Part shown: in pieces, positions 1 through 50,633 of the stretch | How the letters are laid out: each line of letters opens with the position of its first letter | Numbering within the stretch: position 1 is the first letter of the stretch | NCBI GenBank assembly: GCA_032358255.1 | Contig: JAULBX010026252.1 | Location: forward strand, 1-50,633 | From: Heterotrichella gracilis | Lineage: Eukaryota; Sar; Xanthophyceae; Tribonematales; Xanthonemataceae | Direction: 5' to 3' | Length of the DNA stretch: 50,633 bases | Position numbers and translations under genes: made by a program | Notes under the pieces: model-generated | Seen by the model: the letters and a program-made list of their open reading frames with translations, nothing else | Told to the model about the DNA's origin: nothing | Database searches by the model: none

Positions 1-148
1 CAAAAGGCATGGAGCATGTCAAGCGATGATTGCAGTCCAATGGGGGCGCGTGAGAGGATGACAATGTCATCTGCATAGAGGAGGCAAGCCAATTCAATAG
101 AATCTCTGTCAATTATACATACGGTATATGCTGCAGCAGCCAATCACA
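1..148 (-). mobile_element. LINE-type reverse transcriptase fragment, runs off left edge
   Basis: Read on the minus strand from about 148 down to 1, an open frame encodes a segment containing LLYADDIVILS followed by GLQSSLDMLHAF. YADD is the catalytic core of reverse transcriptases, and the spacing to the GLQ..L..L..F block is typical of non-LTR (LINE) elements. The frame is closed upstream by a TGA near 150, and sequence to the right shows no recognisable upstream RT or endonuclease. So this is either the decayed 5' border of a copy extending left of the window or a truncated remnant. Family cannot be assigned from 49 codons. Confidence 0.75.
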
Positions 149-281
149 AGATTAGGTTTGGCGTAGATAATGTGAGAAGCCTGAGGCACAGCCATTGATT
201 GATAGGCTTTGGCAAGTTGTCAAAATCCTGGACAAATGTGTGACATTGCTCTCAACAATTATTGCCCCGAGTAGGTCAGGA

Positions 282-332
282 TTTTGACTCAGGATAGTGT
301 GCTCGAGTTGTGGACACTATCCTGAGTCAAAA
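282..332. repeat. perfect 19-bp inverted repeat (hairpin)
   Basis: The arms 282-300 and 314-332 are exact reverse complements, separated by a 13-nt loop. CTCGAG occurs in the loop (302-307) and again just outside the right arm (338-343). No gene spans it. It could be a small foldback element or an end of a decayed transposon. Confidence 0.85.
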
Positions 333-892
333 CTTAACTCGAGTGGATCCAAAACAAATTGCCGTTGGTATAGTATTACAGCATGATATACACTTGTATA
401 TACTGTCCCGTGGCATTGCAATGTCTGCACCAACTTTTGGTGCTGGTAGTGCCAGCACTACATGGTCCAGCAACCTTCAATGTTTAAACACTATGGTGCA
501 GCAATAATTGCAAGTTTGCCCAGCCCAAGTCACTGAAGTAAAGAGCAACTGTAACCAATAGATAGACGTTGAGTTTGGCCCGGCCGGGATACCTATCACT
601 ACTTTGCAAGGGCATACCCACCGGGAGGTCTTGAGCGTGTACGGTATCCATGATGGGATACCGTTACTAATAGCAGCCCCTCGCGGTCCTTACGTCTTGA
701 GCCAAGCATATAGACTTATTGCTTTAGGAAAATTGGAATGGAATACTGCGTCAACAAAAAACCACCCATTGCAGGCTGCTAATACCTTGCCAAAACTTCC
801 CCTATCCTTTCCCCACACCGCCTGTGCTTGTCATGGCCATGGCTAGGACCCGTGTTCCCGCCATGTTGGCCCAGCCGCTTGCTAAGTCCCTC
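333..892. other. spacer without recognised gene
   Basis: Only short open frames with no coding character are present between the hairpin and the stop codon of the PTST-like gene. Its 3' UTR should lie here because that gene is transcribed leftward. Confidence 0.6.
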
Positions 893-3800
893 CTACTGCA
901 CAATGATGACGTTGTTCGTTTCCCCCTTCTCGTCATTGATGGTTGGCCAATCTGCAGTGGCCAGGCGCCACTCCCCGTCCACCAGGAACTTGACGCAATA
1001 CTCCCCCTGAAACAATGGACAGCCAGCTGTTAAAAATGAATGTTTGGAAGTAGCACAGTGGCTGTGGTGGGGGGTCACACATAGGTGACCTTTGGCGCCA
1101 TGTGAGATTATGGGCTGAGCAGAGCGTGCCGTCACATCAGCACTGGTAGAGATGACTGTGCGGTTTAATGCAGAACCTGAAAGGAGGAGAACCAAGCCTG
1201 ATCGGTTCAGATTTCCACGTAGGGTGATACACCTGCTTGTACTGCATCATCTTGCACTGCAGGTCAGTAAGGGCATGCAATTGATGACGGCCAGGCAAGA
1301 GCATGGCAATGTGGTGACGGCCACAGCAACATGTTCATCACCACTGGTTAACCCTACCCACCTTGGGCAGCATGATCTCTGCAACAAACGTGGAGAACGT
1401 GTTGTCCCCAATCTCCTCTGGGGACAGCTCGTAGCCCCGCGTCCAGTTGTCGAAATCCCCCATCAGCTTGACCTCGGTTGCGATGCCTGACCACGACACC
1501 GTGAGTGAGCGCAGCACGTGCATGCCCACCTCCTCAAGGTGCACGGTGACAGACTGCAGGGTGGGAGGGGGGTCAGTGGAGGCAGCAGGAAATTTCTTGC
1601 AGGGCAGGGCGATTGGTGACAAGAACCGGAAGGAAGAGACGAGATCCATTCACCACTTGTTGACAGGATGGGCTGATTTGCCAGCGCAATTCTATGCATC
1701 CTTTTAACACCTCGCTCACAAACCCATCGGGATGCCTTTATCAGTGATTTGAAAATAATGCAAGCGCATTGTGCCCAACCCCAAACCATAATGCAATCAG
1801 CCACTTCTTGTGTAAACATGTAGCCCTCCCCGGCCCCTTTTGACACCCTTCCCTCCAAAGCAAAAGGCAACGAACCCCACAAATCCCCCTGGCACATATA
1901 TTTCACCCAAATCTTTTGAATCCAGCCTGTCGTTGACTGCCAAAAAGTGCAACAACACTCAAGTACCCGCCCCCCCTTCCCCCATCGAGCTCGTCAACAC
2001 CAAACATATTCACCCATGCAACCACCCTTCTTACACGCCCCACACATGCCCTACACACCCTACAAGGGTTTGGCCCCGCACCTCCTTGAGCACGTTGAGC
2101 CTGTCGTTGAGCGCCATCATGCGCTGCACCGCCTCCTCCTTGTCAACCGAGTACAGGGTGGCTGCTGCTGCCCGCTCGGTGCTGCTCATGAGGGTCACGG
2201 TCTCGCGGTACATCTCCTGGAGGGCCTTGTGCGCCTGGGGGGGTGGAAAGAGATGTAGGTAAGTAATGAAGTGGGATCAAAGTATCTGCATTCTAGGTTT
2301 GAGCCAGGTACGCATGCCTGGGTGTAGATGGGGGATAATGATGGAGGGATGGTGTGCGGTTGCAGTGGAGGGCCTTGTGCGCCTGAGGGGGGTGGATAGA
2401 CGGCCAAAGGGCACAGGTTGAATGCTTGAAACTCTTGGAAGAGTGGAGGAGGCTAGAAACTATGCATATCCTTCACCCACCCAACCTTCCCACCCAAACC
2501 CCACAATGTCATATCCACTATCCATTGCCATTTACCCCGCCCACCCCCTTTCTGCAGCGTCACCGCCCCCGGCCCCCCTCACCATGGCGCCTACCCCCCC
2601 TCAACCCTGCCCACCCACCTGCGCCAGCTGCCCATCCCGCTCCTCCACCCTCTTCTCCAGCCAGTCCACGTAGGCGTTGGTCTTGGACAGCTGGCGGGAC
2701 AGGCGGTTGCGGGACATGGATACCTGCTGGTACATCTGCAAAGAGGGAGGAGTTTAGGGTTTTAGGGTTTAAGGGACAGGCAGTTGTGGGACATGGGAGC
2801 ATCAGAGGTTCAGATTGATGTCGATCAACCGACCATGTAAGGCTGTTATAATTGACCATGCAAGTCCGGTACATGTCCACGCCAGGCTCTGTACCTCTTG
2901 CCGTATCCCCTCAACCTGCCTCAGCACACTGGCAACATAGTGTACCCTCGCCCAGGGTCTCCCCACCCTCCACCACCACCCTAGCCTAGGGATGTGACTC
3001 ACCGTCGCATCCACCACCTTCCTGCCTGCCGCCACCCGGTATGGCGTTGCATCCATGACCTGCTTCAGCACCTGGCCAGACTCAGCCTTCAGCTTGTCAA
3101 GCAGCTCAAGCTTTTCCCGGGCCTGAGGTGAGGGAATAAGTGGTGAGGACAAGTCAGAAGGGGGCCACTAGGGGCCCTGGTCGCCATTTGTGGGGAGGAG
3201 GAGTGGATGTGTGGCTGTTGGTGGTGTGCGGTGGTTGAGTATGTGCACGAAATGCATTGGCACAGCTGCACACCTGGCAAAGCACGCCAAAACAGTGCTT
3301 TGGATCTGGCTATCAATCCAAGACCCTACACCCTGGCTATCAAATCATCCACAAGATCCACACCAGCCTTTCGGCGGGACCACACACAATCGCCATTTCG
3401 CTACAGCCCCACTTCAACCCCTGCACCCCATGCATCCAACTGCTACTCCTGTACACAACCCAACAACCACACGTACCGATAGGTTTGCAACCTCCTCCGA
3501 TGTGATGTTGGCAGCGGTGGTGGCCACCACGGGCTCCATACTGGGTAGACCCTCACTGGCCGCAGCCGCAGCCGCATCCGTACCCGCAGCATCGTGTCGC
3601 GAACTTGACCCCCGGATGAACGCTGCCCGGCTGCTGGAGGTGGCGGAGGCTGGTGCAGGTGTGGTGGGTGGCGCTGAGGCGGGGCCTGTCCCCACAGCGC
3701 TGGGCCTGGCTGATAATTGCGCGGATGGTGGCGGTGGTGGTGGAGGGGCGGTGGAGCCTGGCAGTTGCTTTTTTGCCTGGCCTACCTGGACCATTTTTTG

Positions 3801-5523
3801 GAGTTCATTGGCAAACCCATTCCCTGCTGGCGTGGCTGATGCACCAGCCCCTTGTCGTGACTGTGCCTGGCTTGGTGCAGGTGCCCTGTTGGAAACGGCA
3901 CTTGGTGCAGGCATCGGGGGCTTAGCTGCGGCCGCACTCCCCAGTGAGGTGCGCACTGCACTCGCCTGGGACTGGGGTTCCACAGGCTGTGACAAAATGG
4001 CGCTGGATGCTACCCCCCCCGGGGCCGCATTTGCAAGTTGGCGCAGCACTGCATCCGCCTGCAGAAGCAGCAACATTGAGTTCCAGGCCCTAACCACCAT
4101 AAAAATAGATGTTGAAACCTAGGCAGCACTGAAATCCGTCCACTGGAGTTGGGGTCACACCCGCGCAGCTTTTACCGCGCCTAAAACTTACTCCAAAAAA
4201 TGCCATGCTTGAATTTCACATTTCCGATGCAGCTTTTCCAGAGCAACTGCAGCGATGGATTTGCTGCATGCCTTGACCCAAGTGCCGACCCCTCTTGCTT
4301 ACTGCCGATAATGAAATGGGACATTACTAAGATGCAGCGCATTGCTACGACTACCGGTATATACAAGCCTTACCTGAGATACCGCAGGCTCCACCTTCTG
4401 TAACGTGGTGGGAGGCAGGCGTTGCACCTTGGCGATAGTTTGAGACAGGCGTACCGTGGTCTGGCGCGCCATTTGCTGGAGGATCTGTGGGGGTGGGTGG
4501 CAGGAGGAATTGGTTCGCCACACACAGCCATGGCACGGCATGTCATAATGATCTTTCTTTTGTAGAACAGATTATAGCGATTTTGGTGAGCCTGTGTTAT
4601 ATAGGCAGCGCAATGCAATGCAGCACAAGTGCAAGTGCGTGCCGTTGTGCACAGCTTTGCACCTGGTTGTTCTTCTGCAGCAGCTCCATGGCGTTGGCCT
4701 CAGCCACCGCCACCAGCCTGGCCAGCTCAGGATCCAGCTCATCTAGATTCAGCTCCTCAGCCTTGCTTGCTGCCTGGGCGGGTTTGCTGCCACTGGCGGA
4801 AGCTGCAACCTGCCTATCAGGACCTGCCGTGTCCTGTTTTGGTGCAGCGGCGGGTGCTGGTGCTGCCTGCTGTTGGGAGGCAGCTACTGGGGCTGCGGGG
4901 GTTTCTCTGGGGATGTACTGTGGGCCCATTGGTGCGCGCTCTGTGGCTGCAGGGGCCTGGGAGGTTGCTTGTTTAGCAGCGGCAGCCGCGGCGCGTGCAT
5001 CGGATGCTGCCTGGCGGGTGGCGTTGGATGTGGCGCGGGCAGCGGACGCTGCCTGGCGTGCGGTGGCAGCGCTCGAGGTGGGTTTGGGTGTCCCACTGCT
5101 GGTGGCGCTGGCAGGGCTGTCCGCACCCTCGGTCACCTAATGGCAGTCAAGCAACAAGTTGGCCAGGTGCCATGTATCTCCAAACTGCACATGTCCTCAA
5201 TGGCACCACCAAACCACTACCACTAGCATAGCACACCAATGGGATGCAATTCGATGAAGAGATCTTTGCAATTGATAACGAAGTTGAGTTGGGTTGCAAG
5301 CCTTAGCCAGACACCAGGTTGTCAGCAGACACAAGTGCATGAACGGACACTGGAAAACCTGCAAGAGTTACCGTACCTGCGTTGGGATGTCGGTTGATGA
5401 AGCCACCCTCAAGAGGAACTGGTGTCGTGCTCTGTGTGAGCTGCTGCGAGGTGTGAAGGCAGTGGGGCCTCGCTGGGGACCCACCCCGACAGTTGGGTGC
5501 CGGAGCCCAGGAAACGAAGCCAT
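893..5523 (-). CDS. PTST: PTST-like starch-binding protein with C-terminal CBM48, plastid-targeted
   Basis: Ten exons, high to low: 5377-5523, 4663-5136, 4374-4484, 3477-4058, 3003-3122, 2895-2915 (21-nt micro-exon), 2619-2735, 2082-2234, 1362-1553, 893-1006. They join in one frame to 676 residues and every intron is phase 0. The start is the ATG at 5521-5523; the first 49 residues (MASFPGLRHPTVGVG..., rich in Ser, Arg and Thr, poor in acidic residues) look like a chloroplast transit peptide. Residues 50-440 are Ala/Pro/Gln-rich low complexity with a Pro run. Residues 440-575 are charged and heptad-like (coiled coil). Residues 590-676 form a CBM48/AMPK-type glycan-binding fold: VSWSGIATEVKLMGDFDNW, then VKFLVDGEW and ETNNV. 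In plants, coiled coil plus C-terminal CBM48 is the PTST architecture, which delivers starch or malto-oligosaccharides to starch synthases or GBSS. Which PTST subtype is unclear, and the low-complexity half is unusually long. Confidence 0.88.
2219..2398. repeat. exon-start copy inside PTST-like gene intron
   Basis: The acceptor-side edge of exon 2082-2234 (about 2219-2245) recurs at about 2369-2398, again with the acceptor-like CAG and polypyrimidine tract of the minus strand. The second copy is intronic and much shorter than the exon. Confidence 0.7.
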
Positions 5524-7381
5524 GCTGCTGTTGTTGCTTCTGCTCACGGTTGCCGGTCAAGACTCGCAAGCTAAAGAAGCCTCTGGCTAACCTGGTTGTT
5601 TTTTTGGCCTGGAAAGAGGTGCCGGCGAATAAAGTTGGCACTTGGCACTGGGGAGTGACTAGACACATTGCTCCAATCTCACAACGCATTCCCACACGCT
5701 TTCCACTAGGTAGCGAAATACCATAGTGCGCTGCCAGGGATGACATGGTCTTGCAGGCCAGTACCAATTTGCGGCAGTTCTGGAAGAGCCAGGAGTCCAT
5801 GCATATAGATTGGGCCATATGTGTGGGTTCACACCTGGATTTCACTCCCTTGTCACCGCGTCCCCAGAGTCAGCACACGACTAGCATGTCCGTGAGCCAC
5901 CGATATGTCCAGCAGTCAATGGACTTGTACCCAAGTTTGGACTGTGGCACATTGTCCCGGTTTTTGGTATCGATAAAAGACGTGGCGGGAACGTGCCCAG
6001 CAAAGGTGAATCAGCCTACAACTTCAAATGCACGTTGGCGGATCCTGTGTTGCAGGCGTGCAGACGGCTTTAGAGCAGGTGACGGGTCGTAATCGACAGG
6101 TCTCGCTTTGCCGATAGGAACAGACAGCTGCAGCGAGAGCAAAATATGGTTGGGGCTGAAGTTCTACAACACTGCCATCCGGGATTTCCACTGGGTAGGG
6201 TATGGAGATGCCAGGAAAACCCTAGATTAGGGTACAGTTCTGTTTGCCCTAGCCGGCCTAGCTTCTGCATATTCAGCAAGTTTCGACACATATGGCCAGT
6301 CAAAAGCTTCGGCGATAGCTCAAGAACCCCAGCGGGTGCAAAACTTCGACTGCAACTGCGAGGTTCACCTGCTGCAAAAGCTCTGTTCTATTGTGACAGC
6401 GGCTGCTCGCTATCAGACCACTAGAAAAGGACACAATCGGCCACCGTGGTAATTATTATAGCTGCTTTATTTGCCAATATATTACAAGCTACGGTAGCTG
6501 ACTGTTGCAGAACTTCAACCCAATGAAGCTCACACTGACTTTCCACCCTTAGTAGTAAAACTAGCCAGCATGCTCGACAGGTACAAAAGTGAGCTTTCGA
6601 GCTGCAGGCTTAGTGGTGGTGTAGTATCCTTCATACATTTGACTTTCCCCCACATACAAAAATCTCACTTCAGTGATGGCATACACACCATATTAATTCA
6701 GGTTCAGACACTGATACAGGGCTGGCTCAAAAAAAGCCTTCATATTGGTTGCTCGTACAAAACCAGCTACGCCTTAATTATCTTCTCATAGGAGCTATAC
6801 ACCTTGGTCTAGACAGCACAACTGGTGCAGCGCAAGAAAAATGCAGGGCTCTCCAACTACCTAAGCCATTGATGCTGCACAGTTGCACCTGCAGTTACGC
6901 ATGCACCGTAGGATAAAAATACCAGCCCATTCGCTGCAATTCCAAATCCCAAGCTGCAATACCCAACTCCATCCAAGCACTTGTCAGCACCCTAGCACAC
7001 CGACAATTTCAGCACTGCCATGAGCCCAGGCCTGCCAACAGTACCCAAATTGTGCGTACATGGACAGAAAGTAACCCATCCCAGGATCCACAACCCGCAC
7101 AAACAGATATTCCTTAACCACCTGACCCCCCGTCCCTTGAAATTTGCCCCCCCACTGCACCAGCCTGCAGACTTGTGGCCTCAGTACGCTGCCATGCATC
7201 CTCGCCCCAATACCCGAACCCATCTAAAGCCACAGCCCTTCCCAGCCACCCCGCAACAGCACCGTACCATGCCCATGCCACATATCCCAGCCCCAGACAT
7301 CAGCAGCACCCCCCTGTTCTACCGATGACCATATGGCAAGCTTAAGCTTATTTGTCAGCAGCTACCGAAGTACCACGCCCA
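5524..7381. other. intergenic spacer upstream of the PTST-like gene
   Basis: About 1.9 kb between the PTST-like start codon and the end of the thioredoxin gene. It should contain the PTST promoter (minus strand). Open frames on both strands lack splice-bounded coding character or recognisable motifs. Nothing else is supported. Confidence 0.5.
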
Positions 7382-7530
7382 GCCAGGTGTCACGCTCACA
7401 TGTGCTCGTTGCATAGCAGTTTGAGCTCATGCCAGGTGTCGCGCTCACATGTGCTCGTTGATCAGCAGTTTGAGCTCATGCCAGGTGTCGCGCTCACATG
7501 TGCTCGTTGATCAGCAGCTTGAGCTCATCC
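7382..7530. repeat. three tandem 49-bp copies of the thioredoxin terminal exon edge
   Basis: Units begin at 7382, 7431 and 7480 and share a core beginning GCCAGGTGTC, the sequence around the stop codon and last codons of thioredoxin. The rightmost unit is the functional coding end; the two on the left lie in the 3' UTR and differ by a few bases. Each carries the INEHM-stop coding block in decayed form. Confidence 0.9.
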
Positions 7531-9784
7531 AGCTTGGCACCCGTCATCTGGGCAACCTGCACAGACAAAGTGGTAGGGTATCGTGAGGTTTTCCTCTGGC
7601 AAACGTATATGGAGGTTTCCTTAACGATTATGAGTAATTAACTTAAGAAAGTAGCTATTTTTTATTTTTTGTAGGGTGTTGGCAGGCGCATGGCCATGGC
7701 CACAGGAGGGCATCGCACTCCTGGTGTAAAAAAAAGACAGGCAATGGAATAAGGCATGGCTCAGCAGTGAAGGAAAACATACTGCAGCGCCACACCCACA
7801 CCCATCATACCAACTTGGTACATATAGCCTGGTGCACCAATATTACCCTCCACAGGAGTACGATCCTGACTACCCGCCGCAGCCCTATCCACCCACACCC
7901 TATGTGCAACGCACCTTCTCTCCCTTCTTGTATAAGAAGAACGTGGGGGCCACCTTGATCCCCAGGCTGACGCCCAAGTCCTTGTTGTACTTGTTGCAGT
8001 TGAACTTGACGATCTGCAGCTGCTCGCTCATCTCAGAGTTGAGCTTGACCAGCTCAGGCAGGATCATCTTGCAGGGGCCGCACCTGGTGTGGGACGTAGT
8101 TAGGTTTCGGGTTTCGGGTTTAGGGTTTAGTGAGCCGTGCGTTGTGGGTGGTGGTGTGTGTGCAGACGCCATCCCCTGTGGGCTGCGCTGTATGTAACGG
8201 CAATGAACGACCATCAGGATTCATAATAAAGTACAACGATGTACTCAATTATGATTTATCTGGAACGTACCTCTCGGCGTGTGGTTGGATCCAGAGTTGG
8301 GAGCAAAGGGAGATGGTTGCAGACAAAGATGCAGGCCATTTTGAATCCTAGGCCTGCCGATGGTTTTGTTCAAATCCACCACATCCACCTTGTCCCATTG
8401 ACCCACACCACCACCACCACCACCCCACAACCCCCCTCCCACCCCCTCACCATGCGGTGTAGCAGTCCACTATGTGCAGCTTGTCCCCAGCCTCCTCCAT
8501 GGCGGAGTAGTAGTCATCCTTGGTCACCTCACGCAGCTCAGGCAGGGCATCGGTGGGAGGCACCTCGGCAACGGCAACAGCGCCTGCGTGCCACAAAAGG
8601 GTCAGGTTCATTGTTGCTGTAAATATTATGTAAATATCAACTTATATTCTCAATAAGGTAAACTACATACAAAGAAATGTTATATACGTTTGGTCTTTGT
8701 TGCTTGTTGTGTTGTGAAGTGATCAGGGGCTGCCAGCTTTGGTTGTGTGTACTGCCCCTGTCAAGGTATGGTGTCCCTGGCAAGACCGCCTGCAAACCCA
8801 CCACATGATTGCCTTATGCATGCACTCACTCGGCTCTCTGAACAGCCCTTGGATCCCTGCACCCTCTACACCCCTCCTGCATAGCATCCTCACTGGCCGC
8901 TCCATTAATGTCACGTTCCACCCCCGCACACCCCTCTTCCCCCTCACCGTTGCCGGTTTAAGGTCCTCCCCTCGCTACAGCACATACACACACACAGTTC
9001 CCTCGCCCCCACCCTCACTGTTGCCTGTCTTTTGGTCCTCCTGCACCTGTGCCAGTGCCAACTCCCCCACCCAGACACCGTCCCATCTCCCCTTGCTCCC
9101 TACCCACACCTGCGCCAGCGCCAACCCTCCCCATGCCACCATACCCACAAAAGCACACAATCCCCTCGCCACCACTGCCTCCCAGACACACCTCTCCCCT
9201 CGCCATTGCCAGCTTTGCCAGGTCCTCCCCACCCCACCACACATACAACCACACAATCCCCTCTCCACCCAGCTCACCGTTTCCAGTCTTGAGGTCCTCC
9301 TGCACCTGTGCCAGCGCCTGCTGCAGCCCCTCACGCCGCGCCTCAAGCTGGCGCAGCGCCTCGGTTTTGTCCTCGGCGCGAACCTGAAGGTGGGAGGGCA
9401 GGGAGAGGGTTTGCTTAGAGCCACGGGGCGGTACGGTAAGCAGTTGGTTTGGCCACCATCCCCTGCCAGGGTTAAAAGTAGTTAAGCCCTGGCAGCCAGT
9501 TGAACTCCTGCAGTGAGTACAATATCAGGCAGCAGGCAAGTGTGTGCTTGGACCCACCTTGACCCTGACCCTTACACCTTAACCCTTAAGTATGGGCCTG
9601 TCTTAGGTTGCATGGCACCAGACAAACTGAACCCGGATGCAGGGGCGTACACAGTGGCACCGAGACTGCCACACCCAACTAGTGCCACCCAGGCCAAGGG
9701 CACCCGTGGAGTCTTACCCTGACAGACAGTCCACGTGCTTGCTTCACTCCCACCCGTTGTTGCCTGGTCACGCCCATGGACAGC
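7494..9784 (-). CDS. thioredoxin, probably plastid (f-like), 5' end unresolved
   Basis: Exons high to low: 9718-9784, 9278-9383, 8451-8583, 7915-8083, 7494-7556; phases agree and 179 residues are visible. The active site reads TAWCGPCKMILPEL, with the Trp codon split by an intron (TG|G). It is followed by KVAPTFFLYKKG (cis-Pro loop) and MTGAKLDEL, giving a full thioredoxin fold. CN..NKDLGVSLGIKV and MTGAK resemble plastid f-type thioredoxins. N-terminal of the fold are a basic stretch (MGVTRQQRVGVKQARG, transit-peptide-like) and a charged helix of about 30 residues (KTEALRQLEARREGLQQAL) that could be a coiled coil, unusual for a simple thioredoxin. The first exon recognised starts in phase 2, so at least one upstream exon or the true start is missing; the internal ATG in exon 9718-9784 is an alternative start. 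Role: dithiol-disulfide exchange with target enzymes. Confidence 0.88.
8945..9300. repeat. decayed copies of the thioredoxin exon donor edge
   Basis: The 3' edge of exon 9278-9383 (coding EDLKTGNG, then the GTGAG donor) is echoed at about 9015-9060 with high similarity and more weakly at about 8945-8970 and 9200-9225, all inside the intron that follows this exon in the minus-strand gene. Confidence 0.75.
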
Positions 9785-11184
9785 CTGCAAGGAACGCCAA
9801 CACACACACATCAGCGCAGGTGGGCACTGCAGGGTATGATAGCAACAACAGAGGCTGAAATCCGTCCTCATATACGAGGCCCTAGTATGAGAAACCATGA
9901 CAGCAGCTGGGAAGACAGACTGGCAGCTGTTGTCCAACCCGCTGTGTCCCACAACGAGGTGAACCCTCTCTACCCTCCTGAGGTACTACAAGTGCCCAGC
10001 ATGCAACACGTGATCAAAAGCAGCAGCTTTTCGAGGCGTTTCCAGAACGATATATATAGCTACTTTCACAGTTGTGAACAGAGAAAGCTACCACAAGCTC
10101 GAGGCGCGGGTACCCAGTTGAAGCATGCATGCATTTCGCAGAACTGGGGCCCTCAAATTGCGCCCACTTTGGTTGTGGGTTCATATCAAACGCCCTAATA
10201 CCTATCAGTCGTAAGAAATAAACACAAATACGCAGGTTATATAAACCTGTCCTTTCCGAAACCAGGTTTGTAAACGCAAAACACGGAGATATCAGCAGGG
10301 CAGTTGAGCTGCGCATACGTATGCAAACCACGTACCCCTTCACGAGTGGAGTCGCCTGCGAACCCAACACAGCTGTGCAAAGCATCTTGACTGATTTAAG
10401 CACGGACGTTGCTATGTTCCAAGCTGTGCTCCGACAGCGAGGCCACTGCTGTGTGTGGTGGTGCAATTGCCGGTCACAACCTAAACTTGCAGCCCTCTCG
10501 AAGGAGCACACAGGGTCGGTGATCAGGCACGGCTGGCGCAGACTCTTTTGCAGGGTGAACAGAGATACTTTGTCTGGGAGGCAAAGCACAGTCACCTTGT
10601 GTTGGGCAAGAAAGTTTTCGCGACTTGGGCTTTTAGGTGTGGTTGCAGCTGAGGATCATGCCGCCACGTCGGATTGCGGCACAGCCGCTTGCTGTCGATC
10701 TGATTCGTCGGAGATTGGTAGGTTTACCCTAGCAGAGCCCTACTAGGGTTGTGTCCGATTCCGGAATGCCTAGGCTAGCTGTGCTACTTCTTCAGCTTGA
10801 AGCAGAAACAGCTGCTGGTCTGGTCACAGCACCCCATTTGCAAAGCATTGTCTGAGGTCACAGTCTACTTTTGCACATCCTTGATGTACAACCATGAAGC
10901 CTTCGAGCGCACTCAGGCTTTGTTCAATTTGAAAGGAACTGTGCAGTTCATAGTGACTGAACACCATGCATAACCCAAATAAGCTGAGTGCCCCTGGCAG
11001 CCACGAAAACAAGTATTCATGCAAGGAACCTGCCGTACACGAACCAATGCTGAACAATACCACAGTTGATATTTTGTAATTTAAATGCAGCAGTTTGTGA
11101 ATGCAAAGTCAACAAAAACACTGTAATGTCCGACAGGGCTAACCATCTGTCCACCGCTGCTGCCCCACCCCACCACACCGTACG
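9785..11184. other. spacer; probable 5' region of thioredoxin gene
   Basis: No splice-bounded exon could be assigned. The missing thioredoxin first exon should lie here on the minus strand. Short open frames on both strands lack motifs. An imperfect inverted repeat lies at about 10724-10748 (ACCCTAG...CTAGGGT). Confidence 0.45.
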
Positions 11185-14150
11185 TCACCCCCCTCCCCTC
11201 CCCTGATAATATGGCCCATATACACACAACTGGTTGAATCGGGTGCCCACCCCGGCCGCCATCAGCTGCTGGCCAGCCTTCCATGCAAGAGCACCATCCG
11301 CCACCACAGCCGCATGCACAGCCACCCGCAGGGTACCCCCACCCTCTCCCCCACCCGTGCCGCCGCCGTTGCTCGTCGGAGCCTCGTCGTCACGCCACGC
11401 GGCGGGGTAATTCCCCCGGTGATCGGTGACTAAATGGTCTTCAATCGTCACCCACACCTCAGGGCGCGACAGCCCTGTGGCTCCAAACCCTAGGGTTGAC
11501 TCAGGGTCTGCCTTGGACACCGCCAGGAGTAGCATCCTGCATTGCCACACAGTGGGTCCTGCTGCCAACATACCAATTGAAAGGCAGGAGATGTGGTGCA
11601 AATGGGCCATGGCATCATGAGAACAGCGTATCTATCTGAAGGTAGTGTTGAGGGATGAGTCAAATGAAATGCATGATCAGGCATGATCAGGCATGATCAG
11701 GCATAATCAGCTCCAAGGCTGACGTGTGGCATGCACCACAGGGGTAGCACATCATGCAGCATGCTGCTGGGTTGGTAATTTCCTGAAGTTGCTGTGTGGC
11801 ATGCCGTAGCAAATATATTGCCCATGCCAGTGCAAGTGCCGCAAATCCCAATTCCTTGGGGGTCCCTCTGTAGGTGGCACCATCCGATCAGTCTCACACT
11901 TGCCCATTGCACCATGTGCACCCCCCTGCTCTCCCCCCCCGCCGCAGCCGCTACCCCCCTCCCCACCCCCACCAACCTGGGCGTCAGCGCCGCCAGGCTC
12001 CTCTCCTTATCCATCTGCACAGCCAGCAAGGCCAGTGCGGCAGTCATCTCCCCACTCCCCTTTCCGATGCCCTCGCCCCCCACGTGCACCAGCAGCTCCT
12101 CACGCATCCACTCCCAGGCAAGGAAGGCAGCGAACCGGCTGTTGCCTACCACGTTGCCGGACCGCAGCGCTGCTGCAATGCTGGCGCCTGCAGGAGGGGG
12201 GGTGATATTGGTGCATGCCAAGCAGACATGCGGTATGCAGTGCTAGAGGGCAAACATTAACTAAACACATACGCGGCAGACTAAGTACAATCAAGAGCTT
12301 ACTATAACACTACCTCCCCAGCGCGATCCCCGACCCCTCGAACCACCTGCGACGCACCACCTAACATAACCCTACGATCCCTCTGCAGAACGTACCTAGG
12401 AATGCTGAGCACATGTCATCCCAGCCCGCCGCCCGCTGCACCGCCAGCATGGCACGTGTGCCTGCCTGCCAGTTGGCATCGCGCAGCTGGCACGCGAGTG
12501 CAAGGGAGAAACTGTAGTCTTGATGCTGCAGGGGGGGAGAGGGATCTTTCAAAACGCCGGCTGTTTGGCATGCATGCTTGCATGCACTTGGCGGGGGGCC
12601 ATGCTGCTCTTTACCTGCCTCAATATCCACAACCTTACATGTTAGCCCATAATTACAGAGGATCTCCACCAAATTATGTTCACAACAGCGATGCCGTGGA
12701 AAATTACGCATTGTGCGACTAGACATGAGTCACAAATGACAGTTGCGAATGTAATTGTATGCGGGCACCCGCTGGGATGATTTATAAAAACATTCTTGTT
12801 CAAGGCATGCATTGCATACTTAGATACACACACTCGTCCGCACAGTTTCCCAAAACCCGACACATTTTCCTCAATTTGACCCCACCTTGATCCCCAGGCC
12901 CACAATGCCCTCCATCACTTCCGCAGCCATCCAATCCACATAGCTCTCCGCCCGTGTGGGCAGGGGAGACATCATGATCTGCTTCACCAGGCAGTAATCC
13001 GAGCTGTGTGGCAGGCAGTGCGCCAAGATTTGGACGGTGGTCAAAGGCAGCTGGAGACCCTGGGACTGTGGAGATGGAAATGTTTTCTGTCAGAGATATT
13101 GATCATAAGGGCGCTCTCAGGCTCGCAACCTGTATAATCCCAAACCCCCACACATTGAGACAGGTTAACCAGCAAAATGGCTTGAATTAGGGTGCTGCAT
13201 GCCTGCAGTGTAAACCCTGCCTATTTACATTCTTGCACCAGGACTGACCCATGACAAGAGGACTTGCATATCCACTTATTATTTCATATGCACTATAAGT
13301 ATTCTTATCAGCCAGTATTTTACTTTACTATATGGTATGTGATGTACAAAGTCCTCCTGACCACAAGGGGCACCCCTCACCTGCGCCCCCCCCAGTATCT
13401 GCGCAGCAAAGGCAGCCGCCCCCGACAGCGTGAATCCATCAAAGGGCAGTGGGGCATCCGGCAGCATGGTGAGTGTTGACACGTAGGGATTGCGGGGGGC
13501 TGTGCGGCTGTACTTGAGCATCATGTGCATGAGGTGGGTGTGCCTGCGCTGGGGGGTGGCGGGGTCCCCTGCGGGTGGGGGGGGCGGGTGTCAGGGCAGG
13601 GTACGGGGTCCGGAGTAACGATTGCACCAGGAACCTATTAAAAACAAAAAACACTATATCTCTGTTCAACTTACCCCCTCCTCTAAATTTATTGTGGGGT
13701 TCAAAATTGCTAAGGTGCACGGGGTCAGGGTTAACGATTACACCAGGAAAAGATCTGTAGGCAAGGTACTTGGCGGGCAATGAGGTGACATGCGCACAGC
13801 AGGGTTCACCCGCCAAGTGTAGGGAATGCCAGTGGGGGTCAGCGGTGCCACTACATGCCGGCACCAGTGTTGCACCCACCTGGCTTGCCCAGCAGGGTTT
13901 CAAACAGCTCTTCTTGAAGGGACGCTGCAATGGAACCGCTGCCCACAGGCTGCGCCAGCGCGATGTACTCCTGGAAGGCTGTCAAAATCAGGTGCTCTAC
14001 TCTCGATTTATTGCTGCGGTGGTCTTCTTGCAGCGCTGTAGGCACTGGCAGTGCATCACCTTCGCCCCCGGTGGTTGAGGCTGGGGAATTTTCCTCCCCA
14101 GTGTACCTTGGTTGGCTTGTGGCTACCTCCCCTGGCGCACCACTGCAGCT
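11185..14150 (-). CDS. unrecognised helical protein, 5' end uncertain
   Basis: Exons high to low: 13880 to roughly 14150 (upper border uncertain), 13381-13568, 12886-13065, 12396-12525, 11977-12187, 11185-11536. From the second onward the phases agree (donor G | acceptor GG, and so on) and the frame stays open to a TGA at 11185-11187. The product is Ala/Leu-rich and predicted mainly alpha-helical, with blocks such as LKYSRTAPRNPYVSTL, MEGIVGLGIKHQDYSFSLA and AGTRAMLAVQRAAGWDD. The amphipathic helix pairs loosely recall pentatricopeptide-type repeats, but I see no convincing repeat register and give no function. The N-terminus (a Cys/His-rich frame extends to 14489) is doubtful. It lies divergently to the SLC35F6-like gene. 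Confidence 0.65.
11671..11710. repeat. four tandem copies of a 10-bp unit
   Basis: GCATGATCAG is repeated three times exactly (11671-11700), then once with one change. It lies in an intron of the unrecognised minus-strand gene. TGATCA sits at the centre of each unit. Confidence 0.9.
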
Positions 14151-15637
14151 GCAGGCTCCGCATGGTATCAATGTGTTGGAGAGATCTCTGTGTATTATCC
14201 CTTGGATATGCAGCCGGGTACCAGGGAGTGTCGACCGAGTAGGTGGGGAGGGCAGGGGGTGATGGTGCCGACCTGGCGTCTCTAGATGGGGCTGGGTCCA
14301 TGACGAGTGCTGTGCCGTGCCGCTGCATCGTACTGCTGATGGGTATTGTAGCAAGCTGCAGCCTGCAGCGCAGAGCAGAGCATGTTGTTGTACCTCCTGT
14401 GTGTCTGACCCGGGGTAGCAAGGAGTGCATGCATGTATGTCCGTATGAATGCCTGCGGAGTAGAACACTCCTGGGACCGTCTCGTGCACATACTCAGAGG
14501 GTGTGATTTTTACAAGCCGCGCCAGTAGTAGATGGGTGGCTGGGGCAACCTACCATGTAGGCTGCAGCATGCCATGGCTTTTTATAGCTGCTCCTGCCAG
14601 GACTAGCACACTCCTACCCGGTGCCTATGCCGAGCTGGTATTTGGGAGGTATTGTATCGTACAATAGGGCTCTACAGGCACTGCTGGTGGTGGAGTGGCT
14701 GCTTGCAAACACTTGGTGGTGGGTGGATGTCAGTGTTGTTGCACCAAGGTACGATGCCTTGATTTGGTGCCTTTTCCACTTGCGTTCAACAGGTCCATGT
14801 CCTCAGGTGAGAAGTTGAACTGGGCACTGTTGGGCACGAGCACGAGCGATTTACAGCGTATTTGTTGCAGTGCATTCATACGCTCTATGCATGCATGCAC
14901 AGTAGCCGCGTAAGATGAAGAACTTCACAGAGCATATACACCGTGCACCACCGTAAGGACAGCAATAGACCTAGTGCTCCGAAATACGACTTGGGCAACG
15001 CGTTGCAGCGGTGTTTTTCCTTGCGAGCCAGCACGCCAACTTGGCGTCGCCAAGACTTTAAATAGGGGGCTGGCGAATATAGATTGTGGTTGAACATCTC
15101 TGCACACGACCACGTTTTGCGCAGTGCTATGGCTGTCAGGAGATGGCCATTGAACTGCTACCTTGCACGATATGTTCTAAAACGTAGGCACGAATAGGGG
15201 CGTGCAACTGCCAGCCTGAACCCACATGCATGCATGCCTCGATGAATCACGTGAGATGCAGTCCTTTTTGCCAGCTACTTCAGGACTTCAACCCCAGCGC
15301 TTCCTCCACGGAAGCAGCTTTAACTGAGCTTGACCTGAGTTCACTTGAAACCCCGGCCTCGGCCATAGTGTTTCCAAAGGCCTTTGACACTGGTTCCGGA
15401 GATTTCTCCCTTGACTGCAATCATTGCCCTGGCATGCCCTTTCGGGCTAAGCTGCTTGCAAACACAGGCAACCAACACAGCGCCGCCGCTTCCTACAGGT
15501 TTTTTTTAATAAACCGCTGATGCACCCCAACACAAACCAATACATCTGTTGACAATTCCTAAGCAGCAGTTTCTAGCAACCCTTCCCGGCAGTCTCGGAC
15601 CCACATCGACTTTTGCAAGTGGATTTCTACCGGCGCA
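14151..15637. other. intergenic region between divergent genes
   Basis: Should contain the promoters of the unrecognised leftward gene and of the rightward SLC35F6-like gene. No coding segment with splice borders was found; short direct repeats of the GCATGCATGC type occur. Nothing further is supported. Confidence 0.45.
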
Positions 15638-18600
15638 ATGGACAACAACGGGCTGAGCCACGCCCGCCAGACGGCCGCAGTGGTTGGGCTGGTGGTGTTC
15701 GGCACCATCACTGCGCTGCTGGGGAAAATAGGTGAGGGTCTTTTGCATGCCACATCCAGGCGCAGATGTGCTTGCAAGCACACAATGCTACAAAACGAAT
15801 ATATGTGGAGAGGGCGTGAAAGGACCCAGGATACTGTGCTTAAAACGGATGTAGGTTACTTGTAGCCAGTTGTGAAACCAACCGCGCACCTATCCACACC
15901 CACCAAGCTGTAAAGGAAGGCACCGTGCGGACACTCCCACCCACCCTACCTCCTACCAACCTGCAGAACCATGATGGTGTTTCCCCTAGCAAGCCCCCTC
16001 CCACTCCACCACCCCTTCTAACCCCCTGTGCAGTGTACGGCGTCATGGCCCCAGACCTGCACGGAAACCCTAAACCCTTCCGGAAACCCTGGGCATCAAC
16101 CACAACTATGTTCATGGGCATGGTCCTGTGCCTACCCATCTCCTGGGTCCTGGAGGCGTGGGGCAAGCGGGGCAAGAGGGAGGCGAGCAGCAGTGCTGGG
16201 GATTTGGGCAGACCACTGCTGTCCCCAGAGCATCAGGCGCAGGTGGGTTATGACATGGGCCGTGTCGTAACCTGGCTGTTTTCATTGCATTATGTCACAT
16301 GGCAGTTGCTTGAAATGTACTAAATCCCCGCATGCGCCCATCTTTAGTACAGCAATACTCGTTCCGACAAAGCCGATCCCCATTCCCCAGGTGTCCCCAT
16401 CCCCACCCCCAGCAAAGAAGCTCAAGGCGATGCTGGTCCTCGCCCTCCCCACAGCTTTCGACCTTGTCGCCACCCTGCTCATGTCTGTGGGCCTGCTGGC
16501 AGTGACTGCGAGCGTGTACCAGATGCTGCGGGGGGCGGAGATGCTGTTTGCTGCGCTGTTTGCGGTGTCGTTCCTGGGGCGCAAGCTGAACAAGTGGCAC
16601 TACATGGGGATTGGCGGCTGCCTGGTGAGTCCCCACCTAGTCCACAGCCCTACCTTTTTCTTGAATACCCGAACTGAATCCTTTGTGAGGAAGCTGTTTT
16701 AATTTAGGAGGCAGGCTTTCACAAATCTGCAGATTGTTGTGTTGAGTCACAATATATGCAAGGGGAGCGTGTGGGGTGGAAAACTGGCTTGTCTGCAAAC
16801 CTGCTATACACTGCAAAACTCAGCTAAAGGTGGGTACATGGGTTGGGTTGGCTGGTGATATTCCAGTTGCGAGCCAAAGGAAAATTTCCATCAGTATGTT
16901 TAAACTCTAGCTTAGGTCATGGAAAGACGCAAGTTGGCATTGCTGGCAGGTACCACTTACGTCTGCGCCACAAATGGCGGGTGGATCTCATTACTGTTGC
17001 AAGAAGGATCAAGGCTTTGAGATGTACTTCTTTCACTCACAAAACTGCCTCCCGTGTCCCAGGCTGGCATCACCATGGTGGGCCTGTCCAGTACCCTGGC
17101 AGCATCAGAGGCCAGCTCAGCGAATGGGGTCAGCAGGGGAGGGTGGCTGTGGGCGACCTGGGGAGGTAACGATGCCCCTGCCTCCACCCCGGTGCAGATC
17201 ATGGTGGGCATGCTGCTCATTGTCATGGCGCAGGCGGTGCAGGTGACCTCTGAACCATAAACCCTAAATTCTGTTGTAGGGTTGAGAGGAAAAGGTCGTG
17301 TGTGCATTCTTGGGGCGCAGAAGGCAAGTGTTTGGTTGTCCCAACATGGTGGGCATGCTGCTCATTGTGATGGCGCAGGCGGTGCAGGTGATCACTCTTA
17401 GGCTTTAAATTTAAGCGATTAAGGTCATGGATACACTCTTGCCTAGTACACCCAAGTGTTCAGTTGCGCCGCATGATGCATGCGCCATTAATGATGCTTA
17501 ATGGATGCACGCTGAATACCAATGCAGGGCCGTATACCTGCACATAGGGGCTGCAGGCAATAGTCTGGTGATGATCCGATCAGGAGGGCAAAGGCCGCCA
17601 ACATACCACACTTACACCTCCATATTATCAACCCATGCTGCCAGCCCCGCATATGCACTAGGCACAACACAGCCTCTTGTCCTCCAAACCCGACAATATT
17701 GTCTCTGTAACCCAACAAAACCCCATTCCCCTTGCAGGCTGCCCAGTGTACCATGGAGGACCATTTCATGCGGGATGTTGGCTTTGCCCCCCTGACGGTG
17801 GTGGGGTACGAGGGGGTGTTTGGCACACTCATGATGCTGTGCGTGCTGCTGCCCATAGTGCAGTTCCTCCCAGGTGCGTGGCGCAGTAGGAGACGGGAGT
17901 TAGCGTCGAAATAAACGTCTCCATTCGATGCATGTTGGGTAAGGATGGTAGATGGTAGATGTTAGGTGCAGTTCCTCCAGGTGCATGGCGCAGTAGGAGA
18001 CCACTGGCCGGCATTTAGGTGCGACCAGTCCATCATGTATTATGACCTCTCGGTCAAAGGTCTGTGCCAGTGGTTGCTGCATGCAGCAGCCTGTAGCACA
18101 GATCTTTGATGTAGATCTCATAGTACATGATGGGCTGGTCGCACCTAACTACATCGGCGTCAGCGTTGCACCAGTACTGGCAATAACACAGCTGTAGATG
18201 TATCAGGTTTTACAGCTGTGTTACTGCCAGTACAGTTGACCTATGCACCATTCAGGGAATTATTATAACCCATGATAAATTCGGCTCAAATGTTGGTGCA
18301 ACCTGATGACATGCATGCGCAGAGATTCGTGTAAGGTATATGAGATGTGTATTTTCTCCTGCAATTTCTAGGTTGACTTATTGATGCGGGTGTCTTGCAT
18401 GCAGGGATGGAAGGCGAGGGCTTCCACGAGGATTCCATCGAGACCCTGCACATGCTTGGCCACTCCTTCAACCTGCAGGTGACAAACCCTAAACCTAAAC
18501 CTTCACCCCGTGCAGGGTCTACGTAGCCACTCTGCCGCACACCCTCAATGAAATTCAACTGGCCAACTCCTCTCGTGACAACCTGCAGCCGCTTTGATTT

Positions 18601-21220
18601 TTTATTAATGCCCCAACTTGGCATTTGGCATCAATTATATCATCTCCTTTTTCTCATTTATTAGCTTCTTATTGGAACGCATGCGATTGCAATCCCCATC
18701 GCAGGCAGTGGTCCTGTCCAACATGCTTGCCATCACCCTGTACAACATCAGCGGCATGTTTGTGACAGACTCGCTGGGCGCTGTTTCTCGCACCGTGCTT
18801 GAAACCATGCGCACCCTGTTTGTGTGGCTGTCTGACCTGGCGCTGTTTTATGGGCTGGGGGGCAAAGGGGGCATAGGGGAGGAGTGGGACAGGTGAGAGG
18901 CTGGGGAGGGGAGGAAGGGTGCGGGGTGGTTGGTATTGGTGGTGTGGTGGTAGACATGTGGGCTGGCATGGGAAGTTCATGGATTTGTTTAAATGCACAC
19001 AAACACACTGTCGACACTATGATGAGCACTGGAGTTGTGGCTGTAGGTATATTTCACACGGGTCCTCCACTGTGCACATCATGCCATGCGCACTGCCACT
19101 GACATGAGTGCCTGTGCCATGCTCCCACAGCAAGGCCATGGCTGCAGTCACCTGCGCGCACTCACCCCTCCTTCCTGTTTCAGGTATTCCTTCATCCAGG
19201 CCGCGGGGTTTGCCATCCTGGTGTTTGGCACCCTGGTGTACAGCCACGGGGATGAGCACGAGGTGAAGGCGGTGCAGCAGACGCTGAGGGAACAGGTGGA
19301 GGCAATGGGGATGCTGCCAAGGGGGGCCAAGCTGCCGGTGAGTGACGGGACACGTGTGTATGATCATCCACTGCTGCAGAGCTTTCTAAATATCTATGGT
19401 GGCGGCTGATGGCGTTGAATGTCCCAATCTGTTCCATCTTGTTTGCCACAATCCATCATATGCCGGTGAGTGGTGGGACCGCATACGTGTACATAAATGA
19501 GAAGGAAAGAAAGGGAATACATACATGCAGAGTCAGGGTTTGCACCAGGGCACCAGAAAGTGTGTGATGCCGTCCACCCCTGCAGACCTTGCAGTGATGG
19601 CGATTGACGGCGTTGACTCATTGGGGCCCCAATTTGTCTTTGAATGACTCCTCAGACCAATCCGGTCCGCTCACATTTTTTTCTTTTTTTACCTAGTCTG
19701 GCCTGTGAAACGTTCTTTATCCCCACCCCACCCCACCCGCCACCCGCCCAACACCTCTGCCCGCAGCCTGAAACAGCATCCCTGGAATTTGTCACCGCAT
19801 CCCCTCACACCCTCTGTTTCCCTTGCCTGTCAGGCATTGGCTCACCACCCGGGTGTGAAGTCATCCTTGACCATCGGGAATGCGGGGCACACAATGCTGT
19901 GGCTCAACCGGCTGCATAAAGCCGTGGACGCAAGGCACAGGTGGGGATTTCTTTTTTATTCACTTACAAACTTAACCCTTACTTGGGCCAGAGGGACATT
20001 TGTCCCTCAGGATAAATTCCCTCAAGTTGCAATGCCCATATTTCATGCCACATGCTTCCAAACACAATAAAACCACACATGAAAGCTTATGTTGCGTAGA
20101 TGACAACCATGGTGCGCCATGTGGACAATTCCTAAGGGTGGGAGACTTATGTCACTGTACAGGGGAGGGTGTGGTTGAAAGCTAGCTGGAAAATATTGCT
20201 GAATGAGCTGTTTCTTGAGCTTACTTGGGCAAAAAAGGCCTGGAATTGTGACAATGGAATACCAGGGGATGTAATGAGGTTAAATCAGTCATTTTCAAAT
20301 AATTGAACGATGTCCACCTTTTTATCGGCGGCTGTAAGAGGAAAATCGGCGGTCCGTGGAAGGGGGATATTATACCGGGTGACCCAAATGTCCGAATCGA
20401 AGTCATTTCTCATGTCATATTCCATGCGATCGAGCATGATTCGGTTGCCGGTCGGATTGCTTCATTTCTGCCCCAAATGGCAAATCTTGCCCCTCGAATC
20501 ACCAGATTTAGCCCCTTTTCGACGGCGGCGGTCGGAGCTTGCCGGATTCGGACTTTTTTCATATCCGGTTGATTTCACCGGATCCGCAGTGGTCTAACCA
20601 TCGGATAACCACCTGGGTGCTCGAGTTCGAATCCTACTGCCCTCAAAATGCTGTCCTTTTTCAATTTTTGACCTATATGCTTGTACCGCCGATGATCGGC
20701 GGTGGAGAGCGGCGGCACGGCGGTGTCATAGCAATTATTGTTGCTCATGAGTTCATCTTTCCATTTCTGTCTTCCAAGCTCAAAATGATGCAGTTTTGCA
20801 CTAGATATGGCCATTTAACCTGAAGGGGACAGAATTTCATGTAATTAAACTGATCCAGGCCCAAGTAAGGGTTAAGGCATCCCCAGCCGTCATCGGCTCA
20901 TTTGCCTGGTGTGCTCCTGGGCGTTGTTTTTTGTTCTATCGTTATTGTACCTGGTTAAAACATAAGATTGTCTTGAGAAATGCCACCCATTTGCACAACC
21001 GGGTAACCACCTACGCCTTTCGTTTGCACCATGCCATCAGGTGGCCACCATGGCGCTGTGACCGGCGTGCGCACTGGCAGTGTTTGCCTGCTTAAGAAAA
21101 CACTTTCATGAGATCTCTGAACCCTAAACCCTCTGTCGGTGCAGGTTTCAGGCTGCAGTGCATGCCGCCCTTGAGCAGGGGAGGGCAAGGGAGGGGCAAC
21201 CTTTGGCACAGGAGGAATAA
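15638..21220 (+). CDS. SLC35F6: SLC35F6-like drug/metabolite-superfamily transporter
   Basis: Ten exons: 15638-15731, 16034-16242, 16391-16624, 17063-17242, 17738-17873, 18405-18478, 18705-18892, 19184-19337, 19834-19940, 21145-21220, all phase-consistent, 483 residues, ending in TAA. Hydrophobic segments alternate with short loops, giving about ten membrane spans. Diagnostic blocks match the SLC35F6 family: YQMLRGAEMLFAALFAVSFL, IMVGMLLIVMAQAVQ, VGYEGVFGTLMMLCVLL and ITLYNISGMFVTDSLGAVSR followed by TMRTLFVWL. Animal SLC35F6 is in lysosomal or mitochondrial membranes and its substrate is unsettled; nucleotide-sugar-type transport is inferred from the superfamily. An acidic loop (MEGEGFHEDSIE) separates two spans. 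The long last intron carries a transposon; introns also contain copies of exons 4 and 5 edges. Confidence 0.9.
17199..17396. repeat. near-identical copy of SLC35F6 exon 4 end
   Basis: The last ~44 nt of exon 4 and its donor (17199-17248) recur at 17346-17396 with very few changes. The copy sits in the following intron and retains the GTGCAG|GTGA junction. Confidence 0.9.
17862..18000. repeat. copy of SLC35F6 exon 5 end
   Basis: The exon 5 donor edge with flanking intron (about 17862-17902) is repeated at about 17967-18002, with CAGTTCCTCC, the GTGC donor and GCGCAGTAGGAGA in both. Confidence 0.85.
18015..18148. repeat. 134-bp imperfect palindrome (foldback element)
   Basis: Arms 18016-18081 and 18082-18147 are reverse complements with about 12 mismatches in 66, the outer 30 differing at only two positions. 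The centre is the palindrome GCTGCATGCAGC. Several differences are transitions that would be G:U pairs in RNA. It lies in SLC35F6 intron 5 and would form one long hairpin in the transcript. Confidence 0.88.
18174..18233. repeat. 23-bp inverted repeat beside the palindrome
   Basis: Arms 18174-18196 and 18211-18233 pair with a single mismatch around a 14-nt loop, only 25 bp after the 134-bp foldback and in the same intron. Confidence 0.88.
19972..20875. mobile_element. piggyBac-like non-autonomous element (MITE-type)
   Basis: Left end TTAACCCTTACTTGGGCC (19972-19989) and right end GGCCCAAGTAAGGGTTAA (20858-20875) are exact inverted copies. If TTAA is the duplicated target site, the element proper is 19976-20871 (896 bp) with 14-bp termini starting CCC, as in piggyBac superfamily transposons. 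A subterminal palindrome GAGGGACATTTGTCCCTC lies just inside the left end, and an internal motif at 20220-20230 repeats the terminal CTTACTTGGGC. No transposase frame is present. It is inserted in the last intron of the SLC35F6-like gene. Confidence 0.82.
20586..20640 (+). other. tRNA-like/SINE-like segment within the transposon
   Basis: A box A-like stretch (GCAGTGGTCTAACC) and a good box B (GAGTTCGAATCC, 20623-20634) lie about 35 nt apart. GCAGTGG at 20586 can pair with the sequence ending 20640. The span is too short for a full tRNA, and the T stem does not pair well, so this is a tRNA relic or SINE head at most. Confidence 0.35.
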
Positions 21221-23578
21221 GCGCATGGGTTTACCTCCTTCCTAAGTAATGGAGGTATTTTGCCGAGTTCCCTCATCATAGTTTACTCAAATGCCGTAAT
21301 CTGCTAGATATATTCACCTGTGTTTGGTGAATGGAGCTGTGGACACAGTTTGCATGGTCGGTGTTGTGAACGTTCATGAATTGATCCAGTATGTTTGCTG
21401 AACCACAACGGATATTGACAGTGTTCAATGTGTTTGCTCGCCATTTGCCACGTGACAAGACACGTCAGTGGGGCATTCTGCTGATCGTTTGTGGAAACGC
21501 ATTGTGTTTTTTCCCGCTTTTTGGTACCACTTGGTTTCTGCAGGCTCGCTTGTGAAGCCAGAGCGAACGAGCCATTTTTTTGCACCAAGCGAGCCATTTT
21601 TTTGCACCGCCCTGCGAGCCATTGTTTTGCACCCACAGGCACTGTGCGCAGTACTGCCACGACTGCTGGCTCACAACCAACTATGTGTGACGCTGCTGAA
21701 GACACGTGCAGAGATTGAAACACCATCATTTGCAGGGGGTGTAAAAGTATCTGTCCCTTGTCCCTTTCCCGGTGGGTGAACCACCAATGGCGGGAATTGC
21801 AGGGTGCTGTTCTGCGCCAATTAGCAAAACTTGATGGCAAGCCTTGAAGTGTGTAAATTGAGAAAGCAGTTGTATGGTACAACAAGGTGTCACTGGTTCA
21901 GGTAGTGCAGCCTGTGCTGGGAGCTCCATTGCAAGCGCAAGTGCATGTTGTAGGGTTCAGGGTTGCAAGTGAGAACCCTGCTGAGGGGGGCTACATCCTA
22001 TCCTGCTTGAGGCGCAGATTGTGGTCAGCTTGTGGAAACTATCTAGGGATAGCAAGCTACAGCCTGCTATGTCAATTTGCCTGGTCACAATGGGGTGTGG
22101 GTGCCTGTAGAAGCATTTGAAACCAGTGCCACTGGGCTGTGGCTCTCATATCTCATATGAATACCCCTTGGTGTAAGGGTATCTGTAAGGAAACCGCTGA
22201 CCTATCTAGCTTGATTTCTAGCTCGGCTGTGCACCCAGAGGCCCGCACGTGAATAACAGCGTTTTGCCTCCAACCGATACTGCATATGTATTGCAAAGTC
22301 TTCCACATCGTACGCAGCACTGCGCCACACAAGCTGCTATTGACATCAGGGTTACAGTGGGAGGCGTGTCTCGTCCGTGGAGCACGCCAAGTGGCACAAC
22401 ACCTCGCAGGTATGACCAAGTGCTGGTTTCAAAAAGGTCAACCCGGTGTAACTTGGGGCCAGGTTCGTCCAGTTGGCCGCTTTCGTGCCAGCTGCTTGCG
22501 CAACCCCCACCAGCTAGTTCGCAGTTCACATGGTGCCAACGAACGTTCGCGAGGGTGCCGTTTTTTGCTCGTTAAGGTTGTCATCTGGTGAGAGTGCCCA
22601 CGATGCTGTGCAATTCTTTTTGCGTTTGAACGTGGTTGAGCTGGGTGACGACTTTGTGACGATGGGCCCGTGCAGCCCCATGACGCATGCATGCATAACG
22701 TCAGCTTCACACCCTGAGGGTCGCCTACGCCTCTCCTACGTGCGCAACGTTCTTGAAAAAAATTGTGGACTGTTTAGTAGTATGGTAGTTCCGCCCGTCG
22801 TCCTCCACATACCCTTGCGGCAACACGAGAACCAGGGTAAACGGTTGTATATAGTGCCCAACATTGCATGCAGAGCGTAGCTCGCCAGCTCATTCCCCAT
22901 TGAAGTATCGTGAACTGTATCTTTGCGCTCATACACGAGACCAGCGTACAGGGGCGCCTAAACACATGCATGCATATTCGCTGTGGCATGCATCACTCCC
23001 TCAGAGCACAAAATTGGTGTATGCTGCAGGCACCTGTGCACAGACAAGCGAATCGCCGGTTTAGTGACCTGAACCACATCCTTCAAAAGCCCTGCCAACG
23101 CCCCAGCGACCAGTGGCACCCCTGCCTTGCTCAGGAGGGGGTTGCCTGCAACTAAAATACGCCACTGGGGTAGCAGGCATAGTACGCCAAGAAGCTGCTG
23201 GCAAACCGCATACAGTGGACGCACCAGACCCCACTGCGTCAGCACCCAACCCAGCAGCCAGTGAGGCTACCCAAGTAGCACCCCCACCGCTGCAATCAAC
23301 CCTCCTGCGCCTGGCGGGACCACACACCCTACCCCACACCTTCGTAAGCACCTATCAGGAGCAGCAGCAACAGTCTGAGGATCATAATCCGGACCTGATC
23401 ATACCCTTGACTTAACGCAGCAGCCACCACATCATCCTTCCCCCCAGCGGCACCACCACCACTCCCACCGCCACACCACCAACACCACAGCAGCAGCCAT
23501 CAGGCCCTCCTCCCCCCCCACACACGCCTTCTGCCTGCCACCGCCAACATTGACGGGCTACGTGGCCTGGCTGCGGCG
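21221..23578. other. intergenic spacer upstream of Kir gene
   Basis: About 2.3 kb between the SLC35F6-like stop and the first Kir exon I can place. It contains the 21568-21633 short repeat and scattered open frames without splice-bounded coding character. A Gln/Pro/Thr-rich open stretch at about 23424-23578, in frame with the first Kir exon, may be additional N-terminal coding sequence. Confidence 0.45.
21568..21633. repeat. three short direct repeats with T-tracts
   Basis: The unit CGAGCCATTTTTTTGCACC starts at 21568 and 21590, and with one change at 21615. Spacings are 22 and 25 bp. Confidence 0.85.
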
Positions 23579-26500
23579 ATGGAGCCGCTGCGCCCACAGG
23601 TGCGGGGCGGGAGGGGTGTGGATTAATGAATGGGTATTGGTCGCCTCCAGGAATGCCTCCATATGGTTCATGAGTAGGCTGGCATTTCATGAATTCGGGT
23701 GCTTGGCGCTGCTCTGGCACATGTCCTGCACAGCATGCCAAGAACAGCGCACATGCCATCATGGCCCAGGGCCAGCCTGCACACCCCAAACCCTAACCAA
23801 ACCCTAACCAAACCCTAATACCTACTCCCTAAACTCTTATCCTAAACCCCAACCCCACTTCTGTCCACAGGACCATGGCCAAATGGCTGCTGAGCCTGCG
23901 CACCCCCAAACTCAAAACACCAATCCCTAAACCCTAATCCCTGATCCCACCCCACAGGACCAGGCCCAGATGGCTGCTGAGTCAGCACACCCCACATTTG
24001 CGCCCGCCACCCTGGCGCACCACAATCTGGGCCCCCGGAGGGTGTCCCTGCACCGCCTATTTGACCCCCCCGAAATTGAGGTGGAGGATTCCGGAATGTC
24101 CAAGGAGGGGATCCCAAAGGGGCGGGTCCCCAGCGCAACATCGGGGACCGAGGATCCCTCAGTGAGACCCACCAGCATGTCTCGAGCGTACAACCCCGAT
24201 TTCTCGAGGCTGTCCATTGGGCAGCACCAGAGCGAGTACGAGTTTCTGAAGGAGGCGCGGCGCAAGGGGAGGAATTGGACCCTGGACAGGGGGGCGGGGT
24301 TTTACATGGAGGAGCGGCAGAGGCACCATAGGCCAAACCTGGTGGAGACGGGCAGGTAAGTAGGGTTTAGGGTTGAAGTGCATGCAAACTGCACGGCCTG
24401 CTGAAGGTATAATTCTCACAGTTGACAAGTTGCTTGTCCAAATGCATGGGTTGATTTTCCCTGTCTTACCTTCGTGGAATTCTAATTCCCTGCTGCTGCC
24501 CCATTGCAGGCACGCTGGCAAGTCCAATGTGAAGATGGTGGGGCTGGAGTACTACCTAGGCTACCATTTATTCAAGCGGGGTAAGTACCTTAATAAGGGG
24601 GACAGGGGACAAATGGTGTACACCTAGAAGGGTTTGGGGCGTGACAGAGCATGCCAGTCATTGGTGTGCCTATGCTGGAGCTGTTACACAATGAGGGCTG
24701 AGATGCTGGGTGGCGCAGACCATGCAAAACTGGCTGCTGTGCGGTATTATAGGATACAATGGGTTATGTGTGTCTGCTGCAACGGTGCACCTTTGGGTCA
24801 ATTTTCAGGGCCTTTAATAGATACACTGTACAGTAACTCTGTACAGTACAGAGTTACTGTACATGGGCATGGCAGGATCCAATCTACCCATGTGCTGACA
24901 TTTGCTGCCACCCCATGTGCAGATTTCTTCATCTCAATGCTTGCCCTGCGCCTGCCCATCATCCTGTGCATCGTGGCGGTGTACTACCTCATTGTGTTCT
25001 TCTTCTGGGGTACGGTGTGGTACGCGGTGTCAAGGTGGGTGGTGGCATGCTGGGAGCACGAGCAGGTGGAGAATGGATGAGGGAAAGTGGATGCACACTG
25101 TGTGCCATACACACTGTGTGCCATACACTGTGAAAGTGGATGCGCACCGGGTATGGCCGCTGTTGGTGCGGGGTTATTGGCCCATGTCACTAATGGCCCA
25201 TCACGAAAGATTATTCTCCATACCATTGCCTGGGATGTGCCTTGCTTTTTGTGGCTTGTAGCCGCCATCCCATGCTCACTACTGGACATGAATGACACTT
25301 GCGCCTTCAAAGTACACTGGAACATGGTGGTGTACATATCTCTTGGCATGATCTCTGCTCCCTACACCTAATCACCGTACGCTCCCCTGCAGGATGTACC
25401 CGTCATGCGTGTACAACATGGATGATTACATTGAGGGCTTTGTGTTTGCAATCGTCACGGAGCAAACCATTGGTGAGTGTAAACCAACAGCTGGATGGCA
25501 CAAACGACCCTAAACCCCAAAGACCTGGTGAGGGGTGGCACACACCTGCCCAACAAAGTGCACTGAGTAGCCATCAAAGTTGTCCGTTGGTCATTGTTGC
25601 AAGGTGCTTAACCACAGAACCATACATAATGGTGCCTTTCAGCAAAGCAACCGGCAGCAATTGCACACAACCCATGCGCTTGGAAGAGAGTGCACTTCTG
25701 CGGCAATTGCTGCCCCTTGCTGTCCTACCTCGCCGCACCCCACCAAATTAAACAATTTTCAGTTGATGTGCAATGAACTCAAACGTCCACACCACGCTGC
25801 AGGCTATGGCAACACGGGCCCCAACGGCTGCTGGCTGGCTGCTTTTTGTGCTGGGCATTGATTTGCCTATTCATGTTACTTTACAAGCCGCTGATGCATA
25901 TTTTGTGCCTTTTGGCAAAGCAACAGACAGCAAAAAGGTTGATACAGGCCATACTCTGGCTCTGTTTATCTTACCCAGCCCCTTGCCCACCCCATGTTGC
26001 AGGCTATGGCAACACCGGCCCCAACGGCTGCTGGCTGGCTGCCTTCGTGTTGGGCATTCAATCGGTGATTGCAGTGGTGGCAAACGCGGTGATCATCGGC
26101 ATCGTGTTTGCGCGCATCAGCCACCCCAAGCAGCGGGGGAGGACGATATTCATATCGGACTCGGCGGTCATTGCGCGCAGGGACGGGATCCTCAAGTTCA
26201 TGTTCAGGATTGCAGACATCCGCCAGGCGCAGGTGGGGATTGAATAAGGATAAGAATAATAATGGGGGTTTTGTATTTGGAAATAAGTTGATTGGTCCCA
26301 GGGATTTGGCGTTTGCTTTTGCCCATACTCAAGTTCGTGTTCAGGATTGCCGACATTTGCCAGACACAGATGGGGATCCCTGGGTGTGGGTTTGGCCCCT
26401 GCTTTTCCCTTGTAAATGGCAAATGGTGGATCTTCTATATGTGATTCTTGTGAATGCCCTCCTTACTTCGCAACACCCCCATGAATGTGTTCCCCCTTGC

Positions 26501-29500
26501 AGGTTGTTGCGGCCCATGTGCGCGTGTACCTATACATATGTGGGCAAATTGCTACCAATGCAAAAGGGAATACCTGAAGGATTTGATAAGAACGAAAGGA
26601 ATATAGCTCCTAAAAACATCCATCGTCTTAAACAAATAAAACTGTACTGCTGGGGGTTTATATAAAAAAGAAAGTATTTCTATTTCTACCTTGCAGGTTG
26701 TTGAGCCCCATGTGCGTGTGTACCTGTACACCTGGGGTCAGGGGAGGACGACAGCAGAGGGCGAGTTCATCCCCTGCAGGATCGAGTCGCTCAACATCGG
26801 ATACATAGACGGCATGCTGCTGCTGCCTCTCACTATTGAGCACACAATTGACGAGCGCAGCCCCCTGTATGGCCACACGCACGACTCTCTGGTGGTGAGG
26901 CAAAACCCTAGACAAAACCCTAGGCAAAACCCTAGAAAGCATGCTGCTGCTGCCCCTCACTATTGAGCACACAATTGACGAGCGCAGCCCCCTGTATGGC
27001 CACACACACGACTCCCTTGTGGTGAGGGCAAAACCCTAGCCAGAATTGTATTAACTGGCAGTCTTCCCTACAGTTGCAAATTTCTCATTTTTGTCCCTTG
27101 ACCCCTGATCCGCCTTGCCCATTCAGGCCCTCGGGGCGGAAATCATCGTCACATTTGAGGGGAACACGGAATTTGGCAACCCCTTCATGGCCCGCCAGTC
27201 CTACCTGCCCTCAGAGATCCATTGGGGCCACGCGTTTGCGCAGATCATCAAGGCGCCCCTGCCGGGAACAACACGCTACAGGATCGACATCACAAAGTAA
27301 GCATTGGAAGAAAACCTTGAAACATAAGCCATGATGAAGCTTTACACCCTGGTGCATGACCCCAAGCCCTGGTGTCAGCATGCAGCCCTCCTGATGTAAT
27401 TTCGGCTACCTTGTCTCAATCCCACTGTGCTTGACATTGAGCCCCTACACCAGCTCGGCCCCCACTTTTCATCAGTCGCCCCCAACAAGGAGTGATTTAT
27501 CCCCCTTGCCCCAGGTTCCACGACATTGAGCCCCCCCCCTGTGGGTGATCCCACATCAGAGCCCTCCTTGATCTGATTTATTCCTCTTGCCCCAGGTTCC
27601 ACGACATTGAGCCCCAGACCGGCCTGCCCCTACTGCCCGCCGCCCCCCTGTCCCGCCTGCTTGTGGCCACCAAGGGGAGGACGGTACCCTACCCGCTGCT
27701 GGGGGAGAACACGCTTGCGCTGTCGGACTGCATGGTGGTGGTGCCAAGGGGGGGAAAGCTGGTGCTCATGGCAAGGTGAGGACCCGAAAAATGAGTGAAA
27801 ACTGAATTTAGTGATACTGGGTTTGAGGAAATTGTGATAGGGGTGTCCGAGTGCATGCACCTCTGGTGGCCACCAAGGGGAGGACGGTGCTATACGCACT
27901 GCTAGGGGAGAACACGCTTGCGCTGTCAGACTGCATGGTGGTGGTGCCCAAGGGGGGAAAGCTGGTGCTCATGGCAAGGTGAGAGCCTCAATACCAGTCA
28001 AAACCGTGTTTTGGTGGGATGTTTTAGGGGGAATTTCGAGGGTGGTATCCCTGTGCATGCTCTAGTAGTGGCCACCAAGGGGAGGATGGTAATACACCTC
28101 CTGCTGGGGGAGAACTCGCTGGCCCTGTCGGACTGCATGGTGGTGGTGCCAAGGGGGGGAAAGCTGGTGCTCATGGCAAGGTGGGAACCGGAAGTCCAGG
28201 GACAACCTTGGGGTAAATTCTCTGGGTGGCGTCGTCGGACTACAAATTGTTTGCGGTCAATGCAATGTCCTGGGTTTGTGGAATGGGAATTTAATAGTTA
28301 TAAACCCAAGAGGTTGCTCCCTGATGCCAAATGCAATCCACCCACGCACGCGCACCCCCTCCCTTTGTAACCAACCATTCCACCCTTTTTCCGCCATGCA
28401 GGGTGGCCGACACCTACCCCACCCAGATGGTGTCGGTGGATGTGGCGGGATATGTGTACCGCTGGAAGACTCGAGTGTCCCCCGATGGCCACCCCCTGCC
28501 CTTTGAAACTAGAGTATTACGCTTTGCCTACGAGGGGGCTTCGGTGGAATCGTTCAATTCAGACCTGGCGCCCCGCATTCACCTGCGGTTACCTACACTG
28601 GTGGAGCACGTGATTGATAAATACTCCCCCCTGGCATCATGGCTGCAGCCCGGGGGGTTCCATGCGGATGCTGATTCGGAGATTGTGCTGGTGGTAAGTC
28701 TTGACCCCAAACCCTAACCGCCAACGCGACCACAAACTCCACAACCCATTGCAACCTGTCACCCAAACCCTAACCCAAACCCTACCGACCGCAGCCCGAG
28801 TTGTACCGCTCCTGCGACTCCCAGATCCATTATAACCCTACCTGTAAACGCCACCCACCCATTGCAGCCTGTCACCCAAACCCTAACCCAAACCCTACCC
28901 ACCGCAGGCGGAGGCGTACCGCTACTGCGACTCCCAAAACATGCTGCGCCAGCGCACCTACAACGTGTTCAACCACATAAAGTTCAACCACCGCTTCGGC
29001 AACATCGTCACGCGCCCAACCGAGAGCCCCGACCTCAAACCCCGCGTGGATTGGTCCAAATTCCACGACACGGTGCCCCTCAAACCCACCCCCGCTGCGT
29101 CCCTAGCGGCACCCACCACCAGCCATCGGCCCCCGGTACACCGGGAGAGGGCGACGGGCCACGGGGGCAAAACCGGGGGGGCGCTCAGCGTGAGCCCGGA
29201 TTTGACCCCCGGCTTGTTGGTGAACGTCCCCAAGCAGGACGGCGGGGATCCCAGGAATGGCGGTGGGGATCCCGGGGATGACGATGGGGATTCTGTGGCT
29301 GACACGGAGGCCAGCAAGGCCACGCAGGTTGGCACGCCGGATGGGTCCTTCCACTTCGGGCGGCCCACCACGCAAGGTAGGGCTGGTGGGTGGACAGTTA
29401 TTTCGTGTGCCTGAGCACATGGTATGTGGGGTGCCTGCCTCCCTAGCATGGCTAACCCCAGTTCTTGCGGTATAGCTACAAGCAACCCTGCAGCACATAC

Positions 29501-30555
29501 ACTCAATATTGTTGATTTTGTTACTTGGCAGCCTGTCTCGCATGAGACAAGAAGGGTTTTGGGTTTAGGGTTTAGGGCTGTTTACAGAGAGGAGGAAGGT
29601 ACGCATTCCTTGCATGGTCACCCTGTCTACTCTGCTCACACATGCCTCGCTTCCCCTGCAGACGTGGAGACCTTCCACTCGCCCCACATGGGAACGGGCG
29701 AGCCAGGGGAGCAGTCCTCACAGGACTTCAGCCGGGAGTACTCGCACTCACACTCGGCATACTCGCAGTACCACGCAGGGGAGGTGGACGACGATGTGCT
29801 CATGCACAATGCTGACATGGCCAGGTGCGGGCTGAAAACCCTAACCCTAAACTTCAAACCCTTACCTTAAACAGTACCATGCAGGGGAGGTGGACGACGA
29901 TGTGCTCATGCACAATGCAGACCTGGCCAGGTGCGGGCTCAAAGCCTAATGCTTGCTTGCATCTTTGATTACCTTTGCAAGGGCTTTAAACGTCATGTTG
30001 GGCTGCACTGATTACCCTTGCTAGGGTTTCAAACAAGTCTCCAGTGTTCTTGCTTCCCAGCAGTAGAACATACATGTCTCCGCTCAGACACCAACGCATG
30101 TTGTGCTGGCACGGTTGGCTCACGTGTGGAACCTGGCACTCACCCTCCCATCCCATCCCCCTGCGCAGGTATGCCCCTCGCATTGAGGAGCCCCTGAATG
30201 AGCAAGGTGCGTGCTCCAACAACCCTAGCGTTTTATGGTGATCAGGGCGTTGAGATGCTGAGGTGCTTTGCCATCATCTGCTGTAGCTGCCCCACCCGCT
30301 GACACACGCCATCCTTATCTGCTCATCAATCACTGCTTTTGCTGCCCCCCCCCTCCCTCTCTCCCCCCCTGACGCTCCTCCCCTTGGAATACCCCAGGTA
30401 CCCACCACCACCCTCCCCTGCCCGGTGGCGTGGCGTCCTCCCCGGACGTTGCCGACCCAACCTTCATGCCCCGGAGGGACAACGACTGGGCGCAGCAACG
30501 CGCTCTCAGGCACGTCATGTTCCAAGTGGACGACTCTGAGGGAGCCTCTGAGTGA
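23579..30555 (+). CDS. inward-rectifier (Kir) K+ channel with two tandem cytoplasmic domains
   Basis: Exons: 23579-23599 (tentative start), 23958-24355, 24510-24580, 24923-25034, 25393-25472, 26003-26232, 26697-26894, 27127-27296, 27596-27775, 28402-28693, 28908-29376, 29662-29824, 30169-30206, 30398-30555. From 23958 on, 2559 nt stay in frame to TGA (852 residues, numbered from GAC). TM1 about 160-190 (IILCIVAVYYLIVFFFWGTV). The P-loop has both Kir cysteines (PSCVYN and PNGCW) and the filter TEQTIGYG at about 215-223. TM2 (QSVIAVVANAVIIGIVFARI) leads to HPKQRGRT, the PIP2-site region. Cytoplasmic domain 1, about 268-424: FMFRIADIR, LPLTIEHTIDERSPLYG, SYLPSEIHWGH, ITKFHDI. Domain 2, about 463-625: LVLMARVADTYP, LPTLVEHVIDKYSPL, DSEIVLV, FNHRFGN, DWSKFHDT. 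A Gly/Asp/Ser-rich tail follows. Known Kir subunits have one such domain. Location is presumably plasma or internal membrane. The N-terminus is uncertain. Confidence 0.92.
23870..23990. repeat. copy of Kir exon start
   Basis: The acceptor and first codons of exon 23958 (CACAGGACCAGGCCCAGATGG) are echoed at about 23867-23900 with CACAGGACCATGGCCAAATGG and GCTGCTGAG. The upstream copy is an acceptor-side duplicate. Confidence 0.8.
24827..24863. repeat. perfect 17-bp hairpin with 3-nt loop
   Basis: Arms 24827-24843 and 24847-24863 (TGTACAGTAACTCTGTA and its complement) are exact, with loop CAG. It lies in the Kir intron just before the TM1 exon (24923). Confidence 0.9.
25793..25848 (+). repeat. 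decayed upstream copy of the Kir selectivity-filter exon start
   Basis: The acceptor plus the start of exon 26003 (second GYG residues, NTGPNGCWLAA) is duplicated here. After about 43 exon bases one base is lost relative to the real exon, so splicing to this copy would give GYGNTGPNGCWLAAFCAGH and then a stop. The intact copy begins at 26003. Confidence 0.9.
26189..26376. repeat. copy of Kir exon 26003-26232 end
   Basis: The region coding LKFMFRIADIRQAQ and its donor (26189-26240) recurs at about 26327-26376 with several substitutions; the copy has lost the GT donor. Confidence 0.85.
26494..26745. repeat. copy of Kir exon 26697 start
   Basis: CTTGCAGGTTGTTG..GCCCATGTGCG.GTGTACCT occurs at 26494-26535 and again at 26691-26731, the true exon start. 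The upstream copy has a usable-looking acceptor but soon diverges. Confidence 0.85.
26813..27032. repeat. about 90-bp duplication of Kir exon 26697-26894 end with donor
   Basis: The stretch coding MLLLPLTIEHTIDERSPLYG through HDSLV and its GTGAGG donor (about 26813-26903) recurs at about 26938-27029 with very few changes. It lies directly downstream in the intron. Three tandem copies of AAACCCTAGAC/GC lie between. Confidence 0.92.
27500..27612. repeat. two copies of the acceptor of Kir exon 27596
   Basis: GCCCCAGGTTCCACGACATT is present at about 27508-27527 and at 27589-27608. Only the right copy leads into the open exon; a weaker echo (GACATTGAGCCCC) lies at about 27434. Confidence 0.9.
27662..28190. 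repeat. three ~120-bp copies of a Kir exon end (linker/domain 2 start)
   Basis: The part of exon 27596-27775 coding VATKGRTVPYPLLGENTLAL through GGKLVLMAR plus donor is repeated at about 27866-27985 and 28066-28190. All three remain open and retain a GTGAG/GTGGG donor, with residue changes (VLYALL, VIHLLL). The second and third copies lack a correctly phased acceptor, so they look intronic. Confidence 0.92.
28698..28900. repeat. interstitial telomere-type repeats with duplicated exon start in Kir intron
   Basis: CCCTAAC/CCCTAAA runs at 28710-28785 and 28872-28900 lie in a ~110-bp duplicated block: GTCACCCAAACCCTAACCCA..CGCAG then a GAG.TGTACCGCT.CTGCGACTCCCA exon-like part, at about 28757-28822 and 28869-28937. 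Only the second leads into the real exon (28908). Similar short CCCTAAA runs occur in introns of most genes in the window. Confidence 0.88.
29772..29940. repeat. copy of Kir exon 29662-29824 end
   Basis: The last ~55 nt of the exon (coding HAGEVDDDVLMHNADMAR) with its GTGCGGG donor recurs at about 29872-29940, almost identically. Confidence 0.9.
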
Positions 30556-30640
30556 GCCTCAGTGGGTCTCAGTGAGCCTCTGAGACTCAGCTTCTGAGAG
30601 TGACTCGATGCGGTATCTGAGACTGAGCATCTAAGTGAGC
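30536..30640. repeat. degenerate GAGCCTCTGAGTG repeats across the Kir stop
   Basis: Short imperfect repeats of GAGCCTCtGAG type begin in the last Kir codons (EGASE) and continue into the 3' UTR. The coding end may have been created or shifted by this repeat growth. Confidence 0.6.
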
Positions 30641-32010
30641 TTCAGGCACGTTTTTAAGTGGATGACCGAGCCATGCCCGGTTTGGTGGCAGCCAGGGGTG
30701 CGGCTTTACATGCCGCAATGGCTTGCAAGTTGGTTTTTGGTGGATAGCAGTTGGAGGGGAATGGCTATGGCTTTCTGCAGGGAGAGGACATGCATGTTCT
30801 TCATGAAGTGCAATGGTTTGGATATGTCATGGGGTTGGTGGCGATAGGAGGTGGGGGAGGAGGGCGGGGGATGCCCGTGGATGAGCCGTGTTTACCTATG
30901 TAGCTTGAGTGGATGCGCGCTGGTGCTGGAGTCACTCCAGATGACGCAAGTGGACACTAGTAGGAGTAATTGAGATTTATATTGCCAAAGGGGTTACCAC
31001 CAGGCGAATATAGAACGTTTGTTGCCAGGTCTGCGTGGGACTTGTGCATGGACACATGGACTTGCAAATTAAGGCCCCAGATTGGCAGGGTTTGTATTAA
31101 AATGCCCGCTGGTGCTTGTGCTGACTGTTGCCACTGTCATCATGGTTGCATTGGCCATGAACCACCGGGAGCTTGATCGTCTTGGACATGACTCATATCA
31201 AGCAGTTGTGGACTTGACAAGTACATGGTATAGTTGCTTGCCTCCAGAGCACTGCATTGTCCTTGGTCGTCTTCTGTTGCACTCACTCGCCAGTACCACA
31301 ACCGAATCGCCACGACATGAATACACAGTTACCAAAAACAAAAAAGTCAAAATAAAAGAACATTCCATTTCACGCATTTCCCTTGGGAATTTTATTTGTT
31401 CAAAAAATCAAGCGGATAAAGGTGCCCTGCGTTGGCCACACACTGGCGCCGCAGCACATGAGTCTTATCACTGCAAACCACAGGCCATGTCGTAGTTATA
31501 CGCGAAAACAAGCACTCGTAACTCATTCGCCGTAAGCCACAGTTCGCTGCTTTTGAGACTGTGATTGCCCTGCGCATATAGGGCGGGGAAGCACCCCTAC
31601 CTTTGGTGGTATATATACACGCTCGACACACCTGCCACGCACACCTCCCCTTGCCCGCTGTGCATAGCTGCAGTCGAGGGTTTTCCTTGGTTTTGGGGTT
31701 GAGGACTTACGCAATGCAGCAGGCTTCGTGCGCCGCAGGGCCCAGCGGGCTTCGCACCCAGTCCTGGCCACAACGTACGCTGACACACCCACCCCACACC
31801 CCACCACATAAAACAGCACCGCGCCTGCAACACAGCCACACTTATTGAAAGTTTTTCCTATGAAGCCGTTTAGTTGCATTCGGAAGCAACATGCATACTG
31901 GACCCGATCGCCCACCTCTGATTGGGGTCCCTTCCCGGATGCTTCCGTCATACCACACAGCCCAAAGCTCTACGGCCACGCCTGCCCACCCCCGCACAGC
32001 GTATATCAAT
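30641..32010. other. intergenic spacer between Kir and ALB3 genes
   Basis: No supported gene. Should contain the Kir 3' UTR and the ALB3 promoter. A TATATATA-like stretch lies at about 31611. Confidence 0.45.
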
Positions 32011-35000
32011 ATGGTTTCCCTCCTTGCTGCAGGGTTTGGTAGTGCTGGGAGGGTTGTGCCAGCTCGGCCCAGGCGGTGTGCCTTGACCCCCACCAGGGCT
32101 GTCTTTGGCCACTTTGACACCACCAGCTTGACACATGCTGTTGACAGGTACGCTGCACCCGCTCCCACCTGCACTCCTCCACCCCTCTCAGTGTTATACT
32201 CTGTAGGCCGCAGTGACAGGGGCATGGGGAGGGAGTAGTGGGGTAAACTATGCGGGTTGTGTGGTTAGGAAGCCCCATGGTAGTGGGGGCCAGTGGTGCA
32301 CACAGGATGCCTTGCAGCTCAAACTTATTCTCCACAGCCGCTTATGGTGAAGGGGATACGGCATGACTTTCTTTGCGCAAAACAAAGGTCAATGGCACAG
32401 CGTTTTCTGCATACACAGCGCTTTGCCGCGATATAGGAAGGGCCATGGTAGTGGGGGGCATGACACACAGGATGCCATGCAGCGCAACTCGAGTTGGCAC
32501 ACTTTACTGTGATGGAGTGGATGTACAATGTTATCTGCTTGCAGCACTTCCTTGTTTTCGGCATACACAGCCTGTGCCACCACAACCATCCACAGCTGCC
32601 GTTGGTTGTGTGATGCTGCATTGCTGCCCCTTGACGTGACCCCTGTGTTCCTACTTGGTTCACGAACCTGCCTGTATGTTGGAAATTCCGTTCAGTGGCA
32701 CTATCTGACGTACTTAATAGCACTTGCCAGCGTTGCCGCTGACTTCCCCTCTTTGTTGGCACAGCATCCGCCCCTTGCTGCACCCCGGTGCCCTCCCCTC
32801 CCCCGTGAAGCTGCTAGCCACCTTGGCAGACATAGCAGCGGACCCAGCGGCGCTGCAGGGCGCAGCAGCACAGGTAAAACCCTAACCCAACCCCCTGGCG
32901 TGGTCCTTCAACTCAACTCAACTCAAGTCAACAGTTGAACGATGTTCTCAAGTGGCGCAGCGTGCATACAAGTAAACCACCCGCGCACGTGTGGAGCGTC
33001 ATGTATATCATCGCCCAGCTTCATACCACCCTTGTGGCTGTGTGGGTGGTTTGTACCGCATATGTACCGCAGTGCAAAAAGCTGTGTAGTCATCTGCGAT
33101 CTAGTACAACGTGACTGCTTGTCAGCCACCACCACCCGCGGGTACAGGGACGCCGCTGCTCAGGCAGCAACCAAACCCTAAGACAGAAAACCCTAAACCC
33201 TAAACCACACCTGCAGGTACAGGACGCCGCCGTGCAGGCAGCAACCACAGTCAGCGACATACGCAACCAAACCCTACAACAGCGAACACTAAACCCTAAA
33301 ACCCTACACCACCACCCGCAGGTACAGGACGCCGCCGTGCAGGCAGCAAGCACAGTGGGCGACACACTCCATATCTACCAAACCCCACAGCAAACCCTAC
33401 ACCCTACACCACCACCACCTGCAGGTACAGGACGCCGCCGTGCAGGCAGCAAGCACTGTGGGCGAGGTGGCCAGCCAGGCGGCAGCAGGGACGGTGAGCG
33501 CAGTGTCGGCGGTGGGTGATGGCGCCGCTGCGGTGGCGGGCAGCGCGCAAGCCAACGCTGACGCCATTGCCGCTGCTGTCGCCAAGAACAACGAGGGCGT
33601 GTTTGGCATTTTCTCAGGCACCTTTGAGGCGGTGCTCAAGGTGGGTAGGGAGTCGGATGGGGTGGTTGTGGGGAGTGGGAGGTAGGGTTGTGGGGGCGGC
33701 GTAGACAGGAATGTGTCAAAGGGTTTGGTCACGGTGTAGTCAACGCACAAGGTTGAGGGTTGGGTTGTGGTAATCCAATGCTGAAGCCATTGCTGCAGCT
33801 GTTGCCAAGACCAACGAGGGCGTGTTTGGCATCTTCTCGGGCACCTTTGAGGCGGTGCGCAAGGTGGGTATGGGGGGGGCAGGGGTGACTGTAATGGGCA
33901 GGAGAGTTTGCCACAGGTATGTGGCAATCTTTGCACAAAGTGGGTGTTTTTGCCCAAGGTGGACTCCCATCAATGCGCCCTCCTTGCAAGTCAATTTGGC
34001 TACTCACTAAAGAACCCTTGCGCAGGTCCTGGACAAGGGCCTGGGGACCGTGGGCATCCCCTACTCCTACGGGTTTGCCATTATCGCGCTCACCCTGCTG
34101 GTCAAGGTGGCAACCTTCCCACTCACCAAGAAGCAGATGGAGTCCACGCTGTCCATCCAGGCGCTGCAGCCGCGCATCAAGGAGCTGCAGGTGCGCTTAA
34201 GGGTTTAGGGTTGGGCTTCAGGGCATCAAGGAGCTGCAGGTATGCTTAAGGGTTTAAGGATGTAGGGTTTTGGAGTCCACGCTGTCCATCCAGGCCCTGC
34301 AGCCGGGCATCAAGGAGCTGCAGGCGCGTAGGGTTTAAGGGTTTGTAAGGTTCAGGGGCTAGATTCTTATGCTCTATCTACATGTGGGATTTGTCTTGGT
34401 CTTTTCAAGCGCAAAAATGCTCTTTGCATGCCTCCCTGGGAGTGGAAGGGAGTTGCCTAAGCAATGCGTCAGGCTTTCATCATTAATCTTTTACGCTGCC
34501 AGGATACGGCTGCATTACTTTGTTGTGGGTCAGGAAAGAGCTGCATGGCACCGCATGTGCAACCCTAAATGCTAATCTGGCTGTATTGCTGGATTACATG
34601 TAGCCAACCAACCAACTCACTCATATGCTGCAGGCGCGCTACAAGAACGACGCTGAGCGGCTGCAGCTGGAGACTGCTCGCCTGTACAAGGAGGCGGGGG
34701 TGAACCCTCTGGCGGGCTGCCTGCCTACCCTGGTCACCCTGCCAGTCTGGATTGGGCTGTACAAGTGCGTCACCTTAAAAGCCTATGCTTAACCCTAAAC
34801 ATATCCTGAAACCTGGTCACGCTGCCGGTCTGGAATGGGCTGTACAAGTGCGCAACCCTAAACCCGAACCGATTTTGCAAACCCTAAAAAGGGAGTTTTG
34901 CATTAAGGGGCTCCAGATCCGCAGGGGCAATGTCTAGAGCTGAAAATTGGTTCAGAATTTGGGAACTAAGGTTTTAGCTGGAGGCGCTTCTCCACAGATA

Positions 35001-37311
35001 TGTCCGACAGGGTATCGTCAAGCTTCCATCCTGTCATGGCAAACCCTAAACCCTAAACCCTAACCCCCTTTGCCACAGGGCGCTGTCCAACGTGGCCCTT
35101 GAGGGTCAGCTCACAGAGGGCTTCTTCTGGATCCCCTCACTGGCTGGACCTGCAGCGCTGCAAGCAGACGGGCAGGTGAGTGGGGACTGCAGTGGGGATT
35201 TGGGATGGATGTGCGTGCTGGTGCATGGTGGCTCAATGGGTGCTGGTGCATGGCGGGTGCATGAGCCGCGCTGGGTACTCAATATGTATTCCTGTTCTTA
35301 TTACGCAAGCAGACGGGCAGGTGGGTGGGGCATGCAATGGGGACGGGGGGTGGATTTGCATGTGGATACATGTGTACGCTTGGGCAAATGCAATCACTTT
35401 ATGTGAGTGGAGTCATGCAGGGCTCTGGCCTGGAGGTGGTTGTCCCAGAACCCTGATTTCCACCTTGCAACGCCCTATCCTGAACCCTAAACCCTACAGC
35501 TGAACCCTAGAATTTTTAACCCTAAACTCTAATTTTTACCCTATGCAGGGCTCCGGCCTGGGGTGGCTGTTCCCTTTGCAAGCAGTGCACCGCCTCTCCC
35601 TGAACCCTAAACCCAACAGCTGAACCCTAGATTTGTTAACCCTAAACCCTAATATTTACCCTGCGCAGGGCTCCGGCCTGGGCTGGCTGTTCCCCTTTGC
35701 AGACGGCGCACCCCCCATCGGGTGGGGCCTGGCGGGCGCCTACCTCATCATGCCCATACTGCTGGTGGTGAGCCAGTACGTGAGCCAGCGGCTCATCTCG
35801 CCACCCAACAAGATGGACCCGCAAGCCCAGCAGGCACAGGCCATCCTGCAGTTCCTGCCGCTCATGATCGGTGCGTGAAAGCCACAGGCAGCTATTAACA
35901 CATGAACTGTCGACATGTACTTGACTTTCGTGAAATTGACTTCACACATAAGTTTGACAAGGTGTCTGCAACTGGTGTAAGCCATGAGCTTGAAATTTGA
36001 GACTGTATGGTAGCAATCAACTGTTTAATTTCCAAAGTTTGCTGTCCTCTCATTCCAGAGTTTACGTTTAAGGTCTTTGAGCAGAACTTGTGCACCTCAT
36101 TTGGCCCCAACCGCAAACCCTGACCGGTTCCCCTCGCCTTCCTCCCCGCAGGCTGGTTCTCCCTGAACGTGCCCTCCGGCCTCACCCTCTACTGGTTCAC
36201 GAATAACATCCTCACCACGGCGCAGCAGATCTGGCTCAAGCGCACTCTCACGCCAGCCATCGAGGCAGCCATGCCCGGCCCCGCCCTGGGGTCCACCACC
36301 ATCATCAAGCCGCAGGTGGTGGAGGAGGAGAGGGAGAAGAAGCCGAGCGGTGAGACGGGGAGGGAGTTGGGGGAATGGGGAGGGCATTTGGGGAGCAAGG
36401 GAATGTGGGGATTTTGACCATGGGAGGGGGTATGGTTGGGTAGCAAGTTGTGTGGGGTGCATATGAGGCATCTGGCCGCCCTGTGACTCTGCGAAAACTA
36501 TCGTACACCCCTTCATGCACACACCACTGGACACGCACACACCCCTTCAACCATGACGCGTGCACCATTGTGTCTGCCGATGCTTTACACACACATGTTT
36601 GCATGCTTTTTGAAGCTGGCAACCTACCCACCTATCCCAAACCCTAAACCCTAAATTCTCCTGTTCCCACAGGTGCCGAGCTAGGTGCGCGCAAGCCCAG
36701 CGCCGCCGCCAGCGCCACTGGGGCAGCCGCCACAGGCACCAAGATGTCGCGGTCAAAGCGCAGGTAATTCTTACTGTACAGGTTTTAATATGATGTACAT
36801 AGTGTGATCTATATTAGCTGACTGGCACAAAGATGTCGCGGTCAAAGCGCAGGTAATTACTACTACCTATTATATTTTCACAATGTGAATTGACTGTGGA
36901 GGGGGTCATGGCCCTTGGCTGCGGCTCACGTGATCGTGGTCAATTGGCCCTATGCTTGCATTCCATTGCGCATCTGGCAAGTGTGCCTGTGGATGTCATT
37001 AATTTCCAAATATTTAACCCATTGCGCGGGGGAATAGTTTATGGCCCTGAAAGGAGCAGGAGGCCATTAAATAAACCATAATACTAAATAATTGCTTATT
37101 GCTTTTGTTGATTTATCTTGTGATTTTTTTCTGCAGGGGTGAGAAGTTCAAGGCCCTGAAGGAGCAGGAGGCCAGCAAGGCAGCACCCAACGGGGCCAGC
37201 TTGGCGGAGGCCAAATCCCCAGACGCACACGCTGGGGATGCACCAAAGCTGACGCTCCCTGACGCGCCCTCCCTGAACGAAAAGGAGAAGACAACCGCGG
37301 GGTCGGAGTAG
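32011..37311 (+). CDS. ALB3: ALB3 (OXA1/YidC family) thylakoid membrane insertase
   Basis: Ten exons: 32011-32147, 32765-32873, 33425-33640, 34026-34190, 34634-34764, 35079-35175, 35669-35870, 36152-36349, 36673-36763, 37137-37311; phases agree, 506 residues, stop TAG. The first ~45 residues (MVSLLAAGFGSAGRVVPARP...) suit a chloroplast transit peptide; in-frame ATGs at 31939 and 31891 are alternative starts. Residues 83-150 form an Ala-rich helical insertion. The insertase core starts near 155: YSYGFAIIALTLLVKVATFP, PLTKKQMEST, PRIKELQARYKND, LAGCLPTLVTLPVWIGLYK, WFSLNVPSGLTLYWFTNN, giving the five-span YidC fold. The basic tail MSRSKRRGEKFKALKEQE at about 443-460 resembles the ALB3 motif that recruits cpSRP43. 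Role: insertion of light-harvesting proteins into thylakoids with cpSRP/cpFtsY. Confidence 0.95.
33122..33470. repeat. four tandem copies of the ALB3 exon 3 start
   Basis: Units beginning ..GCAGGTACAGGACGCCGCCG lie at about 33212, 33318 and 33421, and a more decayed one at about 33135 (GGTACAGGGACGCCGCTGCTC). The last unit is the real exon 3 start (33425, VQDAAVQAASTVG). Spacing is roughly 90-105 bp, and CCCTAAACCCTA runs fill the gaps. Confidence 0.93.
33550..33871. repeat. about 97-bp copy of ALB3 exon 3 end
   Basis: The exon 3 end (coding ANADAIAAAVAKNNEGVF through TFEAVLK) plus GTGGGTA donor recurs at about 33774-33871, still open (VAKTNEGVFGIFSGTFEAVRK) and with the donor intact. Confidence 0.92.
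34155..34330. repeat. copies of ALB3 exon 4 end
   Basis: ATCAAGGAGCTGCAGGT/G from the exon 4 donor edge (34176-34195) recurs at about 34223-34243 and, with a longer upstream match (TGGAGTCCACGCTGTCCATC), at about 34270-34326. Confidence 0.88.
34726..34860. repeat. copy of ALB3 exon 5 end
   Basis: CCTGGTCAC.CTGCC.GTCTGGA.TGGGCTGTACAAGTGCG occurs at about 34729-34769 and 34811-34852; the first contains the true donor. Confidence 0.88.
35543..35700. repeat. copy of ALB3 exon 7 start
   Basis: TGCAGGGCTCCGGCCTGGG.TGGCTGTTCCC at about 35545-35576 precedes the same block at 35664-35696 (real exon 7 start). The intervening CTGAACCCTAAACCC..CAGCTGAACCCTAGA block is also duplicated. Confidence 0.9.
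36742..36855. repeat. copy of ALB3 exon 9 end
   Basis: GGCAC(C)AAGATGTCGCGGTCAAAGCGCAGGTAATT is present at 36735-36768 (true donor) and about 36823-36857. A copy of the following exon 10 start (GGAGCAGGAGGCCA) also lies upstream at about 37053. Confidence 0.9.
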
Positions 37312-39011
37312 GAAAATGAAAAGGGGAGGGCGACCACTGAGGGCTGTGGGTGGCGTGGGGGTGTGGGGTGAGGGGGCAGATGGGTATTGGTGGTGATGGG
37401 GGTATGGGGATCATGGGTGATCAGGTCTTGATTGGCGTTGGTGGGGGGGTTGGTTCCACTTGGTATATGTTTGGCGGTATCATTGTGTCTTGGCAGCTCC
37501 AACTGCGGCAGCTGTTTGTAGTGGCAGCGTATGGCGGATGGGGGGTTTGAGCCTTGGGGGGAATCAGGGTACGGAAAAGGGGAACGTGCTTACATGGCGG
37601 GGGGCTTAGGACACATGTGCAGCACGTTTTTCTGCCGCAAGGGGAAGGTTTACCTGGTCATGATGAGGGCACAGTATGAAGTTGTTATGGCAGGTGTTTG
37701 GACACCGCATTAGGTCACTTTGAACCCGCTTGGTTGGGGCTCTCATGTGAGGGTGATTCATTGTACTCGTGGATCTAACGTATTATGCGTATCATTTTTG
37801 CCAGGAGTAAATGCTTTGAGCGCTGGGCGCCGCAACGGTTGACTCAGTTTACACGCCTTGTTGAGCAGAGTGGAAATGATTTGGGAGTGCGGCATGCCAG
37901 CCTGGTTTTGGGTGCAATAGGGAGGGGGGTACCAGTGCTGTTCTACGCGGTTCGTGCTCCAGTCATGTTTTACAAATTGCACCGCTATGGTACAGCTTTT
38001 GAACGGCGGTGGGTTGTTGAAAAAGGTCCCCTTCTGGCAGTCTGAGAGGTCAAACTTTGGAAGTGTTGTCAACTCGATGTCATTGAGGAAATCTTGGCAC
38101 CATAGATTGTGGGCCACAGTCACTGGTCCGTGACTGGTGTTTGAAGTATGGTAAGATGGTCTGCACCTCCTCGGATCTGGGTTGGGAAGCGTGCACGGTG
38201 CGCATTTACTATGTTGTGCGTCCACTAGTGGTCCTGAAGGTACCACTGGCAGTACCTTCCAATCAAACAAAGGGACCTTGAAGGCGTTCCAAGCCGCTAT
38301 TGGCTTATTGCCACCTCCATGAACTTGCAGATCAAGTTGCATGATGCAGCTTTTGAACCATTGGTGGCAAGGCTTGTTAGAGTACAGTACTCTAGAGCTC
38401 AGCTAGCCGCTGTTGAGCAGTCCTGCAAGCATGGTGACGTCGTCCAAAGCTACGCTGACCAATGCATGCCAGAACATGGCCCTGCAATGCCATTGTGCGG
38501 CACTGTCCACAAAAACCCTTTAATCCCCAGCCCCGCGCAACAACAAAGAACCCCATTGTCCACCTGGTCAGTCTGAGAAACTGCTGCTGCAATGCTCAGC
38601 AGCCTGGGCGCAATGCGCATTTTTTGCAAGTATTGGAATTTGATTGCAGCCTGCAAGCAGTGCCACTTTTTAATCTAATGGTTTAGATACAGTAGTCTAA
38701 TGGTTTCATACAGTACACGTAACTGTTCAAAAGACTTCAGGCGCAGCCGCCCATCCTGCCTGACACAGTATGCAATAGCTACTGCAATAATCCCTCAATA
38801 TTCAATATCCAATTTGGTGGGCATCACAATTGCAGTAAAAGAAAAAAGTATGACTCCATCGAGCCCAGTGGGGCACACTGTCAGTGTATCCTGTATGCCT
38901 TTCTGTGGGTTTGTTTGTATCCTGGTCAGCCCTGCGCCTATAGCTGTTGAACTGGAGTGGCATTCGACAATGCTCAGCACCCCTGGGACTTGCACCGCAT
39001 CCCACGCCTCC
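37312..39011. other. convergent intergenic region
   Basis: Lies between the ALB3 and DUF3429 3' ends. Apart from the 195-codon open frame at 37758-38342 and a 17-bp palindrome near 38380 (TAGAGTACAGTACTCTA) no feature is supported. Confidence 0.45.
37758..38342 (-). CDS. unexplained 194-codon open frame
   Basis: Starts with ATG at 38340-38342 and reads without introns to a stop at 37758. The product contains FDWKVLPVVPSGPLVD and several Pro/Cys/His-rich stretches. I do not recognise it. It lacks the GC-rich exon style of its neighbours and may be a decayed transposon-derived or chance frame; upstream minus-strand sequence (near 38440) includes a LDDVTMLAGLLNSG stretch that recalls polymerase-type motifs only weakly. 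Confidence 0.3.
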   Translation of the reverse strand: MQLDLQVHGGGNKPIAAWNAFKVPLFDWKVLPVVPSGPLVDAQHSKCAPCTLPNPDPRRCRPSYHTSNTSHGPVTVAHNLWCQDFLNDIELTTLPKFDLSDCQKGTFFNNPPPFKSCTIAVQFVKHDWSTNRVEQHWYPPPYCTQNQAGMPHSQIISTLLNKACKLSQPLRRPALKAFTPGKNDTHNTLDPRVQ

Positions 39012-39380
39012 AGCAAAAGCCTGCATCAAGGCGACTTCCCCTCCTCACCACCAGCCTTCTCCCCCCAGGGATTCCTCACCACATCCCACACAGTCAACCC
39101 CATGCCAGTGGTTGCCAGCAATGTAAGCGGCAGCCGGAGGTGCATATACCAAGGGGTAGGAGGCCCACCCATGTATGCTAAACAACGTGTGCAAGGGCAA
39201 TCCAAGCAATACAGGACTTCAGCAAAAGCCTGCATCAAAGCGACTCCCCCTTCTCACCGCCAGCCTTCTCCCCCCAGGGGTTCCTCACCGCATCCCACAC
39301 AGTCAACCCCATGCCGGTGGTTGCCAGCAACGTGAGGGGCAGCCGGAGGTGCATGTACCAAGGGGGTAGGAGGCCCACCC
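39012..39380. repeat. about 159-bp tandem duplication at 3' end of DUF3429 gene
   Basis: 39012-39170 and 39221-39380 are closely similar (offset about 209). The right copy codes the C-terminus of the DUF3429 protein (WYMHLRLPLTLLATTGMGLT...). The left copy lies beyond the stop codon and also reads as the same peptide with changes. Confidence 0.9.
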
Positions 39381-40905
39381 GCGCAAAGTGGCGATCCACA
39401 AAAAACACTGCGGGGAGGGTGGCGCCCATGACCAAGGCTGCTGGGCCAGGGGGGAGTGTTATTGCGGGCCAGGCCACCAGGCAGGGTGTCACGGACCACA
39501 GGTAGCGCTCAAACTCGTGCCGTGCGGAGAGCACGGGGCCTGCATGAACGGGAGGAATTTGATAATTGAATTGTAGGGGACGCCCGAAGTCATTTTCAGG
39601 GAGGTGCATGGTGCACCTGGCATATTCTCCACGGTCATTGCATATTATATTTTATTGTTTAGGTTCCACCATGGCATCGTACAGTGTCACCATGTATGGC
39701 TAAACCCTAAACCCTAAACCTGTTGCACTCCCACAGGCCATGCATTCATTTCTGTAACCCCGTCTACCACCAGCCTCGGCGCAAGCACTGCGATGTAGTG
39801 CAGGCTTTCCCCCGTCGCCCATGTCCCATCACCAACACCCACTATAAATGCACCCCTTTTCATGTCTCCCAAGCATCTCCCCCACGCACCTCCATATTGT
39901 GCCATTGCCATAGCCCAATGTATGCCTCCTAGGAATGACAGGATGCTGGCTCCATAGCCAATCTGTACCCAGCAGCCACATGTCAGAGTTGGCAGGAGGG
40001 GCAAGTGTGAGTGTGCTGGCCCAACAATAAACCCTAAACCCTAAAAGCTGGCTCCATTGCCAACTGCAGCCAGGAGCCACACGTCAGGGGCACAACGGGG
40101 ACGGCTATGCCGGTGCTGGCCCAAACCCTAAACCCTAAACCCTAGAAGCCTGAGAAGGCATTACTGACGGTGCACGTTGTACACGCTAATTGCCCATGTC
40201 AGGGGCACAAGGGGAAGCAGTATGCTGGCCCAAACCCTAAACCCTAAACCCTGAAAGCCTGAAAAGGCACTGCTGACGGTGCACATTACAAACTGATGCT
40301 TATGGTGCACATTGGTCCCGTCCCAGGTACCCATATTGACCAACCAAGGTATTGTTCTCAGTGCTCAGGACGCAATGCTACCAAGACCACCTAAAACCAA
40401 CCAAGGTATTGTTCTCAGTGCTCAGGACGCCATGCTACGCAAACCACCTATAAACTTCCAGAAACCCTAGGTTAAACCACCGCACCTGCAGCAGCGCGGC
40501 ATGCTCCAAGATGCTGGGTGGCATCAAGGGGAGAGCGTTGGCCACAGGGGGTGAGAGCACAATGAAGGGGATGGCGCCCCCCATCCCTAGGGTTTTGCAC
40601 ACGCTGGGCACGGCTGCAAAACCCTTGGGGGCTGCGCTGGGGGTTGGCGGTACCCCTGGGGCCAATTGTGGTGCTGCTGCTGCAGCTGCAGTTGCTTGTT
40701 GTGTGGTTTCAGAGCTGAGTGTCCTGCTGCAGGCCGCCAGCGGCTGCAGGTGTACAGTCAAGTTGTGAGTAAGCAAACGTTGGGTTGTCACGTGCAAGGT
40801 TTCTGGGATAGGGTAGTCTCTGTACAACGCGCAGTTTGCCAAATTCGGTTTCAAGCCTGGTGTTCGGAATGGCGTGTGCGGGTTGCATAGGCAACCTGTG
40901 CACAT
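39235..40905 (-). CDS. TMEM69: DUF3429/TMEM69-like membrane protein
   Basis: Exons high to low: 40486-40905, 39890-39962, 39235-39539; phases agree, about 265 residues if the ATG at 40903-40905 is the start (the frame remains open further upstream; an acceptor at 40744 is an alternative border). The N-terminal ~85 residues with RTLSSETTQQ and an Ala run could be an organelle presequence. Family signature: KTLGMGGAIPFIVL, GYGASILSFLGGIHWAMAMA, YLWSVTPCLVAWPAI, LPPWYMHLRLPLTLLATTGM. These give four to five membrane spans, as in DUF3429 proteins of bacteria and TMEM69 of animals (mitochondrial). The biochemical role is unknown. It is convergent with ALB3. Confidence 0.82.
39945..40265. repeat. 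three decayed copies of DUF3429 exon 39890-39962 start
   Basis: GGCTCCAT.GCCAA.TG..(C)AGC(A)GCCACA.GTCAG..GG occurs at about 39948-39990 and 40049-40090. The TGTCAGGGGCACAA..GGG...GCTGGCCCAAACCCTAAACCC part is repeated at about 40083-40140 and 40197-40250. They form an irregular tandem array upstream of the exon acceptor. Confidence 0.8.
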
Positions 40906-43003
40906 GCCCACAAAGGTTGCCTGCGGCGTGGTGAGCACCACGTTCCAACAGGGAACACCTGCCCTCCAACTGCGCACACCCTTGCGCACTCAGCGCCAGG
41001 CACCAACTACAGGTGTCCACAAAGGCGCAACAGGCAACCTACCCGTGCTGCAAAGGTGGCTGCGTCCCATGTCCCTCCCGTGGTGCTAGGTTGTGCTGCC
41101 GCCCCCTGGAGAACCAGTTCACAGGGTATCGGCCAGGGCGCACAAAAGTACTGATACTGACACCTGTGGGTTGCTGCATGGCTGTGCACGTCTGTCGCTG
41201 CAGAGGGTTGCATGTGCCGATGCTCAACCAAGGTAGTCGCTCACTGGTTAGTGTGGTTTGATGTGACTAGTAAGTCGCTCAGTGCTTGCGCCTGTGCTTT
41301 TGTTTGCATACAACAACTCTTTGCTGGCAAATAACCTGAGCACTACATGCCAACACATGCCTTGGAATACCACGAGAGCACTTCGACTGAAGGAGTTTAC
41401 TTCTAGCAACTTCAGGTGTTTTACGAGTGGTTGTCAGCTGGAAAGCAGGCGAGTAGTTGACGTATACTGGACCATATGCATGCATGCATTTTTTGTGGCT
41501 CACATATGCATGCGTTGTGGGTACCTCCCACTCACCCTGAGCAAACTGGACAGCGCGCCACCTGCTCGCCGTAGCATTGTGTTAACGTTTACTTGAAGCT
41601 TTAAGACGGCCAACTACTGTGACTCACGGGGCATGCGTGTCCAGCACTTTACCAAACATTGACATATGCGATGGGCGAGCAACAAGGGTCTGACGGATGT
41701 CGGCACACTGTTATCGACCAAGAGGAATCTTGCAGTGATAGTGGTGTATTTCAGTGCAGGTTTAAGCGTCGGTGTCCTTGCTGAATGGAGATTGCAGCTA
41801 GTACGCACTTATTTTATAAGAAAAAAAGATAAAGAACACTGAAAGGTTTTAGCCTGTTCATCCTTTGCAACATGTTTGTTGTGTGGAGAGCCTGTACACT
41901 GACAAGGAATATCCCAGCGGGGCTGCTGAAATCACTTCAAAAATTCTGGTAACACAAACAATAAAGGTGAATAAACACCCGAAGCCCAGAGCATAGAACC
42001 CCAAAGTAATCACCGTCCAAAACGTGGCAACTTAGTCTAGGCCCTAGCTAGTACGTTGGTCCCACAAATTGGAACGTGTATGAAAAGTATTGCAAATAAT
42101 ATATCATATGAGAATTGGGTGTGGCTGCCATACTGCTGCATTTTCAAAATGCACGTTCGTGCCAAGACAGTCATGTAAAATAAGACTCCCTGACAAATAC
42201 CAACTCTACACCTAATACACCAAACTCCAAGGAAACGGAGCAACTGGACTGTATATTATCTCTGTTGCACACCATGACAGCAGCACATGTCACAGTGTGC
42301 GTCGTTGGCCTTGCTAAGACTATGGTGGGAAGCCTCCGTGGCATGGCCAGCGTGGCAGCTCCCCGTGCCTCTGATGGCATGACATCAGGGCGCTGGCCCT
42401 GGTAGAGGGCTGGTAATAGACTACTAGGCTGAGAGGCAACCATAGCTATAGCACGGCCCCAATTGCTTGCCAAAAAGCCAATATGCGGATGGCTGCTGGG
42501 AATGTGTTTTCTGTTGGTTTCTTTGTAGGGGTCAGTAAAAGAAGGGGAAATTGAGGTAAGCTCCCGCTGCTATATTGTCTTGCCAATTGACCATCAGAGC
42601 TGCATTGTGATGGTCAGCCAGTCCACGCAAGCGGGTTTGCAGGCACGCCCTGCAGGGATTTGTGCGCTGTCAGAGCCTGTCTTATTTGCACTCAAGTCCT
42701 GGACTTGTCCCCATTGAATGCCGACAAGCTTTTGTGTGTACATTGCTCTCATGGACGTACTAGCCACCATGGACCCCATGCGTTTGTCTAACATCATGGA
42801 TTGGCAAATTTGACAGACTCATTGCAAATGCAAGGCAATATACATTGGTGCAGCTGCATGCACAAGTATATCTACTAATCCTTGTACATACAGCTATAAC
42901 TAACTGCAGGAGTTATAGCTGTATGTACAAGGATTAGTAGGTTATAATGCAGGACAGGACCACCCATCAGGGCATTATTCACACTTTACCCTCCACAACT
43001 CAC
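40906..43003. other. spacer without recognised gene
   Basis: No splice-bounded coding segment. Contains the 42872-42940 hairpin. The promoter of the DUF3429 gene should be at its left end. Confidence 0.5.
42872..42940. repeat. perfect 30-bp inverted repeat, 9-nt loop
   Basis: Arms 42872-42901 and 42911-42940 are exact reverse complements over all 30 bases (starting CTACTAATCCTTGTACATAC). The loop is AACTGCAGG. The lack of any mismatch suggests recent formation or selection. Confidence 0.92.
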
Positions 43004-43164
43004 CGGTAGCTTCCCGCTTCCTTCCGAGCTCCCAACCTCCCCTATCTTGGCAGCCCACTTGGCAAACCCGCCATCATAGCCCTGGCTCCCCTCGTTGTTC
43101 CGATCCACATACCGCCCTGCCAAGCCATCCAGCCGCCGATAGACATTGTTCTTGAAGCTGATGT
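43004..43164 (-). pseudogene. orphan exon of a beta-helix protein
   Basis: The minus-strand segment has a good acceptor (polypyrimidine tract then TACAG before 43164) and a GTGAG donor after 43004, and stays open (DISFKNNVYRRLDGLAGRYV... GGFAKWAAKIGEVGSS). N-x-Y plus a later W-containing turn is the style of right-handed parallel beta-helix proteins such as the neighbouring gene. But it lies downstream of that gene's stop codon and no partner exons are visible, so it is probably a duplicated fragment or part of a broken second copy. Confidence 0.55.
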
Positions 43165-43789
43165 CTGTATAATTAGCCACAGAGGGGAAAAAGGGGAGGA
43201 CACCCTCAGCAGGCTCGCCATCACACCTGGACATCCAGGGAACTCACGTCAGGCAATTTGCGATTCATGCATCCAAATGAGCTTGATTGTGCGTCCCAGG
43301 TGGCAAAGTGCCTACTGGTAAACTCATGAAAATATATATAAAAAATGATATAATGGAATACTTATGCATCTGAGGTCGCAACATGGCCAGATGATATCAC
43401 CATAATATATACAGATTAGTGATGAAACTGGCTGAGAGAAGCACAAGGCAATCAGCAGCCCACATGTGTCATGCATTCTGTGCACCAATGGTCTCTGAGG
43501 GCTGCACATCCATCGATACATGTGCAGCTGATCAAGTGGCTGCCCACACGTACGTGGCCTTGGAGCAGTCGTAGTTGGTACACAGGCAGCCCGACGGCTG
43601 GATGACATCAAACATGGGGCCATAAATCCGCCTCAGCTCATACACCTGATCCATGTAGGGCTCCCACTTGGGGGTTGCCTCCCCCGACATGAACCAGGGG
43701 CCCCCAATGTCGGCAAAAATGCCCCCGTATTTCTTTAGGGCTGTGCAAATGACCCTTGGCACGGGGCTCAGTGTGGTGCAGTTGAAGGC

Positions 43790-44058
43790 GTCGTCCCATA
43801 GCCGCACGCGCATGCCCATCCAGGGGTTGTCGGGGTCGGGGGTGCCTGCAAGGGGTGGGGGTGATGTCTAAGGGAGATCATCCTTGATTTTTTATTTTTG
43901 TTTGGTTAAGTTCTAATGTATTTTTCTTACTGTGATGGGGTGATAGATTGCCTTTTTCTTTTCTAGATGTAGCTGGGGAAATGTTGAGTTTGATGGCGTC
44001 CTCGCGCAGGCGCACGTGCATGCCCATCCAGGGGTTGTCAGGGTTGGGGGTGCCTGTA
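43790..44058. repeat. copy of beta-helix gene last-exon start
   Basis: The block GCGCATGCCCATCCAGGGGTTGTCGGGGTCGGGGGTGCCTG at 43808-43846 recurs at about 44015-44055 (GTGCATGCCCATCCAGGGGTTGTCAGGGTTGGGGGTGCCTG), inside the upstream intron. Confidence 0.92.
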
Positions 44059-44062
44059 TAGG

Positions 44063-44176
44063 GTGGTGGTGGAGGGTGGTGGTGGTGGTGGTGGTGGTGG
44101 TTGGTGGTGGTGGTGGTGGTGGTGGTGGTGGTGGTGGTGGTGGTGGTGGTGGTGGTGGTGGTGGTGGTGGTGGTGG
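44063..44176. repeat. (TGG)n microsatellite
   Basis: About 110 bp of almost pure TGG repeats (CCA on the gene's sense strand), immediately following the exon copy in the intron. Confidence 0.97.
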
Positions 44177-45837
44177 CGAGTGGTGGCTAGGCTGAGAACA
44201 GGAGATCAAAAGAAGAAAAATACTCAGAACTATATACAATGGAAGTAAAAAATATGAAGAGGATTTAAGTGAACATTAGTATGTATGATATATTGGATTA
44301 TACTTGCTGCAGTGGACAGCATGCAGCTGCGACCAAGCGCATGACATGTGCTGCAATCGCTAAAGCAGGTGCACCAGTGATGAAATGGATAACCTTTAAG
44401 TATTGTGTACAGGTTGGCAATGCTTGCTAGGCTAGGGTCACCCTGCACAAGTTAGGGTTTCAAGGGGTATTGATGCGCACCGGCCACCACCCCGTGAGTG
44501 GCCCCTTCATTAGGGTCATAGGTGTTGGACAGCACGCTGGGACCCAGTGAAGCGGATGGCGTGGTCAATCACCCCTTTGACCACCGCATCCTCAAACTTT
44601 ATGGTGGCAGCATACAGCGACAGCCCCGCTGCATCGGCGCTGGTGGCCCCTATGGGGCGCAGCCTGTTGCTGGTCATGTTGAAGATGGCCCCGTTCTGGG
44701 CTCTCCACCCCGTTTTGTTGGTGGGGCTGGGGGCGGTGGGGGGCTCGGCAGCATATAGCTCGTAGCTCAGGCAGGTGGCGTTGTCAAAAACCACCATGTG
44801 TCGATCCCCATTGCACCCGGGGATTGTGACGGGGCAGCGGGGACCGACCTCCTGGACGGAGGAATTTCCGGGGATTGGGTATGGCCCCAGCTCCCCGGGC
44901 ATGGCTTCGCGCTGGTAGGCTGCATCCCAAGTGACGTTGACAAAGGGAGTTGTTCGGGAATCCACTTAGTCTATGGGAATCCCCGCGTAGGTGGTGTCAT
45001 TCATGGGGTCCGTGAATGGCCTGCCGCCCCAATCGTAGCGCAGGTCTGCCCGACCAATGTTGCCGATGATATAATATGATCAGGGGTGGACGGGGAGGTT
45101 GGTGAGATCTTTGTGTATGGGGTTGTTACTAGGGAAAACGGGGCAGGAGCCGTCGGCATTGCGAGCTGCCGTCCCGGGGAGGTTGGAGGCGGCGACGGCA
45201 AAAGCTGCAGGGGTGGACATGAGGTGGCGACGGGGGCTGGCCGAGGCTTGCTTGGGATTGATGAAGGCTGGGGATTTTGAGGTGGTGGAGATGGCTGCAA
45301 TCTCAGAGAGGCGGCGAGCCAGGCGTCTCTTGGTGCAAGTAGTGGTGCTGGGGGGGATGTAGCGCGCAGGGTCAAAGATGTCCGCCTGCATGCATGCAAG
45401 GTGCCAATTAAAAGTTTGCTGTGTAATGCAGTCTCTGTATGTTGTACAAGGAAAGTGTGCTTGTTTAGCATGCCATGACAGATTGTGAACAATTGCAAGA
45501 TATAAGATCTCAAATCTTATATCCTAGAGAGTTTCAACACTTAAGTTTCCCATCCCATTTTTTGCACGGTAAAAATGTGCATGCACAGAAGCAATAGCAA
45601 CACCAAAGCCATGCAACTCCTGCCCCAGCCAAACACACCCAACCCACCCCCTCTCCCCTCCCCACCTGCTTGACCCTAAACTCCACCATGGGCGTCCTTG
45701 CCCCCGCCGCCTGCACCACCACGTTTCCCTGGAAAACAATGTCCTGATTGGGGGGGGGCAGCTGCTTCTGGGGTCCCACCATGACAGGGCTTAAATAGAA
45801 GAGCACCGCTGCGTGCTGGGTGGAGGACACGTTGTAG

Positions 45838-46415
45838 AAGGTGTTGCTGGTCACGCGGCTGCCCTTGGCGCTGTAGAAGCCTATGCCGGCGCCTGGGGCA
45901 AGGTGGGAAAATCGGATAAAGCAGGGCGAACAGGAAGGCTTGGTATCAGGATGAGGCATGCACGTGACCGCAAAGCATCGCACAGGCAGGTGTACACCTT
46001 CTTCCCCTATGTACAGTGCAAGCAGGGACCACAACGTCTCAAATCTGCAGAACGTCTTGCACTTTGATCCTAAAAAGGGCTGGAGAGGTTGTGGGTCCTA
46101 GGGTGTGGGTCCATGCACATGCACTAATTGAATGTATTGCTGGTCATGCGGCTGCCCTTGGTGCTGTAGAAGCCGATGCCGGCGCCTGAGGCAAAGGGAG
46201 AAATCTCATATTAGCCAGGGGAAGCGGGGAGACCGGTGCGTCAGTACACGTATAGGTACCCACACATCACAAAGCCTCAGATCAGATTATACAGAAAGGT
46301 TGCACTTTGACCCTGAAAGGCTGTAGGTTGTGGGTTGTAGCTTGTGGGTGCATGCACATGCACCAAATTGAATGTGGTGCTAGTCATACGGCTGGTCTTG
46401 GTGCTATAAAAGATA
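45838..46415. repeat. three ~250-bp units copying a beta-helix exon start
   Basis: The exon 45666-45892 acceptor side (GTTGCTGGTCACGCGGCTGCCCTTGG..CTGTAGAAGCC) recurs at about 46134-46190 and 46374-46412. Flanking intron (CTTGCACTTTGA.CCT, TTGTGGG, GTGCATGCACATGCAC) is repeated too at about 46050-46125 and 46292-46365. Confidence 0.9.
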
Positions 46416-49002
46416 AGAAGGCAAGATACTGGCGCCAGTAGCGATGTAAAACGATCACTGTGTTTATTTCTACCTCATCTCCACTACGGAGATATCCAAT
46501 CCTTAATTAGAATGCTTTGATGAAAGGGGTGGTTTTCTTGCTACCAGGGCGGCTGTAGGGCCAAGCCAACTCCACATCCATATAGGGTTTCAACCCTACA
46601 CCCTAGCTGCAGTTCTGGAGAGCTACATCAGATTTGGCTCACCTGGCCCATTGACCACCACATTCTTGGTGATGGTGTTGTCCCGATTGTCATGCCACGC
46701 AGGGTCAAACCTCCTGGCAAAGTTGGGGTCCCACCCATCCAAACTCGTCCCATCGGACCCCACCAATATGCCCCGGTCCCCGTAGTTCTTGATGTAGTTG
46801 CCTTGGATCAGGGTTTTGGCTGCCCCGCCACTCAGCACGATGCCTGTGCCGCCGACATCGTGGATATAGTTATCCTTTATGGTGAGGTAGTTCCCATTGC
46901 GCACATCGATGCCGTTGGCGCCCACGGGGCCGATCTCCACCCGCAGCGTGATCAACATGGCAATGAATGTGCTGAGCTTGATGCCGTGGCTGCCGCACCC
47001 TGTAAGTTTCATATCCTGGAGATAGCTGTAGGACCTGCGCAAAGGGAGGGGAGCGTGGCCTCAGGGAGCATTTCTTCACGTCATATATGATACGCTTTCA
47101 TTGTGAGGGTATTGATGGTTGAAGTGCTTATCAATTGTATGCATCAGGCCTTACTTTCCTTGTCAGCAATTTGCTTCTCCCACCTTGTGTGCCTCAGAGA
47201 AGTGAGAAGTTGTGCTTGTTGTGAATTCAGCCTGAGATTGGTGCACCCAAATGGAATATCACATGATTTTATAGAATGCAACCAAACACGTGTATCAAGC
47301 TTGCCACCACAGTTCCCACCCTGCCGCCCACTCACTGGTAGCCCGTGACGTTCTTGATTTTCACATACGCATCCCAGTAGTAGCCACCGCCGCTGCCATG
47401 CCCAGAATCCACTTGCACGCACGGGCCAGGGCTCCCCTTCATCTCAATGTTTATGTTCGAAACATTGAAATGTGCCGCACCCCCATACGCCCCGTCGTCG
47501 GTCCCCAGGCAGGACCCCCCGGTCCCCAGGTTGGTGCAGGTGAGGTCCCTGGGATGCGGTGGCTGGGTCTGTGGTGATTGTGACGTTGGCGCTGGAGATG
47601 ATCACAGGGCCAGGGTGGGACTGGCCACCCTTGAGCAGGATCCTGCAAATCAAAAGTGGGTTTGCATCAAGTTTTAAACACAATGCAGAAAAGCTTGCTT
47701 GAAACTGGTGTTGATGTCACTGCTGCAGAGTCTGCGGTATTTATAAATCTAAAACCCAGATTTACTACAAAACCTATCAATATATAATATTCTTTTTGTT
47801 TTACCTGTCGCACGCCCGCACATTCTTGGCCACAATAGTTAGCGCCCGCTGCAGCGTCTTCACCGAACCAGTGGGGATCCCAAACGCGGCAGGGATTGGA
47901 GAGTTGTCATCCCCATTCAATGCATCCACCATGATTGTCCCACAGGGCTGCTGGTACAGGCCGTAGATGTCAAAGCCAAACCTGTCATCAGTGGTGGCGA
48001 CCGAGGGCAGACCGTCACCTGTGTACTCTGCACGACCTGCAGGCAATTCATGTCTAAATGCATGTTCTTTTGAATTGTTACTAAGATGACATTTGCGATA
48101 CAGATGCACAGTTATGCTGTCAAGCTCCTTCCAAAACTCGTGCAAAGGTTGGCGGTTCAAATTGCTGATGACATTTATCATACACCTTCTCAGAAGATAC
48201 GTATACTGCATGGGTTTGGTTTCAGAATTATTGCAGTTGCCACAATTAAGGTTGTGATGACACTGGCGCAAATAAGGCTCATCTGCTGCACCATGCAACA
48301 AACACCAGTTCAACCTCACCTGAAAACGCAGACGGAATGGGGGGGATCTTCTTACCACCCCCGCTACTGCTGCGAGCCCCCACATCTGCCTTCCTTGCCC
48401 CACCATCAAAATCATCCTTCACCGAGCTGACCCCCACTGCCCCACCCACGGCCACCCCACAAATTGGTCGAAACTGCGCGTTCAGCTGGGTATCCCCCTC
48501 CATGCTGCCAGGTTCGCAGGAAGCGCCGATGTCCCGGCAGTGGGATTTCCATCCCGTGGCATTTCCGGCAAATGTGGACCCCCTGCGCCCGTCCTCAAGC
48601 ATGGCCCCAGCCCCGTACTTGAAAACGGGGCCTGCAACCCCCTTGGCATCAAAATAAGTATTGTTTGACATGATCAGGCTGCTGGAGGGGTCCCAGCCAT
48701 CGGCTGCAAGGGGTGGAAGAAAGTCATTAAAGTGCTAGGTTTGAGTCAACTTTTGACAATGTTGTTTTGGAGATTAACTTTCAAGTGCATAGTGCACTAC
48801 AATAAATAATAACAAAACCTAAATTAAATGAACTACCATTTTAATTACTTTACCGATAAAAACAGTTGACTACATATACAGGATCTACCTACTGCGCCAC
48901 GCACCCCGTATCTGGAAGAGCGGCATGTCCAGGGAGGTGTTCGACTTTGCCAGGATGTTGTTTCTGATGTCCGCGTCAGCAGGGCTGGTGCTGCCCACAC
49001 CC

Positions 49003-49256
49003 GGGTGCGCCACTGGCTGCATCAGTATGGCGCTCTGGCCGCCCTCTTGCACCGCCCACAGGGTATTGTAGTACACCTAGGGTGGTGGAAAATAGAAACT
49101 TTAAATGAGTATGTAGGTCCGCATGGAAACACCTGATAAGAAAGTACATATATAGGTGCAGGGATTGTAACTCAGGTATTGGGGCACTACTGGCTGCATC
49201 AGGATTGCGCTCTGGCCGCCCTCTTGGACAGCCCACAGGGTGTTGTAGTACACCTG
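49003..49256. repeat. copy of beta-helix exon start (VYYNTLWAVQEGGQ)
   Basis: About 73 bp at the start of exon 48905-49076 recurs at about 49184-49256 with its own AG acceptor, coding the same peptide through SAILMQP before diverging. Confidence 0.92.
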
Positions 49257-49704
49257 GGAAGGTAAAGAGGAAATATTATATCATCTTGCAAGATGCTTAT
49301 CGAACAGTCTCATTCAGGGAGCCTACCCGGGCTATAAAACTGTTGCAAGTCACTCCTCTTACTCATTAATCCGTGGATAGATGAATGAGAAATGTAAATA
49401 TAGGGTTGGCAACTTTCAAAGTCATAGTCTGCATAGCAAAATAATAGTGCTTATGCGCAACAACTAGCATTTTTCCCGAGCTGCCACTTCTGTTTACATT
49501 ATATCATTTTGTGCATACCTTAGTGCCTTTGGCCCCCACGACATTCACCCCCGCATAGTACACATTGGCGATGATATTGTTCTGGATGGTGGTGTTGATG
49601 GCCTCATAGGCACTGGGGTTGGCGGAGCGATCAAACACATCCCTCGCTGACTGCCCCCCCACTGAGATGCCGATTGTTGCACCAGCAACCATATTTCGTT
49701 GGAT

Positions 49705-49975
49705 GATCCAGCCGCGCCCGCCACCCGCAATAGCAAACGATGCATTTGGGCACAAGATGACATTAAGCCCCTGTGTACATGCTTGGCGCGGTGCATTGAT
49801 AGGAATAAGCACTGGATGTTTGTCTTGATTGTAATAACTTATACATAATTACACAAATATGAAGGGTAAACATGTAACGCTGGATGAGCAACTTGCGCCC
49901 GCCACCCGCAATGGTAATCGCTGCATTTGGCCACAAGACATCAGTCAGCCTCTGTGTACATGCATGGTGGGGCAT
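49705..49975. repeat. copy of first visible beta-helix exon start
   Basis: CGCCCGCCACCCGCAAT...GC.GCATTTGG.CACAAGA through CCTGTGTACATGC at 49706-49788 is echoed at about 49896-49968. Confidence 0.85.
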
Positions 49976-50633
49976 GGGCAAAACAACATAGATTTTTGTG
50001 TAATTTTAATATGGATTCTACATCTAAATATACAGGATGAATTTGCGCAGGGTTTTTCTCCCACCGACAGTGTCCAAAACGCACAGCAGCAGTGTCGTGA
50101 CGGCAGCGACAGTAGCCGAGCTGTACGCCACGACTCGGGGCCGGAGAGTGTTTGCCCCCCCCATGGCTCAGCCGAATGAGGCTGCGTGTCCCTATTAGGG
50201 CCCTACATCGATGTGTTGAATTCGAAAGGGGCCGCGGGGGCAGCGCTGACCAGCTGCAGCGTTTGGCGGCACGGAAGTTGGGAGGCACCAAGGAAGGAAG
50301 GAAGGATCAAAAGGCGAATGGAGGTCGAGGCCGATCGACGCACCTGCCGTATCACATCTCCCCAACCACGTCATCTGCCCAACCCCCCCGTCTCCCGCCC
50401 CCTTCCCCCTTGCAACTGCCTGGTTTTCAACTCTTCCTTTCATCATGCTGCCTTTTGGTGCCCAGCGCATGCAGATGCACGCAAGGATACAGGTAACAGA
50501 ATCCTTAAGGGGTAGATAAGCACACACCCTATATGGTGGCCCTGAACTTTGCGACAGGATAAAATGGGGAGCACGAAAGTGCGGTAAGCGGCACGACTGG
50601 TTGGCCACCATCTGCCACACTGGAAACAGTGTC
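49771..50633. other. right edge without recognised gene
   Basis: Contains the copy at 49896-49968 but no supported exon. The missing 5' exons of the beta-helix gene (minus strand) may lie here or beyond the edge. Confidence 0.4.

What the first reader, a model, noticed from the sequence alone, without database searches (positions are those of the whole stretch)
26003..29376. Kir channel with two consecutive cytoplasmic (Kir-CTD) domains in one subunit
After a standard Kir core (two cysteines, TIGYG filter, TM2, first cytoplasmic immunoglobulin-like domain ending ITKFHDI) the same reading frame continues into a second domain with the same ordered landmarks: LVLMARVADTYP (versus FMFRIADIR), LVEHVIDKYSPL (versus IEHTIDERSPL), EIVLV, FNHRFGN, and DWSKFHDT (versus ITKFHDI). 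The two copies are highly diverged, so the duplication is old and kept. A tetramer would carry eight such domains, perhaps as two stacked cytoplasmic rings, lengthening the ion path or adding ligand sites. I know of no described Kir subunit with this layout.
Basis: partly seen in the sequence, partly recalled or inferred. Interest (0 to 1): 0.9.

Follow-up and report, generated by a model that had tools for sequence, protein, structure and literature searches.

The report
Green-algal potassium channel with doubled tail
This algal gene encodes a potassium channel whose internal regulatory domain occurs twice in a row, a layout that turns out to be shared by many green algae and that I did not find described in the papers I could search.

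The parts
23958..24355 (+). Exon 1: N-terminal cytoplasmic segment (first Met at 23970)
   Evidence: Splice model; that the gene starts here is uncertain
24510..24580 (+). Exon 2: HAGKSNV... N-terminal segment before TM1
24514..26127 (+). Kir transmembrane domain (Pfam IRK, aa 135-262), spliced over exons 2-5
   Evidence: E 1.3e-14
24923..25034 (+). Exon 3: slide helix and TM1
25393..25472 (+). Exon 4: extracellular Cys and pore helix up to the first part of the filter
26003..26232 (+). Exon 5: rest of the GYG filter, second Cys, TM2, lipid-contact segment HPKQR, start of CTD1
26697..26894 (+). Exon 6: CTD1 middle
27127..27296 (+). Exon 7: CTD1, G-loop region to ITK
26152..27611 (+). CTD1 (Pfam IRK_C, aa 271-425), spliced
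   Evidence: IRK_C 3.5e-49 for the whole protein, two stretches
27596..27775 (+). Exon 8: end of CTD1 (FHDI) and start of CTD2 in one exon
   Evidence: relatives align through it
27678..27728 (+). Linker motif RTVPYPLLGENTLALSD leading into CTD2, nearly invariant in the family
   Evidence: 43 CTD2 sequences
27657..29081 (+). CTD2 (second Kir cytoplasmic domain, aa 441-635), spliced over exons 8-10
   Evidence: (5.1e-14)
28402..28693 (+). Exon 9: CTD2 VADTYPTQ to EIVLV
28908..29376 (+). Exon 10: CTD2 end (DWSKFHDT) and start of a low-complexity tail
29662..29824 (+). Exon 11: C-terminal tail
30169..30206 (+). Exon 12: C-terminal tail
30398..30555 (+). Exon 13: C-terminal tail and stop codon

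Best explanation
This is a member of a green-algal subfamily of Kir channels in which the cytoplasmic domain was duplicated in tandem once, before the sampled green-algal lineages diverged, and both copies were kept (shown by sequence, fold prediction and trees). Inferred mechanism: four subunits form a normal K+ pore. CTD1 forms the usual ring under the membrane and keeps most of the phosphoinositide-coupling residues. A short, almost invariant linker holds CTD2 in a fixed position, so four CTD2s form a second ring below the first. CTD2 is freed from the membrane and from PIP2. It lengthens the cytoplasmic vestibule and acts as an added regulatory ring that senses a cytosolic ligand or blocker and passes the signal to the CTD1 gate.
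Against: No tetramer was modelled and the domain arrangement in the model could not be read. In this window's own CTD2 the E224 position is Ser and the R228 position Ala, so its pore wall may not be acidic there. CTD2 diverges faster than CTD1 (mean pairwise identity 43% against 60%), which also fits a looser role. The E299 position is acidic in only 18 of 62 CTD2 against 55 of 62 CTD1, and one lipid-contact position (K200) is basic in only 7 of 62 CTD1. The residue roles are recalled from animal Kirs. Nothing shows expression or function of this gene.
Confidence: 0.6

Rival explanations
1. CTD2 is a peripheral regulatory or docking module: each CTD2 packs on the outside of CTD1 or binds partner proteins, without forming a second ring on the ion path.
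For: CTD2 evolves faster. Its G-loop region is rewritten and the E299 position mostly not acidic. This window's CTD2 lacks the acid at the E224 position. Some CTD2s tolerate long insertions (P0012; P0142).
Against: Short, nearly invariant linker motif; E224-position acid kept in 50 of 62 CTD2.
Confidence: 0.27
2. CTD2 ties channels together: CTD2s of two channels, or CTD2 and the cytoplasmic domain of another Kir subunit, pair up into higher or mixed assemblies.
For: Kir cytoplasmic domains assemble into tetramers (recalled). The same genome also has a single-CTD Kir (L002) that could be a partner.
Against: No direct evidence; L002 groups with single-domain Kirs, apart from this family, in both trees.
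Confidence: 0.08
3. Annotation illusion: CTD1 and CTD2 are separate genes or a pseudogene fusion, and real transcripts end after CTD1.
For: No transcript of this gene was available; its introns carry decayed copies of exon borders, which could mislead a splice model.
Against: Exon 8 holds both domains; the tandem recurs in 61 database proteins, including uninterrupted frames on contigs of 1878 and 1947 bases and a transcript-named record (P0143).
Confidence: 0.02

Closest known systems
Animal Kir channels (GIRK2/Kir3.2, Kir2.x, Kir6.2)
   Same: Pore domain, TIGYG filter, two extracellular cysteines, CTD1 with lipid-contact segment; best PDB match GIRK2 at 1.8e-43
   Different: One cytoplasmic domain per subunit; no protein with an animal name shows a CTD2
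Bacterial KirBac channels
   Different: Single cytoplasmic domain; the four with bacterial names (P0187, P0198, P0217, P0219) end 1-9 residues after it
Green-algal proteins annotated as Kir, 'E set domain' or hypothetical (e.g. Chlorella vulgaris P0035, Coccomyxa P0002, Chloropicon primus P0150, Picochlorum P0022)
   Same: Same tandem layout; this protein belongs with them
   Different: Their record names, as shown, say nothing of two domains. This protein's CTD2 has a 9-residue insertion not seen in the other 42 aligned
C. variabilis K+ channels CvK1-7 (PMC3369850: section 6 and passages read)
   Same: Earlier inventory of K+ channels in a species that carries this family (P0011)
   Different: Phylogeny there was restricted to pore modules; I saw no mention of a doubled cytoplasmic domain in what I read, and do not know which CvK is P0011

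Membership tests
Eukaryotic inward-rectifier K+ (Kir/IRK) channels | Kir transmembrane domain | tested here: met
   Pfam IRK 1.3e-14, 54.6 bits against cut-off 22.7
Eukaryotic inward-rectifier K+ (Kir/IRK) channels | TxGYG selectivity filter flanked by two extracellular cysteines | tested here: met
   TIGYG at aa 219-223, Cys before and after it in the spliced protein, aligned to GIRK2
Eukaryotic inward-rectifier K+ (Kir/IRK) channels | Kir cytoplasmic domain after TM2 | tested here: met
   IRK_C over aa 271-425
Eukaryotic inward-rectifier K+ (Kir/IRK) channels | One cytoplasmic domain per subunit (usual layout, not a strict rule of the family) | tested here: not met
   Second IRK_C, 5.1e-14 alone; hence filed as a variant
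Eukaryotic inward-rectifier K+ (Kir/IRK) channels | PIP2-contact basic residues at the TM2-CTD junction | tested here: inconclusive
   Sequence only: CTD1 has Arg, Lys, Gln, Arg where GIRK2 has K194, K199, K200, R201, three of four basic; roles recalled; binding not tested
Eukaryotic inward-rectifier K+ (Kir/IRK) channels | Inward rectification and PIP2 dependence | not testable with these tools
   Needs electrophysiology
Tandem-CTD green-algal Kir subfamily (defined here) | CTD1 and CTD2 in order, CTD2 in the CTD2 clade, linker motif | tested here: met
Tandem-CTD green-algal Kir subfamily (defined here) | CTD2 folds as a Kir cytoplasmic domain | tested here: met

The most novel reading that the evidence does not exclude
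Green algae have, since early in the Chlorophyta, used a double-decker Kir channel: two stacked fourfold cytoplasmic rings, the upper one coupled to membrane lipids and the lower one a lipid-independent sensor or second gate on an extended ion path. This would be a gating architecture that I know of in no other K+ channel.
Probability: 0.42. Interest if true: 0.85.

Novelty: new variant of a known kind. Interest (0 to 1): 0.72.

Why it matters
Kir channels are among the best-studied ion channels, and their cytoplasmic ring is central to how they rectify and gate. An ancient, widely kept natural duplication of that domain gives a ready-made experiment on what it does: CTD1 shows which residues stay when a domain must talk to membrane lipid, CTD2 which ones stay when it need not. 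It also adds an apparently unexamined Kir family in algae that include laboratory organisms (Chlamydomonas relatives, Chlorella, Coccomyxa), where a role in K+ balance, osmotic response or membrane potential can be tested directly.

Tried and rejected
Rejected: that the second domain is chance resemblance; that it is peculiar to this genome; that it is a neighbouring gene (exon 8 holds both); that CTD2 was borrowed from another sampled Kir line (in CTD2 is not nested in any single-domain group; the trees are unrooted, and the reading of CTD1 and CTD2 as sisters needs the root to lie among the single-domain Kirs). The C321 hit (L001) looks like a bacterial contaminant contig and was used only as a bacterial Kir row. 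L002 (C229) is a different Kir gene with one domain.

Led nowhere: identifying the species (18S search: the machine did not answer). A simple N-terminal motif pattern (DRG...) matched 32 of 62 tandem proteins; some records lack the N-terminus, so I draw nothing from it. A shift at one Arg column between searches shows that single-column counts depend on the alignment. Absence from the literature rests on ten searches of an open-licence library; most subscription papers and all preprints are not covered. The protein searches score only proteins that share short exact words; and one search scored only the 7995 and 7994 best candidates, and one search listed 120 of 170 hits, so distribution outside green algae is not excluded.

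Green-type proteins with no CTD2 detected were looked at: P0054 and P0156 end inside CTD1, P0083 ends in what looks like the start of CTD2, P0066 ends shortly after the linker start, P0157 ends in a doubtful frame. None shows a genuine single-CTD member of this family, but none excludes one.

Full report
What is there. The window is a whole contig (C374) of a 68.5 Mb assembly of 903 contigs. On the + strand lies a gene of 13 exons. The internal borders are AG/GT and the joined frame has no stop before 30553-30555. It begins at or before 23958 (first Met at 23970) and would give about 850 residues. Pfam finds the Kir transmembrane domain (E 1.3e-14) and the Kir cytoplasmic domain IRK_C with two separate stretches; CTD2 on its own scores 52.8 bits (cut-off 22.5; E 5.1e-14) over profile positions 2-164 of 174. 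Against PDB sequences the first part matches GIRK2 at 1.8e-43 and CTD2 alone matches Kir6.2 at 3.4e-10.

Why it is one protein. Exon 8 (27596-27775) starts with the last part of CTD1 (FHDIEPQ) and ends inside CTD2 (LVLMAR) with no break. The full-length relatives align with CTD1 and CTD2 back to back. In two relatives the whole frame fills contigs hardly longer than the coding sequence (P0001, 608 aa, 1878 bases; P0003, 605 aa, 1947 bases). P0143 bears the name of an assembled transcript with a complete frame (the meaning of the name format is recalled) and holds both domains. No transcript of this gene itself was available.

How widespread it is. Three protein searches returned 42, 99 and 170 hits (of the 170, the best 120 were listed; searches scored only the candidates sharing most words, 7995 and 7994). 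They gave 228 different proteins; with the window's own protein, 229 sequences were mapped with profiles for CTD1 and CTD2. Of these, 62 have both domains nearly complete and in order, 45 have a partial CTD2, 89 have one domain only and 33 are fragments; 40 of the 45 partial ones are records under 500 aa. Named carriers of the full tandem include Coccomyxa, Chlorella, Micractinium, Auxenochlorella, Helicosporidium, Prototheca, Nannochloris, Picochlorum, Apatococcus, Parachlorella, Trebouxia, Elliptochloris, Myrmecia, Symbiochloris, Botryococcus, Ostreobium, Chlamydomonas incerta and C. schloesseri, Edaphochlamys, Gonium, Tetradesmus, Haematococcus and Chloropicon primus (names; domains). By recall these span Trebouxiophyceae, Chlorophyceae, an ulvophyte and Chloropicophyceae. 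P0154 also has both; a Micromonas commoda fragment (P0156) is 65% identical to it over 269 aligned positions, so Micromonas-type algae probably carry the layout. The 89 single-domain rows are animal, bacterial and unnamed Kirs plus a few green records that are cut or doubtful (P0054, P0066, P0083, P0156, P0157).

Origin. In a tree of 64 domains the 23 CTD1s form one group (100/95) and the 23 CTD2s another (99/92), both apart from 18 other Kir domains (98/86). In a second tree of 60 domains with Chlorophyceae, Chloropicon and the Micromonas-like protein added, CTD1 (22), CTD2 (22) and single-domain Kirs (16) form three groups at 100/93, 100/99 and 100/93. If the root lies among the single-domain Kirs, which include bacterial ones, CTD1 and CTD2 are sisters, and one internal duplication before the sampled green lineages split is enough. 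CTD1s average 60% pairwise identity, CTD2s 43%, and the two domains of one protein 26%. Both domains of the window protein group with those of Coccomyxa, Elliptochloris, Trebouxia and Apatococcus (98/97 and 98/94), not with Chloropicon or the Micromonas-like sequence.

What changed between the two domains. Counts are over 62 proteins; residue roles and animal numbering are recalled. CTD1 keeps most of the lipid-coupling side: basic at the GIRK2 R201 position in 61, K194 in 61, K199 in 42, and at the Kir2.1 R218 position in 56, but at K200 in only 7. In CTD2 the same positions are basic in 1, 3, 3, 3 and 1. CTD2 instead has the near-invariant entry motif VPYPLLGENT and the motif DTYPxQ (43 sequences). 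The acid at the pore-facing E224 position is kept in 50 CTD2 and 42 CTD1. The E299 position is acidic in 55 CTD1 but only 18 CTD2. Against the simple picture, this window's CTD2 has Ser at E224 and Ala at R228 and carries a 9-residue insertion absent from the other 42 aligned CTD2s.

How it most likely works. Shown: the layout, its recurrence, the fold (in a relative), the separate old clades of the two domains, and the split of lipid-coupling residues. Inferred: a second ring beneath the first, held by the fixed linker, acting as a sensor or second vestibule. A peripheral, non-ring CTD2 is the main rival. A fusion artefact is very unlikely.

What is known. Ten open-library searches showed no paper on it; for most papers I saw listings only. 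[quoted passage not shown] the algal and viral K+ channel survey (PMC3369850, section 6 and passages), whose phylogeny was restricted to pore modules; TPK evolution (PMC8619664); K+ channel modularity (PMC12332018); PMC4685582. None of what I read mentions a doubled cytoplasmic domain. A Chlorella vulgaris record is named a G protein-activated Kir (P0035), so such proteins are in databases, but the layout seems unremarked.

Verdict. The stacked-ring mechanism is a testable guess.

Noticed in passing
23865-29946: Introns of this gene hold diverged copies of neighbouring exon borders together with their splice sites. All 10 local duplications found here at the settings used (42-350 bases, 81-95% identical; two of them overlap and one rests on the assumed start of exon 1) span a splice site; random placement of the same pairs gave a mean of 4.9 and reached 10 in 1 of 5000 trials. 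The single-CTD Kir locus L002 shows none.
   Followed up: partly
27863-27980 and 28063-28181: Two extra copies of the exon 8 end (start of CTD2). Against the real exon they differ at 5 synonymous and 3 non-synonymous codons (copy b) and 2 and 6 (copy c); the conserved VPYPLLGEN motif is intact only in the real exon, so they look like decaying copies.
   Followed up: partly
L002 (G000:C229): A second, single-CTD Kir gene in the same genome, placed with single-domain Kirs in the trees.
   Followed up: partly
L001 (G000:C321): By eye an AT-rich, intronless stretch with a KirBac-type gene beside a decarboxylase-like frame: probably a bacterial contaminant of the assembly.
   Followed up: no
23760-23960, 26900-26940, 28720-28900: Plant-type telomere-like repeats (AACCCTA) scattered inside introns and upstream sequence.
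   Followed up: no
P0118 (database protein): A 342-aa single-domain Kir of unknown source that attaches nearest to the green tandem clades among the single-domain rows in both trees, on a long branch.
   Followed up: no
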